Shown here: piece by piece, positions 1 through 64,000 of the stretch
How positions within the stretch are numbered: position 1 is the stretch's first letter
Layout of the letters: every line of letters starts with the position of its first letter
Assembly (NCBI RefSeq): GCF_017656495.1
Contig: NZ_JACDNS010000001.1
Coordinates: 1 to 64,000 of the forward strand
DNA from: Thermococcus sp.
GTDB lineage: Archaea > Methanobacteriota_B > Thermococci > Thermococcales > Thermococcaceae
Length of the DNA: 64,000 nt
Direction: 5' to 3'
Translations under genes and position numbers: made by a program
The notes under the pieces: model-generated
Database searches by the model: none
Told to the model about the DNA's origin: nothing
The model's input: the letters and a program-made list of their open reading frames with translations, nothing else

Positions 1-53
1 GCGCGAGGCTGCGGACCTCGAGGTCCGGGGTTCAAATCCCCGCCGGGGCGCCA
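1..53 (+). tRNA. tRNA-Arg(GCG), 3' part (truncated by window start)
   Basis: This is the 3' portion of a tRNA whose 5' half lies before the window. The anticodon stem CGAGG (4-8) pairs with CCTCG (16-20) around the loop CTGCGGA, giving anticodon GCG at 11-13, which reads Arg codon CGC. The T arm is CGGGG-TTCAAAT-CCCCG (26-42). The acceptor strand CCGGGGC (43-49), discriminator G and an encoded CCA (51-53) follow. The D arm and 5' acceptor strand cannot be checked. Confidence 0.92.
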
Positions 54-83
54 TTCTTCTAGACAAAATTAAAAAGAAAAAAG

Positions 84-887
84 CTAATCTCCAGTCGCAC
101 CTTTTAGAGCATCTTTGCACATGCATCTTCTCTCTTTTGGAATGTACTCAATTGCTTTCATGAGAAGATACTTTATTTCCTCGCTCTTCTTTGTCATTAA
201 TTCCACGACTTCTGTATGGGTCAGTTTCTGAGAACTTATTCCGGCAGCAAAGTTCGTAACTATTGCGACGCTTGAATAGCACATCTCAAGTTCCCTTGCC
301 AAAATTGCCTCTGGGCATTGGGTCATTCCAACAACATCTGCCCCTAAAATTCTCAATGCTCTAATTTCGGCTCTTGTCTCAAATCTTGGCCCTTCCATAC
401 AAGCATAAGTACCCTTTGGATGGTAGTTGAATCCGAGCTCCTTTGCTGCTCTGATGAGGGCATTCCTAATCTCTGGACAGTAGGGATCAGTGAAATCAAC
501 ATGGGCAACAAATTTTCTATCATGTGGTGAATCTTCCCCATCATAGAATGTGTATACCCTGCTCTTTGTAAAATCCATAAGCTGGTCAAGAATCACAAAA
601 TCTCCAGGTTTCATGGTTTCATTCAGTGAGCCTACAGCTGAAGTTGCTAAAATCCTTTCAACACCAAGTTCATAAAGTCCCCAGATGTTTGCACGATAGT
701 TTATTTTATGTGGTGGAACGCTGTGTTTTTCTCCATGTCTGGCTAAAAAGGCTATCTCTTCCCCTTTATATGTCCCTATTTTCACTTTGATTTTCCCGTA
801 TGGGGTATTTACTTCCTCTTCTCTTATGTTTTCTAGAAGTTTAGGGTCGTAAACTCCAGAACCTCCAATAATTGCTATCCTCACCAT
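84..887 (-). CDS. MTAP/PNP-family purine nucleoside (methylthio) phosphorylase
   Basis: A 267-residue cytosolic phosphorylase of the MTAP/PNP family, which splits purine nucleosides such as 5'-methylthioadenosine, methylthioinosine, inosine or guanosine with phosphate for purine salvage. Visible motifs are the N-terminal IGGSGVYD, the phosphate-site region LARHGEKHSVPPHKINYRAN (49-68), YACMEGPRFETRAE and GMTQCPEA. The base-recognition position in VTNFAAG (Asn212) is Asn, as in 6-oxopurine enzymes, where adenine-specific MTAP usually has Asp. I therefore infer inosine/guanosine or methylthioinosine preference rather than MTA. A C-terminal CxC (255-257) plus Cys137, 163, 191 and 203 fit the disulfide-stabilised thermococcal enzymes. 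An AAGGTGAT ribosome binding site precedes the ATG. Confidence 0.9.
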   Translation of the reverse strand: MVRIAIIGGSGVYDPKLLENIREEEVNTPYGKIKVKIGTYKGEEIAFLARHGEKHSVPPHKINYRANIWGLYELGVERILATSAVGSLNETMKPGDFVILDQLMDFTKSRVYTFYDGEDSPHDRKFVAHVDFTDPYCPEIRNALIRAAKELGFNYHPKGTYACMEGPRFETRAEIRALRILGADVVGMTQCPEAILARELEMCYSSVAIVTNFAAGISSQKLTHTEVVELMTKKSEEIKYLLMKAIEYIPKERRCMCKDALKGATGD

Positions 888-932
888 TCTGTATCACCTT
901 AAGAGAAGAGTACAAAAGAAGGTTTAAAAAGA

Positions 933-2231
933 CTACCTTTTCCACAATGTTTTCTGTTCATTAGCTCTCTTCTCTAAGTCGTCTTTAATTTCTTTGCTTC
1001 CAGCGAGCTCTAGTATCTTTACGAGTAACTCTCCCAGAAGCCATGAGCCCCATTTGGGGTCTTTAACCTCCAATGCGGTATCAATAGCTCTGTCAATATC
1101 CCCTTCTTTAAGCAAATTCACAGCTATGCTACCAAATGCTAAAGAACGTAAATGACTGTCTGTCACTCTATGAGCAAAGTGGAGGGCTTTGTTGTACTCT
1201 CCAACTTTCGCTAAGAATGTTACCACTTTTACAAGAATAGCCTCATTGCTTGTTCTTACACCAATAGTCTCAACGACTCTAGTATATCTTTTATCTGGTT
1301 TCTCTAAGAGCTTTGTCAATAGAAACTTAGCTACGGGAATGAATTCTTCCTTGTCTAGGTGAAGTATAAGTTCCCTAAGTAATTGATCATTCTCAATAAT
1401 TCTGGCTGAAAGCTCTATTAATGTCTTAATCCTTTCATTAAGAGGCATTTTTCTGAGGATTCTCAATACAAACTCTATTTCCCCTGAACTTCCAAATCCT
1501 ACAAGCAAATTCCTTAATGCATCAAAACTCAGCTCATCAGACATACTCAGTGCAACATCCACGAATTTTTCAAAAGTTGCTTTTGGAGCTTTATAGTTCT
1601 TTAGATAAATTGCAATTTCTTTCATTGCTTCATTTATCCAGTATTTGCTTTTTAGACTTTGAAGTATCTTTATTGCGCTTCCGAATTCCTCTCTTTTTAA
1701 GTGTGCTTTAAGTACTTCAATTGCGGCTATTGAGTACCATGGCTCCTCGCTTATGTTCTCCAGAACTAGGTGTGCTTTTCTTATTTCTCCTTTGTTCACG
1801 TATGAAACCAGTAGCCTCAAGAGAACTTCACTTTTTCTTATCTCATCTTTAATCTCGAAGGCATAGAAAAGGGCATCATTATACATCTCGAGTTCTGATA
1901 AAGCATTAACTATGTCTTCGATAAGTTCATCGTGTATTGGATTTGGGAATGCATTTGTCATTTCAAATGCCTGCCGGAAAACTTTAGCTGATGCAGGGAT
2001 TTTTGCTTTTCCTAAATACCTGGCAATTTCGATAAGAGTTTTTACCATTATAACTGGATTTTCAATTTGTCTTGTAGTCTCAATGGCTTTAGTGAATGCT
2101 TTTTTGTATTCTTCATTTCTGAGGAGAAATAACTCATATCCAATTCGAGCATAAGAGATAGCTCTAAAATGAGGATCTTTTATCATGGATGCCAATTCAA
2201 GGACCTCTTTAACTATGTCTTTGCTAATCAT
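933..2231 (-). CDS. TPR-like alpha-solenoid protein of unknown function
   Basis: A 432-residue protein that looks entirely helical, with no catalytic motif, signal peptide or membrane segment. It consists of repeated helix pairs of roughly 33-37 residues. Recurring patterns include 'A..IA..L...G....A...A..I.D', for example AFGSIAVNLLKEGDIDRAID near the C-terminus and ALSELEMYNDALFYAFEIKD in the first third. This is typical of TPR-like scaffolds that bind proteins or peptides. The partner is unknown. GGTGAC precedes the ATG by a short spacing. It is separate from the phosphorylase downstream (45-base gap) and could be co-transcribed with it. Confidence 0.75.
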   Translation of the reverse strand: MISKDIVKEVLELASMIKDPHFRAISYARIGYELFLLRNEEYKKAFTKAIETTRQIENPVIMVKTLIEIARYLGKAKIPASAKVFRQAFEMTNAFPNPIHDELIEDIVNALSELEMYNDALFYAFEIKDEIRKSEVLLRLLVSYVNKGEIRKAHLVLENISEEPWYSIAAIEVLKAHLKREEFGSAIKILQSLKSKYWINEAMKEIAIYLKNYKAPKATFEKFVDVALSMSDELSFDALRNLLVGFGSSGEIEFVLRILRKMPLNERIKTLIELSARIIENDQLLRELILHLDKEEFIPVAKFLLTKLLEKPDKRYTRVVETIGVRTSNEAILVKVVTFLAKVGEYNKALHFAHRVTDSHLRSLAFGSIAVNLLKEGDIDRAIDTALEVKDPKWGSWLLGELLVKILELAGSKEIKDDLEKRANEQKTLWKR

Positions 2232-2332
2232 AATGTCACCAAATTAAAAATATGGATGGTAGTATTTAACAATTTTCAAGTTCAACTTGGAGATAATAGA
2301 AAAGTATACGACAAAAAACGAAATGGCTTACA

Positions 2333-2542
2333 TCAGCTGAGTTCATCATACACGATGCTTACTGTCTCGCCATCATCTAGAGCTACAAAGCTAACCTTGA
2401 CTTTTTTCCCTGTTTTTGGATCAATAACAATGAAATCAGGGTTATCAAGGTATTTACTTGATGGCATTTTCCAGACATCGCTGTAATGTTTCTTTAACTC
2501 TTTTACAAATTTGTTAATATCTTTTCTAATCACAGATGCCAT
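2333..2542 (-). CDS. Conserved small protein, unknown function
   Basis: A 69-residue soluble protein beginning MASVIRKDINKFV. The start at 2542 was chosen because GGTGAT lies just upstream in CATGGTGATATCTATG; longer in-frame starts lack a site. The N-terminal third is a lysine-rich amphipathic helix. The rest looks like a small beta sheet (FIVIDPKTGKKVKVSFVALD, then a beta strand and an acidic end). I do not recognise a family. It stands alone between the solenoid protein and the DUF89 phosphatase, all on the minus strand. Confidence 0.72.
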   Translation of the reverse strand: MASVIRKDINKFVKELKKHYSDVWKMPSSKYLDNPDFIVIDPKTGKKVKVSFVALDDGETVSIVYDELS

Positions 2543-2628
2543 AGATATCACCATGTATATGTACAACCTCAAAGTATAAAAGGTTTTTTAATCGCTATTC
2601 GTTAAAAATATTATCGGCAATTGTCTAT

Positions 2629-3483
2629 TTAGAGTGTCTTGCACAACATTGCACCTTGAGGAACATTTAACTCTCTTGCTACTGGTTTGCACTTTGCCTT
2701 TAACAGAAAGAAGACTCTCTTATCTCTAAGCTCACTTAAGGTTTCAAAGTTGCCTTGGCCTTTAGCTATTATGACATCAGCTTTATTGAATATTTCAAGG
2801 AATTTCTTGCTGACTTTGTCAATTGGAACACCAACTATTCTTGTTCCAGTGGAAATTACTTTTCCAACTTCATCTAAGTTTGCTTCTTCCAGTTCTTTAA
2901 CGGTTGCATCATTTATTATGGCACCTTCTTTTCCAGCAATGTAAATTCCTAGCTCTGGGAACTCTTCTTTGATTTTCTCTAGGAATAGTTTATCAAAATA
3001 AATTTCTCCACAGTTATCTGTTAGATACAACAAAATTTTTGCTTTTCTCAGCATTCCAAACATTTTTTCGCTCTCGTCAATATATAGTTCCTCTTTTAGC
3101 ATTCCCAAAATATCCTCTTCAATTTTTTCGGGCTCATATCCAACAGCAAAGTCAATTACATTACCGGCTATTGCTAACTTAAGTGCAGTTTTTAGGTCAA
3201 TTTTAACTTTCCTCTTCAAATCTTCCACTACTTTTTGCGCAAGTTTGTTTGATTTGTCTTTGTATTCCCTAAATGGATCATCGACTCCTAAATACTCATA
3301 AAGCTCAAGAAAGATATCGCTTCCTACAATAGCGGGAATAGATTTTTCATTAAAGTATTTTGCAAAAAGCATTGCAGAAAATATCATTGCTTTTTTCCTT
3401 TTCTCCAAATCATTTGTGCTGAGTTCAACTATCTTTTGGCATTGGTTAATTTGACAGGCTAGACACTCGTAATGCACTTTCAT
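2629..3483 (-). CDS. DUF89 (ARMT1-like) family damage-control phosphatase
   Basis: A 284-residue member of the DUF89 family, metal-dependent phosphatases thought to remove harmful sugar phosphates or damaged phosphometabolites. The N-terminus has a Cys cluster (Cys7, Cys10, Cys15 in YECLACQINQCQ) typical of the archaeal subfamily I proteins. The metal-site motif DNCGEIYFD lies mid-protein and the second motif KGQGNFETL follows. GGGTGAAAAGAA precedes the ATG. The substrate in archaea is not established, so the phosphatase role is a family-level inference. Confidence 0.85.
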   Translation of the reverse strand: MKVHYECLACQINQCQKIVELSTNDLEKRKKAMIFSAMLFAKYFNEKSIPAIVGSDIFLELYEYLGVDDPFREYKDKSNKLAQKVVEDLKRKVKIDLKTALKLAIAGNVIDFAVGYEPEKIEEDILGMLKEELYIDESEKMFGMLRKAKILLYLTDNCGEIYFDKLFLEKIKEEFPELGIYIAGKEGAIINDATVKELEEANLDEVGKVISTGTRIVGVPIDKVSKKFLEIFNKADVIIAKGQGNFETLSELRDKRVFFLLKAKCKPVARELNVPQGAMLCKTL

Positions 3484-3655
3484 TTCTTTTCACCCTCTCT
3501 TCTTCCTACGTTGTACTTTTTAAGTTTAAGCCCTTTATTTTTGCTCTTTACAAGGTAAAATGAAATCCTAAGAATTTTTAGATGTTAAAGGGAGTAATTC
3601 AAAATTCTACGCTGAAGCTTCTGCTATAATGTAATAAAGATTTTTAAGTCAGCTT

Positions 3656-3673
3656 ACCGAACATTTGTTCGGT
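3656..3673. promoter_or_regulatory. Perfect 7-bp inverted repeat upstream of the MFS gene
   Basis: ACCGAAC-ATTT-GTTCGGT is a perfect palindrome with a four-base spacer. Its right half runs into the GGTGATG ribosome binding site of the MFS transporter, and a TATA-like TTTTTAAG lies about 20 bases upstream. That position is where a repressor would block transcription start. No regulator gene is adjacent, so the binding protein is unknown. Confidence 0.55.
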
Positions 3674-3682
3674 GATGAAGCA

Positions 3683-4966
3683 ATGGAAGTTATAGAGAAC
3701 GCCAAATTTGGGAAATTCCACTATAAACTTTTGGCAATTTTAGGAACAATATGGGCATTCATAGCAATTAACACTCTCTCTGCGGCGTTTATAATTCCAT
3801 TACTGAAAAAAGAAGCAGCATTTCAAGGTAGCCTAACAAAGCTTGGGGCTATGGGTTCAGCTGCCCTTTGGGGTATGTTGCTTGGTGCATGGTTCTTTGG
3901 AATTCTAGCGGATTACATTGGAAGGAAGAGGAGCTTAAGCTTGGCAGTGCTGACATTTGGTCTGGGGTCAATAGCAAGTGCCTACGTTCAAAGCTTAGAT
4001 CAGCTTATCATTCTCAGATTCATAGTTGGCCTTGGTTTAGGTGGTTCTCTACCAGTTGCGAGCTCATACTTTGCTGAGTTCATGCCAAAAAAGATTAGAG
4101 GGGCCATGATTTCAATCTTAGAGAGCTTTTGGGCGATTGGTACTATAATAATTGGGATTGTTGCTTTAATAGTGAAGGCAGACTGGAGAAGCATACTTCT
4201 GTTTGGAGGCACAATTCTGTTAGCGTTACCTCTCTTGGCTACACTGCCAGAATCTCCACGCTTCTTGCTTCTCAAGGGAAAAATTAAGGAAGCTGAAGAA
4301 ATAATAGGGAAAATCTTTGGAGTTTCTGTAAAACTGGAGATGCCTAAGGAGGAGCACAGAAAAATCACTATTGCAGAGCTCTGGAGCAGATATGCAAAGA
4401 TAACATTCATGTTAACAATTGCATGGTTCAGCATTGCATTTGCCTATTATGGCTTTTTCATATGGCTTCCAAGGTTCCTCGCATCAACACTTAACATTAC
4501 TGTATTTAAGAGCTTTCAGTATTTCATAATCACTGCAATTGCTCAACTGCCGGGTTATTGGAGTGCTGCATATCTCATTGAGAAAATTGGAAGAAAGAAA
4601 ACACTCTCAAGTTATCTCTTCCTATCAGGCCTAGCTGGACTCTTGTTCTACAAGTTCGCAAGCTCTGGAAATGCCTCAATGATACTCCTAAGTGCTGTAT
4701 TATTCAGCTTCTTCAACTTGGGTGCATGGGGAGCGATCTATGCATATACTCCGGAGTTATATCCAACAGGTGTTAGGGGCACAGGAACTGGATGGGCTGG
4801 GGCCATGGCAAGAATAGGCGGGGGATTGGCTCCAATAATCGCTGGAAGAGTGATGGAGATTTCAACAGTTGGAGCAGCAGTGCTTATAATAGCAGTAATT
4901 TCAATGGTGGGAGCTTTGGATATAGCAATACTAGGAAAAGAGACAAAAGGAAAAGCTTTAGAGTAA
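3683..4966 (+). CDS. MFS transporter, sugar-porter-like
   Basis: A 427-residue integral membrane protein with about 12 hydrophobic segments. The loop between helices 2 and 3 carries the MFS signature ADYIGRKRS, repeated in the second half as EKIGRKKT. The central loop contains PESPRFLL, characteristic of sugar-porter and aromatic-acid/metabolite proton symporters, so I infer proton-coupled uptake or efflux of a small metabolite. The ATG at 3683 was chosen because GGTGATG precedes it; an upstream TTG at 3665 lies inside the palindrome. The substrate is unknown. Its 3' end overlaps the convergent microprotein gene by nine bases. Confidence 0.87.
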   Translation: MEVIENAKFGKFHYKLLAILGTIWAFIAINTLSAAFIIPLLKKEAAFQGSLTKLGAMGSAALWGMLLGAWFFGILADYIGRKRSLSLAVLTFGLGSIASAYVQSLDQLIILRFIVGLGLGGSLPVASSYFAEFMPKKIRGAMISILESFWAIGTIIIGIVALIVKADWRSILLFGGTILLALPLLATLPESPRFLLLKGKIKEAEEIIGKIFGVSVKLEMPKEEHRKITIAELWSRYAKITFMLTIAWFSIAFAYYGFFIWLPRFLASTLNITVFKSFQYFIITAIAQLPGYWSAAYLIEKIGRKKTLSSYLFLSGLAGLLFYKFASSGNASMILLSAVLFSFFNLGAWGAIYAYTPELYPTGVRGTGTGWAGAMARIGGGLAPIIAGRVMEISTVGAAVLIIAVISMVGALDIAILGKETKGKALE

Positions 4967-5065
4967 CTCCTCTACATATTCGAGTTCCTCTGGCACTGGT
5001 TTCTTCTTTTTCTTTTCCATTTCTTTGATGATCATGTAACCGTGAAGGATTGGTAACCACTCCAT
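4958..5065 (-). CDS. Lysine-rich microprotein (35 aa)
   Basis: A short ORF encoding 35 residues. It has an exceptionally strong ribosome binding site, AAAGGAGGTGAGAG, directly before the ATG. A TATA-like TATTTAATAATT lies about 45 bases upstream of the start. The product begins MEWLPILHGYMIIKEM, followed by a run of five lysines broken from the N-terminus by Glu, then an acidic tail rich in Glu. The hydrophobic N-terminus may associate with membrane, but no clear transmembrane helix is present. It overlaps the MFS stop convergently. I do not recognise a family; conservation in other genomes would decide whether it is real. Confidence 0.62.
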   Translation of the reverse strand: MEWLPILHGYMIIKEMEKKKKKPVPEELEYVEELL

Positions 5066-5343
5066 ATCTCTCACCTCCTTTCTTTTTTTTTCTCATACTC
5101 AATAATTATTAAATATTTAGGTCTTAAAAGCTTTATGCGTTTCAAGATGGCTGTAAATGTTCTTCTTAGCTCAAAATTCACGTAAAAAAGCGCAGATGTT
5201 CGATTTTTAGATTTGATGAACATATTTGGACATAAAAAAGAACTGAAACAGTACTATCTATTAAAAATGTGTCCATTAATACAATATTAGAAAGACCTAT
5301 AGGATTATAAAGTTTGTATCACTCCTTCTTATGGTGGAGAGAA

Positions 5344-6690
5344 ATGGCTCTAGAGGGTTTAGGTAAAGCATTAAATAATGCATTAAAAAAGCTTGCACGT
5401 GCAAGTTCTGTTGATGAGGCATTAGTTAAAGAAGTTGTGAGAGACATCCAGAGAGCTTTAATCATGAGTGATGTTAATGTCAGGCTTGTCTTGGATTTGA
5501 CTAAAAAAATCCAAAAGAGAGCTTTAGAAGAAAAGCCTCCTGCAGGTGTTTCAAAGAAAGAACACATAATAAAAATCGTTTATGAAGAACTCACAAACTT
5601 CCTTGGAAGAGAGGCGAAGCCAATAGAAATTAGAGAGAAGCCAACGATTTTACTTACTGTAGGTATTCAAGGTTCCGGTAAAACAACAACTGTTGCTAAA
5701 CTTGCGAGGTATTTCCAAAAAAGGGGATATAAGGTTGGGTTGGTATGTTCCGATACCTGGCGTCCTGGGGCATACCATCAACTTAAACAATTGGTTGAGC
5801 CCTATGCGATTGAAGTTTTTGGCGATCCCAATGAAAAGGATGCTGTTAAGCTCGCCAAAGAAGGAGTTGAGTATTTTAAGCATAAAGGAGTTGACATAAT
5901 CATAGTCGATTCAGCTGGAAGGCATAAAGAGGAGAAGGGCTTAATTGAAGAGATGAGGCAGATAAGTGAAGCAATAAAACCTCATGAGGTTATTCTCGTC
6001 ATAGATGGGACAATTGGACAGCAAGCTTATAATCAGGCTCTAGCATTTAAAGAGGCAACTCCAATAGGTTCCATAATCGTGACAAAGCTCGATGGTTCAG
6101 CAAAGGGCGGAGGTGCTCTGTCTGCTGTCGTTGCAACTGGTGCCCCCATAAAGTTTATTGGTGTTGGTGAAAAGATTGATGACTTGGAGCCTTTTGATCC
6201 AAAGAGGTTCGTATCAAGGCTTCTCGGCTTGGGTGATATTCAAGGCCTCTTGGAGAAGTTTGAAGAGCTAAGCAAGGCTCAAGAGTTCAAAGAAGAGGAT
6301 TTGGAAAAATTCATGCGTGGAAAGTTCAACCTCAAAGACATGTATGCCCAGCTTGAGGCTATGAGCAAAATGGGTCCATTAAAGCAGATCCTCCAGATGA
6401 TTCCTGGACTGGGATACTCTCTTCCAGATGATGTAGTTCGTGTAAGTGAACAAAGACTTAAAAAGTTCAGAGTCATTATGGACTCAATGACTGAAGAAGA
6501 GCTTGAACATCCTGAGATTATCAACTACTCGCGCATTAAGAGAATTGCCAGAGGTTCTGGTACCACGATAAAAGACGTCAAAGAACTGCTTGAGCAGTAT
6601 AATCAAATGAAGAAATTCTTTAAGAGCATGAACAAGAGAAGCCTTAATAGGATGATGAAAAGATTTGGTATGGGAGGGTTTGGCATATGA
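5344..6690 (+). CDS. srp54: Signal recognition particle GTPase SRP54 (Ffh)
   Basis: The 448-residue SRP54 binds 7S RNA and the signal sequences of nascent membrane and secreted proteins and docks with FtsY. An N-terminal helical domain (about 1-90) precedes the GTPase domain with P-loop [10 protein letters not shown] (108-117), DSAGRHKEE and [11 protein letters not shown]. The methionine-rich M domain starts near 300 ([21 protein letters not shown]) and ends in a Met/Gly-rich tail. The length is normal. The start at 5344 follows GGTGGAGAGAA; the longer ORF upstream has no site. The stop overlaps the next gene as ATGATG. Confidence 0.97.
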
Positions 6691-6926
6691 TGGAGGCATT
6701 TGTTTTGATTATCGTAAAGCCGGGAAATGAGGAAAAAGTATACAACAAACTTAAGGACAAGCCAATGGTGAAAGAAATTTACCGTGTATATGGAGAATAC
6801 GACATTGTAATCAGAGTAGAAGTTGGTAACATTTCAGAGCTTGATAAATTCCATGATGAAATCCTCAGGAAAATAGGAGATATAGAAATGACGGAGACAT
6901 TGATAGCAAGTTCATATCGAGTTTAG
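6687..6926 (+). CDS. Stand-alone RAM (Lrp/AsnC effector-binding) domain protein
   Basis: A 79-residue protein that is only the ligand-binding and oligomerisation domain (RAM, an ACT-like fold) of Lrp/AsnC regulators, with no DNA-binding domain. The core pattern is [17 protein letters not shown], then [13 protein letters not shown], and the terminal [11 protein letters not shown] is typical. Such stand-alone RAM proteins form decamers or mix with full Lrp proteins and bind amino acids. It overlaps the SRP54 stop by four bases and so is translationally coupled to it; why is unclear. The ATG at 6690 is an alternative start. Confidence 0.87.
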
Positions 6927-6937
6927 GAGGTGGAGTA

Positions 6938-7429
6938 GTGGAGAAAAAGTGGGTAGCTACGATCCATTTGGATACTCTTGAGATTGAATCTGACCCTTCT
7001 TTTAAATTTAAATGTCTTGAAAACTGTGCTGAATGCTGTTTTAGACTCGACATACCTCTTAGAGATGATGATATAGAGAGAATTGAGGAACTTGGATATA
7101 ACACCTGGGAGTTCGTTGATTATGAAAAAATGTTTTACAGGGGGGATAAGTTTTTAGGCTATGCTCTGAAAAAAAGGCCTTTTGACGATGGCTGTGTGTT
7201 TCTTGGGGAAGATAGAAAATGCAAGATATATCCCTATCGACCTCTTGCATGCAAACTTTATCCATTTGTACTTGTGAGACAAGGGTCGGTAATTGAAGTT
7301 TATGTAAGGGGAGATGACTTTTGTAAGGGGATAAACCACCCGGAAGGTAGGAAAATTGACTTGGAATTCGTTAAAGAGTATTTTTGGGAGGTTATCGAAA
7401 AGTATAGAAAAAAACTTGGTTTTTCCTGA
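6938..7429 (+). CDS. YkgJ-family cysteine cluster protein
   Basis: A 163-residue cytosolic protein with the CxxxCxxCC cluster of the YkgJ (UPF0153) family at residues 26-34 (CLENCAECC). Further conserved cysteines occur in CVFLGEDRKCKIYPYRPLAC and a late FCKG. The family is believed to bind Zn or an Fe-S cluster; its biochemical role is not settled. Translation starts at GTG 6938, directly preceded by AGGAGGTGGAGTA. It is the third gene of the SRP54 transcription unit, 11 bases after the RAM protein. Confidence 0.85.
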   Translation: MEKKWVATIHLDTLEIESDPSFKFKCLENCAECCFRLDIPLRDDDIERIEELGYNTWEFVDYEKMFYRGDKFLGYALKKRPFDDGCVFLGEDRKCKIYPYRPLACKLYPFVLVRQGSVIEVYVRGDDFCKGINHPEGRKIDLEFVKEYFWEVIEKYRKKLGFS

Positions 7430-7527
7430 TGATTTTTAGAGTAATAATACCCATGTAGATTGTAATTTCCACCGAAACCTATTTATACATTTTTTTGTCA
7501 ATCATTTTTTCAAAGGAGGTGAAAGCA

Positions 7528-8241
7528 TTGAGTCAAATAGAGGCAGTTAAGGAAAAGCTTAGGGTGGTGAGGATACTAAAACTGCTCAAAAAGAGGTATA
7601 CATATGAGGAACTCTCAAAGATAACTGGGTTACCCATTACAGTGCTTAATAGATATGTGAGAGGAAAAGTTCTTCCAAGCACTGATAGAGCCAAAGAGCT
7701 TTTAGAGCTTCTATCTCCCTATATTAACATAGAGGAAGAAGTTAGAAGGAGAATACAGTTTGATGAACATGGTCTTTTTGATAACATGAAAATATTAAGC
7801 GATACAAATTTAATGAGCTTAATAGCCGAGGAAGTTGCATCAAAATACATCAGTAAGAATATTTCAAAGGTACTCACAGCAGCAACGGATGGAATACCAT
7901 TGGCAGTTCACATAGCAAATGAGTTAAATGTCGATGTTGTCTATGCAAAAAAGAAGAAAGAAGTTGGAGTGGAAAAATTCTACGAAGTTAATTATGTTCC
8001 TAGCGCCTCAGGAAGTGTCATGACTCTCTATTTACCACAATGGGCTTTAAAAAAGGGAGAAAGAGTTTTAATAGTTGACGATGTAATCAGAAGTGGAGAA
8101 ACTCAGAGAGCTTTGCTAGAAATGTGTAAGCAAGCTGGTGCTGTGCCTGTTGGAATGTTCTTCCTCATAAGTGTTGGGAACATTATTGATGTGCTCAAGG
8201 ATGATTACAATATCCCAATTGAAAGCTTGGTGAGACTATGA
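7528..8241 (+). CDS. HTH-phosphoribosyltransferase fusion regulator (GfcR/PurR-like)
   Basis: A 237-residue fusion of an N-terminal helix-turn-helix (YEELSKITGLPITVLNRYVRGKVLP, about 26-50) with an orotate/purine phosphoribosyltransferase-like domain. The PRPP-binding loop VLIVDDVIRSGET is at 180-192. Related archaeal proteins act as transcription regulators that sense phosphoribosyl compounds or sugar phosphates, as haloarchaeal GfcR does. The TTG start at 7528 was chosen because AAAGGAGGTGAAAGCA immediately precedes it. The gene overlaps the next (ATGA), so all three genes to 9768 form an operon. Confidence 0.88.
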   Translation: MSQIEAVKEKLRVVRILKLLKKRYTYEELSKITGLPITVLNRYVRGKVLPSTDRAKELLELLSPYINIEEEVRRRIQFDEHGLFDNMKILSDTNLMSLIAEEVASKYISKNISKVLTAATDGIPLAVHIANELNVDVVYAKKKKEVGVEKFYEVNYVPSASGSVMTLYLPQWALKKGERVLIVDDVIRSGETQRALLEMCKQAGAVPVGMFFLISVGNIIDVLKDDYNIPIESLVRL

Positions 8242-9437
8242 TAAGCACAGGGATACAGAGACTCGATGATATATTAAAAGGAGGAATCAGAGAAGGCCAT
8301 AGTGTAATGTTCTCTGGGCTATTTGATGAAGACCACAGGATATTAATGCATCAATTTGTTTTTTCTCTTTTAATTCAGAATTATAAAGTTCTCTTAGTGG
8401 AGTTTAAGCAGACCCCTCCCTCTTTAGTAGAGTGGCTCAATGAATATGGTATAGATTACTCACCATTTATAGAGAGCGGAAAATTAAGAATACTCGATGG
8501 TTATACAAATATTTACTCTAAAATGACAGTTACAGGTTTAGATGTTCTTCCAAATCCCCTTGATCTACCAATAACGACAGCAATTATAAAAGACATCTTG
8601 ATAAAAGGAAAATATGATTTTCTTGTTATTGATGACCTATCAATTCTTTACGCTGTTTTGCCAAGTAAAGAGGAATTTTTTAAGATTATCATCAGGTTCA
8701 TAAACTCAATCTCTCTTGAGCGTATATCCACAGTTGCATCATTTATAGAAGAATTAACACCTCCCAGTTATTATTCACTCTTGACGCTACCTTTTGGGTA
8801 TGTTATCTCGGTTAAGGATAGCAAAGTACGTGTTCTTAAGGCCCCTCATCCCTTGGGCCCCATGACATATTTCGCTTATGTAAAGACAGAGAAAGGCATT
8901 CAGCCCTATGGGGAACATTATGAGACTGTACAGGGGTTAAAAGAGTCTTTATTCTTGGATGAGGAGGGTATGCTGTGGGCTGGCAACGAGAGGATTCAAG
9001 TAATTGGAGAGAGCAGTGAGGCAATGCTTATTGAGAGCCTTTTTGAATACTTTGGAGAGGAGGAGGCTAAAAAATTCTTATATTTCTGGGGTAGAAAAGA
9101 GTTCCAAGGAATCGGAAGGATATATATGAAAGTTCATAAGACACTTAAAGAGGCCCTAGAGAAAATATTCAACGAAACCAAGATTAGTGGTGGGGGGATA
9201 TTGGAAATTCTTCAATTTTCTGATGATGTAATAGTTATAAAAGGGAAGAACTTATTCCCAAGAATGCCGAATTTTGGCACTCAAGTTCATCCCCACTATG
9301 CTGGTGCTCTTGCTCAAATAATTGAAGAAATTGCGGGAGGAGAATGGGAAGGACATGAAATTAAATGTGAGGCCAAAGGAGATACATATTGCGAATTTGT
9401 AGTAAAAAGAAAAGCAGAAAATATGGGAGAGTCTTAG
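8238..9437 (+). CDS. KaiC/RadA-like protein with lost P-loop and C-terminal V4R domain
   Basis: A 399-residue protein whose N-terminus (STGIQRLDDILKGGIREGHS) matches KaiC/RadC-type RecA ATPases. Where a Walker A GxxGxGKT is expected it reads FSGLFDEDHR (25-34), with no Lys-Ser/Thr, so ATP binding in the usual way is unlikely. A Walker B-like FLVIDDLSIL is kept at 128-137. The last 100 residues resemble the V4R (4-vinyl reductase) small-molecule-binding domain: GTQVHPHYAGALAQIIEEI, then EIKCEAKGDTYCEFVV. I infer a sensor or signalling role with the upstream HTH-PRT regulator, whose stop it overlaps. Confidence 0.8.
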   Translation: MISTGIQRLDDILKGGIREGHSVMFSGLFDEDHRILMHQFVFSLLIQNYKVLLVEFKQTPPSLVEWLNEYGIDYSPFIESGKLRILDGYTNIYSKMTVTGLDVLPNPLDLPITTAIIKDILIKGKYDFLVIDDLSILYAVLPSKEEFFKIIIRFINSISLERISTVASFIEELTPPSYYSLLTLPFGYVISVKDSKVRVLKAPHPLGPMTYFAYVKTEKGIQPYGEHYETVQGLKESLFLDEEGMLWAGNERIQVIGESSEAMLIESLFEYFGEEEAKKFLYFWGRKEFQGIGRIYMKVHKTLKEALEKIFNETKISGGGILEILQFSDDVIVIKGKNLFPRMPNFGTQVHPHYAGALAQIIEEIAGGEWEGHEIKCEAKGDTYCEFVVKRKAENMGES

Positions 9438-9438
9438 A

Positions 9439-9768
9439 ATGGGAAGGTTTTTGGTTTATAATGCAGAGGGTAAAAGCCTAGTTGTTGATGCGAATATCGG
9501 AGAAAATTTTTCTTTTTATTGTTCTAAGGAAGAATGTGGGACAGAAATAATAATTGAGGGCATTATAAGACATTCAAGTTTTGAAGAGTTTATCAAAGTA
9601 AGAAATAATGTCATTGACCAAAATTATGAATTTAAAGTGCTTAGAAATGTACTTCCAAAAGAGCCTATGATTTTTGAAGGCACAGTTAATGGGAAGAAAG
9701 TGAAGTTGCCAGTTGAAAAACTTGATGAGGTGGCAAAGCGGTTCATTGATAAGTATTTAAATCTTTAA
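9439..9768 (+). CDS. Unknown 109-aa protein, third gene of PRT-regulator operon
   Basis: A 109-residue soluble protein starting one base after the stop of the KaiC/V4R gene, so certainly co-transcribed. It has two cysteines close together (YCSKEECG), a predicted mixed alpha/beta fold, and a C-terminal helix EKLDEVAKRFIDKYLNL. I do not recognise a family. Its place in the operon suggests a partner of the regulator or the V4R sensor. The 3' end overlaps the convergent Lrp gene by 12 bases. Confidence 0.75.
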   Translation: MGRFLVYNAEGKSLVVDANIGENFSFYCSKEECGTEIIIEGIIRHSSFEEFIKVRNNVIDQNYEFKVLRNVLPKEPMIFEGTVNGKKVKLPVEKLDEVAKRFIDKYLNL

Positions 9769-10200
9769 AACAAAGTCTTCCTTTACTATGTCCATAGCTA
9801 CATGAGTATTTGTTTTTTCAACTCCATCAATTGCTAAGACTTTCTTCACAAACCTGTTCATGTCTTCTCTTCCTTTAAACTTTGCAATAACTATTATGTC
9901 GTACTCTCCAGTGACATCATAAACACACAAAACATGAGCATCTTTAGCAATCTCCCTCTCAATCTGGATAATCCTTTTCCCTTGAGCTCTAACTCCTATG
10001 ATGGCAGTCAGTTCATAACCAAGTTTCTCGTAATCTAACTTTGGATAAAACCCCTTTAAGATCCCTTCTTCTTCAAGTCTCTTCAATCTATTGTAAACAG
10101 TGCCAACAGCAACATTAAGTTCCTTAGCAATCTCCCTATAGGACAAGCGTGCGTCTTTTTGTAGTAAAGAAAGTATCTTCCTGTCAAGTTCATCTATCAT
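9757..10200 (-). CDS. Lrp/AsnC family transcriptional regulator
   Basis: A 147-residue full-length Lrp regulator. The HTH (LSYREIAKELNVAVGTVYNRLKRLEEEG) occupies about residues 15-45 and the RAM domain follows, with VRAQGK, VYDVTGEYDIIVIAKF and a closing NTHVAMDIVKEDF. Such proteins bind amino acids and activate or repress metabolic genes as octamers. AGGAGGTGAGA precedes two tandem ATGs (10203 and 10200); the second has the better spacing. An earlier GTG at 10209 lies within the ribosome binding site. Confidence 0.93.
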   Translation of the reverse strand: MIDELDRKILSLLQKDARLSYREIAKELNVAVGTVYNRLKRLEEEGILKGFYPKLDYEKLGYELTAIIGVRAQGKRIIQIEREIAKDAHVLCVYDVTGEYDIIVIAKFKGREDMNRFVKKVLAIDGVEKTNTHVAMDIVKEDFVLKI

Positions 10201-10269
10201 CATTCTCACCTCCTAAAACTCCACCGCAAAGTTTAAATATTCTTCTCCTTGACCACATACCGGGTTTGA

Positions 10270-10347
10270 GGACCGGTAGCCTAGCCAGGATAGGGCGGCG
10301 GCCTCCTAAGCCGCAGGTCCGGGGTTCGAATCCCCGCCGGTCCGCCA
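10270..10347 (+). tRNA. tRNA-Arg(CCT)
   Basis: A complete cloverleaf: acceptor GGACCGG pairs with CCGGTCC (10337-10343), discriminator G and encoded CCA. The anticodon stem GCGGC/GCCGC flanks loop CTCCTAA, giving anticodon CCT for Arg AGG. The T arm is CGGGG-TTCGAAT-CCCCG. A TATA-like GTTTAAATATTC lies about 35 bases upstream. Confidence 0.97.
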
Positions 10348-10563
10348 GAGACTAGATTTCTTCTCTCAGATTGTCAATTAACCTTTTTCACAGTGCATTC
10401 ACATACATCGAAGATAAAATATTGACAGAAAATTTTATAAACTAACAAAAATTAACTAAAATTTGAGAGTTCCCTAAAGCTTGTAAATGTACGAGTAAAA
10501 GCAGAAAATTCTGGGAAGTCTTATTAAAAACAAAAATACCAAAAATACAAGGGGGTGGGAGCA

Positions 10564-10656
10564 ATGATCGAAGATGCACTTATGCTCTATATAATGACCA
10601 GTGTAAAAGAGGAGAACAAAAAGAAAAAGAAGAAATTTCTGCTCTTCCATCGCTGA
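10564..10656 (+). CDS. Lysine-rich microprotein (30 aa)
   Basis: A short ORF encoding 30 residues, preceded by GGGGGTGGGAGCA as a ribosome binding site and by a TATA-like TCTTATTAAAAAC about 45 bases upstream. The product starts MIEDALMLYIMTSVKEE, has a run of six lysines interrupted only by one Asn before it, and ends FLLFHR. Its layout (short hydrophobic/acidic start, then polylysine) resembles the microprotein at 4958-5065, though the sequences are not clearly homologous. Function unknown. It sits alone in the 378-base gap between tRNA-Arg(CCT) and the phosphoesterase-like gene; the rest of that gap is A+T-rich promoter sequence. Confidence 0.55.
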   Translation: MIEDALMLYIMTSVKEENKKKKKKFLLFHR

Positions 10657-10725
10657 GTTCTCTTTTCTGCGAAACCTTTAAATACATCTTTTAGTAAAAT
10701 AAAGTTAGAAAAAGGGGTGAGGAAG

Positions 10726-11481
10726 ATGACATACGTAGCAGTATTAGCAAACATAAATGGAAACTTCCCAGCTTTGGTTAAGACATTGGGAAAAGTTGAA
10801 GAGCTCAAAGAAAACGGATATGATATTAAAAAGTATTACATTCTCGGGAACATCGTTGGTTTATTCCCATACCCAAAAGAAGTTCTTGATACTCTTGATG
10901 ATTTAATTAGAAACAATAGGGTTAAGATAATCCGTGGTGAATTTGACCAGATAATTGCCATGAGTGATCCTCACGCTGAAGGCCCTGATTACATTGATAG
11001 GATCAGTCTTCCAAAGCATGTTAAAGCAGCTTTAAAATACACATGGGAAAAGCTTGGCCATGATGGAAGGGAGTTCATAAGGGACTTGCCGGTATATCTT
11101 GTTGATAAAATTGGAGACAATGACATATTTGGAGTTTATGGAAGTCCGTTAAACCCATTTGGGGGTATAGTCCTTCCAGAGCAACCGACTTCATATTATG
11201 AAGCTATAATGAGACCAGTAAAAGAGTATGAAATTCTCCTAGTGGCCTCTCCAAAGATGCCCGTAAATGCCATGACAAGATACGGAAGGGTAGTCTGTCC
11301 AGGAAGCATAGGATTCCCGCCAGGGAAAGAACACAAAGCAACATTTGCCCTCATTGATGTTGATACACTTCATGTGAAGTTCATTGATGTTGACTATGAC
11401 AAGAAGATAATCGAGGAGAAGATAAAGAAGGAAGGTCTCCCAGAAGAACTGATTAGAGTCCTTTACCACGGAAAGCTTTGA
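10726..11481 (+). CDS. Metallophosphoesterase-fold protein lacking metal ligands (pseudoenzyme)
   Basis: A 251-residue protein that aligns along its length with calcineurin-like YfcE/MJ0936-type phosphoesterases. Every metal-binding motif is altered: the usual SDIHGN is LANINGN (7-13), GD-VGYGPYP is GNIVGLFPYP (41-50), RGNHD is RGEFD (70-74), and the late GHTH is replaced by ASPKMP. The structural VCPGSIGFPPG near the C-terminus is kept. It probably binds a ligand or partner but cannot coordinate two metals. GGGGTGAGGAAG precedes the ATG and a TTTAAATA box lies about 45 bases upstream. The 3' end overlaps the convergent flippase by 29 bases. Confidence 0.85.
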   Translation: MTYVAVLANINGNFPALVKTLGKVEELKENGYDIKKYYILGNIVGLFPYPKEVLDTLDDLIRNNRVKIIRGEFDQIIAMSDPHAEGPDYIDRISLPKHVKAALKYTWEKLGHDGREFIRDLPVYLVDKIGDNDIFGVYGSPLNPFGGIVLPEQPTSYYEAIMRPVKEYEILLVASPKMPVNAMTRYGRVVCPGSIGFPPGKEHKATFALIDVDTLHVKFIDVDYDKKIIEEKIKKEGLPEELIRVLYHGKL

Positions 11482-12766
11482 TGCCCTCTTTTATTTCCTT
11501 CTTCGAGACTAACATATAGAGCATAATTCCGACAAATAATACTGTTTTTGAAATGAAGATCAGTAACTGGAGGGGAATTGCAAACAATAACGGCTTGTAT
11601 GATTTAAGCGATATATTCAGCTTCTGGTAGCTGATATATGCTGTTCCACATAGTATTGTTAAATATCCAATCAGCAGTCCTACCATTGTTCCGTATTCAT
11701 TGAGCTTCTTGATAAGTGGTATCCAAGTAATCAAGGCTACCAAAGCTCCGAAAATTGCAATTATGCTTCCCTCTTTCACATATTTTGTGGAATTCAAGGC
11801 AACAATGCTGGGATTATAAGCTATGTAAATTTCAACTGCCAGTAGTGCAATGTAGAATTCGTTTCCGAGATTAAAACCAAAAAGAAATGAAATTACCTCC
11901 TTTCCGACAAGCAAGAGAGCAAAGACGACAAAAGCTGTGAAAATTGATAGCAATTCTGTAGTCTTTTCTGCAAGCAGCTTTACATAATTTAATTCTTCTT
12001 TCCCGTATTTATACGAGTAGAGTGGCATGATTGCAGATTGAAGAACTTGGGGCAAATAAGTCAGCAGAAATGCCGCTGACAAGGATGCCGAAACCCTTCC
12101 AGCGATTAGTGCATTCCCAAGCTTTTCGCTTAAAAAGTAAGGTCCCTGAACTAAAAATACTCCAGATAGAGTTCCGAGAAATGCAAAAGATGAATAGCGG
12201 AGTAAAAGGTAAAGCTCATCTTTTCTGGGTTTTCCCAGTAGACTCCTTTTGAAGAGATACACGAAGGCAAAAAATGATATTGTAAACAGCAGTGCTATAT
12301 ACGGCAGATAGGGATTTTTGGAGTAAAAGCTAATAATGAAAGGCACAAAGCTGATGAGCATTGCATATGCATAGACCTCTCCTTTATGAATTCCGTAGAT
12401 GAAATTTCTAAATGTGAGCTGAATAGCCCTAAGGACTGAAAGAACAGCCAGATATATGTTTAGTGGGGCAAGCAAAATTCCAATTAGTGGAAATGAGAAT
12501 GAAATCGATGTCATTGATTTTATTTTTTCAAAATCTTCCTTTGCAAGGAATTCTGATGAGTACTTGCCCAATGCCACTGCAAAAAAGCTCAGTGGCATTG
12601 CTATGAGAAATGCTTGAGAAATCAGAGAATTTGCAGATCCAAGAACTTCTACTCCAAATTTTCTTGAAATAATAATACTGTAAAGAAATCGGCTTATCCC
12701 AAATAAAGCCAAGGCTATTATGCTTGCGATTGAATGTCTTATTAGAACTCTTTTCTCATAGCTCAT
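11453..12766 (-). CDS. MOP-superfamily flippase / polysaccharide biosynthesis membrane protein
   Basis: A 437-residue integral membrane protein with about 12-14 hydrophobic helices and few charged loops, resembling Wzx/MATE-like flippases that move lipid-linked oligosaccharides across the membrane. The start region (HSIASIIALALFGISRFLYSIIIS, with GSANSLISQAFLIAMPLSF) is typical. No strong ribosome binding site precedes the ATG, and an AGGTTAAATCC box sits about 25-30 bases upstream, suggesting a leaderless mRNA. No glycosyltransferase is nearby, so its substrate is unknown; N-glycan or exopolysaccharide export are possible. Confidence 0.8.
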   Translation of the reverse strand: MSYEKRVLIRHSIASIIALALFGISRFLYSIIISRKFGVEVLGSANSLISQAFLIAMPLSFFAVALGKYSSEFLAKEDFEKIKSMTSISFSFPLIGILLAPLNIYLAVLSVLRAIQLTFRNFIYGIHKGEVYAYAMLISFVPFIISFYSKNPYLPYIALLFTISFFAFVYLFKRSLLGKPRKDELYLLLRYSSFAFLGTLSGVFLVQGPYFLSEKLGNALIAGRVSASLSAAFLLTYLPQVLQSAIMPLYSYKYGKEELNYVKLLAEKTTELLSIFTAFVVFALLLVGKEVISFLFGFNLGNEFYIALLAVEIYIAYNPSIVALNSTKYVKEGSIIAIFGALVALITWIPLIKKLNEYGTMVGLLIGYLTILCGTAYISYQKLNISLKSYKPLLFAIPLQLLIFISKTVLFVGIMLYMLVSKKEIKEGIKAFRGKGL

Positions 12767-12790
12767 GAGAAAAAATTAGAGACAGAGGAT

Positions 12791-13090
12791 TTAACCTTTG
12801 TGGAACCCTAAATAAAACCCAACTACAAATGCTCCTCCACCAGGGAGAATTCCAACAACCTTATCTGCCAGACTTAGCGTTTGAGTTGCTGCACTCTCTG
12901 TGAGATTGAATAATGCATCGGTGTTTATTGTAATTACCCCTTTTTGTTGGAGCCAGAATAAGCTAAGCACATATGCGCCGATTAAAGCTAATACTAGCTT
13001 GATGAACTTTTTAAGAGCGTAGCCTGTTATGAAGCCGACTAGTCCTCCAACTCCCATATCTCCAATGATTCCACTAAAATTTACATCCAT
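12791..13090 (-). CDS. FUN14-family small membrane protein
   Basis: A 99-residue membrane protein with three hydrophobic stretches. The glycine-rich start GDMGVGGLVGFITGYALKKFIK and the end GGGAFVVGFYLGFHKG are typical of the FUN14 family, which in eukaryotes includes mitophagy receptors but is uncharacterised in archaea. GGTGGGCAGAA precedes the ATG. It is divergent from the PadR regulator and could be its target; the flippase follows 24 bases downstream. Confidence 0.85.
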   Translation of the reverse strand: MDVNFSGIIGDMGVGGLVGFITGYALKKFIKLVLALIGAYVLSLFWLQQKGVITINTDALFNLTESAATQTLSLADKVVGILPGGGAFVVGFYLGFHKG

Positions 13091-13158
13091 TTCTGCCCAC
13101 CTATCTGAAGTCTACACAGTTAGAGGTTAAATACTTTTACTTGTTTTACAAACACGAA

Positions 13159-13173
13159 ATGTTTAAAGAACAT
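13159..13173. promoter_or_regulatory. Inverted repeat, possible PadR operator
   Basis: ATGTT-TAAAG-AACAT is a perfect 5-bp inverted repeat between the divergent FUN14 and padR genes. PadR proteins often bind ATGT-N8-ACAT, and here the halves are ATGT-N7-ACAT. It lies about ten bases upstream of the ATTTATAAAA box of padR. Binding is inferred, not shown. Confidence 0.4.
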
Positions 13174-13223
13174 AAAAGAAAAATATTTATAAAACATGAA
13201 AGTTTTGATTTGATATAATTATG

Positions 13224-13240
13224 TATCATTGTAGGTGATA
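13224..13240 (+). promoter_or_regulatory. TGM-like inverted repeat over padR ribosome binding site
   Basis: TATCAT-TGTAG-GTGATA matches the Thermococcales glycolytic motif TATCAC-N5-GTGATA at 11 of 12 positions. The right half is also the ribosome binding site (GGTGAT), so only the left half is informative. It may instead be a regulator site for PadR autoregulation, or chance. Confidence 0.3.
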
Positions 13241-13243
13241 CCT

Positions 13244-13570
13244 ATGACTGAGCCAATGGATAGGTTGAAAGAAAAACTGACAAAGGAAGTCTTGTGGATA
13301 TATATTCTAAGCCTTCTAAAAGAAAGGCCAATGTATGCTTATGAGCTGAAAAGCAAAATAAGGGAGAAGTTCGGATTCGAGCCAGCAACAGTAAGTAGCT
13401 ATGTTGTTCTCTATAAGCTTGAAAAAAATGGCTATGTTACCTCAAAATGGCAAGAAAGTGAAACTGGAAAACCATCAAGAAAGTATTATGAGCTTACAGA
13501 AAAAGGTAGAAGGCTCTTAGAAGAAGGAATAAGCTTTATAGAAAATATTTTGGAGAAGCTCAAAAGCTAA
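13244..13570 (+). CDS. PadR family transcriptional regulator
   Basis: A 108-residue winged-helix protein of the PadR family. [23 protein letters not shown] forms the first helices, [20 protein letters not shown] the recognition helix, and the wing contains [22 protein letters not shown]-terminal helix should mediate dimerisation. PadR proteins usually repress adjacent transport or detoxification genes. The ATG at 13244 follows GTAGGTGATACCT. The stop overlaps the convergent L40e gene by four bases. Confidence 0.9.
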
Positions 13571-13725
13571 CGTCCAACTCCTCCTCTTGGCTCTCTAGCT
13601 TTTGGCCTTAGTCCCTTGTATCCGCACTTCCTGCACTTTTCAGCCTTCCATGGATTAGTGGCTCCACACCTCATGCAGATGTACTTTTTAAATAGTCTAG
13701 CCTCTGCTTCTGGAAACCTCGCCAT
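13567..13725 (-). CDS. rpl40e: 50S ribosomal protein L40e
   Basis: A 52-residue ribosomal protein with one zinc ribbon, [19 protein letters not shown], the form found in archaea without the ubiquitin fusion seen in eukaryotes. The basic C-terminus KARGREPRG-like tail contacts rRNA. The start [15 protein letters not shown] at 13725 follows GGAGGGATTATC; the longer ORF upstream has no site. Single gene, convergent with padR. Confidence 0.95.
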
Positions 13726-13864
13726 GATAATCCCTCCATGATCTTGACTATGCACAGTTATGGGCTTTTCTTTTTAAACTTTACCATTCAAACTATTGCC
13801 CTGCAAAGACTTATCAAAAGGTTCAGCTCTCTAAAAAGACTGATCAAAACGAAGTTTGTAAGAG

Positions 13865-13952
13865 TGGTGCGGGGGACGGGATTCGAACCCGCGCAGCCCT
13901 CCGGCAGCGGATCTTAAGTCCGCCCCCTTTGGCCAGGCTCGGGCACCCCCGC
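13865..13952 (-). tRNA. tRNA-Leu(TAA)
   Basis: A class II tRNA on the minus strand. Acceptor GCGGGGG pairs with CCCCCGC, the anticodon stem GCGGA/TCCGC flanks loop CTTAAGA, giving anticodon TAA for Leu UUA. A long variable arm (GCCGGAGGGC region) is typical of Leu. T arm and encoded CCA are intact. A TTTTTAATT box lies upstream. Confidence 0.97.
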
Positions 13953-13996
13953 TCATTCACTAAGATGAAGTATGTGAATTAAAAAGCTTTCGGTAA

Positions 13997-14052
13997 GCCT
14001 CGGAAGTGATGGCCCTCCTCACCTTTCGGTGCCGGGCCTTCTCCTCATCGGC
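13997..14052 (-). ncRNA. Candidate box C/D-like sRNA with non-canonical boxes
   Basis: A 56-base GC-rich island in A+T-rich surroundings. Read on the minus strand it has the spacing of an archaeal box C/D sRNA: C-like CCGATGA, 15-base guide, D'-like CCGA, 3-base spacer, C'-like GTGAGGA, 12-base guide, D-like CCGA, closed by GCC/GGC. The canonical sRNA at 16253-16314 has the same 15/3/12 spacing. In C'/D' the usual U-U pair would be a G-C pair. A TATA box TTTATAAA (14074-14081) lies about 26 bases upstream and CTTTTT follows. An alternative is a hairpin (GGCCC/GGGCC with a GAAA tetraloop). I am fairly sure it is an RNA gene, less sure of the class. Confidence 0.6.
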
Positions 14053-14112
14053 AATAATTAATTCCCCCAGAAATTTATAAACCTAAACTTCAACGCTCAT
14101 GTGGTGATGGTG

Positions 14113-14316
14113 ATGATAACGGTTAAGGTCATTGGAAGAAAAATCGAAAAAGAAATTGAATGGCAGAAGGGCATGAAAGTTGCAGATGTTTTGAGAGCTG
14201 TTGGATTTAACACAGAGAGTGCAATAGCAAAGGTGAATGGAAAAGTCGCTTTAGAGGATGATCCAATTAAAGACGGTGATTATGTAGAAGTCATTCCAGT
14301 GGTTTCGGGAGGATAA
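14113..14316 (+). CDS. MoaD/ThiS family ubiquitin-like sulfur carrier (SAMP-like)
   Basis: A 67-residue beta-grasp protein ending in Gly-Gly (VEVIPVVSGG), the tail that E1-like enzymes adenylate and thiocarboxylate. Such proteins carry sulfur for molybdopterin, thiamine or tRNA thiolation and can be conjugated to lysines as SAMPs in archaea. The core VADVLRAVGF and KVNGKVALEDDPIKDGDYVEV match the family. The start at 14113 is favoured by GGTGATGGTG; several in-frame GTG/ATG codons precede it. It shares a TATA region with the minus-strand sRNA. Confidence 0.88.
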   Translation: MITVKVIGRKIEKEIEWQKGMKVADVLRAVGFNTESAIAKVNGKVALEDDPIKDGDYVEVIPVVSGG

Positions 14317-14328
14317 AAAGAAGAAAAA

Positions 14329-15525
14329 TCAGCCAAGCCTCTCTTTCATGAATCTTTCTAAGTTATCCATAGCCTGCTCAAGGATTTCGACTGGCGGCAG
14401 GAAGACAGCTCTGAAGTGCCACTCTCCACCTTCTCCAAATCCTGAGCCGTGAACCACTAAGATGTGAGCGTTTCTGAGGACGTCAAGGACGAATTCCTTG
14501 TCACTCTTCCACTTACTTCTCTCCTCAATGCGTGGGAAGATATAAAATGCTCCTTCTGGTTTTTGTGCACTTAAGCCGGGAATTTCGTTCAGCCTCTTGT
14601 AAATGTAGTCTCTCCTCTCTTTGAGCTTTTTCATGTATTCATCAAGGTAATCCATTGGGCCGGTGAGACCAGCGATGGCAGCCTTTTGGGCGGGTGTGTT
14701 TGGACAGAGCCTTATTCTCGCGAGCTTTCCGATTGCCTCTCTTACTTCAGCAAGCTTGTTCTCTGGGTCAACGAAGTACATGTACCCCAATCTCCACCCT
14801 GTTGCAAAGTAAACCTTTGAGAGGCCGTTCATTACAATTACTGGAACATCTTTTGTCAATGAGCCTGGAGAAACGTGCTTCCCTTCATAGGTCATTAAAT
14901 CGTAGATTTCATCGCTGATAACAGGAATATCATATTCTCCAGCTAAGTCGAGAATCTCTTTGAGCGTCTTTTTATCATACAAGGCCCCAGTTGGATTATT
15001 TGGATTTATAACGGCTATGGCCTTTGTCTTTTCGCTTATCTTCTTCCTCATGTCATCTATATCCGGCTGCCAGCCTTCTTCTTCAATTCCAAGATAAGCT
15101 TTCGGGACACCATCGTAAAACTTTACAAGTGCTACGTATGGGGGATAACTCGGCCCTGGAATTAAAACTTCATCTCCTGGCTCAACAAGAGCACCAAAGA
15201 CGAACTGTAACGCCTCTGTAACTGCTGCTGTTACCATTACATCATCCACAGTTATATCAACGCCATTTTTCTTCTTTTCTCTTTCTACTATTGCCTTTCT
15301 AAGCTCTATATCGCCTTCACTCTCTCCATAGTAGTTGTGTCCTTCCATAATTGCCTTACAATATGCTTCTTTCATGTGTTGGGGTGGCTGAAAGTCGAAC
15401 TTAACTGGGTCTCCAATATTAAGCTTGATTATTTTTATTCCCTGTTTCTCAAGTTCTCTAGCTGGCAGAACAACATCTCTAATTGCATATTCAATACCCA
15501 TAGCCCTTTTAGATGCATGAATCAT
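14329..15525 (-). CDS. Alanine aminotransferase (PLP fold type I)
   Basis: A 398-residue aminotransferase close to the characterised Pyrococcus furiosus alanine aminotransferase, which links pyruvate and glutamate to alanine and 2-oxoglutarate and is a hydrogen-independent electron sink. NPNNPTG is at 174-180, SDEIYD at 204-209, and the PLP lysine is Lys237 in GLSKVYFATGWRLGY. The C-terminal HFRAVFLPP carries the substrate-carboxylate Arg. The start at 15525 follows TTGGTGATTGAA. Aspartate specificity cannot be excluded from sequence alone. Confidence 0.9.
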   Translation of the reverse strand: MIHASKRAMGIEYAIRDVVLPARELEKQGIKIIKLNIGDPVKFDFQPPQHMKEAYCKAIMEGHNYYGESEGDIELRKAIVEREKKKNGVDITVDDVMVTAAVTEALQFVFGALVEPGDEVLIPGPSYPPYVALVKFYDGVPKAYLGIEEEGWQPDIDDMRKKISEKTKAIAVINPNNPTGALYDKKTLKEILDLAGEYDIPVISDEIYDLMTYEGKHVSPGSLTKDVPVIVMNGLSKVYFATGWRLGYMYFVDPENKLAEVREAIGKLARIRLCPNTPAQKAAIAGLTGPMDYLDEYMKKLKERRDYIYKRLNEIPGLSAQKPEGAFYIFPRIEERSKWKSDKEFVLDVLRNAHILVVHGSGFGEGGEWHFRAVFLPPVEILEQAMDNLERFMKERLG

Positions 15526-15635
15526 TTCAATCACCAACGAAGTGTTTTCATAATTAGTTGAACATTCTATCATAAAAGCTTACCTCTCCCGCAATATTAA
15601 AGTAACAGAAAGTAGAAAGATGAATGGTGATTTTT

Positions 15636-16247
15636 ATGTTTGCTTTTGAATGGGAAAAAGAACTCATAGCTGAATGGCTTTCTCTTGAGGGTTATTTAGT
15701 AGAAACTAATGTAACCTTAATGGGGAATAAAAAGATAGCTGATATAATTGCTGTTAGACTTGGGGAAGATAAGAGCATTGTTTGGCACATAGAAATCGGT
15801 AACTTGCTTGGGAATCTTAATAGGAATAAGGAAAAAATTGCTAACAAATTTGATGAGTATAAACTTCGGGCTATTAAACGGTACCTAAAAGAAAAGTTGC
15901 CACTCACAGGAAAGACAGAATATCGAAGAACATTCATTGCAAACTATTGCACGAGATTTAAAGAACTTAAAGATGAACTTCAAGAGATGGGAATTGAGCT
16001 GCTGTTACTTTCGGATTTGGCTAAATATGAAATCCCTGAATCAATTCGACGATGGAAAAAGAGGCAACAAATTGGGGGAGCTGTAAAGGACTGGGAAACA
16101 ATGGCACTTCCAAGGAAGTATACACTTTTAAAAGTTATTGAACTTCTAAACGACGATTTAAACCCTTATACACACTCAAAACAAAGAAATAAGTATAGGT
16201 ATTTTGTTTATCAGAAAACGCTTAACTTTAAAAGCCAGAGAAAATAA
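15636..16247 (+). CDS. Orphan protein, possible PD-(D/E)XK-like nuclease fold
   Basis: A 203-residue soluble basic protein that I do not recognise. The N-terminal half, EKELIAEWLSLEGYLVETNV then KIADIIAVRLGEDKSIVWHIEIG, has the order helix, strand, Asp, strand, Glu seen in restriction-endonuclease-like folds. The lysine that normally follows (ExK) is Gly here (EIG), so activity is doubtful. The C-terminal third is basic (RRWKKRQQIGG). AATGGTGATTTTT precedes the ATG. It has no obvious partner and is followed six bases later by a box C/D sRNA. Confidence 0.6.
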   Translation: MFAFEWEKELIAEWLSLEGYLVETNVTLMGNKKIADIIAVRLGEDKSIVWHIEIGNLLGNLNRNKEKIANKFDEYKLRAIKRYLKEKLPLTGKTEYRRTFIANYCTRFKELKDELQEMGIELLLLSDLAKYEIPESIRRWKKRQQIGGAVKDWETMALPRKYTLLKVIELLNDDLNPYTHSKQRNKYRYFVYQKTLNFKSQRK

Positions 16248-16252
16248 TAGAA

Positions 16253-16314
16253 GTAGGCGATGACGAATAGCAAGCATGCTGATTAGTGATGACGTGAACA
16301 CCCTCTGAGCCTAC
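16253..16314 (+). ncRNA. Box C/D sRNA (2'-O-methylation guide)
   Basis: A canonical archaeal C/D guide RNA of about 62 bases. The terminal stem GTAGGC/GCCTAC is perfect. Box C is GCGATGA (16257-16263), D' is CTGA (16279-16282), C' is GTGATGA (16286-16292) and D is CTGA (16305-16308). The D' guide is 15 bases (16264-16278) and the D guide exactly 12 (16293-16304). By the D+5 rule the D guide would methylate the U in target AGGGUGUUCACG and the D' guide a C in CAUGCUUGC. The targets, probably rRNA or tRNA, were not identified. Its 3' end overlaps the convergent GH130 stop codon. Confidence 0.9.
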
Positions 16315-17231
16315 TCCCAATATGCCAACCCTATGTGCCTATCAGCGCCTCCGTAATAAAGATACATTCTCCTTTCATGCTCAACTAGCCCTTCTATGAA
16401 AACAACGTTGTCTACCCAGCCTTTTATTTCCCACTCATAAGTTGGCTCCAATATTGGTTTTTCGCTTCTTGCTATCAGCTTTGTGGGGTTTTCTATGTCA
16501 AAAACAGCTATACCGGCTTTGTACTTTCTAATTCCATTTTCAAGACCAGCGCTGTTATAGATTAAAACTATTCCAAAATCCGTCATAAATGCTGGAGGTC
16601 CGGGCTCAACGAGAATATTATCGAATTTATCCTTTCTTGGAGTTAGAACTGGCTCTTCAATGTATTCCCAGTTAATTAAATCATCGGAATATGCTAGCCA
16701 GATATTTGAATCGCCGAAGTACATGATATATTTCCCTTTAAATTTTCCTGTCTTCAGCTTTTCTGGTAGAATTGCACCGCTCTTTGTCCAATTATCAGTT
16801 TGAGGAAATTCCTCAAATAAAATGCCTTTCTTCTGCCAATTCACCAAATTCTTGGATGTAGCTAAGCAGAGCTTTGCAGTCTTTCCGTCATAGCCCGTGT
16901 AGGTCATGTAGTATGTTTTCCCAACCTTTACAACTCTTGGGTCTTCTACCCCTTTTTTCTCCCAGCTGTATTCTGGTTCAATCACTGGTTCTGGATGTTT
17001 GATGAAATGAATGCCATCTTCACTGAGTGCAAGTCCTATCCTTCCAGTTATGTCATCGTCCTTGCTTTCAGCTCTGTAGAGCATCACAATGGTACTTCTT
17101 TCCTTTATCACAGCAGGATTGTAAATGTTTCTAGAATCAAAGCCCTCCTTTGAAGGAGATAGAATTGGTTCTGGGAGCTTTTTTAATGGGGGGACAGTAA
17201 CGTCTTTGTCTTGAATACTAATCTTAATCAA
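16311..17231 (-). CDS. GH130-family beta-mannoside phosphorylase/hydrolase-like protein
   Basis: A 306-residue five-bladed beta-propeller of the GH130 family. The hallmark GVEDPRV is at 94-100, and blade repeats include YYMTYTGYDG, YIMYFGDSNIWLAYSDDLINWE and YLYYGGADRHIGLAYWE. Characterised members phosphorolyse beta-1,4- or beta-1,2-mannosides to mannose-1-phosphate, or hydrolyse them. Specificity is not readable here. It starts at TTG 17231 after GAGGTGAGGAAAG and overlaps the preceding debranching-type gene by eight bases, so it is the last gene of the saccharide operon. Confidence 0.87.
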   Translation of the reverse strand: MIKISIQDKDVTVPPLKKLPEPILSPSKEGFDSRNIYNPAVIKERSTIVMLYRAESKDDDITGRIGLALSEDGIHFIKHPEPVIEPEYSWEKKGVEDPRVVKVGKTYYMTYTGYDGKTAKLCLATSKNLVNWQKKGILFEEFPQTDNWTKSGAILPEKLKTGKFKGKYIMYFGDSNIWLAYSDDLINWEYIEEPVLTPRKDKFDNILVEPGPPAFMTDFGIVLIYNSAGLENGIRKYKAGIAVFDIENPTKLIARSEKPILEPTYEWEIKGWVDNVVFIEGLVEHERRMYLYYGGADRHIGLAYWE

Positions 17232-19167
17232 CTTTCCTCACCTCAACTTCAACCGTCTCGTATTTTCTTTTAGCAATTAACTTGTATTGAACTCCTCCAA
17301 TTGTTATACTCTTTATTTCAACACTCTTGAGGCTTTTTGGGAGCTGTGGATTTGCTGGGACACCCTCTGAGGTAAGCCCAAGCATAGCTGTTAAGAATGC
17401 AAAAGGACTTGCAGCGCTCCATGCTTGAGGAACATTTGCCCGTGGAACTGACACTGGGATTTCACTCTCAACTCCACTAAAAAGCTCTGGTAACTGGTAA
17501 TTCATTAAAGTTGCAGCTTTCAAAATTCTGTCAGCCAGAAATGCCGCCTTTTCAGTTTGTCCGATCTTTGCCAATCCTAAAGCTATGAAGGCATTATCAT
17601 GAGCCCAAACGCTGCCGTTGTGATAGCTGAAAGGATTGTAAGCTTTTTCTCTTGAGCTTAAAGTCCTGATTCCCCAGCCAGAAAACATATCTTTTTCAAA
17701 CAGCCTTTCAGCAATTTCTTTTTCATGCTCTGCAATGCCTGTAAAAAGCAGATGACCAGGATTAGAAGAGATTACTTTTGAAGGTTTGTTGTCTCCGTTT
17801 AGAGCAATTGCATAAAATTTCTCTTCTTTCATCCAAAAATCTTTGTTAAATCTTCTTTTCAGCTTTTCAGCTTCTTCTCTTAGAGTAGATTCTTCAAACT
17901 CCAAAATACCAGAAAGCTCTGCCATATCTAAGAGGGCTTTATATGTATACCCCTGAACTTCAACTAATGCAATTGCAGGCTTTGTTGGTTCTCCATGTTC
18001 GTCTGGAACTCCTTCTTTTGAATCCTTCCATCCTTGGTTCATTAGGACATAAGGAGATGCATGTGAGTATCTTATGTACCCTTCTCCTTCTTCAAGCTTC
18101 ATGAAAAGCCATTCGAGTGCTTTGTTTAGGGTTCCTTTCAGTTCCTTTATTGTTTTATAGTCCTTAGTCCATTTAACATATTCACCAGCCAGAATTAAAT
18201 ACAATGGCGTTGCGTCTATGGTTCCGTAATATGAAGCGAAGGGCATTAAGCTGGCTTGAGAAAGTTCTCCGAATCTATATTCGTGGGGAATTTTCCCAGG
18301 TTCTTCAAGCGTCCTCTTGTCAAATTTCTTCCCCTGAAGTTTTGAGAGAACCCTTAGTGTCCCCTTGGCATATTCTGGAAAGTATGGTAGGAGGAACAGG
18401 GAAGTGATTATGCTATCTCTCCCAAAAAGGCACATAAAGTAGGGAATTCCGGCAAAAACTGTTAATCCGTGGTTAGTTGACACTGTTAAAGAAGCTAAAT
18501 CTCTCAGCGCACTTCTAAAAATGTTGCTTACCTTGGTATTGTTTGTAATAACTATTTCCTCAAGCTTGAAATCAAAGTCCTCCCTAATTAAGAAAGGAGG
18601 ATTTTTTATGTAGATTCTGGGGGAGAATTCAACACTGATTCTCTTTTTCCCCAATGGTTCCAAAGAAATTTCTGCTGTGAGGTAATTGCCCTTAAACTTA
18701 AATCCCTCAGTTTTAATTTCAAGCTCTCTCTTTATCCCGTCAATGCCAATGTAAGTATATTTAACTCCATTTGAGGTCTGTTCTTTGACGATTTTCCTTT
18801 CAATGGGTTTGTGAGTCCTCCTAACTTCAAATATATCTTCAAAGGGAATTTCAAATGTATATCGGAGATTCAACTTTGTGTGTTCTCTGGACATGTTGTA
18901 GAATGTTAACTCTTCTTTGTATCTCCAGCTACTCAGCAATTTTCGTTTTCTCACTAAGATTGTTGAATCTCCTATGAGTATGTGTGATACTGAAGTCTTA
19001 TGATCTGGTTCAATGTGTTTCAAACTTCTCTTTTCACGAATTTCAAGAGAGATATTTTTCACAAATCTTGTATCGAAAGCGTAGAAGCCATGATAATGTT
19101 TATTCATATTCCCCTCTTCATCAGAGAGTACAAATGCTCCATTAAATGCCAATACAACTTTAGACAT
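17224..19167 (-). CDS. Amylo-alpha-1,6-glucosidase / glycogen debranching-like (GDE_N_bis + (alpha/alpha)6)
   Basis: A 647-residue two-domain protein. The beta-rich N-terminal domain (1-190, with GFYAFDTRFVKNISLEIR at about 27-44) matches the GDE_N_bis domain of debranching-type enzymes. The rest is an (alpha/alpha)6 barrel with GIPYFMCLFGRDS (240-252), then YGTIDATPLYLIL and NGSVWAHDNAFIALGL. Relatives cleave alpha-1,6-glucosyl branches or act on related oligosaccharides. No signal peptide is visible, so it should act on imported or stored glucan. The start at 19167 follows GGATGGTGAACTG. It is co-directional with GH65 (82-base gap). Confidence 0.83.
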   Translation of the reverse strand: MSKVVLAFNGAFVLSDEEGNMNKHYHGFYAFDTRFVKNISLEIREKRSLKHIEPDHKTSVSHILIGDSTILVRKRKLLSSWRYKEELTFYNMSREHTKLNLRYTFEIPFEDIFEVRRTHKPIERKIVKEQTSNGVKYTYIGIDGIKRELEIKTEGFKFKGNYLTAEISLEPLGKKRISVEFSPRIYIKNPPFLIREDFDFKLEEIVITNNTKVSNIFRSALRDLASLTVSTNHGLTVFAGIPYFMCLFGRDSIITSLFLLPYFPEYAKGTLRVLSKLQGKKFDKRTLEEPGKIPHEYRFGELSQASLMPFASYYGTIDATPLYLILAGEYVKWTKDYKTIKELKGTLNKALEWLFMKLEEGEGYIRYSHASPYVLMNQGWKDSKEGVPDEHGEPTKPAIALVEVQGYTYKALLDMAELSGILEFEESTLREEAEKLKRRFNKDFWMKEEKFYAIALNGDNKPSKVISSNPGHLLFTGIAEHEKEIAERLFEKDMFSGWGIRTLSSREKAYNPFSYHNGSVWAHDNAFIALGLAKIGQTEKAAFLADRILKAATLMNYQLPELFSGVESEIPVSVPRANVPQAWSAASPFAFLTAMLGLTSEGVPANPQLPKSLKSVEIKSITIGGVQYKLIAKRKYETVEVEVRKVD

Positions 19168-19249
19168 CAGTTCACCATCCATGGTTTTGTGTTATTTGCC
19201 CTTTGTGCATTGGAGTTTTATAATTTTTGTCAAAAGATGCTAGAAAGAG

Positions 19250-21490
19250 TCACTTGGAAAGAACTATTTCCTCTCCATGTTTTACTACAGAATCCTTACC
19301 AAAAGCTCGGATTTTAACATCTCTGCCTTGGAGGAGCTTAACTTTTACGGTATCATTTCTGATCTCTAAGCTTAACAACGATTCTCTAAAGAAGAATTTT
19401 AGTCTTATGGCTTTCCACTTCTTTGGGAGCTTCGGATTAATTTCTATCTCTCCGTTGTGTATGTCTATTCCACAGAAACCCCTGAATATTATCTGCCATA
19501 CTCCCCCAGCAGTTGCTAGGTGGAAGCCATCTTGGGTATTCCCATAGAGGTTGTAGAGATCTATAAAGGCACATTTCATGAAGTAGTCGTAAGCTAAGTC
19601 TTCATAATCGAGCCAAGAAGCAACTATGGCATATGGAGGCATTGAAAGTGAGGAAGCATGGGTTGTTCTAATTATGTAGTAGTCGAAGTTCTTCCTTATT
19701 GTTTCAAGATCAAATTGGTCTTTAAGGAGATACTGGGCTGCTATTACATCAGCCTGCTTTATTATTTTTGTTTTTCCTAAATTTTCTTTTATCTCTTCTG
19801 GAAGTCTCTCCTCTCCAAAGTCATAGGGATCAAGGATATAATCAACTAAATCAAAATAACCATCAAATTCCTCAAAGATGCCATTTTCTTGTCTGGGTGT
19901 GTAGATTTTCTCTGCAATATTGAGCCATTTTTGGACTTCTTTTTCAGTTACATTGACTCTCTCTAGTGTCTTAATCCATTCCCCGCCAGAATTTTTGGCA
20001 ATTTCAAAATATTTGGCAGCTAAAATGAGATTGTATCTTGCCATTAAGTTTGTAAAGAAACTGTTGTTTACATGCTCGTGATACTCATCTGGCCCAATAA
20101 CTTTCTCAATAATGTAGCCTTTTTTCTCATCATACTTAACCCTACTTGCCCAGAATCTTGCTGTCTCTAGAATAATCTCAAGACCATATCTAGACATAAA
20201 TTCCTCATCACCTGTGAGTTTGTAATAGAGCTCTACTGCATACGCTATATCAGCTGTTATATGGTGCTCTTCTTCGCCTGTGTAAATCCTGACGACCTTT
20301 TTACCTGTCATATCGAGAGGTATAAGTGATGGCGTTGCTTCATAACCATCATCAGCGGATTCCCAAGGGAACTGTGCTCCCCTATACCCATTTAGCTTTG
20401 CATTCTCTCTTGCTGCATTTAGATTGTTATATCTGTACATCAGCATTTCTCTGGCTTTTTTAGGAAAGACTGCCATAAAGAATGGTAGGGCATATATCTC
20501 AGTATCCCAGAAGACGTGCCCTCTATATCCAAAGCCATGAATGCCTCTCGCTGTCAAAGAAATTCTACTATCTATGGGCATTGACTGGACCAAATGAAAA
20601 ATACTGAAGTTTAAGCCTTTTTCGGCCTCTTTATCGCCGTCAATTTCAATTTTTGCTCTCTTCCAAATTTCATCCCAATATTTTTTGTGTTCATCGTAAA
20701 GTTTGTCAAAACCTAAAGACTTAGCTTCTTGGAGTTGTTGAAAGGCACTTTCCTTCAAATTTGGAATTTCGGAAGAGAGAACGACAACATATTTGACGAA
20801 CTCATATGTTCTGTCTTTCTTAACAGTAAGCGTTAAGACTTCAGCAATCCCTTCTGCGGATTTAGTGGAGATTCTTTTGGCAGTAGTTTCACTTATTAAA
20901 GAGCTCGCTATACCAATTCTATATTTTCCATCAAGAGTCTCAACTTCAGCATAAATTCCTTCTTCTTTATCTTCCATATCTTTAACCTTAAGGTGTTTCA
21001 CCATTATTTCGTCTCTATATGATGGATTTACAACATTAGTCTTGATAGGGCTTATTACTGTCAGTATACCATCTTCGCTGACTTTTATTCTGAATTTCAG
21101 AAGAATTAAACTCTTCTTCTTTCCATGCACGAGCCTGAGGCTTTCATAATGAATTCGCCCGTTGTTCTGTGTTTTAAGATCTATCTTAGTTGTCAGAGTT
21201 GCATTTTCAATGTCCAGTTCCCTCTCATATTTCAGAAGTTTTTGGGTGCTGAGGGAGATTGGTTCTCCATTGAAAAAAATTTGCAGACCAATAACTCGTG
21301 GAGCATTTACAATTTCACGATAGAAATATGGGGTATAATCATAAACTCCAGCTACGGTTGTGCCATGAATTGTTGGTTCAAGTTCGACCTCTCCTCTGAT
21401 TCCAATGTGACCATTTCCCAAAGTTAGTATTGTCCCATAAACTGCTTCCGCTTTGGGATCATACTCTTTGAAACTGAACTGAAATTTCAT
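19250..21490 (-). CDS. GH65 disaccharide phosphorylase (kojibiose/maltose/trehalose type)
   Basis: A 746-residue cytosolic GH65 enzyme. An N-terminal beta-sandwich (about 1-260) precedes an (alpha/alpha)6 barrel with the substrate loop FWDTEIYALPFF (328-339) and the general-acid motif IGPDEYHEHVNN (465-476), where Glu469 should be the acid. A small C-terminal sheet domain follows. The family uses inverting phosphorolysis to release beta-glucose-1-phosphate from kojibiose, maltose, trehalose or nigerose. Kojibiose phosphorylase is known in Pyrococcus, but specificity cannot be read here. The beta-phosphoglucomutase gene directly upstream (three-base gap) supports phosphorolysis. GGGGGAGTAAAGC precedes the ATG. 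Confidence 0.93.
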   Translation of the reverse strand: MKFQFSFKEYDPKAEAVYGTILTLGNGHIGIRGEVELEPTIHGTTVAGVYDYTPYFYREIVNAPRVIGLQIFFNGEPISLSTQKLLKYERELDIENATLTTKIDLKTQNNGRIHYESLRLVHGKKKSLILLKFRIKVSEDGILTVISPIKTNVVNPSYRDEIMVKHLKVKDMEDKEEGIYAEVETLDGKYRIGIASSLISETTAKRISTKSAEGIAEVLTLTVKKDRTYEFVKYVVVLSSEIPNLKESAFQQLQEAKSLGFDKLYDEHKKYWDEIWKRAKIEIDGDKEAEKGLNFSIFHLVQSMPIDSRISLTARGIHGFGYRGHVFWDTEIYALPFFMAVFPKKAREMLMYRYNNLNAARENAKLNGYRGAQFPWESADDGYEATPSLIPLDMTGKKVVRIYTGEEEHHITADIAYAVELYYKLTGDEEFMSRYGLEIILETARFWASRVKYDEKKGYIIEKVIGPDEYHEHVNNSFFTNLMARYNLILAAKYFEIAKNSGGEWIKTLERVNVTEKEVQKWLNIAEKIYTPRQENGIFEEFDGYFDLVDYILDPYDFGEERLPEEIKENLGKTKIIKQADVIAAQYLLKDQFDLETIRKNFDYYIIRTTHASSLSMPPYAIVASWLDYEDLAYDYFMKCAFIDLYNLYGNTQDGFHLATAGGVWQIIFRGFCGIDIHNGEIEINPKLPKKWKAIRLKFFFRESLLSLEIRNDTVKVKLLQGRDVKIRAFGKDSVVKHGEEIVLSK

Positions 21491-21493
21491 GCT

Positions 21494-22201
21494 TTACTCC
21501 CCCTTCTTTTTTAGCAGCTCCAAAATTTTTTCCCAGTTAATCTCTTTGAAGTCCTTGAATGTTAAATCAGCATCAAGCTTTGCCTCTCTCTCATATCCGA
21601 GAGTGAAAATTCCAAGCTCTTTTGCAACCCTTACCCCAGTAGGAGAGTCTTCGACTATGATGAAAACCTCAAGTTCTGGGAATTTGGATCTAAGTTCTTG
21701 AATTGCTCGCTTGAACACGGCTTTTTTGGTAGGTGCTAGTCCACTTACATTAACGTCAAAAAGATCAAGAAGAGTTTTTTCTTCTCCATCAATATTGAGT
21801 TTAATTTTTTGAGCAAGCTTCGGTGCATTCTTTGAGGCAGAAGCCAAAGCATGCTTAACACCAGCTTTTTTTGTTTCTATGAGGAATTTTATTGCCTCAT
21901 TGTTAATGCCATATTCTCCCCTATCAAACATTTCGTTTACAAGCTTGTTTTTGAATTCAGCAAATTCATGGAGAAGTTTTTGTCTTTCTTCCACTGTGTA
22001 TGCTCCAAATCGCTCGTAGATGCCTTTCAATCTTAGAATATTGTCTGCCCCCTCATATCGCGGCTTACCGGAGACATAATTAACAAAAAAATCATGATCA
22101 AAATCTCTAACACCATAATGCTCAGCGGCTTTTTTCCAGGCCTCTTCATGAGGAGTAAAAACTAAAACTCCATCAAAATCCCAAATTATCGCTGCTTTCA
22201 C
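21494..22201 (-). CDS. pgmB: HAD-family beta-phosphoglucomutase
   Basis: A 235-residue HAD phosphatase-fold protein with the beta-phosphoglucomutase layout. The nucleophile Asp8 and acid/base Asp10 are in WDFDGVLV, matching the classic enzyme's numbering. A helical cap (about 15-95) follows, then ASASKNAPK, the core lysine in PTKKAVFKRA and the metal-binding EDSPTG. It would convert beta-glucose-1-phosphate from the adjacent GH65 enzyme to glucose-6-phosphate. The start is GTG 22201 after GGAGGGATTCTA. The short spacing on both sides indicates one transcript with the regulator and GH65. Confidence 0.85.
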   Translation of the reverse strand: MKAAIIWDFDGVLVFTPHEEAWKKAAEHYGVRDFDHDFFVNYVSGKPRYEGADNILRLKGIYERFGAYTVEERQKLLHEFAEFKNKLVNEMFDRGEYGINNEAIKFLIETKKAGVKHALASASKNAPKLAQKIKLNIDGEEKTLLDLFDVNVSGLAPTKKAVFKRAIQELRSKFPELEVFIIVEDSPTGVRVAKELGIFTLGYEREAKLDADLTFKDFKEINWEKILELLKKKGE

Positions 22202-22214
22202 TAGAATCCCTCCT

Positions 22215-23282
22215 TTATTGTTGTTTTTCGATTCTTTCTATAATGACGCGCTGAGCTTCTATGTCCTCAATTTCAGCATCAAACCCTCCAATTGTAACTT
22301 CACCTTCCTCTGTTTCAAGGACGAAATTGCTTATTATTCCGGAACGATTAACCGAGCGTGCCTTGCCTGTGAGCTTCACTGGAAATCCTTCTTTCACATC
22401 TCTTCCTTCAACAGTTACTATTGGAACATATCCCAACTTGAAGAGTGCCTCTATTTCGTCGAGCACCATAGAGAATTCTAAGAATGTCTTTGGATAAATT
22501 TCAGGGTTGTAGTCCCAAGATATGATTTCTTTAGCTTTCCTCCATAGATTATTGTGGATGTTTAACAGTCTCAGAAGTAAGTCCTTTTCTTGAATTTCAT
22601 ACCCGTAGATTTCGGAATTTGAGAGTGGTAACTTGTTTGGACTGAAAAATCTTCTTTTTGAATAAACGGCAACTGAGAGGTCTGAGATTATTAGAAGGAA
22701 GTTGCCCAACTCGGAAGTTCTAATTTTTACTTGGTTCTTAAATCTATGAAATTCTTCAAACGATTCTCTTCCGGGATACACGAGAAGATATAAGTTAACA
22801 CCCTTTTGCAGAGCGCTAAGAAGGTATGGTTTTATTTCCTTAAATACGTTATATGGTATCTCCGCTCTAATCTCAATTTCGGCAGAATTTATTGTCTCAA
22901 TAACACTTGACATTACACCTTCGAGGCTTCTTACAATTGATATATATGGCCCTTCCTCCTCTGCTCTGCTCCTAATCTTCATGAGTTCCTCTTTGAGAGT
23001 TTCTTTCAGTAAATCAAGCTTCATCTTATGAACATCAATAAGAGAAACGATGTCTGTTGCTGTGTAAATTCTCGGCCTTCCAGCTGAAGCTTTTACAAAA
23101 CCTTTTCGTATTAGGCTTTGGATTATGTTATAGAGCTGAGGTTGATGGACGTCAAGAGAATCGAGGAGTTCTTTTACAGTTGCTCCATTTTTTGTCCATA
23201 TTGTTAGGTAAACTTCGGCCTCTCTCTTTGTGAGCCCTAATTCTTGAAGTTTTTCAATGAGGGCCGCGGTTGACGTTGCCAT
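22215..23282 (-). CDS. TrmB-like sugar-responsive transcriptional regulator
   Basis: A 355-residue TrmB-family protein. The winged helix LTKREAEVYLTIWTKNGATVKELLDSL and QPQLYNIIQSLIRKGFV lies at about 14-70. A helical linker and C-terminal sugar-binding domain follow (PYNVFKEIKPYLLSALQKGV, LGNFLLIISDLSVAVYS). TrmB proteins repress or activate sugar-uptake genes depending on bound maltose, trehalose or glucose. It is divergent from the ABC importer and heads the phosphorylase operon, so it probably controls both. The ATG at 23282 follows GAGGTGGTTAAT. Confidence 0.9.
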   Translation of the reverse strand: MATSTAALIEKLQELGLTKREAEVYLTIWTKNGATVKELLDSLDVHQPQLYNIIQSLIRKGFVKASAGRPRIYTATDIVSLIDVHKMKLDLLKETLKEELMKIRSRAEEEGPYISIVRSLEGVMSSVIETINSAEIEIRAEIPYNVFKEIKPYLLSALQKGVNLYLLVYPGRESFEEFHRFKNQVKIRTSELGNFLLIISDLSVAVYSKRRFFSPNKLPLSNSEIYGYEIQEKDLLLRLLNIHNNLWRKAKEIISWDYNPEIYPKTFLEFSMVLDEIEALFKLGYVPIVTVEGRDVKEGFPVKLTGKARSVNRSGIISNFVLETEEGEVTIGGFDAEIEDIEAQRVIIERIEKQQ

Positions 23283-23317
23283 ATTAACCACCTCTCACCG
23301 CATTATATTCTGATTTT

Positions 23318-23347
23318 TTACTATTTAAATATTGTTCTAAATAATAA
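23318..23347. promoter_or_regulatory. Inverted repeat between divergent trmB-like and ABC operons
   Basis: TTACTATTTA and TAAATAATAA form an inverted repeat (9 of 10 positions) with a ten-base spacer. It covers the likely TATA (TTTAAATA) of the regulator operon and lies just upstream of the importer's TATA (TTTATATAATA, 23356-23366). This is the expected place for an operator of the TrmB-like protein. A+T-richness makes chance palindromes common, so this is a moderate call. Confidence 0.45.
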
Positions 23348-23411
23348 AGAAAAGTTTATATAATATGATTATAGTATAAAAATCTGAAGACTCCCATGTG
23401 GGGTGGGCTCT

Positions 23412-24800
23412 ATGAAAAAAGCATACAGCCTTATTCTGGTTTCAGTACTTTTAATAGCGGTAGTAGCAGCCGGATGTATAGGCGGTGGAGGAGAAACAAC
23501 TTCTCCTACACCCACAACAGTAACAACAACAAAGGTTGAAACACAGACAAAGGTTGAGACTCAAACAAAGATTCAAACTGAAACAAAGGTGCAGGAAAAG
23601 GTTTTCATAAGGTTTGCTGGTTGGAGTGCTGGAGAGACTGAGATGAAAAACTATCAAAAGATAATCAATGAATTTGAGCAAAAGTACCCAAACATCGGCG
23701 TTAAATATGAGGTTATTCCCCAGATGTTCCACGAGAATATTTTAGCATCATTTGGAGCTGGTGTTGCACCTGACGTATTCTATGTTGACAGTTCTTGGGC
23801 ACCAATCTTCATTGATAAAGGGGCATTGTACCCAATCTCAGACCTTGCTGACAAAAGCTTCATTGATCAGTTCTATCCATTCCTCTTGAAGCCATTTATG
23901 AAGGATGGAAAGCTTTACGGCCTCCCGAAGGACTGGAGCATGCTTGCGCTGTTCTACAACAAGAAACTGTTTGAACAAGCCGGTCTCACGAGGCCTCCAC
24001 AAACTTGGGAAGAACTGGAGGAGTATGCAAGAATTATTGCTGACAAAACCGGTAAACCAGGTTTAGCTATCTATTTGGGTGGATTTAACAGATATGTCCC
24101 CGTTGCGGTCAGCAATGGTGCTCCAAAGCCGTGGTTTGAGAAGCCGGAAGATGCATCATGGTTTGACAATCCGGTTGTAAAGGAAACCTTAGCATGGTAT
24201 ATCAACCTCTACAAGAAAGGCAAAATTGAGAGAGAGCAGCAAGGAAAGACACCTTATGTTGTGCAGCCAAGTGATGTTGGTGCTGGATGGCTCGGAGATG
24301 CCTTTGGACAACAACAGGTGGCCATGGTTATAAGCGGTAACTGGATGATTCCATTCCTAGCAGACCAGTTCCCGGACTTTAAGTACGGTGAGGACTGGGA
24401 TATTGCACCACTTCCGGCTGGAAAAGAAGGAAGGGTTACGATGGCGTACACTGTAATCTTGGGAATAAATGCAAAGAGCGAGCATCCAAAAGAAGCTTGG
24501 GAATTCGTTAAATATGTCGTTGGTCCAGAAGGACAAAAAGAGCTTGTTGTTAAGGCTGGTCATACACTGCCTAGCATAAAAGGCTTTGAAAACGATCCTG
24601 ATATGTGGCCGCAGCATAAGAAGACTCTTTCTTTCCTCCCAGAGTACAAAGAGCTTATAGTCTTCCTCTGGGGTCCCAAGTCAGGTGTCCTTGAAGGAAA
24701 ATTCAGTGATGCAATGGCATCTGCCATGAGAGGAGAAATAACTGTTGACGAAGCTATTGAGATCATGAAGCAAGTCGTTCAGGAAGAATTGAGCAGTTGA
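23412..24800 (+). CDS. ABC sugar transporter, substrate-binding lipoprotein
   Basis: A 462-residue extracellular solute-binding protein (MalE-like, family 1). A lipoprotein signal peptide ends in AVVAAGC (Cys22), followed by a Thr-rich linker with repeats of TKVETQ that tethers the domain to the membrane surface. The mature domain has typical blocks such as APDVFYVDSSWAPIFIDKGAL and YGLPKDWSMLALFYNKKLFEQAGL. The substrate is probably a di- or oligosaccharide given the adjoining phosphorylase operon. GTGGGGTGGGCTCT precedes the ATG. First gene of a four-gene import operon. Confidence 0.93.
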   Translation: MKKAYSLILVSVLLIAVVAAGCIGGGGETTSPTPTTVTTTKVETQTKVETQTKIQTETKVQEKVFIRFAGWSAGETEMKNYQKIINEFEQKYPNIGVKYEVIPQMFHENILASFGAGVAPDVFYVDSSWAPIFIDKGALYPISDLADKSFIDQFYPFLLKPFMKDGKLYGLPKDWSMLALFYNKKLFEQAGLTRPPQTWEELEEYARIIADKTGKPGLAIYLGGFNRYVPVAVSNGAPKPWFEKPEDASWFDNPVVKETLAWYINLYKKGKIEREQQGKTPYVVQPSDVGAGWLGDAFGQQQVAMVISGNWMIPFLADQFPDFKYGEDWDIAPLPAGKEGRVTMAYTVILGINAKSEHPKEAWEFVKYVVGPEGQKELVVKAGHTLPSIKGFENDPDMWPQHKKTLSFLPEYKELIVFLWGPKSGVLEGKFSDAMASAMRGEITVDEAIEIMKQVVQEELSS

Positions 24801-24810
24801 GGTGACTTTT

Positions 24811-25752
24811 ATGTTTTCTAAATTTTCTTCTTTTTATGAAAAGGCTAGAAATAAGGAGATTGTAGCTGGTTTGTCTCTTATCTCAGTTGCAGTTATATTA
24901 AACCTCATTTTTGGATACTTTGCAATGATATTTGCCTTTTACCTAAGCTTTTTCAAGTGGGACTATATCGGTCAAATGCAATTTGTAGGATTGAAAAATT
25001 TTGAAATTGTGATTAGGGATTTAATCAGAGGATTTCATGGCGCTCCTTACCTGCTCTCACCCTTTTACACTGGATTAAAGAACATTTTGATTTATACCGC
25101 CATAGTTGTCCCAATTCAAACTTTTTTGGCAATAGTGCTTGCTGCATTTGCAAATCAGAAAATTAGAGGACAGCAGTTCTTTAAAGTTTCTTACTTTTTA
25201 CCAGCAACAACAAGTTCAGTTATCGTTGCTTTGATTTTCATTTGGCTTTTCATGAAAAATGGATTCATTAATTATGCTCTCGCTCATATAATTCCAGGCT
25301 TTCAGCCGATAGATTGGATAAACGACAGAAATTATCTGCTTTTGGCAATTGCAATGGTTGCTATCTGGGGAACGAGTGGACACTTCATGGTGTCCTTTCT
25401 TGCTGCCATGCAAGCAATACCCAGAGAGATCTATGAGGCAGCAATGCTTGATGGCGCTGGTCCAATACGGAGGTTCTTTTTCATAACAATACCCATGCTT
25501 AGGCCCATGATTGTTTATGTTGTTGTTATGGGATTAATTGGAGCACTTCAGATGTTTGATTTAGCTTGGGTAATGGCTGGAGCCAATGGTGGACCAGGAG
25601 GGGCTGGATATACGGTTGCTTTGGACATATATAACGAAGCATTCACAAGAATACGACCCGGAGTTGCAGCGGCTAAAAGCTGGTTCCTCTTTGCGATAAT
25701 CTTCACGACAACCTATCTCTTCCAGAAGAAGTATGGGAGGGCTATGAGATGA
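24811..25752 (+). CDS. ABC sugar transporter permease (MalF-like)
   Basis: A 313-residue inner-membrane permease with about six helices. The EAA loop reads IPREIYEAAMLDGAGPIRRFFFITIPMLRP (split across 205-235), which docks on the ATPase. The start at 24811 follows TTGAGGTGACTTTT; the GTG at 24802 lies in that site. It overlaps the next permease by four bases (ATGA). Confidence 0.93.
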   Translation: MFSKFSSFYEKARNKEIVAGLSLISVAVILNLIFGYFAMIFAFYLSFFKWDYIGQMQFVGLKNFEIVIRDLIRGFHGAPYLLSPFYTGLKNILIYTAIVVPIQTFLAIVLAAFANQKIRGQQFFKVSYFLPATTSSVIVALIFIWLFMKNGFINYALAHIIPGFQPIDWINDRNYLLLAIAMVAIWGTSGHFMVSFLAAMQAIPREIYEAAMLDGAGPIRRFFFITIPMLRPMIVYVVVMGLIGALQMFDLAWVMAGANGGPGGAGYTVALDIYNEAFTRIRPGVAAAKSWFLFAIIFTTTYLFQKKYGRAMR

Positions 25753-26597
25753 CTCCCAAGGAGAGAGAAAAGCTCATTCGCAGGATTTGGATTGTGATAA
25801 CTTATGTAGTCTTGATAACCTTTGCACTTGTGTATTTGATGCCCTTTATAAGATCTCTCGTTGCTTCCTTTATGACATGGGCCCAAGCCTCTCGTTATCC
25901 TCCAGAATGGATTCCAAATCCCTTTACCCTTGAAAACTACCAGAAACTCTTTAGGTTGGAACTTTTCCCCAGATGGATCCGAAACACAGCACTGTATGCC
26001 GGGCTTATAGTTGCTGGAAATATACTTTTTGCAAGCATGGCTGGATATGCCTTTGCAAGGCTTAAGTTTCCTGGTAGAGATGCTATATTCTCAGCTTTGC
26101 TCTCATTACTGATGATTCCAATGTTTGTTACTTTAGTTCCCAACTACATCATAATTTACAAGCTTGGCCTGATTGACAATATCTTTGGTCTCTCTTTGTT
26201 AGGCTTGACCAATGTTTCAAGCATATTCTTGATGAGACAGTATTTCATGTCGCTATCAAATGAAATCTTTGAAGCAGCACGTTTGGATGGATGTGGACCA
26301 ATAAAAGCGTTCTTTTACATTGCATTGCCTCTTGCAAGACCAGCCTTGGGTGCAGTTGCAGTTTACCAATTCTTAGGCTCGTGGAATGCTTTTATTGGGC
26401 CGTTAATCTTTCTAAGATCTCCAGAAAACTTCACTCTGCCTGTTGGACTGAGTTTTGCCTTCCAGAGGTCTATGTGGACAGAATACACTCCCATAATTGC
26501 TGGATCTCTTGTGGCGTCTGCTCCCACAATAATCCTGTTCCTTGTGTTGAACAAGTACTTGATTAGAGGTATAGTCATCACAGGAGGGAAAGGCTGA
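25749..26597 (+). CDS. ABC sugar transporter permease (MalG-like)
   Basis: A 282-residue permease with about six helices and the EAA motif NEIFEAARLDGCGPIKAFFYI. It pairs with the upstream permease as the heterodimeric channel of a CUT1-type sugar importer. The start overlaps the upstream gene and its stop overlaps the ATPase start by one base (TGATG), so translation is coupled. Confidence 0.93.
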   Translation: MTPKEREKLIRRIWIVITYVVLITFALVYLMPFIRSLVASFMTWAQASRYPPEWIPNPFTLENYQKLFRLELFPRWIRNTALYAGLIVAGNILFASMAGYAFARLKFPGRDAIFSALLSLLMIPMFVTLVPNYIIIYKLGLIDNIFGLSLLGLTNVSSIFLMRQYFMSLSNEIFEAARLDGCGPIKAFFYIALPLARPALGAVAVYQFLGSWNAFIGPLIFLRSPENFTLPVGLSFAFQRSMWTEYTPIIAGSLVASAPTIILFLVLNKYLIRGIVITGGKG

Positions 26598-27670
26598 TGG
26601 CGAGAGTTTTGCTGAAAAATGTTACTAAAAAATTTGGCAATGTTATTGCTGTCAACAACCTCAACCTTGAAATTAAAGATGGAGAGTTCATGGTTCTTCT
26701 TGGACCAAGTGGCTGTGGAAAGTCAACAACCTTAAGAATGATTGCTGGATTAGAGACTCCAACAGAAGGGGAGATATGGATTGGCGACCAGCTTGTCAAT
26801 GACATTGACCCAACCAAGAGGAACGTTGCAATGGTTTTCCAGAGCTATGCCCTCTACCCCCACATGACTGTTTTTGGAAACATAGAGTTTCCACTTAGGA
26901 TGGCTGGTGTTCCTAAGCAAGAAAGGATTAAAAAAGTCAAGGAAGTGGCTGAATTTCTTGGAATTGCAGAGTTGTTGAATAGAAAACCGAGCGAGTTAAG
27001 TGGTGGTCAACAGCAAAGAGTTGCCTTGGCTAGGGCATTGGTTAGGGAACCACAAGTATTCCTATTAGATGAGCCACTCTCAAATTTAGATGCAAAAATC
27101 AGGACTCAAATGCGTTTTGAGCTTAAAAAGTTGTTGAGTTATGAGTTGGGGATTACAACTGTTTATGTAACCCATGACCAAGTTGAAGCAATGACTATGG
27201 CCGATAGGATAGCTGTCATGAACAAAGGTATTCTTCAGCAAGTTGGAACACCTGACGAGATCTTCTACAAGCCAAAAAATACCTTTGTTGCAACATTTGT
27301 CGGCAGTCCTCCAATGAACTTAATTGAGGGCAGTATTGTAGAGAAAGAAGGTAAAACATTGTTTGAAACTGAATACTTCTCCTTACAGCTTCCAAATAAT
27401 GTTCCAAAGGCTGAAAAGGCAATCTTAGGATTCAGGCCCCAGCATGTAGAAGTCAGCTTAGCTCCAAAAGAGGGTTATGTGAGAGGTAACCTCTTAGGAG
27501 TTGAGAAGCTTGGAGTTGAGAACTATGGGCACATAGGCTATGGACGTCTTGAGATTGTTGTTAGACTTCCAGAGGAGATAAGAGTCACGAGGGGAGAAAT
27601 CTACTGGAAACCTCAGGAGAATAGGATTTACATCTTTGATCCAAAGAGCAAAAGAACGATTTATGGATAG
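26597..27670 (+). CDS. ABC sugar transporter ATP-binding protein (MalK/MsmK-like)
   Basis: A 357-residue ATPase of the MalK type. Walker A GPSGCGKST is at 36-44, the signature LSGGQQQR at 134-141 and Walker B VFLLDEP at 154-160, with the H-loop in VTHDQVEAMTMADR. The C-terminal 120 residues form the OB-like regulatory domain (FVGSPPMNLIEG). It energises the importer encoded just upstream and may serve other sugar importers too. No separate promoter is visible. Confidence 0.95.
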   Translation: MARVLLKNVTKKFGNVIAVNNLNLEIKDGEFMVLLGPSGCGKSTTLRMIAGLETPTEGEIWIGDQLVNDIDPTKRNVAMVFQSYALYPHMTVFGNIEFPLRMAGVPKQERIKKVKEVAEFLGIAELLNRKPSELSGGQQQRVALARALVREPQVFLLDEPLSNLDAKIRTQMRFELKKLLSYELGITTVYVTHDQVEAMTMADRIAVMNKGILQQVGTPDEIFYKPKNTFVATFVGSPPMNLIEGSIVEKEGKTLFETEYFSLQLPNNVPKAEKAILGFRPQHVEVSLAPKEGYVRGNLLGVEKLGVENYGHIGYGRLEIVVRLPEEIRVTRGEIYWKPQENRIYIFDPKSKRTIYG

Positions 27671-27708
27671 CTGAAAAGCTTTAAAAGACCTTCTTCTAAT
27701 CTTTCATT

Positions 27709-28710
27709 ATGCTTTATGTGGAAATCCTTGGAAATTTACCCAGCTTAGCTAAAAGTGAAGTTAAAGCACTCCTTAAACTTGCAGATAGAAGATTTGAAAT
27801 TGCTGAAGAGGATTATCTACTTCTGGCAATTGAAGGTGATGAGAGAGCTTTTCCCTTCTTAGATAGACTTGGGATGGCTCATGAATATGGAATTTTGCTT
27901 TTTTCAGCAGAGAATGTTGAGGAACTCTATGCCAAAGCGGAAAGCATTGATTGGGGTGAATATATAGCTGGAACTTTCAAAGTTGACAGAGAGACTATGA
28001 GAAATTGTGTTCATGATGTTAAAGACCTAGAGAAGCAGCTTGGTGCGATAATCTATAGACAGGGTTTTAGAGTAAATTTATCTAATCCTAACACTCTTGT
28101 GAGAGTTTACTGTGGGAAAAAGTTGTGGGTTGGTGTTAGGATTAGATTTTTCAAAGCAAAAACCTTTGATGAGAGGAAAGCCGATAAAAGGCCTTTCTAT
28201 AAACCAATTGCTCTGCCTCCAAGAATTGCAAGAGCTATGGTAAATTTAGCAAGGGCAAGAAGAGAGATTCTTGATCCTTTTATGGGAACTGGTGGGATCC
28301 TAATAGAAGCTGGATTAATGGGGTTGAAGGTTTATGGTGTTGATTTGCGAAAGGAGATGGTTGAAGGAGCAAGGATAAATCTCGAGTATTTTGGTGTTAA
28401 AGATTATGTTCTAAAGCAAGGAGATGCAACCAAGCTTAGAGAAATCTTTCCAGATAAGACTTTTGAAGCAGTAGCAACTGACCCTCCCTATGGTTCCTCG
28501 GCAACTTTAGCTGGAAGAAAGAGGGAAGAGTTGTATGAAAAAGCATTAGCAAGCATTTATGAAATTCTTGATGGGTATCTGAGTATAGCTTTCCCCGCTG
28601 ATTTTAATGCCGAAAAAGTTGCCGAAAAAATAGGATTTGAAGTTTTAGAAAAACACTATCAGAGGGTTCACTCTTCGCTTGACAGGTACTTCTATGTAAT
28701 GAAAACATAA
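27709..28710 (+). CDS. tRNA (guanine-N2)-methyltransferase Trm-G10
   Basis: A 333-residue enzyme like Pyrococcus abyssi Trm-G10, which makes m2G and m2,2G at position 10 of tRNA. An N-terminal THUMP-containing region (1-150) binds tRNA. The Rossmann methyltransferase follows, with [15 protein letters not shown] as the SAM site and the catalytic TDPPYGSSA. No ribosome binding site precedes the ATG, and TTTAAAAG about 30 bases upstream fits a leaderless transcript independent of the importer. Confidence 0.92.
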
Positions 28711-28718
28711 AAAGAAAG

Positions 28719-29381
28719 TCAACGTTCAAAGGGGCTTTCCTTTAGCTTTTCGTTAACAAATCTGACAATGTGTTTTATGTCCTCTTCTATCGTATCTGGT
28801 TCTGGCTTCATGAGAATGTAAAATACATTTGTTTTTGGAGTTAGTGAAACATGTTTAACATTTTCTGGTTTTGAAAAGCCTTGTAGGAATTCCCTAAGTA
28901 GCTCAGCATCTCTTCTCTTTTCAAAAAGCGCCTCGTATTGTTTCCCATTAACTTCCAGCACATCTCTCTGTAGGAGCTCCTCTTCTTCAATTTTGGGTTT
29001 TATGCGGTAATAACGCTTCTGAATTAGATGGGCTTCTCTTTTTATCTGTGAATACGGTCTGACAACTATATAGAGCTTGTCGTGCCTGCTTATTAGCTTT
29101 GAAATGGGCATGTAGAATATGCTTTGTCTTGGAAGTAAGGTCAATGTATACTCAAACTTGTCGATGTTGCCTTCTTTAACCTTGTAATGGGCTCTAAATC
29201 CAATATACCCTCCAAGCCATACATACTCTTTGTCTTTTGGCTTTATTGCATCTTCAATAGTTCTTAGATAGTGTTGCATTAACATTAGGTTTAACTTTCG
29301 TCCTTTGAAAAATTGAATTGACGCTACTCCGGCTAAAACCATGAGTACCATTAAAAATTCTGGGGAAACCTTTATGTCCAT
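28719..29381 (-). CDS. Membrane-anchored protein of the GET3-like operon, unknown
   Basis: A 220-residue protein with one N-terminal hydrophobic helix (about 7-24, FLMVLMVLAGVASIQFF) and a cytosolic or external basic alpha/beta domain. The domain contains YVWLGGYIGFRAHYKV and KTNVFYILMKPEPDTIEED. I do not recognise a family. GGAGGTTTAAAT precedes the ATG two bases after the upstream stop. As the last of four co-directional genes with a GET3/ArsA-like ATPase and a MIP18-like protein, it may be the membrane receptor or target of that system. Confidence 0.78.
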   Translation of the reverse strand: MDIKVSPEFLMVLMVLAGVASIQFFKGRKLNLMLMQHYLRTIEDAIKPKDKEYVWLGGYIGFRAHYKVKEGNIDKFEYTLTLLPRQSIFYMPISKLISRHDKLYIVVRPYSQIKREAHLIQKRYYRIKPKIEEEELLQRDVLEVNGKQYEALFEKRRDAELLREFLQGFSKPENVKHVSLTPKTNVFYILMKPEPDTIEEDIKHIVRFVNEKLKESPFER

Positions 29382-29383
29382 AT

Positions 29384-29677
29384 TTAAACCTCCTCAATTG
29401 GGTAGTATCTTTGGAGAGTCATACTATCGATTATCTCAAATTCAGGGACTTTGTCCTCTAAAACTTTTACTATTTCCTTAACAATTTTTGCATGGAGTGT
29501 CCAAGTAACAGCCATTTCAAATGGACTTTGTGGTGTTCTTCGTGCTAGGTCGAGGTAAATTACTATCTTGTTGTCATCTTTGACTATTTTAGTAATTATC
29601 CCAAGCTTAACTATATTTTCCCCGCTTATTGGTTCCTCAACCCTCTCCAGAAGTTTGTATATTTTGTCAATCTCCAA
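29384..29677 (-). CDS. MIP18/DUF59-like protein (metal-sulfur cluster assembly family)
   Basis: A 97-residue protein resembling the MIP18/SufT/PaaD family, involved in Fe-S cluster maturation and transfer. The pattern EEPISGENIVKLGIITKI corresponds to the family's 'DPEI..NIVDLGLI', followed by beta strands (KIVIYLDLARRTPQSPF) and an amphipathic helix. The conserved reactive Cys of many members is absent. It starts at TTG 29677 (GGAGGAATAATAG upstream) and overlaps the ATPase gene by 11 bases. Confidence 0.75.
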   Translation of the reverse strand: MEIDKIYKLLERVEEPISGENIVKLGIITKIVKDDNKIVIYLDLARRTPQSPFEMAVTWTLHAKIVKEIVKVLEDKVPEFEIIDSMTLQRYYPIEEV

Positions 29678-30659
29678 CTATTATTCCTCCTATCTTTTCA
29701 AGCCATCCCAAGCCTCTTGGCTCTTCTTCAAGCATTGGAATCTTGACTATATCTATCCTTTTGAATTTGCTTTTTATGAGCTCTAGAACTTTCTTTTGGG
29801 CTTCAATCTTAACTTTAAGCTTTGGTGGAACCTCATCAAGCTCAAGTATCTTGTTAAGGACAATCAGTTTGAAAGGTATTTTGAACTTATTTAAGCTCTC
29901 GTAAGCTCTCTCTGTTTCATAGAGAGGTAACATTTCTGGATTCATCACTGCTACGACAGTAGTTTTCTCAGGATTAGTTATTATTTTGTGCACAAATTCA
30001 ATTTCATCTTTATACTTTTTGAGTTCCTTCATTACCGCATCTCTCTCTTCATCACTTGGTAACTTATACTCTTGTCCTTCAATAATAAACTTTCTTTCTC
30101 CTTGTATTTTTTCTATAGCCTTTCTCCTCTCGAGGATTTTTCTCCTTACCTCAATCAACTTGTCGGCCCATATCAAGGATATTTTTGGTAAAGCAAGGAC
30201 TCTCAAAGTTAGTCCAGTGGGAGGAGTATCAAAAACAATAACATCCCATTTTTCTCCTTCGATCAGGATCTCTCTGATTGCTTCAAGGGTTGCATACTCT
30301 TCAATGCCGGGAGAGAAACTCAAAATTTCAAAATACTTCTCAAGATTTATCACCGTAAGATACCGATACATGTGCTTTAGATTTTCCTTAAGATGCTTCA
30401 AATAGGCTTTAATAAGCTTTTCCATGTCAAGTTCCATTGCATAAAGATTTTCTATTATTTTCTTGGGTTTATCGTTTAATTTTACCATGAAAACATCTCC
30501 AAGATTATGGGCGGGATCTATAGAAACTATCAATGTTTTATAACCTTTCTTTGCGAGAGCTATTGAAGTGGCAGCAGCGCTTGTTGTTTTTCCAACACCT
30601 CCTTTCCCTATGAAAAATAGGACTCTAAAACCCTCTTCTGGAATTAAATACTCTCTCAT
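29667..30659 (-). CDS. GET3/ArsA-family ATPase
   Basis: A 330-residue ATPase with the deviant Walker A GKGGVGKTT (18-26), switch I SIDPAHNLGDVF (46-57) and switch II FDTPPTG. The arsenite-binding and zinc CxxC cysteines of ArsA and GET3 are missing; no cysteine is visible at all. The family targets tail-anchored proteins, drives arsenite efflux or helps metal cluster assembly. The MIP18-like and membrane partners make protein targeting or cluster delivery plausible. TGAGGTGATAAA precedes the ATG. Confidence 0.9.
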   Translation of the reverse strand: MREYLIPEEGFRVLFFIGKGGVGKTTSAAATSIALAKKGYKTLIVSIDPAHNLGDVFMVKLNDKPKKIIENLYAMELDMEKLIKAYLKHLKENLKHMYRYLTVINLEKYFEILSFSPGIEEYATLEAIREILIEGEKWDVIVFDTPPTGLTLRVLALPKISLIWADKLIEVRRKILERRKAIEKIQGERKFIIEGQEYKLPSDEERDAVMKELKKYKDEIEFVHKIITNPEKTTVVAVMNPEMLPLYETERAYESLNKFKIPFKLIVLNKILELDEVPPKLKVKIEAQKKVLELIKSKFKRIDIVKIPMLEEEPRGLGWLEKIGGIIVGD

Positions 30660-30668
30660 TTTATCACC

Positions 30669-30938
30669 TCACGTGATTTCAAAGAGCGCAGCTATTTCTC
30701 CAAAAATATCGTCCATATCTACAACCCTTTGTTGCATAATATATATCTCTCTGACCATATGAGGCATTAATCTCATAACGAGAGTTGTAGGGGGAGATGG
30801 AATACCAACGAATGCTCCCATAAGCAGTAATGCGAAAACATTTTCTAATTCTCTCTCTTCAAATTCGAGATATTCCGTAGAGTGTGTCTTAAATGCACCA
30901 AAAAATCCTTTAAAAAATGCTTTTAGATTTTCAAACAT
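30669..30938 (-). CDS. Small protein preceding GET3-like ATPase, unknown
   Basis: An 89-residue acidic protein starting MFENLKAFFKGFFGAF with an amphipathic aromatic helix that could bind membrane. A hydrophobic middle follows (VFALLLMGAFVGIPSPPTT), then an acidic helix VVDMDDIFGEIAALFEIT. CGGGGTGATTAG precedes the ATG. It lies nine bases before the ATPase and is probably a partner. I do not recognise a family. Confidence 0.75.
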   Translation of the reverse strand: MFENLKAFFKGFFGAFKTHSTEYLEFEERELENVFALLLMGAFVGIPSPPTTLVMRLMPHMVREIYIMQQRVVDMDDIFGEIAALFEIT

Positions 30939-30967
30939 CTAATCACCCCGTTTTCATTGTCAATGGG

Positions 30968-31075
30968 TTAAGAGATTTTTCTAAGATAATAAGGGTTAAC
31001 CCCCTTATTGAATTCCCATAAAACCCAGATGGACATGGAAATCCAGTAGAGAATCTTCCTTAAGAAGGTTTTCAT
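30968..31075 (-). CDS. Micro membrane protein downstream of cstA (35 aa)
   Basis: A 35-residue ORF with GAGGTGATTTA just before the ATG. The product starts MKTFLRKILYWISMSIWVLW, a basic start plus one hydrophobic aromatic helix, and ends with a basic tail (NPYYLRKIS). It begins 46 bases after the cstA stop in the same direction. In bacteria cstA is often followed by a short protein (YbdD/YjiX) required for transport. This one is shorter and not visibly homologous, so an analogous role is a guess. Confidence 0.6.
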   Translation of the reverse strand: MKTFLRKILYWISMSIWVLWEFNKGVNPYYLRKIS

Positions 31076-31121
31076 TAAATCACCTCAACAAAATTACAAA
31101 ATTTAAAAAGGGAAAAGAATT

Positions 31122-32840
31122 TCACGCTGGGGTCGTCTCGTATTCCTCGGCGGGTCTTTTCCATGCAAGGTAGAAGTCGTACGCCAAGAGTAAGTTTAAC
31201 AAGATGCCTATTGCTGTAATTGTCGCAATTGGAAGTGTTGGTTTTACCACAACTAAGAACCATATGAGTGCCAGTGTAACAGTAATCCAAAGGAATAGTG
31301 CTGGTATCACGACTGCATAGCTCCATGTTCCAGCTTTCTGTATCTTGTAAGCCCATAGAGCAGCTGTCATCATGGCTATTGATGCTAAAAGTTGGTTCAT
31401 ACCACTAAACGCGGGCCAAATGATTAACCAGCTACCCCCCCATGCTAAGTAGACACCAAGTCCAGCAATTATGATTGAAGCTACCCATCTATTGGTTATT
31501 GTTTTCCATATCCCTTGGCTTGTATCAACAACCATTCCAAAGACTTCTTGCCATGCAAATCTTCCAAGTCTTGTGGCAGTATCAAGTGATGTTAATGCAA
31601 AGGCTGAAACCCACAAGCTTGCAAAGACCACACCAAACTTGTAGTTGATTCCGAAAGCATCTTCTAACCCATGGGCATAACTTCTGGCAAATATCCCTAC
31701 TTTTAGTCCATGTTTCACAACTTCAATTGCATACTTTGCCCCCCAATTTGATGCTGTTATTGCAATTCCAGCATCTTTAAGAACAGTGAAGCCATAAACT
31801 GCTATTGATGTAATGACAATCGTTGATAAGAATCCCTCTGTAAACATTCCTCCATATCCCACCAATAGTCCATGAATTTCATTGTCCAATTGCTTTGAGG
31901 ATGTACCGGAACCTACAATGGAGTGGAATCCACTCAGAGCACCACATGCAATTACCAAAGGTACTGTTGGCCAGAATGGTGAGGGCTTTCCACCTACAAC
32001 ATTAGCTGACCATGTCGAGAATGCTGGTGCCGTGAATGTTCCGATACCCTTGAGGCCTACGATTATGAATGCTAGACCTCCTAGGAGGAGACCGAACCAC
32101 AGTATATATGCATTTAAGTAATCTCTTGGTTGGAGCAATATCCACACCGGTAGTGATGATGCAAATATAATATAGACTAATAAGAACAGCATCCAAGCAT
32201 GTTTGCTTGCAACTATTGGGAATTTAAATCCGAGAAATACTGATAGTGCAACTAATATTAACCCTATTACAGTTCCAAGGTAGAAGTTTATCTTCACCTT
32301 GTATAAAAGCCATCCAAGGATGACTGCTGAGACTAAAAATAATATTGATGCTGTTGCGGCTTCAGGAGTTCCACTAAATATGCCTGCAACTACTGAAACG
32401 AATGCTGCAACTACAAGCAAGAGAGCGAACCATATGTAAAGCTCAAATGCAATTCCAGTTCTTCTGCTCATTATTTTTCCAGCAATCCACTGAATGGACT
32501 TACCATCGTAACGGACAGATGACATCAATGCTAAATAGTCATGTACTGCGCCAATGAATACATTTCCAAACCATACCCAGATCAGTGATGGAAGCCACCC
32601 CCAAGCCATTGCCACTGCTGGACCTACTATTGGTCCGGCTCCAGCTATTGAAGCAAAGTGGTGTCCATATAACACCAGCGGGTGGGCGGGAACATAGTCG
32701 ATACCATCATACAAACGGTGTGCAGGTGTTGGTCTGTTTGGATCTGCTTTAACCACTTTATTTTGCAAAGCCTTACCATATGTAAAATACAAACCCACGT
32801 ATATTATGGCAGCTACTAACACTACAACTGCTGAATTCAT
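31122..32840 (-). CDS. cstA: Carbon starvation protein A (CstA) family transporter
   Basis: A 572-residue membrane protein with many helices that matches CstA. The start NKVVKADPNRPTPAHRL, then DYVPAHPLVLYGHHFASIAG and PIVGPAVAMAWGWLPSLIWV are typical. CstA members move peptides or pyruvate; the substrate in Thermococcales, which grow on peptides, is not proven. The start at 32840 follows CGGAGGTGTTAAA. An ACTTTTATATAG TATA region lies about 55 bases upstream. The 255-base gap before it holds only A+T-rich promoter sequence. Confidence 0.92.
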   Translation of the reverse strand: MNSAVVVLVAAIIYVGLYFTYGKALQNKVVKADPNRPTPAHRLYDGIDYVPAHPLVLYGHHFASIAGAGPIVGPAVAMAWGWLPSLIWVWFGNVFIGAVHDYLALMSSVRYDGKSIQWIAGKIMSRRTGIAFELYIWFALLLVVAAFVSVVAGIFSGTPEAATASILFLVSAVILGWLLYKVKINFYLGTVIGLILVALSVFLGFKFPIVASKHAWMLFLLVYIIFASSLPVWILLQPRDYLNAYILWFGLLLGGLAFIIVGLKGIGTFTAPAFSTWSANVVGGKPSPFWPTVPLVIACGALSGFHSIVGSGTSSKQLDNEIHGLLVGYGGMFTEGFLSTIVITSIAVYGFTVLKDAGIAITASNWGAKYAIEVVKHGLKVGIFARSYAHGLEDAFGINYKFGVVFASLWVSAFALTSLDTATRLGRFAWQEVFGMVVDTSQGIWKTITNRWVASIIIAGLGVYLAWGGSWLIIWPAFSGMNQLLASIAMMTAALWAYKIQKAGTWSYAVVIPALFLWITVTLALIWFLVVVKPTLPIATITAIGILLNLLLAYDFYLAWKRPAEEYETTPA

Positions 32841-33095
32841 TTTAACACCTCCGTATACAAAGCTTCTCACTTTTTACTTTTTGAGCATTGACTATATAAA
32901 AGTTTTCGAGAATTTTTTGAATAAATCGCAGAAAATTTGAAAGTATTTTATCATTTAAATGTTTAAACGATTAGAAAATTGTACCAAAAATTGAATAAAA
33001 AATGACAAATATCTGAAAATATTTTTCTTGGTGTTTTATCATCATAAAGTTATAATGTCATTTCTTTTGTAGTGTGCAAGCTTCTGCTTAACAAA

Positions 33096-34862
33096 TCAAG
33101 CTATCTCTATTAGTGGTTGTCCGGTGTCGACTGTGTCGCCTTCTTTTACGAGGATTTTCTTTACGATGCCGTCTTTTGGTGCTGGAATTTCGTTTTCCAT
33201 CTTCATGGCCTCAAGCACAAGCAAACCCTGACCAACCTTAACCTGATCCCCCTCATTCACCAAAATCCTCAAAATCTTACCAGGCATTGGAGCAGAAACA
33301 ACATTCTCACCCACCGGCACTGCCGAAGGAGCTGAAGGAACAGACGGAACCGAAACAGGAACCGGAGTTACTATTGGTTGTACAGCTTCTTCTTCTGTCA
33401 CTTGGGGAGCATATGCTGGCATTACGAGATTTTCAAGCTTTATGCCTTTAATTCCAACTTCATATTCTCTTCCACCGATGTAAATCTTGATAATTTTACC
33501 TTTTGGCTTTTCTTCGACGGGTTTGAGTTCTCCTCTCTTTCTTAGCTCAAAGAACTCAAGAGCAACCTGCGGAAAGAGAGCGTAAGTTAATATGTCTTCC
33601 TCTTTCTCTAGGTATCCTCTCTCCTCAAGTTCTTTTCTGCACTTTTCGAGTATAGGCTCAAGTAAATCAGCAGGTCTAACTGTTATTGGTTCCTCATCTC
33701 CAAGAATAAGCCTCTTGATCTCCTCATTTATTGGGGCCGGTGGCTTTCCATACATCCCTTTGACATAGTTCTTGGTTTCCTCAGTAATCATCTTGTATCG
33801 TCCGAATAGGACATTGAAAACTGCTTGAGTTCCGACTATCTGTGAAGTGGGAGTAACTAAAGGAGGATATCCGAGTTCTTCTCTAACTCTTGGCACTTCT
33901 TCAAGGACTTCATCGAGTTTGTCCAATGCTTTAAGCTCACTTAGCTGTTTTATCAGATTGGAATACATTCCTCCTGGAATTTGATGAAGTAGAACATTTG
34001 GATCTCCGTGAAGAGCTCTCTTGTTCATCAGGTGGTCATATTTTTCATCGAGAATTTTCCTTAAGTAGCGAGAAATCTGGAAGATAAGCTTCATGTCTAT
34101 TTGAGGCTTGTCTTCTTCCTTTAATGCATGATAGATTGTTTGTATTGCCGGTTGTGCTGTCCCATTGGCTAAGGGGTAGATTGCAGTGTCTATAAAATCT
34201 GCTCCGGCTTCTACAGCTTTTAAATAGGTAGCTGAAGCTAAACCGCTTGTTGCATGAGTATGAACATTAACCCTGATACCATACTGTTCTTTAATCTCTT
34301 TTACGAGTTCATAGGCCATTTGGGGGTCTAAAAGGGCGGCCATATCTTTGATTGTTATATAATCAACATCAAGCTCTATTAATTCATCGACCTTCTTTAG
34401 GTAGTAATCAACTGTGAAAATTGGTCCTGTAGTGTAGCATATTGCTCCTTGAACTTCTGCTCCCACCTCTTTAGCCTTCTTAATTGCGGTTCTCATGTTT
34501 CTAACGTCATTTAGAGCGTCAAAAACTCTAAAAATGTCAATTCCATTCTTATAGGCCAACTCCACAAACTTTTCTACGACATCATCGGGATAATGCCTAT
34601 ATCCAACGACATTTTGGCCTCTCAGAAGCATCTGGAGCTTTGTTTTCTTTATGTGTTCCCTTAGGAGTCTCAGTCTTTCCCAAGGGTCTTCCCTCAGAAA
34701 TCTTAGGGCAGCATCAAAAGTTGCTCCTCCCCAGACTTCCATCGAATAAAAACCAATCTTGTCCATCTTTTCAGCTATTGGGAGCATATCCTCTGTGCTC
34801 ATTCTTGTTGCTATTAGTGACTGGTGAGCATCCCTAAAGGTTGTATCTATTATCTCAACCAC
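33096..34862 (-). CDS. Biotin-dependent carboxylase/decarboxylase subunit (PycB/OadA type)
   Basis: A 588-residue protein with an N-terminal HMGL-like TIM barrel (IDTTFRDAHQSL; metal site in VHTHATSGLA), a conserved carboxylase domain, a Pro/Val/Ala linker near 480-510 and a biotinyl domain. The biotin lysine in EAMKMEN is at about residue 554. It transfers carboxyl groups between biotin and pyruvate/oxaloacetate; whether it acts as pyruvate carboxylase B or oxaloacetate decarboxylase alpha depends on partners not in the window. GTG 34862 follows CAGGTGATTAAA. A biotin ligase is encoded about 1.1 kb away. Confidence 0.9.
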   Translation of the reverse strand: MVEIIDTTFRDAHQSLIATRMSTEDMLPIAEKMDKIGFYSMEVWGGATFDAALRFLREDPWERLRLLREHIKKTKLQMLLRGQNVVGYRHYPDDVVEKFVELAYKNGIDIFRVFDALNDVRNMRTAIKKAKEVGAEVQGAICYTTGPIFTVDYYLKKVDELIELDVDYITIKDMAALLDPQMAYELVKEIKEQYGIRVNVHTHATSGLASATYLKAVEAGADFIDTAIYPLANGTAQPAIQTIYHALKEEDKPQIDMKLIFQISRYLRKILDEKYDHLMNKRALHGDPNVLLHQIPGGMYSNLIKQLSELKALDKLDEVLEEVPRVREELGYPPLVTPTSQIVGTQAVFNVLFGRYKMITEETKNYVKGMYGKPPAPINEEIKRLILGDEEPITVRPADLLEPILEKCRKELEERGYLEKEEDILTYALFPQVALEFFELRKRGELKPVEEKPKGKIIKIYIGGREYEVGIKGIKLENLVMPAYAPQVTEEEAVQPIVTPVPVSVPSVPSAPSAVPVGENVVSAPMPGKILRILVNEGDQVKVGQGLLVLEAMKMENEIPAPKDGIVKKILVKEGDTVDTGQPLIEIA

Positions 34863-35041
34863 TTTAATCACCTGGTCTCTTTTTATTCAATAAAAACAAT
34901 GGGTTGGGTATAAAACCCCTTTGAACAAAACTTTGTGTAAAATTAAATCTGTTCAAAAATTTTCTCACTAACTTAAGAATAAATCCGTAAGTTTTTATAA
35001 TTTTTTGGTCAAAATTGGATAAAAGTAAAAGAGAATTGAAA

Positions 35042-35887
35042 TCAGATCAATCCTTCAGCTTTTGCAGCTTCTTCGGGCTCTTCGTTGCGGTGGATTACCC
35101 TAAGCAGAGCTTTAATCATGGGTTCTGGATTTTCACGCTGGAATATATTTCTGCCAACGACTGCTCCAGCTCCGCCAGCTTCAATAACATCGTAAACAAC
35201 TTTTAGAAACTCAACAGGATTCTTGGCTTTTGCTCCCCCACTTAGAAGGACAGGAACACCAGCAGCAGCGTCAACAACTTTGGCAAATGTTTCTCTTAAG
35301 CCAGTCCAATAAGTCTTGATCATATCTGCACCCATTTCTGCCGCTGCTCTTGCTCCATACATAACAACTCTATAATCCTCCTTTTTGCCATATTTTTCGT
35401 TGATATATGGCCCTCTTGGATAGGCAAACTGAACAACAGGTAACCCAAAATCATGTGCAATGCTTGCAACCTCAGCAAACTGCTTCATCATTATGTCCTC
35501 ATAAGGTGAACCCCAGTAAACAGTGGCAGCAACTGCATCAGCTCCAAGTTTAATTGCATCTTCAACAAAGCCAAGAGGGCTCTGCAGAAATTGATCTTCT
35601 TTTGGTCTCAGGTTGGTTTTACTTGTAAGCTTGACCATTAAACCAACATTTGGATTCAGGACATCTCCGCTGATTCTTGCGATTCCGGGGAGCAGGACAA
35701 CGCCATCAATTCCTGCCCTAATAACTTTTTTGAGGATTATTCTTGGGTTTACATGCTCCCAGACTTCATTGAAGTCCTCTGGCCCGTGCTCAAAGCCGTG
35801 GTCCATGGCAAATATTAAAGCTCTGCCATCTCTTCTGAAGAACCTTTTAAGCCTTCTCTTAATTCCAATATTCTGAAATGCATCCAC
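35042..35887 (-). CDS. fba: Archaeal class I fructose-1,6-bisphosphate aldolase
   Basis: A 281-residue aldolase of the archaeal DeoC/LacD-like class. [14 protein letters not shown] near the N-terminus and the Schiff-base lysine in DMIKTYWTG are visible, and [11 protein letters not shown] and [17 protein letters not shown] form the phosphate site. It cleaves FBP in the modified Embden-Meyerhof pathway and works in gluconeogenesis. GTG 35887 is chosen as start because AGGTGATTA lies just upstream; that site is part of the TGM palindrome. It lies upstream of the biotin carboxylase subunit. Confidence 0.94.
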
Positions 35888-35890
35888 ACT

Positions 35891-35907
35891 AATCACCTGG
35901 GGTGATA
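35891..35907 (-). promoter_or_regulatory. Thermococcales glycolytic motif (TGM) at fba
   Basis: On the minus strand TATCAC-CCCAG-GTGATT matches TATCAC-N5-GTGATA at 11 of 12 positions. It lies about 20 bases downstream of the fba TATA (CTTAAATTT, near 35925) and includes the ribosome binding site. In this order TGM sites bind TrmBL1/Tgr; a position downstream of TATA is associated with repression of glycolytic genes. Binding is inferred from sequence only. Confidence 0.65.
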
Positions 35908-35983
35908 TAATAGTTTTTGTAAATTTAAGCTTTGCCGTTAAATTAAATTAGCTGAATCATGAAAAACTCTCTTGGTGGAACTC

Positions 35984-36733
35984 ATGCTTAACCTCGATAC
36001 AAAAATCATAGGGAAAAAGATTATCTATCTCCAAGAGATAGATTCCACAAATGAATTTGCCAAAGAGATAGCTCCTCAGGAGAAAGAAGGGACGGTAATC
36101 GTTGCAGATGTTCAGACAAGAGGAAGGGGGAGAAAGCTGAGGGCTTGGTCATCTCCAAAGGGTGGGCTGTGGATGAGTATTATTCTAAAGCCCAACGTCC
36201 ATCCAAAGCACATCACAAAACTTGTGTTTCTCTCTGCACTTGCTGTTGTTGAGACTTTAGAGGAATTTGGTGTTGAAGGGAAGATAAAATGGCCAAATGA
36301 TGTTCTCGTTTATGGAAAGAAAATTTGTGGAATTTTAAGTGAGGGAAAGTACTCCGAGAGTGGAATTGAATATGTGATTTTAGGTTTAGGCATTAATGTT
36401 AACAATGAGCTTCCTGAGGAATTGAAGGATGCTGCCACATCTATGCAAGAGGTTCTTGGGGTTAAGGTTCCACTTGTGGAGGTCTTTAAAAAGCTCCTTG
36501 CTAAATTGGACAAATGGTATCTGGAATATCTCAAAGGAAATTATAGAGAAATTTTGGAGAAATGGAAAATGCACAGTGCCATAATGGGCAAAAGGGTTAA
36601 AATTATCACAGATAAAAGTGAAATAATTGGTGTAGCTATTGATATTGATGAAGATGGCGCGTTAGTCCTTAAGCAAAATGATGGGGGCTCAAAAAAGATT
36701 TACTATGGTGATGTTTCCCTTAGATTTTCTTAA
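35984..36733 (+). CDS. birA: Biotin--[acetyl-CoA-carboxylase] ligase (BirA, no HTH)
   Basis: A 249-residue biotin protein ligase. GRGRKLRAWSSPKGGLWMS carries the biotinyl-AMP binding GRGRxxxxW motif, and KWPNDVLVYGKKICGILSE and GLGININ-like GLGINVNN follow. A short SH3-like C-terminal domain closes the protein. There is no N-terminal DNA-binding domain, so it is a ligase only. It is divergent from fba; its likely target is the biotinyl domain of the 33096-34862 protein. CTTGGTGGAACTC precedes the ATG. Confidence 0.93.
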   Translation: MLNLDTKIIGKKIIYLQEIDSTNEFAKEIAPQEKEGTVIVADVQTRGRGRKLRAWSSPKGGLWMSIILKPNVHPKHITKLVFLSALAVVETLEEFGVEGKIKWPNDVLVYGKKICGILSEGKYSESGIEYVILGLGINVNNELPEELKDAATSMQEVLGVKVPLVEVFKKLLAKLDKWYLEYLKGNYREILEKWKMHSAIMGKRVKIITDKSEIIGVAIDIDEDGALVLKQNDGGSKKIYYGDVSLRFS

Positions 36734-36852
36734 GTTTCTCTTATATCAATTGTCGAAGTGCCATTAGGCAAATGGAAAATTTAATATACCAAATGAGCAT
36801 AATTGTCAATTGCCGTCCCTTAGAGAAGGCACTTGATTAGAGGTGAACAACC

Positions 36853-38139
36853 ATGGCACAAAAAGGTATTTTGAGGACTTATCTCGACATTCCAGTGCTT
36901 CAAAAGATTTTAGCTGGTTTGATTCTCGGTGCTATTTTTGGTTTGATCATGGGGCATCTAGGGTATGCAGGCGCTGTTAAGACATACATCAAGCCCTTCG
37001 GTGACATTTTTGTCAGACTGCTGAAGATGTTAGTGATGCCTATAGTCTTTGCGTCGCTAGTAGTTGGTGCAGCGAGCATAAGTCCAGCAAGACTTGGAAG
37101 AGTTGGAGTTAAGATAGTCGTCTATTACCTCCTGACCTCAGCGTTTGCCGTTATGCTGGGAATAATAATGGCAAGAATATTCAAGCCGGGTCTCGGCTTA
37201 CAGCTTGCCACTGGTGCTCAGTTCCAGCCAAAGGAAGCTCCATCGATGGTTCAAACTTTACTTAACATAATTCCAAAGAATCCATTTGGAGCCTTAGCTA
37301 ACGGTCAAGTACTACCGACAATATTCTTTGCAATCGTTCTCGGTATTGCATTGACATACCTCATGACCAGCAAGGATGAGTTTGTAAAAGACAGTGCTAA
37401 CACACTCTTCAAGGCAATAAATGGTCTTGCAGAGGCTATGTATAAGATTGTCGGCGGTGTCATGCAGTATGCTCCAATAGGTGTCTTTGCATTGATAGCT
37501 TATATTATGGCTGAGCAGGGAGTCAAAGTTGTTGGTCAATTAGCAAAGGTCGTTGTGGCTGTTTACCTTGGTCTAATTTTGCAGATAGTCCTTGTTTACT
37601 TTGTGCTCCTCAAGGTCTTTGGACTCGATCCAATCAAGTTCATTAAGAAGGCTAAAGATGCTATGATTACTGCATTCGTCACAAGGAGCTCAAGCGGTAC
37701 TTTACCAGTTACAATGAGAGTTGCTGAGGAAGAAATGGGAATAAGCAAAGGTATTTACTCCTTCACACTTCCACTTGGTGCAACAATTAACATGGATGGT
37801 ACCGCTCTGTATCAGGGTGTCTGTACGTTCTTCATTGCCCTTGCGATAGGACAACACCTCACCCTTGGACAGCAGCTTACAATAGTCCTCACAGCGGTTC
37901 TTGCATCAATTGGTACAGCTGGTGTTCCTGGAGCTGGTGCGATAATGCTTGCAATGGTTCTCCAGAGCGTTGGACTTCCATTAACAGACCCAAGTGTTGC
38001 CGCAGCTTATGCAATGATCCTCGGTATTGATGCTATCTTAGACATGGGTAGAACAATGGTCAATGTTACAGGAGACCTTGCAGGTACTACAATTGTTGCA
38101 AAAACAGAAGGAGAACTTGATCTAAGCAAGTGGGAGTGA
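36853..38139 (+). CDS. Sodium-coupled aspartate/glutamate transporter (GltPh/GltTk homolog)
   Basis: A 428-residue homolog of the structurally characterised archaeal transporters GltPh and GltTk, which import aspartate with three sodium ions. The HP1 tip TRSSSGTLP, the TM7 motif NMDGT and the HP2 loop [11 protein letters not shown] are all present. TM8 [12 protein letters not shown] carries the substrate-binding Asp, Arg and Asn. The normal length and conserved motifs suggest aspartate specificity. TTAGAGGTGAACAACC precedes the ATG, and TTTAATATAC about 70 bases upstream may be its TATA. Confidence 0.95.
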
Positions 38140-38254
38140 TTATTTTCCCTTTTCTTTTTGTACTTTTTCGCTCTCTTCTGGAGTTTGGGGGATAATGTTA
38201 AATACTCAAACATAACGCTACTTTTTAGGACACTAATAATGGAGGTAAGGTGGA

Positions 38255-39691
38255 ATGAGAAAGTTAGGTGTACTACTAGTAGTTCTCCTTTTGGGCATCT
38301 CTATGGCTTATGCTCAGGAAGTTCCGTTCTATAAGGAGGAGTTTGTGTTCACAATCAAGGTCTTAGACAATGGAGATGCTCAAATAACATTGAGGACTTC
38401 TTGGCTTGAACCTAAAGATGAAATACAAAAACAGATTGAGCAGATACTTAATCAAACTAATCTCACGAAAGAAGAGGCAATTAAAAAATACGAGCAAGAG
38501 CAACTTGAGAGGTATATTACAAGCCTTGCAAATTATGGAATAAAGACAACTAACCAGAGCTTGAAGATTTTAGGCCTCGACAAAGATAACAACCTAACAG
38601 TAGTTTTCACAGCTGTCGCAGAGAAGTTCGCTAAATATTATTCATATGATGGATATTGGGAAATTATAGTTGATCCAACCAGAGGGTATGGAACTGCTCC
38701 AATCCCAGACACAGGGTTGCCATATGAGATTGAGCTTCACAATATCTTTATAATTGAGCTTCCTCAAGATGCTAAGCTTTTGGAGTATCCAAAACCTATA
38801 ACAAGGGAATACAACCAGAGCAAGTTCTATGTTCGCTCAAAAGTTGAAGGAAACAAGATAATTGTAACCTCAGACATTTATCTTGAACCCTACTTGAGAC
38901 CAGAGGGATTCAAAGCACTCTTTGGTGATTACAACACATTCTACGTTAGATACACAACTCCTCAACCGGGAGAAGAGGAGCAATATCAGAAAGTAGTTTC
39001 TGAGCAGTACTTGAGGGCTGAAATTTTACCAAATGGAACAACGAATTTGTTTATAAAAGACACATATATCGAACCAAAAGACCAAGTCCAGCTTATGAAA
39101 CTCCAGATAAATCTGATGGGAGTTCAAAATGTTACAGACTTGCTCCTTCAAAACAACATACAAGCACTTGGTGCTCAGGGGGTTAAGATTAACAAAGCAA
39201 ATCTCCAAATTCTGGGGCTCAATGGAACTGGTCCACTTGTCATTGAGGCTAATTACGTTGTTCAGAACTTCACAAAAATAGTGAACGGAACACATGAATA
39301 CTCCTTTGATCCAACTCTTGGCTACACTCTCTACGATATTGGATATAGAGCTCAGAACGAGATAAACCAAACCTTAAAATTGGAGTTCATTCTTCCAAAA
39401 GACGCCAAAATCGTTGAAGTTCCTCAGAATATAACAAGAGAACTCAAGGGCAACAAGTTCACTTTAACGACATTAATTGATGGGAACAAAATTTCGGTAA
39501 CTGCAAATGTTTTCATTCGCTATGGTGCACCTCAGGAAGATGTTCAAAAACTTCTTGCAAATGTTAGCAGAGCATACATTAGATTTACACTTCCGGAAAC
39601 TTCTCAGGGACTTAACTATAAGCAGATAGGGGCGGCAATTGGTGCACTCGTGCTTATAGGTTTGGCAGTCTTTTTGATTAGGAGGAGATGA
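38255..39691 (+). CDS. Cell-surface protein with tandem duplicated domain and C-terminal anchor
   Basis: A 478-residue secreted protein. A signal peptide (1-20, ending SMAYAQ) is followed by two related domains of about 200 residues. The first contains VLDNGDAQITLRTSWLEPKDEIQKQI and the second EILPNGTTNLFIKDTYIEPKDQVQ; both go on to NYGIK/AQGVK, LQILGL, DPT.GYGT and LP.DAK..E.P. A C-terminal helix (IGAAIGALVLIGLAVFLIRRR) anchors it in the membrane. Many N-x-S/T sites suggest glycosylation. Function unknown. GGAGGTAAGGTGGA precedes the ATG. Confidence 0.8.
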   Translation: MRKLGVLLVVLLLGISMAYAQEVPFYKEEFVFTIKVLDNGDAQITLRTSWLEPKDEIQKQIEQILNQTNLTKEEAIKKYEQEQLERYITSLANYGIKTTNQSLKILGLDKDNNLTVVFTAVAEKFAKYYSYDGYWEIIVDPTRGYGTAPIPDTGLPYEIELHNIFIIELPQDAKLLEYPKPITREYNQSKFYVRSKVEGNKIIVTSDIYLEPYLRPEGFKALFGDYNTFYVRYTTPQPGEEEQYQKVVSEQYLRAEILPNGTTNLFIKDTYIEPKDQVQLMKLQINLMGVQNVTDLLLQNNIQALGAQGVKINKANLQILGLNGTGPLVIEANYVVQNFTKIVNGTHEYSFDPTLGYTLYDIGYRAQNEINQTLKLEFILPKDAKIVEVPQNITRELKGNKFTLTTLIDGNKISVTANVFIRYGAPQEDVQKLLANVSRAYIRFTLPETSQGLNYKQIGAAIGALVLIGLAVFLIRRR

Positions 39692-39770
39692 CTTCTTCTT
39701 TTCTTTTAATGCTTTTAACGTTACGATAAGCATTTATACTCATACGTAAATTTCTCTTCAGGTGATAAAC

Positions 39771-40415
39771 ATGACAAGGAAACTTTACTATGAAGACGCT
39801 TATTTGAAAGAAGCAAAAGCAAAAGTTGTTGAAATAAAGAATAATGCACTGCTTTTGGACCAAACCATTTTTTATCCAACAGGTGGAGGACAGCCACATG
39901 ACAGAGGAACAATAAACGGTGTTCAGGTTTTAGATGTTTACAAAGACGAGGAAGGTAATGTCTGGCATGCTGTGGAGGAACCAGAGAAGTTTAAGGTAGG
40001 AGATGAAGTTGAGCTTAGGATAGACTGGGAGTACCGTTACAAGCTCATGCGCATTCATACAGCAATGCACCTCTTAGACCATGTGCTGAATGAAATTCTC
40101 GGTAAGGGCAAATGGCAGCTTTACGGTAGCGGAATGAGTGTCGAAAAGGGGAGATATGACATTCTTTACCCAGAAAACGTTAACAAATACAAAGAGCAGA
40201 TTATTGAGCTTTTCAATAAGTATGTGGACGAAGGTGGAGAAGTTAAGATTTGGTGGGAAGGAGAGAAAAGGCTCACACAAATCAGGGACTTTGAGGTTCT
40301 CTCATGCGGTGGAACCCATGTAAAGGACATTAAGGAGATTGGGCATATCAAAAAGCTGAAGCGCTCAAGCATAGGGAAAGGAAAGCAGAGGCTGGAGATA
40401 TGGCTTGAAGATTAA
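39771..40415 (+). CDS. alaX: Alanyl-tRNA editing protein AlaX-M
   Basis: A 214-residue trans-editing enzyme that deacylates Ser- or Gly-mischarged tRNA-Ala. The N-terminal glycine-rich FYPTGGGQPHDRG marks the medium (M) class, and the zinc/catalytic motifs are HTAMH (96-100) and CGGTH (179-183). Length matches AlaX-M. TTCAGGTGATAAAC precedes the ATG at 39771. Its stop overlaps the convergent DUF167 gene by four bases. Confidence 0.95.
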   Translation: MTRKLYYEDAYLKEAKAKVVEIKNNALLLDQTIFYPTGGGQPHDRGTINGVQVLDVYKDEEGNVWHAVEEPEKFKVGDEVELRIDWEYRYKLMRIHTAMHLLDHVLNEILGKGKWQLYGSGMSVEKGRYDILYPENVNKYKEQIIELFNKYVDEGGEVKIWWEGEKRLTQIRDFEVLSCGGTHVKDIKEIGHIKKLKRSSIGKGKQRLEIWLED

Positions 40416-40690
40416 ATCCCCAATTTTTCCTTTACCTCCTCTATTGTTGCTCCTTTAATCAGCAAGTCCTTCTCCCTTGAGGTCTCTCCCCGGAGTATAA
40501 CAACTTCTTTTCCAAGGAGCTTTGAGAGGAACTTTATTAATTCTTTGTTGGCTTTTCCGCCAACTGGGGGACCACTAACTTTTATTTTAATCCTTCCCTT
40601 CCACTTGTCAATTCCCTCAATGCTGTTCTTTTTTGCATTTGGCTGGACATAGACAAGGAGAACAATACCATCTTTTGTCTGCTTTATCAT
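40412..40690 (-). CDS. DUF167 / UPF0235 family protein
   Basis: A 92-residue protein of the DUF167 family. The signature VYVQPNAKKNSIEG, KIKVSGPPVGGKANKELIKFLSKLL and ETSREKDLLI is complete. The family is widespread and its function is not established. The start at 40690 follows GGAGGGAAGAGA and overlaps the stop of the DUF402 gene by four bases, so the two are co-translated. Confidence 0.92.
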   Translation of the reverse strand: MIKQTKDGIVLLVYVQPNAKKNSIEGIDKWKGRIKIKVSGPPVGGKANKELIKFLSKLLGKEVVILRGETSREKDLLIKGATIEEVKEKLGI

Positions 40691-41199
40691 TCTCTTCCCT
40701 CCAGACCGTATTCCCAAACAATTTTTGGAGGAAACCTCTTTTCTTTCACAGCATTCATTATTTCATTAGCAATTTTATAGGCGAAATCAAAGGTCTCTTT
40801 GTCGATTAGGCCATAATTGAGAGCCATTTCAAGCTCATCTTCATCTAACAAGAAAGCTTCGCCGTTTGGGAAGATGAATATGTCTAAAAATAGGTCGAGC
40901 ATCTCTAGAGTGTCTTCATGTCTCTTTGTGTAGGCCAAAACGTCCACGTAGAGTCCTTTGAAGTTACCCTCTTTATCGTAAACTTTCAAAACATCGTAAT
41001 TTCTGCCGATAAAAGCGAAGTAAATCATTGTGTAGCCGTTTTCAATTACTCTAACTCCATTTACATAAAGGGGTGCAAGCATTCCATAAAATTTGGACTT
41101 GGCAACGATAATATCTCCTAAGTCTGCTATGAGTTCATCGTATCTCTCAAGAACTCTGTTAGGAATACGCTTGTAAATGAGGTGGATTTTTTGGTTCAT
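40687..41199 (-). CDS. DUF402 domain protein
   Basis: A 170-residue protein with the DUF402 fold, found alone here and at the C-terminus of FAU-1/RNase E-like proteins. Relatives act as nucleoside di/triphosphatases (Ntdp). The conserved acidic core reads KGLYVDVLAYTKRHEDTLEMLDLFLDIFIFPNGE. No ribosome binding site precedes the ATG; GTTTTTAAAC about 28 bases upstream, inside a palindrome, suggests a leaderless transcript. Substrate unknown. Confidence 0.85.
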   Translation of the reverse strand: MNQKIHLIYKRIPNRVLERYDELIADLGDIIVAKSKFYGMLAPLYVNGVRVIENGYTMIYFAFIGRNYDVLKVYDKEGNFKGLYVDVLAYTKRHEDTLEMLDLFLDIFIFPNGEAFLLDEDELEMALNYGLIDKETFDFAYKIANEIMNAVKEKRFPPKIVWEYGLEGRE

Positions 41200-41292
41200 G
41201 ATAGTTTTAGTAGCATTTTAGGTTTAAAAACCTCAGCCATGCACAAAACTATTAATGTCCTTGAAGCTTAATAAAAGCATGGCGAGTAAAAG

Positions 41293-41394
41293 ATGGATGC
41301 AGGATTAATTTATCTCTCTGGCTTCTTAAGTGGTATTGTCCTTTTCACTGTGGCAAGAATAATTTGGAGAAAAGTCAAGAGGAGCCAAAGATAA
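41293..41394 (+). CDS. Possible single-span membrane microprotein (33 aa)
   Basis: A 33-residue ORF with a central hydrophobic helix (GLIYLSGFLSGIVLFTVARIIW) and a basic end (RKVKRSQR). It occupies the gap between the DUF402 and glyS genes and overlaps the 3' end of glyS on the opposite strand by 20 bases. The ribosome binding site is weak (GGCGAG), so it could be leaderless or not translated. No family recognised. Confidence 0.4.
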   Translation: MDAGLIYLSGFLSGIVLFTVARIIWRKVKRSQR

Positions 41395-43087
41395 GCTCCT
41401 TCAGCTTCTCTGGTAATTCGTCAATCTTGACCCTGATCTGCTCCCTCGTATCTCTGTCTCTGATTGTTACGGTGTTGTCTTCCGGTGTTTGATTGTCAAT
41501 GGTCACACAGTATGGAGTTCCAATTTCGTCGTATCTCGCATATCTCCTTCCAATTGTATCTTTTTCATCGTAAACCGCTATGAACCCAGCTTTTTGCAAT
41601 GTTCTAAAGACGTTGTAGGCTATCGTTGTTAGTGGCTCCTTTGCAACTAGCGGGAGAACGGCGACCTCTATTGGAGCCATGTCCTTCTTTATCTTGAGGT
41701 AAATTCTTCCGTCCTCATCAATCGTCAGTGAGTTCTCAAGGAGGAGATAGAATGGTCTGTCAATACCAAAACTTGGCTCTAAGACGTGAGGAACAATTTT
41801 TTCACCGGTTATCTTTTCTTCAACTTCTTTGATTATGAAGTCCTCCTTTTCAAGCTCGTAACCATCAATTATAGCCTTTCCAGTTACTTCTAAGCTCTTG
41901 ATAAGTTTTTTGAGTTCCTCTTCGCTCATTTCTTTGAGCTTCTCGTTTATTCTTTTTGCATCTTTCTTAAGCTTTGGACCAACTCTTTTCATATTTAGGC
42001 TTACTTTAAGCTTTTTCACAATCTTCGGCTCATCATAATGAATCATAACTGTCAAATCGGCACCACTCATCTTCATGTGTCTGCTCAAGTCGTAATCTCC
42101 TCTGTATGCAATACCAACACACTCAATCCATCCAAATCTTTCGCTGTAAATTTCAACGTCCCATGTGTCACTTGAATAATGTGCCCTTTCCTCTGGGAGT
42201 TGTTGTCTAAATCGTATTGCCTTTTCTGGAATGCCTATGTCGAGGAGGATTCTTTTCACCATAGCCATGTAATAGGCAAAAAATGTGTTCATGACATAGC
42301 CTTTCTTAACAGCTTCCTCAAGAGTTACCTCAATCATCCCCAAGTTCTTGAGCTGGTGTTCAATGGGGTAGAGCCTTACAACCTCGTCTTTGACTTCATC
42401 AAAGTGTGGATGCTCGGTCTCTTTTGGATTGAAGAATATTTCAACCTCAGCCTGGGTGAACTCTCTAAGCCTGATCATTCCCTGTCTTGGTGAAATTTCA
42501 TTTCTGTATGCCTTTCCAATCTGGAACACGCCGAATGGGAGCTTGTTTCTTGCAAATGCGTTGAGCCTCTTAAAGTTCACAAAAATGCCTTGAGCGGTTT
42601 CTGGTCTTAAATACCCCTTCTTGTCCTTGTAGGGGCCGATATACGTCTCGAACATCAAGTTGAAATACCACACATCACTCAGCTCTCCACCACACTGAGG
42701 GCATTTTATACCATTTTCTCGTATTATCTTAGTGAGCTCTTCAGCACTTAAGCCTTCAACATCAATATCCAAGTTCTCCTCGATGAGGTGGTCTGCTCTG
42801 TATCTTGCGTGGCACTTGGTACACTCAACTAGAGGATCAACAAACTTTTCAACGTGACCTGAAGCTATGAAAACTTCCTCAGGAGTTATGTCTGGGGTTT
42901 CAAGCTCAAAAAAGCCCTCTCTCTGAAAGGCTTCTCTGATTTTACGCTCAATCTTTCTCTTTATTGTCGCTCCAAGAGGACCATAATCGTAGAAACCTCT
43001 CGCTCCACCATAAATTTCAAAGCTCCCCCATGCAAAGCCCCTTCTTCTCATCAAATCTGAAAGGATTTCATACTTGTCTATCTTCAT
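41375..43087 (-). CDS. glyS: Glycyl-tRNA synthetase (class II, alpha2 type)
   Basis: A 570-residue archaeal/eukaryotic-type GlyRS. Motif 1 and the Gly-specific RGFAWGSFEIYGGARGFYDYGP are at the N-terminus, and a zinc-like insertion includes CTKCHARY and CPQCGGEL. Motif 2 reads FRNEISPRQGMIRLREFTQAE and motif 3 EPSFGIDRPFY. The C-terminal anticodon-binding domain ends near the stop. TTAAGGTGGTGAGGC precedes the ATG. Confidence 0.96.
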   Translation of the reverse strand: MKIDKYEILSDLMRRRGFAWGSFEIYGGARGFYDYGPLGATIKRKIERKIREAFQREGFFELETPDITPEEVFIASGHVEKFVDPLVECTKCHARYRADHLIEENLDIDVEGLSAEELTKIIRENGIKCPQCGGELSDVWYFNLMFETYIGPYKDKKGYLRPETAQGIFVNFKRLNAFARNKLPFGVFQIGKAYRNEISPRQGMIRLREFTQAEVEIFFNPKETEHPHFDEVKDEVVRLYPIEHQLKNLGMIEVTLEEAVKKGYVMNTFFAYYMAMVKRILLDIGIPEKAIRFRQQLPEERAHYSSDTWDVEIYSERFGWIECVGIAYRGDYDLSRHMKMSGADLTVMIHYDEPKIVKKLKVSLNMKRVGPKLKKDAKRINEKLKEMSEEELKKLIKSLEVTGKAIIDGYELEKEDFIIKEVEEKITGEKIVPHVLEPSFGIDRPFYLLLENSLTIDEDGRIYLKIKKDMAPIEVAVLPLVAKEPLTTIAYNVFRTLQKAGFIAVYDEKDTIGRRYARYDEIGTPYCVTIDNQTPEDNTVTIRDRDTREQIRVKIDELPEKLKELIFGSS

Positions 43088-43267
43088 GCCTCACCACCTT
43101 AAGGTGTGATACTCCAAAATCCTAAAAACTTTGTGGAATGTCCTTTGACGTTTTATCAAAGTTGGTGCCTAATAGAACATTTTAGGGCTGTGATACGAAA
43201 GAGTTATAAACCAATTTTTCCGTTATGAATGTGAGCTTTAGCTTTGATTATTTAGGAGGGAAGAGAA

Positions 43268-43498
43268 ATGGCGGAAAGACCACTTGATGTTATACACAGG
43301 TCACTGGACAAGGATGTTTTGGTCATCCTTAAGAAGGGATTCGAGTTTAGAGGCAAGCTTATCGGTTATGACATTCACCTAAATGTTGTCCTTGCAGATG
43401 CCCAGCTTATTGAGGGCGGCGAGGTAACAAAGAAGTATGGTAAGATAGTGATTAGAGGAGACAATGTGTTGGCTATTTCACCAGTAGAAACTGAGTGA
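43268..43498 (+). CDS. LSm (Sm-like) RNA-binding protein
   Basis: A 76-residue archaeal Sm protein (SmAP/LSm) that forms heptameric rings binding U-rich RNA. Sm1 is VLVILKKGFEFRGKLIGYDIHLNVVL with the Asp-x-x-x-Asn of the motif, and Sm2 is GKIVIRGDNVLAIS. GGAGGGAAGAGA precedes the ATG. It is followed 11 bases later by rpl37e, a common archaeal pair. Confidence 0.96.
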   Translation: MAERPLDVIHRSLDKDVLVILKKGFEFRGKLIGYDIHLNVVLADAQLIEGGEVTKKYGKIVIRGDNVLAISPVETE

Positions 43499-43509
43499 GG
43501 TGATTCTCG

Positions 43510-43698
43510 GTGGGAAGCGGAACAGCACCCCATGGAAAGAGAAATAGGACCCCTACTCACATAAAGTGCAGAAGATGTGGGAAGAAAGCCTACAACGTTA
43601 GAAAAAGATACTGTGCCGCCTGTGGTTTTGGAAGAAGCAGAAGATTAAGGAAGTACAGCTGGTCAAAGAAGTGGAAGAAAGCTAAGAACGTCCATTGA
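43510..43698 (+). CDS. rpl37e: 50S ribosomal protein L37e
   Basis: A 62-residue basic zinc-binding ribosomal protein. The four-Cys ribbon reads [20 protein letters not shown], preceded by the conserved [16 protein letters not shown]. It starts at GTG 43510, after AGGTGATTCTCG. It is co-transcribed with the LSm gene. Confidence 0.96.
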
Positions 43699-43778
43699 TT
43701 TCTTTTTTATTTTGCTTTTCTGTACTAAGTTAATTTGCTAGAGATAACTCTATAAATCCTTGCTTTGAATTCTAAACT

Positions 43779-44783
43779 ATGAGTGCAAAAGATGACATTT
43801 TGGTTTATTTAAGATCAAAGGGCCATGATGGTGCTTTGCAAAGTGAGCTGTATAACCTGGGTTATTCCCGCTCAACAATTGCTGAGGCCTTAGAAAGTCT
43901 TGAAGAAGATAATCTCATTGTAAAAAAGAGTATTGGGAAAAAAGCATACAGAATATGGATTATTGATGAGGCACCTTTTCCCCTTGAGAGTACCCTTAGG
44001 CTTGGGCTTCTAAGGGCTGTTGAATATCCTCATGCCCTTTTGACGGCTCATGATTTAAAAGAAAAGTACAATGTTCGGGTCTTAGTTTACAATTCAGCCC
44101 TTGAGCTTACGAATGCTCTGGCAATAGGAAAGATCGATTTAGCGTGCTCGCCGTTAATTACTCAAATCCTTTATGCATTGTTAATGAAAAGCATTAAAGT
44201 TGTCTCTGGCTGTGGATTTGCTGGCAGCGGACTTGTTGTGAGAGGAGAGCTCAAGGAAGGAAAAACCATTGCCTCTTCTGAGCTATCTACAATGGAAACC
44301 ATGCTAAAGTTGTTCCTTGAGAAGAAAGGCTTGGACAGTATTAAGGTAACATACTTCAAAAACCCAGAAAATGCTGTGGAGTCTTTCCTTAGAGGAGAAA
44401 TTGATGGACTAAGTATTTGGGAGCCATATCTCAGCCTGCTTAAAAAGAAGGGCTTCAATGTCTACCATTACTCTGATTATTTTGGGAAATATCCCTGCTG
44501 CGCTTTGGGAGTTAATTTGAGCTTTTTGAATGTCAACAAAACTCTGTTCTATGAGTTTTTAGAAAAATTCAGAGAGAATACCGAAAACCTAGAGAAACGA
44601 AAAGAGCAAGCCATAAAGCTTATGGTTGAGATTATGGGCTTTGAGGAGAAACTTGTAAGGGAGAGTTTCGGGGGATTTGTCTATGATTACAGACTTACAA
44701 AAAAGCAAGTTGAAGAAATGCTAAATCGATTTGGTCTCAAAGTGTTCAACCTTGAAAAGCTCTTCTTATCGCAAGATTTTTAA
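43779..44783 (+). CDS. HTH domain fused to periplasmic-binding-like (NMT1/THI5-type) domain
   Basis: A 334-residue cytosolic protein. The first 60 residues form a winged helix (QSELYNLGYSRSTIAEALESLEEDNLIVKK). The rest resembles the type II solute-binding fold of ABC transporters: RLGLLRAVEYPHALLTAHDL, NALAIGKIDLACSPLITQ, GSGLVVRGEL and FLRGEIDGLSIWEP. It has no signal peptide, so it is likely a one-component sensor in the LysR manner but with the winged-helix type of archaeal regulators. Ligand unknown. No ribosome binding site; CTCTATAAATCC at 43748 suggests a leaderless mRNA. Confidence 0.82.
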   Translation: MSAKDDILVYLRSKGHDGALQSELYNLGYSRSTIAEALESLEEDNLIVKKSIGKKAYRIWIIDEAPFPLESTLRLGLLRAVEYPHALLTAHDLKEKYNVRVLVYNSALELTNALAIGKIDLACSPLITQILYALLMKSIKVVSGCGFAGSGLVVRGELKEGKTIASSELSTMETMLKLFLEKKGLDSIKVTYFKNPENAVESFLRGEIDGLSIWEPYLSLLKKKGFNVYHYSDYFGKYPCCALGVNLSFLNVNKTLFYEFLEKFRENTENLEKRKEQAIKLMVEIMGFEEKLVRESFGGFVYDYRLTKKQVEEMLNRFGLKVFNLEKLFLSQDF

Positions 44784-44829
44784 CTTCTATTTTTCTTTTA
44801 TCGTTTAGACACATATCTAAGTGGTTACT

Positions 44830-46194
44830 ATGGATGGCGAATTAAGGAAGAAGCTGTGGGAGCTTGCATGGCCAGCGATATTAGCAAACATCTCCCAAAC
44901 CCTTGTCAACTTAGTTGATATGATAATGGTCGGACAGTTGGGCTCTCTGGCAATTGCAAGCGTGGGCTTAGGCGGACAGTTTTCATGGTTTATGATGCCT
45001 CTGATGTTTGCTGTTTCTGCCGGTGTTTTGGCCTTAGTCGCTCGTTTTGTTGGTGCTAGAGACTTTGAAATGGCGAATGTTACTTTAGAACAGGGAATTT
45101 ATTTGGCTTTTCTCATGGGGATACCTGTTATGATATTCGGCTTAGTCTTTGGGGATGATGCTTTGAGAATAATGGGTGCTAGTGAGGACGTAATTAGACT
45201 GGGCTACGAATACATCAGGGTATACTTCTTATTTTACCCCATTAATTTCATGGGTTTTGCGGCTTTTTCAGCTTTGAGGGGAGCTGGTGACACAAAAACG
45301 CCAATGAAGTTAAGCCTTTTGATGAATGTCCTTAACGTTATTCTGAACTATCTCTTAATCTTTGGAAAATTTGGTTTTCCGAGATTAGAAGTTAAGGGTG
45401 CTGCATTAGCTTCTGGGCTTTCAATTGCAGCAGCATTTATTATTGGCATGTTCCTCTTCTTAAGTGACAGGCTTGTTTTAAAGCTTAAACCTAGGTTTAG
45501 GTTTGATCTCAGCATGATTAAAAGAATCCTTAGAATTGGAATTCCAGCAACGATTGAGAGAATTATCTTCAGCGTTTACAACTTCATTTATATAAGCATC
45601 GTTACAAGATTTGGAACGATAGCTTTAGCTGCTCATCAGGTTGGCTTGAGGGTTGAGAGCATAGCATATATGCCAGCTTTTGGCTTTAATGTTGCCACAT
45701 CAGCCTTGGTTGGGCAGAGCTTAGGTGAAGGAAATCCAGAGAAAGCTGAGAAGGTTGTGCATGAATCACTGAAAATGGTAACGGCTTTCATGAGCGTCAT
45801 GGCTGTGGTTTTGATTGCTTTTCCAAAATACCTTGTCATGCCGTTCATAACAAAAAGCGACCCCAATTATTGGCAAGTTATTCACTTGGCTGCAATTTAC
45901 CTCATGATTGTAGGTATAAGTGAAATTCCGTTAGGCTGGCTTTTTGTTCTCAGCGGAGCTTTAAGAGGTGCAGGAGATACAAGGAGCCCCATGTATGTAA
46001 CCGCAGTGAGCAAGTTGCTCTTTAGAATTCTCCCAGCTTATCTTTTGGGATTTGGATTTACAATAGGTTCATTCCGCTTTGAGGGGCTTGGCGTTATTGC
46101 CGCTTGGATCGCAATGAGCCTTGAAACGTTTACAAGTGCAGCAATGTTTTGGTGGATATTTAAGAGGGGGAAGTGGAAGTACATAAAAGTTTGA
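44830..46194 (+). CDS. MATE family efflux transporter
   Basis: A 454-residue membrane protein with about 12 helices of the MATE family (DinF/NorM-like), which exports drugs or metabolites with Na+ or H+. The paired repeats are visible: LVDMIMVGQLGSLAIASVGLGGQ and LRGAGDTKTPMK in the first half, AHQVGLRVESIAYMPAFGFNVA and LRGAGDTRSPM in the second. The start at 44830 follows AAGTGGTTACT; GTG 44821 lies in that site. The HTH/binding-domain regulator upstream could control it. Confidence 0.92.
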   Translation: MDGELRKKLWELAWPAILANISQTLVNLVDMIMVGQLGSLAIASVGLGGQFSWFMMPLMFAVSAGVLALVARFVGARDFEMANVTLEQGIYLAFLMGIPVMIFGLVFGDDALRIMGASEDVIRLGYEYIRVYFLFYPINFMGFAAFSALRGAGDTKTPMKLSLLMNVLNVILNYLLIFGKFGFPRLEVKGAALASGLSIAAAFIIGMFLFLSDRLVLKLKPRFRFDLSMIKRILRIGIPATIERIIFSVYNFIYISIVTRFGTIALAAHQVGLRVESIAYMPAFGFNVATSALVGQSLGEGNPEKAEKVVHESLKMVTAFMSVMAVVLIAFPKYLVMPFITKSDPNYWQVIHLAAIYLMIVGISEIPLGWLFVLSGALRGAGDTRSPMYVTAVSKLLFRILPAYLLGFGFTIGSFRFEGLGVIAAWIAMSLETFTSAAMFWWIFKRGKWKYIKV

Positions 46195-46196
46195 AA

Positions 46197-47291
46197 TCAA
46201 AGCGTCGAAACGTGGAATAGAGCTTCCATCAGACGACCGAAGAGGTAGCTAACAAATGCGGCTCCCAACCCAGTGGTGACCATTTCCATGACTTTCTTCT
46301 TTATCGAGATTCCCGAAAGCACCGATATAAAGGTTGCAACTACTGCTAGCGCTGTTCCAGCCAGTAGCACCGAGAAAGGCAGAGCAACTAGAGATGAGGA
46401 AGCGAAGAAATAGGGCGTAACTGGGAACGCCACACCAATGAGGTAGGAAATTCCAGTGTATAGTGCTGCCCTTACCTCATTCTCGTCCTCTTCTTGGACA
46501 AGCAACTTAATTATTGCATCGTGATTTGAGGAAAGCTTCTCAGCAACTTCCTTTGCAACTTCCTCAGGCATTCCGCTTTCTAGGAGCTTGTCTAAAAGTT
46601 CATCTTTTGCTCTATCTGGGGAAACTCTGAACAGGACTTCCATTCTTTGTCTGATGCTCTCATTTACTTGTCTCTGAGAGCGAACTGAGATGAAAGTTCC
46701 AATTGCCATTGAGAGTGCCCCGGCAACTCCAACGATGAGACCGCTAATTCCGACGAGCTTTGGATTGTAAACGTAGACTGCTGACAATCCGGTGACTGCA
46801 CCAAGAATCTCTACGAGACCATCATTCATACCGAGAACCAAATCTCGGATATTTTCAACGTGGAGCCGTCTCTTGCTCTCGTAGAAGAACTTCTCGTGTT
46901 CAAGCTCATCTAGGATAACCCCACTTAACTCTCTCCTTTCTTCCACATCGAGCTTCTCTTGATATGCCGTGAGGAATTTGAAGTACTTTTGGATTGCACT
47001 GTTCTCTCCCATCTCAAGGAGCGAAGCAACAGCACCAGGCCCTAAAATTTTCCTTAGGAGTTTTGTGCTGTAAAGTGAAAGCTTGCTAACCTTTGCTTTA
47101 GGTATTTTAACGCCTCTCCTTGCCAAGAAATCGTGCCAGAACTTTGCATGCTTTGCCTCAATGTTTGAAAGCCTCAGAAATTCCTTCTTTAAAGTCTCGT
47201 CTTTCTCAATTTTAGCAAGCTGAGCATAAAGAACTGAGTCCGAATATTCATCTCTGTAGAATTGAAGAGCAGACTTTACCATCTCGTCCAT
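46197..47291 (-). CDS. Ferritin-like domain fused to VIT1/CCC1 iron transporter
   Basis: A 364-residue fusion. The N-terminal 150 residues are a ferritin/rubrerythrin-like helical bundle with diiron residues in DEYSDSVLYAQLAKIE, NIEAKHAKFW and DELEHEKFF. A VIT1/CCC1 membrane domain with about five helices follows (LGMNDGLVEILGAVTGLSAVY, GAAFVSYLFG). Such fusions (MbfA-like) export or sequester iron and protect against oxidative stress. GGGGATGGGAG precedes the ATG. It complements the Feo system at 53.8 kb. Confidence 0.9.
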   Translation of the reverse strand: MDEMVKSALQFYRDEYSDSVLYAQLAKIEKDETLKKEFLRLSNIEAKHAKFWHDFLARRGVKIPKAKVSKLSLYSTKLLRKILGPGAVASLLEMGENSAIQKYFKFLTAYQEKLDVEERRELSGVILDELEHEKFFYESKRRLHVENIRDLVLGMNDGLVEILGAVTGLSAVYVYNPKLVGISGLIVGVAGALSMAIGTFISVRSQRQVNESIRQRMEVLFRVSPDRAKDELLDKLLESGMPEEVAKEVAEKLSSNHDAIIKLLVQEEDENEVRAALYTGISYLIGVAFPVTPYFFASSSLVALPFSVLLAGTALAVVATFISVLSGISIKKKVMEMVTTGLGAAFVSYLFGRLMEALFHVSTL

Positions 47292-47332
47292 CTCCCATCC
47301 CCTAAAAAGCTGAACAAAAGAGTTAATTAAGG

Positions 47333-48472
47333 TTACTGTAATGATTTTAGTGCTTCAAGAACTTCTTCAAAAGGAGCATTTGTTTTTAGAGCAGTTGGTG
47401 AGAAGTGAGTTCTCGTTGCTTTGTAGCCCTCTTCTTCAAGAATCTCGATGATTTTGGCAACTTTTCTAGCCTCAAGATTGTTTCTCCTCGCTAATGCATG
47501 GGTGTCATAGAAAAATGGAACATCAAGCTCCTCTTTGATGATTCCTAAAAACTTCAGCACTTTCTTTTTCTTTGCAATCTCTTCTTTCTCTGCTAGCTTA
47601 TGCATCTCTTCAACAATTTCTTGATTCTTAAGCTCCCCAAGCCACAAAGGTCCATAAGCTTTAGGTTTACTCGGCAAAAAGCTTCTCTCAATCCCAAACT
47701 TTCCGTTATTTTCATTAAAATACAGATAGCCAAGCTTTTCTAGAGTCTCATCCCCTTTCTTTGCCCCATCTTTAAACCTTAAGAAGGCCCTAAAGTAGTG
47801 GTCTTTGTAATACGCAAAAAGAACTTCAAAGCCCATATCATACTTTGCAACATATCTCGCAACGGTTCCTATTAAAATCCTCAGCCCAGCTTCATGGCAG
47901 AGCTCGCCTCTTATTGGCACTGCGTTGTATTTTCTTAGGCATGCCTTTGGATGAGCGCCGCAGAGGGGTGCTGTATCTGTTGCAGTAATTGCCAAAACTC
48001 CTTTTCGCTTTACACTTCTCAAAGCAGAGTCTAAGAACTCCATTGGAGAACCAAAGGGGTCTAAATCAATGAAGTCAAAATACCTAAACTGCTCATTCAT
48101 CAATCTGTTGGCATCTAGGTTTGTTGCGACTAAAACCTTGTTCCCTTTTAAAATTGCTTTCTTCTCATGTATCTCAATTTTACCGGAGAAGTTGAGCCCT
48201 AGATTTTTAATTATCAGCTCAAAGGCATCTGGATTTATGTCGTTCATCCAAACTTCAGTTGCTGGTGTCTCTAAAGCATACCTAATTCCCCTAATCCCTG
48301 TGGCACTTAGAGCATCTAAAACTCTCTTCGCTTTAACAACCTTAAGGAGAAGAACACTTAAATCCCTATTCAGAGCCATCACGGGGTTGTAAAAAACTGG
48401 AGCATCATAAATACGCTCAGCTTTTGGGACAAGAACCCTTGCTTTTCCTTCACTTATTTCTATCAGCTCCAT
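47333..48472 (-). CDS. trm1: tRNA (guanine26-N2)-dimethyltransferase Trm1
   Basis: A 379-residue Trm1 that makes m2,2G26 in t[36 protein letters not shown] (SAM site) and the catalytic [17 protein letters not shown] with [15 protein letters not shown] are all conserved. The C-terminal domain ends in a helix-turn-helix-like [21 protein letters not shown]. Normal archaeal length. ATTGGTGGTATC precedes the ATG. Confidence 0.95.
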
Positions 48473-48522
48473 GATACCACCAATCTCTTTTACAAAAAGC
48501 TTAAGCTGGAGAAGAAAAGAAA

Positions 48523-48780
48523 TCAGAGAATTTCGACGTAATCCCCAAGAGCTTGTCCGGGTAAACCTTTCTCAAACCTTACTTTAACTTCGCCCCTAAC
48601 TCCATGTGGCTTGACAATTTTGCCAGCAATGATTTTTCCACTTGGGCTCTTCCAAATGACTTTCTTTCCTATGAGCTTTGCTGCCTCTTCTCTGCTCTCA
48701 ATTCCGAGAGGCTTGATAATCATGTGGTGGTTGTGCTGATTTTCCTTACTCCTCATGTAGCTTAACACTATCCCCTTCAT
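48523..48780 (-). CDS. rpl35ae: 50S ribosomal protein L35Ae
   Basis: An 85-residue archaeal L35Ae. The pattern [24 protein letters not shown] and [40 protein letters not shown] (split) is complete. The ATG at 48780 follows AACGGTGAGGGCG. It lies 50 bases upstream of trm1 on the same strand. Confidence 0.96.
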
Positions 48781-48874
48781 CGCCCTCACCGTTAATGCCT
48801 ATTGAAGATAGCTTTTAAATTTATTGATGGAAAGGGTTTTATTCTCTCTTAGCTATTCAGCTTTGGTGGTGATC

Positions 48875-49924
48875 ATGAAAATGGAAAGAATAAAGAAGCT
48901 TCAAAAGTTTATAAACGAGAACTCAATTGATGCAGCGCTCATCTCTAAACGTGAAAATCTGTTCTACTTTTCTGGAGCTTCTCCGTTAGCTGGAGGATAT
49001 CTGGTTGTTACTCCCGATGAGGCTATAATTTACGTTCCCGAACTTGAATATGAAGCAACAAAGGAAGAAACTGAACTACCAGTTGAAAAGTTCAAGAGGC
49101 TACCAGAACTTTATGAAAAGCTCAAACCTTACACTGTTTTGGGAATTGAAGGTTCAACAAGCTTTTCCTTCATGAATGCACTTAAAGAAAAAGCTGAGAT
49201 AAAGGAGTTCAGGAGCATTGATGATGTTATAAAAGACCTTAGAATCGTAAAAACCAAGGAAGAAATCGAGATAATTAAAAGTGCGTGTGAATTAGCTGAT
49301 ATGGCTGTTATGGCAGCCATTGAGGAAATCAGCGAAGGGAAGAGAGAAAGAGAGATTGCCGCAAAAGTTGAGTATGTTATGAAGATGAACGGTGCTGAAA
49401 AGCCAGCCTTTGATACAATCATCGCCAGCGGTCACAGATCAGCTCTCCCTCATGGAGTTGCAAGTGATAAGAGGATTGAGAGAGGAGATTTGGTTGTCAT
49501 AGATTTAGGTGCACTTTATAGGCACTACAATTCTGACATTACCAGAACCATAGTTGTTGGAAAACCCAATGATAAGCAGAAAGAGATTTATGAGATAGTT
49601 CTTGAGGCTCAAAAGACAGCTGTTGAAAAAGCTAAGCCAGGAATGACTGCGAAAGAACTCGACAGCATAGCAAGGGACATCATAGTGGAATATGGTTATG
49701 GTGATTACTTTATCCACAGCCTTGGTCACGGAGTTGGCTTGGAAATTCATGAACCTCCGAGAATAAGCCAGTACGATGAGACTGTTCTTAAGGAAGGAAT
49801 GGTCATAACGATTGAGCCAGGAATTTACATTCCAAAGCTTGGTGGCGTCAGAATTGAGGATACAGTTGTTATAACAAAGAACGGCGCAAGAAGGCTTACC
49901 AAGATGGAGAGGGAGTTGATCTGA
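48875..49924 (+). CDS. pepQ: Xaa-Pro dipeptidase (prolidase, M24B)
   Basis: A 349-residue prolidase like the studied Pyrococcus furiosus enzyme; it releases proline from X-Pro dipeptides in the cytosol. Metal ligands are Asp210 and Asp221 (VVIDLGALYRHYNSDITRT), His285 (HSLGHGVG), Glu314 (ITIEPG) and Glu328 (VRIED), matching the family. The N-terminal creatinase-like domain spans about 1-120. The start at 48875 follows TTGGTGGTGATC; the longer ORF upstream lacks support. Confidence 0.95.
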   Translation: MKMERIKKLQKFINENSIDAALISKRENLFYFSGASPLAGGYLVVTPDEAIIYVPELEYEATKEETELPVEKFKRLPELYEKLKPYTVLGIEGSTSFSFMNALKEKAEIKEFRSIDDVIKDLRIVKTKEEIEIIKSACELADMAVMAAIEEISEGKREREIAAKVEYVMKMNGAEKPAFDTIIASGHRSALPHGVASDKRIERGDLVVIDLGALYRHYNSDITRTIVVGKPNDKQKEIYEIVLEAQKTAVEKAKPGMTAKELDSIARDIIVEYGYGDYFIHSLGHGVGLEIHEPPRISQYDETVLKEGMVITIEPGIYIPKLGGVRIEDTVVITKNGARRLTKMERELI

Positions 49925-50010
49925 GTTAGGCATTTCTTTCTCTATTCTTTTGTTCCCATCCAACAGTATTTAAAAGCATTTTTCTAAATTCTCAAAGGGA
50001 GGTGAGGGTA

Positions 50011-51081
50011 ATGAAAATACTTGACCAGAATCCCAAGGAGGGCAAGATTAAAGTTAAAGCTGAAACTCTCGATGACCTCTGGCACCTCTATCACATCATT
50101 GAGGAGGGGGATGTAGTTTATGCAAAGACCCTCAGAAAGCAAAGTCAGAGAAGTGACTCCCTTAGACCGGAAAAGGTCCAAGCAATTCCAGTATTTTTAG
50201 GCATTAAAGCTGAAAAAATTAATTTTCATAAGTTTGCGAATGCATTGAGGGTTACTGGTCCAATAGTTTATGCCTCAAGAGAGGAAGTTCCCCTTGGCAA
50301 GTATCACACAATAGCAGTTGAAGAGAACAGCGTTATCACGATTCAAAAGCCTAAATGGAAAGCTCACCAGTTGGAAAGGTTAAAGCAGGCCGTTGAAGCT
50401 TCTCAGAGAGCGAGAATTATGATTGTTGTTGTGGACGATGGTGAGGCTGATATTGCTCTCGTGAGAGAATACGGTGTTGATATAATTGCTAACATAAGAC
50501 ACAACCTCGGGGGAAAGAGATACAGCACAAATAGAGAAGCTGAGGAAATGAAGTTCTTCCACGATTTAGCAAAGACAATGGTTGAAATTATGGAGAGAGA
50601 AAAGGTGGATAAAGCTATTGTTGCTGGTCCAGGCTTTGTGAAGGAGAACTTTTACAAGTTCCTTCAGGAGAATTATCCGGAGTTAGCAAAGCGTGTTGTA
50701 ATTGAGGACACGAGTGTTACAGGAAGAACAGGGATTTATGAGGTCATTAGGAGAGGAACCGTTGACAAAGTTTACCATGAAAACAGAGTCGCAAAGGAAA
50801 TTCAGCTCGTGGAGAAGGTCATAGAGGAGATTGCAAAGAATGGATTGGTGGCTTATGGTATAAAAGAGGTTGAAGAAGCCGCGAATTATGGAGCAATTGA
50901 GACTCTACTCGTTTTAGATGAGCTTTTGAAGGGAGAGATGAGAGAAAAGATTGAGCAGCTTATGGAGTTCGTCAGACAGATGAGGGGAGAGATAATAATT
51001 GTCAGCTCAGAGCATGAGGGCGGTGAAAAGCTGAAAGCTTTGGGAGGAATTGCTGCACTGCTGAGGTATAAGGTTAAGTGA
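50011..51081 (+). CDS. pelA: mRNA surveillance protein Pelota (aPelota)
   Basis: A 356-residue archaeal Pelota, the eRF1 paralog that rescues stalled ribosomes with ABCE1. The N-terminal Sm-like domain (MKILDQNPKEGKIKVKAETLDDLWHLY, split) replaces the NIKS and GGQ parts of eRF1. The central domain contains AKTMVEIMEREKVDKAIVAGPGFVKE and the C-terminal domain ETLLVLDEL and IVSSEHEGGEKL. GGAGGTGAGGGTA precedes the ATG at 50011. Confidence 0.96.
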   Translation: MKILDQNPKEGKIKVKAETLDDLWHLYHIIEEGDVVYAKTLRKQSQRSDSLRPEKVQAIPVFLGIKAEKINFHKFANALRVTGPIVYASREEVPLGKYHTIAVEENSVITIQKPKWKAHQLERLKQAVEASQRARIMIVVVDDGEADIALVREYGVDIIANIRHNLGGKRYSTNREAEEMKFFHDLAKTMVEIMEREKVDKAIVAGPGFVKENFYKFLQENYPELAKRVVIEDTSVTGRTGIYEVIRRGTVDKVYHENRVAKEIQLVEKVIEEIAKNGLVAYGIKEVEEAANYGAIETLLVLDELLKGEMREKIEQLMEFVRQMRGEIIIVSSEHEGGEKLKALGGIAALLRYKVK

Positions 51082-52068
51082 TTAGTAAATCTCGGCATAA
51101 GCATCTCTTTCAAATCTTGGAAACTCCTCCTCTTCGCGGTTCTTCACTAAAACTCTGTCTTTTTCCTCTGTAAATTTGCCAATGATGAAAGCTTTAATTC
51201 CATTGTTAGATAGTTCCTTGATTATTATTGAGGAATTCTCCTTAGGAGAAATTATTATCAGCGTTCCGGTTGACGAGACAGTTAAAGGATTCACATCAAA
51301 AGCTTCAAGGACTTTTTTGACGAGAGGTGGGATGTAAATTCTATCATAACAGACTCTAAAGCCAACATCTGAATTGTCGGCTATCTCATGAAGGGCTGTT
51401 AAACCTCCTTCGGTTGCATCATGCATCCCTCTCACGAGCTTTCTCACAGCTAGGGCATCAGGGACGACAGTTTCAAGCTTATACATCCCTCTAAGCTTGG
51501 CTATTTCACTAGGAGTTAGAATCCCCTTAATCTTCTCTTTTTTAAAGTAAGCCGCTCCAACGGCAAACTCTATCCCAACGCCCTTCGTTATTATTATATC
51601 ATCCCCAGGTTTTGCTAACGGTAATCTCAGCTCTTCTTTCTTCACAAATCCAAGTGCCGTTGTGGTAGCAGTTGTTTCTTTAATCGTGGTGTAAACTCCC
51701 GTATGCCCACCGATTACAGCTGTTCTGTATTTTCTGCACTCTTCATTGAGTTTCTCCATTATTTGAGCGAGCTCTTCTTTAGTGGAACCAGGGGGTAACA
51801 ATAAGTCAACAACCAACCATCTCGGCTCAGCGCCAAAAACTGCAACATCGCTTGCTGCGAAATGATATGTGAAGAATCCAAAATGTTCCTTTGGAACGCC
51901 TAGAACTGGATCAGTTGCTATAACTAGATAGTTTTTATCGTTATATTCAATTACTGCCGCATCAAAGCCCTCTCTCGGACCGATAAAAACTTTTGGATCT
52001 TCAATGTTGAGGTGTGATAGGATAACTTCATTTAAAATTTCACTCCTGATTTTTCCAAGAGGTAACAT
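51082..52068 (-). CDS. AIR synthase-related (PurM/HypE-like) ATP-binding protein
   Basis: A 328-residue protein of the PurM/HypE/ThiL fold. EGFDAAVIEYNDKNYLVIATDPVLG holds the metal/ATP Asp, HFAASDVAVFGAEPRWLVVDLLLPPG follows, and HDATEGGLTALHEIA and SSTGTLIIISPKE are conserved. The C-terminal Cys tail of true HypE is absent. The gene overlaps the PP-loop gene by 29 bases, so the two probably make one two-step enzyme that activates a carboxylate, amide or thiol with ATP. The substrate is unknown. Confidence 0.82.
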   Translation of the reverse strand: MLPLGKIRSEILNEVILSHLNIEDPKVFIGPREGFDAAVIEYNDKNYLVIATDPVLGVPKEHFGFFTYHFAASDVAVFGAEPRWLVVDLLLPPGSTKEELAQIMEKLNEECRKYRTAVIGGHTGVYTTIKETTATTTALGFVKKEELRLPLAKPGDDIIITKGVGIEFAVGAAYFKKEKIKGILTPSEIAKLRGMYKLETVVPDALAVRKLVRGMHDATEGGLTALHEIADNSDVGFRVCYDRIYIPPLVKKVLEAFDVNPLTVSSTGTLIIISPKENSSIIIKELSNNGIKAFIIGKFTEEKDRVLVKNREEEEFPRFERDAYAEIY

Positions 52069-52849
52069 TTCTAAACCTCCTAATGATTTCTTCGGCTTCT
52101 TTTAGGATTTTCTCGTTACATCCATAACACATTAACTCTAAACTTGGCACTCTCACACTCATCCGGACTTTATATTTTCTCGCAAGCTTACTTATTTCGT
52201 AGTTCACTTCATAAGCCAAATCGAGGTACTCTCGCTTAATGATTTCAAATTTATCAATGTATTGCAAAGGACAGCCCTCTCTCCATTGTCTCCTTCTTCC
52301 ATACTCATACATTCTGTAAGGTCTTATTCGAGCCTCCTTTGCAAGTTTTTCAACTTCTTCTGCAGTGTACTTTATCAGAGGCCTAAATATCGGAATCCCG
52401 ATCCTTGGAATCTCGCTCAGTCTTATATCTCCCTTCCACTGATCGAGCAAAGCTCCAATTATTTTGTCATTTGCGTTGTCTCCCTTGGCCAAAATATCAA
52501 AGCTGTTAATTTTTGCGAACCAGTAGGCGTTTCTTAGCATAACTTTTTTGCAGTGAATACAAATAGGACCTTTCTTTCCGACTGAATCTTTAATTAATCC
52601 TTCTGTTATATCTACGAGGTAATGCTCAACTCCAAGCTTTTTAGTGAAGTCCATTGCCCACAGCATGGGCTCTCTCCAGCTCCACTTATGGAAGAAAGTC
52701 AAGGCAGAAACATCTAAACCAGCTTTTTTCATAATATATAAAGCTAAACTGCTGTCTTTTCCTCCAGAAAACATGAGAAGTATTTTCTTTTCATAAAGTC
52801 CTGTGTTTTCTGCAAACTGCTTAATCTCTTTTATCACTTTTGAAAGCAT
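52040..52849 (-). CDS. PP-loop ATPase with CxxC pairs (TtuA/thiolation-like)
   Basis: A 269-residue PP-loop (ATP-pyrophosphatase) protein. The loop MFSGGKDSS is at 26-34. CIHC (97-100), Cys193 and CYGC (241-244) could bind zinc or an Fe-S cluster, as in tRNA 2-thiolation enzymes such as TtuA. The region GDNANDKIIGALLDQWKGD is also typical of that group. Its exact reaction is not readable. The start at 52849 has no ribosome binding site; a GTTTTTAAC box about 30 bases upstream suggests a leaderless mRNA. It is coupled to the AIR-synthase-like gene. Confidence 0.85.
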   Translation of the reverse strand: MLSKVIKEIKQFAENTGLYEKKILLMFSGGKDSSLALYIMKKAGLDVSALTFFHKWSWREPMLWAMDFTKKLGVEHYLVDITEGLIKDSVGKKGPICIHCKKVMLRNAYWFAKINSFDILAKGDNANDKIIGALLDQWKGDIRLSEIPRIGIPIFRPLIKYTAEEVEKLAKEARIRPYRMYEYGRRRQWREGCPLQYIDKFEIIKREYLDLAYEVNYEISKLARKYKVRMSVRVPSLELMCYGCNEKILKEAEEIIRRFRNVTSWKNQE

Positions 52850-52880
52850 GAGTAAAAATAGAAAAGGAGAGTTAAAAACT

Positions 52881-53555
52881 TCACTCAATTTCTTCTCCTT
52901 TAAGTTGAAGGTATGCCAAGGTTAAGGCAGCAGCCATATATGGAGTTGTTATCAGAGTTGCTATTGCGCTGCCGATGTAGGGTATGATTCCCAAGACCGC
53001 GCTGATTACTGCGACAACAATTATAAGTACGATTAAGAAGACGACAACATCTCCCAAGTTTTCTTTAACCAAACTAATGCTCTCCTTTATCGCACTTACC
53101 CCGTCGAGATCTTCTAGCATTATTATTGGGATTGTAAATGCTACAAGAATGAGCCATATCAATCCTGGAATCACAAGAAGTATGAATCCAATGAAAGCTC
53201 CAATGGCTATTATTATTGCTGCAACTATCAAATTACCCAGTTTTTCTAATGCGGCATTTATCCCTTCCATGTATCCTGGAGGTTCTCCCTTAAGTTGTTT
53301 ATAAATCATGTCCACTATAGCCCCCTCAGCTATTAATGAGGCAATAAACGATATCAACCCAAGTGTGCCAGCTAGTCCTAGTAGCGTTCCAAAACCTCCC
53401 CTTCCCATCATTCCCATTCCTAATATTGCTCCACCAACGAGAATCCCGCTAATTAAGCTGATGACAAATGGTAGGAGGGCGGGAATAAAGAGGTTGTAGT
53501 TTTCTTGGAGTAGTTCTATAGGTTTGCTTAAAGTCTTTCCAAGGTCTATTCCCAT
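52881..53555 (-). CDS. DUF4013-like membrane protein
   Basis: A 224-residue membrane protein with about five hydrophobic segments, rich in Ile, Val and Gly (GGAILGMGMMGRGGFGTLLGLAG, LIVAAIIIAIGAFIGFILLVIPG). It resembles the DUF4013 or glycerophosphoryl-diester family of multi-spanning proteins, with the conserved loop EDLDGVSAIKESISLVKENLGD typical. Function unknown. GAGGTGTTAAGT precedes the ATG at 53555. A 9-bp hairpin lies upstream. Confidence 0.78.
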   Translation of the reverse strand: MGIDLGKTLSKPIELLQENYNLFIPALLPFVISLISGILVGGAILGMGMMGRGGFGTLLGLAGTLGLISFIASLIAEGAIVDMIYKQLKGEPPGYMEGINAALEKLGNLIVAAIIIAIGAFIGFILLVIPGLIWLILVAFTIPIIMLEDLDGVSAIKESISLVKENLGDVVVFLIVLIIVVAVISAVLGIIPYIGSAIATLITTPYMAAALTLAYLQLKGEEIE

Positions 53556-53616
53556 ACTTAACACCTCATATGGCAATATATCAAATTGTTTTTAACTTTC
53601 TTAGTTAAATACTTTT

Positions 53617-53639
53617 CTAAAGTTTGGAGGAAACTTTAG
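53617..53639. promoter_or_regulatory. Perfect 9-bp inverted repeat upstream of DUF4013 gene
   Basis: CTAAAGTTT-GGAGG-AAACTTTAG is a perfect palindrome with a five-base loop. It lies directly upstream of the TATA (TATTTAAC, 53604-53611 on the minus strand) of the DUF4013 gene and in the divergent region before feoA. It may be an activator or repressor site, or an RNA hairpin; no adjacent regulator points to either. Confidence 0.45.
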
Positions 53640-53750
53640 CTCGTCAAAATTTTTTGCTACTCTTCTTTTATGAAATACGATAACTCACTCAAAACCATTT
53701 TATGTCGAAAAGCGATCCTATTAATTTAGAACTCAAACCAAAACTTTTTG

Positions 53751-53765
53751 TTAGGCTTACCAAAA
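53751..53765 (+). promoter_or_regulatory. DtxR/MDR1-like operator (imperfect) in feo promoter
   Basis: TTAGGCTTACCAAAA shares its left half and the central TTACC with the perfect site at 53801-53814. It lies about 50 bases upstream of that site, on the other side of the TATA-like ATATTAAAAAT. Two such boxes flanking a promoter fit iron-dependent repression by an archaeal DtxR/MDR1-type protein. Confidence 0.45.
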
Positions 53766-53800
53766 GTTTTTAAGCTATCCTATGGATCAAATATTAAAAA

Positions 53801-53814
53801 TTAGGTTTACCTAA
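53801..53814 (+). promoter_or_regulatory. DtxR/MDR1-like operator (perfect palindrome) in feo promoter
   Basis: TTAGGT-TT-ACCTAA is a perfect 14-bp palindrome resembling DtxR/IdeR-type sites (TTAGGTTAGCCTAA). It sits between the TATA-like ATATTAAAAAT (53791-53801) and the feoA ribosome binding site, covering the expected transcription start. This strongly suggests iron-dependent repression of feoABC; the regulator gene is not in the window. Confidence 0.65.
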
Positions 53815-53825
53815 CGGTGATGCTC

Positions 53826-54056
53826 ATGTATGTACGTTTAAGTCAGATGAGAGAAGGTGAAAGTGGTATTGTGGTAGACATTCAGGGTGGAGCTGGAGCT
53901 AGACAAAGACTTCTGGGGATGGGGATAACTCCGGGAGTTAGAGTTTGGGTAATCAAATCTTCAAGACCTGGACCAATAATAGTGGCTGTGGGAACTTCGA
54001 GGATAGCTCTTGGTAGAGGCATAGCGGATAAGATTATCGTTAGGAGGGAGCTTTAA
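53826..54056 (+). CDS. feoA: Ferrous iron transport protein A (FeoA)
   Basis: A 76-residue SH3-like FeoA that assists FeoB in Fe(II) uptake. The consensus [23 protein letters not shown] and [12 protein letters not shown] are present. The ATG at 53826 follows AACGGTGATGCTC. Its stop overlaps the feoB ATG (TAATG). Confidence 0.95.
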
Positions 54057-56053
54057 TGTTAAAGGTCGTTGCTCTTGCTGGTAATCCAAACGTTGGAAAA
54101 ACTACGATTTTTAATGCACTAACCGGACTTAGACAGCATGTTGGTAACTGGCCTGGGGTTACTGTAGAGAAAAAAGAGGGCATAATGAAATATAAAGACA
54201 AGGAATTCCTTGTTATAGATTTACCAGGAACATACTCCTTAACTGCTCATTCCATAGATGAGCTGATTGCGAGGAATTTTATTCTTGAGGGAAACGCCGA
54301 TGTCATAGTTGATGTTATTGATTCTTCTTGCCTGATGAGGAACCTTTTCCTAACTATGGAGATTCTTGAAATGGGAGTTAAAAATGTTATAATTGCACTT
54401 AACAAGATTGATTTAGCTGAGAAAAAAGGAGTAAAGTTTAATTTTAAGAAAATGAGGAAAGTTTTGGGTGTTCCAGTTGTTCCTACAAATGCAAAAGAGG
54501 GAAGGGGCATAGCAGAACTCAAAAAAACCATAGTAGAAATGGCGGAAGGTAAAATTACAACGAATCCAGTAACACCAGTTTATGATGAAATAATTGAAAG
54601 GGAAATTTCTCACATAAGTGAAGTTTTAAAAGAAACAGCTTTAGCAGAAAAGTATAATTTGAGATGGCTCTCAATAAAGCTTTTAACAAGGGATGAGGAG
54701 GTTATAAAACTAGTTTTGAGACATTTAGGACATGAAAAAATGGATGAAATTTTGCAACACATAAGCGAGTTAGAGCAACATTATAAACGATCTCTTGATA
54801 TTATTATTGCCAACCAAAAGTATGAATTCATTGACAGCTTAATTCATCAGTTCGTTACTCACTTTGCTGAGCACAAAGAAACGTTAAGTGATCAGCTTGA
54901 TAAACTCCTAGCTCATCCAATCTACGGCATAATATCATTGTTTATCGTCTTTTATTTCCTTTTTAAGTTTGTCTTTACAGTTGGAACACCTATGCAAGAG
55001 GCTTTAGATTCGTTTTTTGCGTCTTTGGGAGATTCAATTGGGAGTTATATAACAAATGAAACTCTCAGAGGATTAGTAGTTGATGGCATCATCGGAGGAG
55101 TTGGTGCAGTTCTAAGCTTTTTCCCATTAGTCTTTCTGCTGTTTGTTGCAATGGCTGTGCTTGAAGATTCTGGATACATGGCAAGAGCTGCTGTTGTTAT
55201 GGAGAGGGCCATGAGAAAGTTTGGCTTACCTGGGAAGAGCTTTATCCCAATGGTTTTGGCCTTTGGATGCAATGTCCCAGCCATTATGGCTACTCGTGCA
55301 TTAGATGATGAAAGGGATAGAATTTTAACAATGTTAGTAAATCCTCTAGTCCCTTGCAGTGCAAGAATGGTTGTTATAACATTCCTTGCTGGAGTTTTCT
55401 TTGAAAATCATAAGGCACTAGTTGCTGTCAGCATCTATGCAATCTCCCTTGGACTGGCGTTGATTTCAGCCCTTATACTTGGTAAATTTGTCATTAAAGG
55501 GGAGGAGAGTCCGTTTATAATTGAGCTGCCTGATTATCTCATTCCATCATGGAAAACTGTTATAATACACTCATGGGAAAGGAGTAAGGAGTTTTTAAGG
55601 AAGGCTGGAACTGTGATTCTTGCTGGAGCAGTTGCAATATGGTACCTAAGCAATTATCCACAACCTGTTGGCACTGGCTTGAGCTATGCGGAGATGATTG
55701 GAAAAACGCTAGAACCATTGACTAAATTAATGGGTCTTGACTGGAAAGCTGCTGTGAGCCTAATTTTTGGAATAATCGCAAAAGAAAATGTTATTGCAAC
55801 TTATGGTGTGATATATGGAGTAGGCCACACCGAAGAAGCTCTAATTTCTCTAATGAGACAGGCAATGACTCCCCTTCAGGCATTCATTTTGGCACTAGTT
55901 ACTACACTATATCTTCCATGTATAGCTACTATTGCAGCAATCAGGACTGAAGGTGGAACAAAATGGGCTTTGGTTGCATCTCTCTACAATCTTCTCCTTG
56001 CTACTGTTGTTGGGATTCTTGCCTATCACTTAGGTTTATTCATTCTGGGGTGA
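54056..56053 (+). CDS. feoB: Ferrous iron transport protein B (FeoB)
   Basis: The 665-residue FeoB has an N-terminal G-protein domain with GNPNVGKT (9-16), G2 in [22 protein letters not shown] and a NKxD motif (ALNKIDLA). A helical GDI-like domain follows, then about 8-10 membrane helices including [21 protein letters not shown] and [14 protein letters not shown]. It imports Fe2+ across the cytoplasmic membrane. It is coupled to feoA and followed four bases later by a FeoC-like gene. Confidence 0.96.
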
Positions 56054-56057
56054 AAAA

Positions 56058-56327
56058 ATGGTAAACCTTGAAGAAGTCCTTGAACTTGTCAAAAAGGGGT
56101 ATGCAAACCCTAAAGAAATTGCTAAAATGTTAAATCTGACTGTTGAAGAAGTTGAAGGGATAATAAAGATACTAGAAAGCTTAGGATACGTTGAAAGAGT
56201 TAAGTTAGGTGATTCATTATGTGAAAGTTGTCCATTGAAAAAATTGTGTTCTGGGGGATGTGTTCACTTTAAAGGACAAATTTATCAGATATCTGGAAAA
56301 AGTTTCAAAATAGTTTCTCAAGAATAA
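56058..56327 (+). CDS. FeoC-like winged-helix protein with Cys cluster
   Basis: An 89-residue protein. The first 50 residues form a winged helix (YANPKEIAKMLNLTVEEVEGIIKILESLGYVE, split at the turn). A cysteine cluster CESCPLKKLCSGGC (55-68) follows, with Cys55, 58, 64 and 68. This matches FeoC, thought to sense iron through an Fe-S cluster and control FeoB stability or transcription. GGGGTGAAAAA precedes the ATG. Confidence 0.85.
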   Translation: MVNLEEVLELVKKGYANPKEIAKMLNLTVEEVEGIIKILESLGYVERVKLGDSLCESCPLKKLCSGGCVHFKGQIYQISGKSFKIVSQE

Positions 56328-56416
56328 CATAGAGCAGCTGCTAAATCAAGAATTCTCTCGCCTTGGGAGTAGCAAAATATATAAGAGGCTGTCCTTAATT
56401 ATTATCGGTGGTGTTA

Positions 56417-57658
56417 ATGAAGGCTGTTATTCTTGCTGGAGGATTTGGAACAAGATTAAGGCCAATTTCATCAACGAGACCAAAACCAATGGTCCCAGTT
56501 CTTGGAAAGCCCAATCTGCAGTATCTCTTAGAGAGCCTGGAAAAGATTAAGGAAATTGACGAAATAATTCTCTCCGTTCACTACATGAGGGGAGAGATTA
56601 GGGAGTTCATAGAAGAAAAGATGAGCGATTATCCAAAAGATATAAGATTTGTAAATGATCCCATGCCTCTCGAAACAGGAGGAGCCTTAAAGAACGTTGA
56701 AGAATATGTCACTGATGAGTTCTTGGTGATTTATGGAGATGTGTTTACAAACTTTAACTTTGCAGAACTCATTGAGGCTCATAAGAAGAACGATGGTCTG
56801 ATAACAGTAGCTCTAACAAAAGTATATGATCCCGAGAAGTATGGTGTTGTAATAACTGATGGAGAGGGAAAGGTTATAGAATTCGAAGAGAAGCCGAAGA
56901 GACCAAAGACAAACTTGATTGATGCCGGAATTTATGTAGTTAATAAGGAAGTTCTAAAGGAGATACCGAGAAGAAAGGAAGTTTACTTTGAGAGGGAAAT
57001 ACTTCCAAAGTTTGTCAGCCAAGGCTTGGTTTACGGATACAAGATGCCAAAGGAAAACTATTGGGTTGATCTTGGATCCCCAGAGGATCTATTCTATGCT
57101 CACCAGATAGCTCTAGATGAAATTGCGAGGGAAGATGGGTACTTTACAATAAAGGAGGATGCTGAAGTTCCAGAGGATGTTGAAATTCAAGGACCTGTCT
57201 ATATTGACAGCGGAGCAAAAATTGGACATGGAGTAAAGATTAAGGCATATACTTACATTGGACCAAACACAATAATTGAGAACAAGGCTTACTTGAAAAG
57301 GTCAATTCTTATTGGAAGTGACATAATCAAAGAGAAGAGCGAAATTAAAGACTCAATTCTTGGAGAGGGAGTAGTAATAGGAAAGAACGTCATCCTCAAA
57401 GAAGGTGCAGTTGTTGGTGACTATGCAAAAATCTATGACAATTTAGTAATCTACGGAGCAAAGATCCTCCCATGGAAGAAGGTTGAAGAGTATGAAGCAT
57501 ACATCAGGATAAAGCTTGATCCGACAAAGGTGAGACCAGAGCTCACTCCGGATAGATGTCCTCTCGGCCTGCCAGAGTGTATATACAAGAAATTCAGGGC
57601 AATAGCTGGAGAAAAGCCCCCATGTGATGAATGTATTGAGAACCAATGGCTCTTCTGA
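56417..57658 (+). CDS. Sugar-1-phosphate nucleotidyltransferase with LbH domain and Cys tail
   Basis: A 413-residue enzyme making an NDP-sugar. The Rossmann-like domain begins AVILAGGFGTRLRPISSTRPKPMVPV (split), with Asp in VIYGDVFTN. A left-handed beta-helix (about 250-345, PVYIDSGAKIGHGVKIKAYTYIGPN) follows. The last 50 residues are unusual: RCPLGLPECIYKKF and PPCDECIENQ supply four cysteines that could bind zinc. Substrate could be GDP-mannose, UDP-glucose or dTDP-glucose type; it is not determined. TATCGGTGGTGTTA precedes the ATG. Confidence 0.87.
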   Translation: MKAVILAGGFGTRLRPISSTRPKPMVPVLGKPNLQYLLESLEKIKEIDEIILSVHYMRGEIREFIEEKMSDYPKDIRFVNDPMPLETGGALKNVEEYVTDEFLVIYGDVFTNFNFAELIEAHKKNDGLITVALTKVYDPEKYGVVITDGEGKVIEFEEKPKRPKTNLIDAGIYVVNKEVLKEIPRRKEVYFEREILPKFVSQGLVYGYKMPKENYWVDLGSPEDLFYAHQIALDEIAREDGYFTIKEDAEVPEDVEIQGPVYIDSGAKIGHGVKIKAYTYIGPNTIIENKAYLKRSILIGSDIIKEKSEIKDSILGEGVVIGKNVILKEGAVVGDYAKIYDNLVIYGAKILPWKKVEEYEAYIRIKLDPTKVRPELTPDRCPLGLPECIYKKFRAIAGEKPPCDECIENQWLF

Positions 57659-57709
57659 GGGTTTTTCTTATGTCTTTTCTTTATGATTTTATATATTCTC
57701 ATGAGATTG

Positions 57710-58516
57710 TTAGTACCTCATTCTGGGATTATATTCTAGGATTATCTCGCCATTCTTGAAAACCCTAATTACACCGCTTTCTGAGAGAGTTATAGCTGTT
57801 GCTTTTGTTTTCTTTGAAATACCTGCAGCAGCTAAGTGCCTGCTTCCTAAACCTGGGGGCAAATGAACATCTAGCCTTTTTGGATCTACATCTAGGTACC
57901 TACCTGCTGCTAGGATTCTGCCCGTGTTGCTTATAATAAAGGCTCCATCCAGTGTCGCAAATTCCTTTATTATACCTTTTATGTTTCTATCTAAAACATT
58001 TAGTTTATGTCCCTTGAAAGGATTTGGTATTATTTGGTGGGAATATTTTAAAACATTCCTCGTGTCTCCGACTACAAATATTGTGCCAACCGGATAACCT
58101 TCTTTTCCCTCTAGGCTGAGCTCTACTGCTATTTCAATCAGCCTTTGAAGAACTGTCTGAGCTTCCTCAAAGAAACCTTTTGTAGTTGCTATTCCTTTTT
58201 TAACTGTTCTGATCCCTAAGGTATTTGGGGTAACGTAAATAAATGTCTCTCCATCAGAAATAATGTTGTTCTCAACAAGGAAAGCAGAAACAAGGTTTAC
58301 AACATTCTTTATTCCAAGAGAAAGTGGTAAAGGAATCTTTTTAATCTTCTCACTAGATACATCGAAGTCTTTTCCAACTACCACAACTGGCACATTTATC
58401 TCTGGGATTTCACCTTCAAATGAGGGAGTTATCAGAACTAATGCTTTGGCATTGACTTCATCAATAAGTTCTAGGGCTTTATTCATGAGAACTCTAATGT
58501 GTTTTTCTCTATTCAT
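57710..58516 (-). CDS. dacZ: Diadenylate cyclase DacZ
   Basis: A 268-residue archaeal diadenylate cyclase that makes c-di-AMP from two ATP; in Euryarchaeota it is linked to osmotic balance. The C-terminal DAC domain carries DGA (190-192) in TLDGAFIIS and the RHR-like motif GLGSRHLAAAGIS (222-234). The N-terminal half is the pyruvate-kinase-like domain of DacZ. AGGTGTAAGA precedes the ATG. Confidence 0.92.
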   Translation of the reverse strand: MNREKHIRVLMNKALELIDEVNAKALVLITPSFEGEIPEINVPVVVVGKDFDVSSEKIKKIPLPLSLGIKNVVNLVSAFLVENNIISDGETFIYVTPNTLGIRTVKKGIATTKGFFEEAQTVLQRLIEIAVELSLEGKEGYPVGTIFVVGDTRNVLKYSHQIIPNPFKGHKLNVLDRNIKGIIKEFATLDGAFIISNTGRILAAGRYLDVDPKRLDVHLPPGLGSRHLAAAGISKKTKATAITLSESGVIRVFKNGEIILEYNPRMRY

Positions 58517-58676
58517 TCTTACACCTATCTATAGTATTTTGGGTAGATACTTATAAAGTTGTTTGTGAAACATTTCATATTACCATGGAAAACGTTTAAT
58601 AGTTTGGATAACATACAAGTCAGTGGCGGTGTGAAATAATTTAAAAAACACTAGGTCAATTTTCAATGGTGAGAAA

Positions 58677-59210
58677 ATGAAAATAGTAGTGGCAATAACT
58701 GGAGCTAGTGGGGTAATTTATGGGATTCGACTTATAGAAACTCTGAAAGAGTTAGGACATGAGGTTATTACAGTTACATCAAAAACAGGCTTAGCAGTAA
58801 TTCGTCATGAAGTTGGAATTGACTTTAGGCCAGATTACATGGAAGATGATCTTTTTGCACCAATTGCCTCTGGTTCATATAAGTTTGATGCAGTTGTAAT
58901 TGCTCCCTGTTCAATGAAAACTTTAGCTGCTATAGCGAATGGTTATGCTGACAATTTAATAACTAGAGCAGCTGATGTGGCACTAAAGGAGAGAAGAAAG
59001 TTAATTTTACTAGTTAGAGAGACCCCTCTGAATTTAATCCATATTAAAAATATGTTGAAAATTACCCAAGCTGGAGCAGTAGTAATGCCAGCATCTCCAG
59101 GATTTTATCATAACCCTAAAAATTTGAACGATATGATAAACTTTATAATTGGTAAAATCTTAGACATTTTAGGTATCAATCATAACTTATACAAAAGGTG
59201 GGGGGAATAA
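58677..59210 (+). CDS. ubiX: UbiX-like flavin prenyltransferase
   Basis: A 177-residue flavoprotein that makes prenylated FMN, the cofactor of UbiD decarboxylases. It starts [22 protein letters not shown] (the FMN-phosphate loop), followed by [28 protein letters not shown] and [13 protein letters not shown], with the C-terminal Tyr/Lys of the prenyl site in FYHNPK. TGGTGAGAAA precedes the ATG. It leads a co-directional run with the Lrp and CYTH genes. Confidence 0.94.
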
Positions 59211-59211
59211 A

Positions 59212-59694
59212 ATGTTACAGCTTGATGATTTAGATAGGGCAATATTGAAACTTCTTAAAGAGGATGCTAGGTTAACTATTTCTGAAATAAGTGAAAGACT
59301 CAATAAACCAGAATCGACTATTCATTTTAGAATCAAAAAACTCCAGGAGAGAGGAATAATAGAGAGATACACAATTATTCTTGGGGAAAGTCTTAGGCCT
59401 AAACACGTTGCTTTCCTAATCTTAAGAGTTGAGAAACCTGTTATCGAGGATTTTCTTGAGAGATATCTCGAGTATATAACAAAGACTCTCGCAATGTTGC
59501 CAAATGTTCTTATGGTTGCTAAAAGTGAAGAAGATAAGATTGTTGCTTTAGTTGGAGAAGAAACCCAAGAAAAGCTTGATAAGTTCATAGAGGACAATAT
59601 AAGGAGCATACCAACCCTAAAAGAAGTACTGGTATTTCCAATCAGAACATTCAAGAAGGGTGAAGAGGTTATTGGATTCCTCGCGGGGATTTAA
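59212..59694 (+). CDS. Lrp/AsnC-type transcriptional regulator
   Basis: A 160-residue regulator with HTH (TISEISERLNKPESTIHFRIKKLQERGII) at about 22-50. The remainder diverges from classic RAM domains: LRPKHVAFLILRVEKPVIEDFLERYLEYITKTL (split) and LMVAKSEEDKIVALVGEET. Target unknown. The ATG comes one base after the ubiX stop (TAAA ATG), so it is translationally coupled to ubiX. Confidence 0.87.
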   Translation: MLQLDDLDRAILKLLKEDARLTISEISERLNKPESTIHFRIKKLQERGIIERYTIILGESLRPKHVAFLILRVEKPVIEDFLERYLEYITKTLAMLPNVLMVAKSEEDKIVALVGEETQEKLDKFIEDNIRSIPTLKEVLVFPIRTFKKGEEVIGFLAGI

Positions 59695-60216
59695 ATGGAG
59701 ATTGAGATAAAATTTAGGGTTAACCTAGAGGAAATTAGGAAGAAAATTGAGAGTCTTGGAGCTAAATTTGAGGGGGAGGAAATTCAGGAGGATTTATATT
59801 TTATCCTCCCCTCAAGACGACTTTTAAGAATTAGGAGAATTGTTAATCTGAATGAAGTCATCCTTGGATACAAAGATATTAAAGACGACAGAAATGAGGA
59901 GTTTGATGAAATTGAGGTCAAAGTTGAAGATTTTGAAAAAATGAGAATCATTTTAAAGCGTTTAGGGTTTAAGGAGGATGTATGGATTAGGAAACATCGG
60001 TATGTGTATAAGCTTGGGGATGTTACATTTGAGCTGAATCGGGTTGAAAAATTAGGAGACTTCTTGGATATCGAGATCATTGCTGATAATATCCAAGAAG
60101 CAAAAAACAGAATTTGGGAGATTGCTAGGGCTTTAGGATTGAGTGAAACAGATGTAGAACCAAGATTATACCAAGAAATGATTAGAGAATTGCCCAAATA
60201 TGTGCAGAAAAAATAA
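59695..60216 (+). CDS. CYTH domain protein (class IV adenylate cyclase / ThTPase-like)
   Basis: A 173-residue tunnel-fold protein. The ExExK signature is EIEIK at residues 2-6. Further triphosphate-binding residues occur in LRIRR, VILGYKD and the late EPRLYQEMI. Archaeal members hydrolyse thiamine triphosphate, inorganic triphosphate or form cAMP; which one is unknown. The ATG follows the Lrp stop directly, with no spacer. Confidence 0.9.
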   Translation: MEIEIKFRVNLEEIRKKIESLGAKFEGEEIQEDLYFILPSRRLLRIRRIVNLNEVILGYKDIKDDRNEEFDEIEVKVEDFEKMRIILKRLGFKEDVWIRKHRYVYKLGDVTFELNRVEKLGDFLDIEIIADNIQEAKNRIWEIARALGLSETDVEPRLYQEMIRELPKYVQKK

Positions 60217-60253
60217 AATAACTTTAAGGTCTTAAATTAATTTGGTGGGAGTG

Positions 60254-60688
60254 ATGAGAATAAAGAGAGGTCAAGGTTCTCTTGAATATCTTTTCATAGT
60301 TGCCTTAATGATTATTATTGTTGCAATTGGAGTTAGATATCTTAAGAGTGCTGCTAAGGAAGTGCCGTATTATAATCAAATAACCCTCGATCCAGGTCTT
60401 TTCAATAACATAACTGCTGATTATGGTGACATAAAAGTTGAGGCTTATTTAATAGACAATGGTGATGGAACATATAAAGTAGAGTACAAAATCTGGGCAA
60501 TGACAACACCTATAAGAAAAGCCCAATTAGCACTAATATGCATGAATAAACCCCCTGATGTGGCTGGATATGAAGTGATAACCCATGAGGGAACACTTAC
60601 ACCAATAAATTATTGGTCTAACTACTGGACTCCTGTTCCAGAGGAGTATTTCCCTTGTGAAATACGATTCTACATTTGGAAAGAATGA
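60254..60688 (+). CDS. Class III signal-peptide (pilin-like) protein
   Basis: A 144-residue secreted protein with an archaeal class III signal peptide: MRIKRGQGSLEYLFIVALMI, with cleavage expected before Gln7 by the EppA/FlaK-like peptidase. The hydrophobic helix after it would assemble into a pilus-like filament. The rest is beta-rich (DPGLFNNITADYGDIKVEAY) with three Cys in the second half. It lies close to the CYTH gene. TTGGTGGGAGTG precedes the ATG at 60254. Confidence 0.88.
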   Translation: MRIKRGQGSLEYLFIVALMIIIVAIGVRYLKSAAKEVPYYNQITLDPGLFNNITADYGDIKVEAYLIDNGDGTYKVEYKIWAMTTPIRKAQLALICMNKPPDVAGYEVITHEGTLTPINYWSNYWTPVPEEYFPCEIRFYIWKE

Positions 60689-60727
60689 AGTAATAGGAAA
60701 TAAACGATACCTGTGCCAAGTTACTTC
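60687..60727 (+). repeat. Inverted repeat after pilin-like gene
   Basis: GAAGTAA (60687-60693) and TTACTTC (60721-60727) are perfect complements 27 bases apart, starting at the stop codon of the pilin-like gene. It may form an mRNA 3' hairpin. A second one, AGTTCTC/GAGAACT (60786-60812), ends at the ychF stop on the other strand. Confidence 0.35.
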
Positions 60728-60811
60728 AAACGAGACAAAAATTGAGGGAGAAAATAAAAACATCTGTCTGGGTAATTTTGCTAGTAGTTCTCCCGCGCTC
60801 ACTTAGAGAAC

Positions 60812-62005
60812 TCATCTTGCGGTAGCTACAATTTTTATAATGTCATTGAACTGAAGCTCATAGTCTTCTCCAACTCTTCTGTGCGTTCTTGCATTTATTG
60901 CATAGAGAAATGTCTTCCCTAGATCGGTATGCACTTTGAACGCTAAATCTCTTGGAGTTGAGCCTTTCTTCATTAAGAACACGTGAGGTAAAACGTTTCC
61001 AAAGCTATCGGTCATCTTGTGCTCGTCCTCAACGGGATAAACTGGAATCAACTGCAGTAATTCAAAAACAGCTTTGTTGATGACCTCTTGAACTCCCGTT
61101 GAGCCAAATCTCTCGAGGACTTTCTCTTTGATAAGCTCCAACGCCTTCTGCTGCTTTGAGCTGAGGGGTTTTAAAATTTTGAAATCACTTTGACCGGGGA
61201 GATAATCTATGTAGCCAGCTTTCGCTGCCTTTCTAAGCGTTAACTCAGCGACAGCTGAAGTTGGCACGACAATATAGCCTCTTTTCTTCCCTTCTTCGAT
61301 AAGTCTCTTTATTTGTTCATCGCTTGCCATATCTGCTTTGTTTGCCGCTATTATGATTGGCTTATTTATTCTCCTAAGTTCGCTGACAAAGTTATACAAA
61401 TCTTCATCGCTCCATTTGGTTGGATCGTTACTTAAGTTTGTTTTGTGCAAAGCTTCAAGGACATCTTCTTCACTGACTCCAATTCCAGTTAGTTGCTCTG
61501 CAATGGCTCTTGCGAGATTTAGATGTTGAAGTTTAACCCTTTTAGCAAATTTATCCCAATTCTTCTTTAAAATTCCATAGATCCAGTAGTTTATCTCTTT
61601 CTCTAGAAATTCAATATCTTCAACGGGATCATGGTAATCTGTGGGCTGTCCTTCAGCATCGGTCTTTCCGCTTGCATCAATGACATGAATCAACGCTGAG
61701 GCCATTCTTAGGTCATCTAAAAATTTGTTTCCCAGACCCCTTCCCTCATGTGCACCGGGTACAAGTCCAGCTACGTCAATCATCTTTATTGGAATCAAGG
61801 CTAACCCGTCTCTATATTCATAGTTCTGCGGATTTGGAACACAGCCAAGCTCCTTGCATGGATGTTCTGCTATAACATAACTCACTCCAACATTTGCTTC
61901 AATAGTAGTGAAGGGGTAATTGGCTATTTGAACGTCAACTAAAGTTGCTGCAGAGAAAAAGGTTGATTTTCCAACATTTGGTTTTCCTACAACACCGATT
62001 TCCAT
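60812..62005 (-). CDS. ychF: YchF/OLA1-type GTPase/ATPase
   Basis: A 397-residue Obg-like P-loop protein. GKPNVGKST (7-15), DVAGLVPGAHEGRGLGNKFLD and NKAD are present, and a C-terminal TGS domain (LPHVFLMKKGSTPRDLAFKVHTDLGKTFLYAINART, split) closes the protein. YchF binds ATP or GTP and associates with ribosomes. CAGGTGGTAAA precedes the ATG. Confidence 0.95.
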   Translation of the reverse strand: MEIGVVGKPNVGKSTFFSAATLVDVQIANYPFTTIEANVGVSYVIAEHPCKELGCVPNPQNYEYRDGLALIPIKMIDVAGLVPGAHEGRGLGNKFLDDLRMASALIHVIDASGKTDAEGQPTDYHDPVEDIEFLEKEINYWIYGILKKNWDKFAKRVKLQHLNLARAIAEQLTGIGVSEEDVLEALHKTNLSNDPTKWSDEDLYNFVSELRRINKPIIIAANKADMASDEQIKRLIEEGKKRGYIVVPTSAVAELTLRKAAKAGYIDYLPGQSDFKILKPLSSKQQKALELIKEKVLERFGSTGVQEVINKAVFELLQLIPVYPVEDEHKMTDSFGNVLPHVFLMKKGSTPRDLAFKVHTDLGKTFLYAINARTHRRVGEDYELQFNDIIKIVATAR

Positions 62006-62109
62006 TTTACCACCTGATTAATCTAAAACCCAATTCTGATTTTAAGTTTTAGGTTTTCGGTTTTAGGTTCCTGATTTAAGCAAACTAAAATTTAAACTAA
62101 AAAGTAGAG

Positions 62110-62274
62110 TTAAAGATAAACATTACCTTCTTTAACAACAACTCTCCATTCTTCCCTTCCATCTTCATAAACGATTTTATAGACACCATCTTCCATGAGA
62201 AACCTTTCCAGAGATTTTGCATCCACGTTGGCAACTTTAATTCCCTTCCCAACATTCCATATCTCAGCTCTCAT
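62110..62274 (-). CDS. Small conserved-looking protein (54 aa), unknown
   Basis: A 54-residue ORF in the gap between ychF and the aminopeptidase, with AAGGGTGATGTAA upstream of the ATG. The product is MRAEIWNVGKGIKV at the start and ends in EEWRVVVKEGNVYL, with a predicted beta-beta-alpha-beta-beta layout. Codon use looks like a real gene: third positions vary while residues alternate polar and hydrophobic. I do not recognise a family. Confidence 0.68.
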   Translation of the reverse strand: MRAEIWNVGKGIKVANVDAKSLERFLMEDGVYKIVYEDGREEWRVVVKEGNVYL

Positions 62275-62416
62275 TTACATCACCCTTACCCCTATAGTTT
62301 TTCGGATATTAACGTTTTTATTTATAAATTTTTCTGTTTACATTAAAAATTTCGAAATTATTACAAAATTCTTGCTACCTATGTGTAAGGATTTCATAGA
62401 ATGAAAAATTAAGAAT

Positions 62417-63469
62417 TCAAAATATGAGGAATTTCCCTTTCTCCATTATCTTTTCCCCGTCAACTTCAACCGTTGGATTAAGAATGAGACAATCAAAGTG
62501 GTTCAAAGCTGGAGCATCATTATCGTAGTTTGCCCCAATTGCTGTATGAACCGTATTTCTGAGCTTCTCGTCCTCGAGGAGCTTTCCACTCATTTTTGCT
62601 CTCGGATTTAGTCCTATACCGAGTTCTCCTAAGTGCCATGCATTTTTAGCCAGCTCTTCTTTTCCCATTTTAAGCGCTCTTTCCTCTGCTCTCTTTATAA
62701 CCTCTTCAAGCTTTTTAGCTTCTTCTTTACCTTCAATCTTTTGCACAAAACCTTCTTTAACATATACTTTTACAGGATTTTTGGGGAGTATACTTTCTCC
62801 CCCTAATCCTAGAGTTCCGTCAAAAACTATCACTCCCTCACTGTTTCCAACCGCGGGAGAAATGAATACTTCTCCAGCGGGCAAATTGCCACCTTTTCCA
62901 GGTTTTCTAAAGTCACCATCGTCTTTGAATGACTTTCTCTTATTTATATCTATCCATAAATCTGTTCCTTTTTCAGTTGCTACATGCACTTCTTTCCCTT
63001 TATCAAAAATTTCAGCTAAGACTTGTGCCTCATACCTAAGCCTCTCATAATCAATTGGAACAGCTCTCAGATACATGTCTACAGTGATTCCAGGGCTCCA
63101 GAAGGAGCGTATTCTTCTATCTCCCCAGAGGAGCTTTTCAAAAATGTGGGTATACTTCTGGTTGTCTCTTCCTACATATCCGATATTTAATCCGAATGCA
63201 TCTTTCCCCAATTTTTTCTCAGTTATTGAGATTACTATATCCGGTTCACTTTTTATGGCCTCAATTACACTTCGCTCTGCAAATTCAAGTGAAGTCTTTG
63301 GCTCTTGAATAATAATTGTGGGCTTAGCGTGAAATTCCCTAGCAGCATTAAAAAGGCTCAATGAAATGCCAAGAACCTCTCCGGGGTTTGTTATTATCAG
63401 CACTTCTTCTCCTTTCTGAACATCTAGAACTTCACGCATGACTATCCTTGAGACCTCCTCGAGCTTCAT
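62417..63469 (-). CDS. M29-like aminopeptidase
   Basis: A 350-residue protein of the thermophilic metallo-aminopeptidase type (family M29, AmpS/AmpT). VQKGEEVLIITNPGEV at the start and the metal-binding half (SPAVGNSEGVIVFDGTLGLGGES, AWHLGELGIGLNPRAKMSG, TVHTAIGANYDNDAPALNHFD) are visible. Such enzymes remove N-terminal residues from peptides, fitting a peptide-fermenting organism. Alternatively it is a related leucyl aminopeptidase-like protein. The ATG at 63469 follows TTAGGTGGTTTT. Confidence 0.87.
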   Translation of the reverse strand: MKLEEVSRIVMREVLDVQKGEEVLIITNPGEVLGISLSLFNAAREFHAKPTIIIQEPKTSLEFAERSVIEAIKSEPDIVISITEKKLGKDAFGLNIGYVGRDNQKYTHIFEKLLWGDRRIRSFWSPGITVDMYLRAVPIDYERLRYEAQVLAEIFDKGKEVHVATEKGTDLWIDINKRKSFKDDGDFRKPGKGGNLPAGEVFISPAVGNSEGVIVFDGTLGLGGESILPKNPVKVYVKEGFVQKIEGKEEAKKLEEVIKRAEERALKMGKEELAKNAWHLGELGIGLNPRAKMSGKLLEDEKLRNTVHTAIGANYDNDAPALNHFDCLILNPTVEVDGEKIMEKGKFLIF

Positions 63470-63568
63470 AAAACCACCTAAAATTGGGATTCGTTTCTTC
63501 ATTTAATAACAATTATGGAAGAGAAAAGCATAATTACTTTGGATCCTTAATTCCTTGGGTGGTTGCCA

Positions 63569-64000
63569 ATGACAAGAATATACACCCTTGTCGAAGATTA
63601 TTCTGGTTATGAGAGTCCTTTCTTAGGTCACCATGGCATAAGTTTTCTAATTGAACACAGAGAAAAGCGCATTCTTTTTGACGTCGGACAAAGCGAAAAG
63701 CCAATTTTATACAATATGGGCATATTGGGGTTAGAGCCAGAGAGCATTGACTACATATTTTTATCACACTGCCACTATGACCATACTGGTGGCTTATTGG
63801 GGATGCTTAAAACCATCAAAAGGAGAATTCCAGTCATTGCACATCCTTTAATATTCAGAAGGCATTTTATAACAGAGCCATATCTGAGGCATGTTGGAAT
63901 TCCATTTTCAAAAGAAGAGATTGAAAAATTTGCAGAGTTATACCTAGTGGATGAGCCGTTTCAAATCGTTGAAGATATCTATTCTACTGGGGAAATAAGG
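63569..64000 (+). CDS. MBL-fold metallohydrolase (3' end cut by window)
   Basis: The first 144 codons of a metallo-beta-lactamase-fold protein starting MTRIYTLVEDYSGYESPFLG after TTGGGTGGTTGCCA. The metal-binding HCHYDH is at residues 67-72, preceded by RILFDVGQSEK. The start and the short N-terminus resemble the MJ0301-type proteins annotated as 7,8-dihydropterin-6-methyl-4-(ribofuranosyl)aminobenzene-phosphate synthase. The rest lies beyond the window, so the function is not certain. Divergent from the aminopeptidase. Confidence 0.88.
   Translation, partial: MTRIYTLVEDYSGYESPFLGHHGISFLIEHREKRILFDVGQSEKPILYNMGILGLEPESIDYIFLSHCHYDHTGGLLGMLKTIKRRIPVIAHPLIFRRHFITEPYLRHVGIPFSKEEIEKFAELYLVDEPFQIVEDIYSTGEIR

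What the first reader, a model, noticed from the sequence alone, without database searches (positions are those of the whole stretch)
13997..14052. C/D-like sRNA gene with altered boxes and a compensating base pair
Boxes CCGATGA, CCGA, GTGAGGA and CCGA are spaced 15/3/12 as in the canonical sRNA at 16253-16314. The usual U-U pair of the k-turn would become G-C in C'/D', a compensating change. TATA at -26 and a T-run at the end support transcription. If real, it would extend the range of box sequences used by L7Ae.
Basis: partly seen in the sequence, partly recalled or inferred. Interest (0 to 1): 0.7.

Follow-up and report, generated by a model that had tools for sequence, protein, structure and literature searches.

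The report
Known archaeal rRNA-methylation guide RNA
This is an ordinary archaeal C/D box guide RNA of a family already in Rfam (sR47), predicted to direct methylation of two nearby sites in 16S rRNA; its unusual box letters are a conserved swap of one non-standard base pair for a G-C pair, and many related guide RNAs in the order share such swaps.

Summary
The feature is real and its coordinates are right: a C/D box sRNA gene on the minus strand at 13997-14052, Rfam RF01131 (sR47), 48.1 bits against a cut-off of 40. Orthologues sit at the same place (upstream of tRNA-Leu) in five relatives of the same genus, and in about 50 Thermococcales genomes overall.

The true box C is AUGAGGA (14048-14042). 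This gives 12/3/12 spacing and a textbook kink-turn: stem GCC/GGC, bulge GAU, then G.A, A.G, G-C, G-C. Both kink-turns, not one, carry G-C where U.U is usual.

The inferred compensation holds up. Among 100 C/D sRNAs in five genomes, a C in the D box never faces U in the C box (0 of 27, against 57 of 73 when the D box has U). But it is common here, and L7Ae has already been shown to fold a G-C kink-turn in vitro, so the known range of boxes is not extended.

The D guide fits 16S G501 (about E. coli 550). The D' guide weakly fits G538 (about 587). The T-run is probably the TATA box of the downstream tRNA gene, not a terminator. Transcription and methylation were not shown here.

The parts
13997..14052 (-). 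C/D box sRNA gene, RF01131 (sR47) type A
   Evidence: Rfam 48.1 bits, cut-off 40; 50 orthologues
14050..14052 (-). 5' half of terminal stem (GCC)
   Evidence: pairs with 13997-13999; compensatory changes in orthologues
14042..14048 (-). box C, ATGAGGA (true register); bulge is G14049-A14048-T14047
14030..14041 (-). D' guide GAAGGCCCGGCA, predicted target 16S G538 (about E. coli 587), 8 Watson-Crick pairs
   Evidence: not significant on its own
14026..14029 (-). box D', CCGA
14016..14022 (-). box C', GTGAGGA
14004..14015 (-). D guide GGGCCATCACTT, predicted target 16S G501 (about E. coli 550)
14000..14003 (-). box D, CCGA
13997..13999 (-). 3' half of terminal stem (GGC)
14072..14081 (-). TATA box TTTATAAATT of the sRNA; near-palindromic, may also serve the divergent ThiS/SAMP2 gene
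   Evidence: inference
13977..13993 (-).
   Evidence: kept near a fixed distance from the tRNA across a 9-base insertion
13865..13952 (-). tRNA-Leu (TAA), downstream neighbour
14101..14316 (+). divergent gene, ThiS/SAMP2 family

Best explanation
The gene makes a double-guide C/D box sRNA of about 56 nt. Shown by sequence: the C/D ends form a kink-turn (stem GCC/GGC, bulge GAU, G.A, A.G, G-C, G-C) and C'/D' forms the related short-loop motif (k-loop). Both have G-C at the pair usually U.U (3b.3n). Inferred: L7Ae binds both motifs, Nop5 and fibrillarin assemble, and the guides direct 2'-O-methylation of 16S rRNA at G501 (D guide, likely) and G538 (D' guide, plausible), about E. coli 550 and 587, 37 bases apart. 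The altered box letters are paired substitutions that keep the kink-turn acceptable to L7Ae; they are not a new box type.
For: Rfam hit over cut-off. Type-A orthologues in about 50 genomes. Terminal-stem pair 2 is C-G in 34 and U-A in 6 of 40 distinct sequences; pair 1 takes five standard types; 0 of 500 shuffles reach the covariation score. C'/D' 3b.3n in 50 orthologues: U.U 23, G-C 18, U.C 7, G.U 2, nothing else; C/D in 48: U.U 29, G-C 8, G.U 7, A-U 3, U.C 1. Across 100 C/D sRNAs of five genomes, 3b and 3n are coupled: Fisher 1e-13 for C/D, 4e-6 for C'/D'; in this genome alone 5e-4 and 4e-3. The D guide pairs with the same 16S site in all 31 genomes tested and has no better rRNA match. Fibrillarin and L7Ae genes are present. 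G-C at 3b.3n still folds on L7Ae in vitro (PMC4382518).
Against: No RNA or methylation data. The D' guide match is not better than shuffled guides (172 of 400 reach it); the D guide match is only moderately so (15 of 400). The genome's own rRNA is absent from the assembly, so targets were read from relatives. The two guides are complementary to each other and the naked RNA is predicted to fold as a rod (-27.3 kcal/mol, z about -4). Orthologues share ancestry, and on the 16S tree only 3 independent comparisons are available, too few for significance.
Confidence: 0.93

Rival explanations
1. The RNA works as a plain rod-shaped hairpin and the boxes are remnants: guide pairs with guide (GGCCC/GGGCC) and the C'/D' region is a CACC-GAAA-GGUG hairpin.
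For: MFE -27.3, no shuffle folds as well. In Thermococcus s.s. the rod persists while the C' 2b A is C or U in 20 of 26 orthologues. Guide-guide pair 19-47 changes G-C to A-U in 7 sequences.
Against: Pyrococcus orthologues mostly have no rod (z about -1.4 to +1.7) yet keep standard boxes and both guide cores. The GGCC/GGGCC self-pairing follows from the two 16S targets both containing GGCC. 3b.3n coupling across unrelated sRNAs fits kink-turns, not this rod.
Confidence: 0.05
2. A C/D-like sRNA with a genuinely new box C (CCGAUGA).
For: The letters CCGATGA are present, and in many orthologues.
Against: Orthologues break CCGATGA but keep the box three bases downstream; only the shifted register gives a 3-base bulge with the conserved uridine.
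Confidence: 0.01
3. A real C/D sRNA that acts mainly as an rRNA-folding chaperone by bridging two 16S segments, with little or no methylation through the weak D' guide (a sub-case of the best explanation).
For: The two target segments are 37 nt apart; the D' guide has only 7-8 pairs and an unpaired first position in all 31 genomes.
Against: The D' guide core and box spacing are kept, as expected for a guide; nothing here tests methylation.
Confidence: 0.2

Closest known systems
Rfam RF01131, sR47 (C/D box sRNA family)
   Same: Full-length match over the curated cut-off; same box positions, 55 model positions
   Different: The model consensus has U at the 3b position of C' and CUGA for D' and D; the window has G in C' and C in both D boxes. 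The model also covers a second, different guide RNA (type B)
Archaeal C/D box sRNAs with K-turn and K-loop (Pyrococcus type)
   Same: 12/3/12 architecture, terminal stem, two sheared G.A pairs, box C uridine, D+5 targeting
   Different: 3b.3n is G-C in both motifs instead of the usual U.U
U4 snRNA kink-turn (15.5K/L7Ae family)
   Same: 3b.3n is G-C or G-U, bound by the same protein family (PMC4382518)
   Different: Spliceosomal RNA, no guide function; only the kink-turn pair is alike

Membership tests
RF01131 sR47 | score at or above the gathering cut-off | tested here: met
   48.1 bits, cut-off 40
Archaeal C/D box sRNA | boxes C and D forming two sheared G.A pairs with a terminal stem and box C uridine | tested here: met
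   GCC/GGC stem, bulge GAU, G.A, A.G; stem covaries
Archaeal C/D box sRNA | internal C'/D' motif with short loop | tested here: met
   CCGA-AAG-GUGAGGA, 3-base linker
Archaeal C/D box sRNA | guides of about 10-12 nt between the boxes | tested here: met
   12 and 12 nt; 75 of 100 sRNAs in five genomes have a 12-nt first guide
Archaeal C/D box sRNA | complementarity to rRNA or tRNA at D+5 | tested here: met
   D guide to 16S G501 in all 31 genomes, shuffled guides 15 of 400; tRNA targets not searched
Archaeal C/D box sRNA | second guide with a supported target | tested here: inconclusive
   8 pairs at 16S G538, shuffled guides 172 of 400
Archaeal C/D box sRNA | sRNP proteins in the genome | tested here: met
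   fibrillarin and L7Ae-family genes; Nop5 not searched
Archaeal C/D box sRNA | expressed RNA that binds L7Ae, and target methylation | not testable with these tools
   needs RNA work

The most novel reading that the evidence does not exclude
In Thermococcus sensu stricto this guide RNA has given up its internal C'/D' kink motif: the sheared-pair A of C' is C or U in 20 of 26 orthologues, and a self-paired guide-guide rod with a GCAC/GUGC hairpin takes its place. The window's copy (GAAA-capped CACC/GGUG hairpin plus intact boxes) would be an intermediate. That would be an archaeal sRNA drifting to a one-motif form like eukaryotic snoRNAs.
Probability: 0.2. Interest if true: 0.45.

Novelty: new member of a known kind. 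Interest (0 to 1): 0.25.

Why it matters
It corrects the box reading and shows that the 3b.3n pair in Thermococcales C/D sRNAs varies in a coupled way (mostly U.U, G-C, C.C, A-U; rarely U.C). Searches with the RUGAUGA/CUGA consensus that ignore this coupling may miss or misalign genuine guides, as happened here by three bases. The Thermococcus orthologues offer a natural series for testing how much of the C'/D' motif an archaeal guide needs.

Tried and rejected
Own-genome rRNA: no 16S or 23S match in the assembly, so targets came from relatives. Alternative D' targets (23S G1343, 16S G599, and a site near the 3' end of 16S in the spacer) score about as well as 16S G538 in one or another genome; G538 is preferred only because it is 37 nt from the D target and conserved. 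Terminator reading of the T-run: rejected as less likely than the tRNA promoter. Tree-based test of 3b/3n coupling: too few independent contrasts. The rod structure was counted as a rival and not accepted for the window because Pyrococcus mostly lacks it. Paper searches found no open text naming sR47 targets; Nolivos et al. 2005 on the K-loop is not held. I did not identify this sRNA in published T. kodakarensis or P. abyssi RNA sets.

Full report
WHAT IS THERE. On the minus strand, 14052 down to 13997, the sequence is GCC G AUGAGGA GAAGGCCCGGCA CCGA AAG GUGAGGA GGGCCAUCACUU CCGA GGC. Rfam places 13998-14052 in RF01131, sR47, a C/D box sRNA family, at 48.1 bits with a cut-off of 40. The window belongs to a Thermococcales genome; by the neighbouring aminotransferase its nearest named relatives are Thermococcus MAGs, one of them labelled T. 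paralvinellae.

IS IT MORE THAN CHANCE. A pattern for the four boxes gave 10 hits in 397 kb of this genome and 0, 0, 0, 1, 0 in five first-order Markov random sequences; with a terminal stem required, 8 against 0. In five whole genomes the strict pattern gave 100 matches and the reversed control none.

In orthologues CCGATGA is broken (GCCGGTGATGA, GCCAATGATGA, GCCTGTGATGA, GCCCGTGATGA, GCCGAGGATGA) while [AG][TG]GANG[AG] three bases on is kept. Only that register gives a kink-turn with a three-base bulge (GAU) containing the uridine that L7Ae needs. The review PMC7994747 lists terminal stem, two sheared G.A pairs and box C uridine as the three requirements, and all are met. Spacing becomes 12/3/12, the commonest in the order. 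The terminal stem shows compensatory changes: position 2 C-G to U-A, position 1 G-C, C-G, A-U, U-A, G-U.

THE 'COMPENSATING PAIR'. With the corrected register both motifs have G-C at 3b.3n. Within the genus, five relatives show the steps: three have U.C at C'/D' (L032-L034), one G-C (L035), one G.U (L036). Over 50 orthologues C'/D' is U.U 23, G-C 18, U.C 7, G.U 2. The stronger test is across different sRNAs. In 100 sRNAs of five genomes, box D with C never meets U in box C (0 of 27) while box D with U meets U in 57 of 73 (Fisher 1e-13); for C'/D' p = 4e-6; in this genome alone 5e-4 and 4e-3. Some of the 100 are orthologues of each other, so the pooled p-values are too small; the single-genome values avoid that. 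CCGA in box D occurs in complete sRNAs of 84 of 94 genomes. So the swap is real, very likely under selection, and ordinary in this order.

L7AE. Kink-turns with 3b.3n = G-C do not fold in metal ions but do fold on L7Ae (PMC4382518). Archaeal box C/D kink-turns favour U.U, with G-C at 4b.4n, and need protein to fold (PMC5689011). The window's motifs therefore lie within the known range.

TARGETS. The D guide pairs over 11 positions (two of them G.U) with 16S GAGUGGUGGCC; the fifth position is G501, aligned with E. coli 550. The D' guide pairs over 8 positions with 16S GCCGGGCC; the methylated position by the D+5 rule is G538, aligned with E. coli 587. Both sites are conserved in 31 genomes, and guide changes at the D site stay pairable in most. 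Shuffled guides match as well in 15 of 400 cases for D and 172 of 400 for D', so the D' assignment rests on closeness to the D site and conservation.

TRANSCRIPTION. TTTATAAATT lies 29 bases before the first base, as expected for an archaeal promoter; a divergent ThiS/SAMP2-family gene starts at 14101. The T-run is in CCGAAAGCTTTTTAATT, which stays at nearly fixed distance from tRNA-Leu when 9 bases are inserted after the sRNA in two relatives. Expression was not tested.

THE HAIRPIN RIVAL. The guides are partly complementary, and the naked window RNA is predicted as a rod at -27.3 kcal/mol. Pyrococcus orthologues mostly lack the rod yet keep the boxes. In Thermococcus s.s. the rod is strong and C' has lost its 2b A in 20 of 26 cases. 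This is the most interesting loose end, but it concerns relatives more than the window.

VERDICT. A known family, correctly spotted, with box C misplaced and significance overstated. The order-wide coupling at 3b.3n is a useful by-product; I did not find it stated in the papers read, but the search was limited.

Noticed in passing
Thermococcus s.s. (g4) orthologues L105-L107, L109, L130-L133, L135-L140, L142-L145, L147, L149: In 20 of 26 g4 orthologues the C' box has C or U in place of the conserved sheared-pair A, compatible with a GCAC/GUGC hairpin; L149 also has D' = CTAA.
   Followed up: partly
G000:C10:17367-17424 (L039) and type-B loci such as L002, L006, L012: RF01131 lumps two different guide RNAs. 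Type B has other guides (CUUUCGGGCC and GGCCCUCCUAU), with best matches in 23S rRNA.
   Followed up: partly
window 16256-16310 (+): sR3 (RF01133) has box C ATGACGA with 12/3/12 spacing, so 3b.3n is C.U here; relatives have CCGA, giving C.C.
   Followed up: partly
L147 and L148 (G071, G039): Two g4 orthologues lack a recognisable box C; the sequence upstream of the D' guide is CTCCCTTCGGGCTGA instead.
   Followed up: no
window 14072-14081: Near-palindromic TATA box between the sRNA and the divergent ThiS/SAMP2-family gene; may serve both.
   Followed up: no
G000: No 16S or 23S rRNA match in the 2.05-Mb assembly although it is rated 99.95% complete.
   Followed up: no
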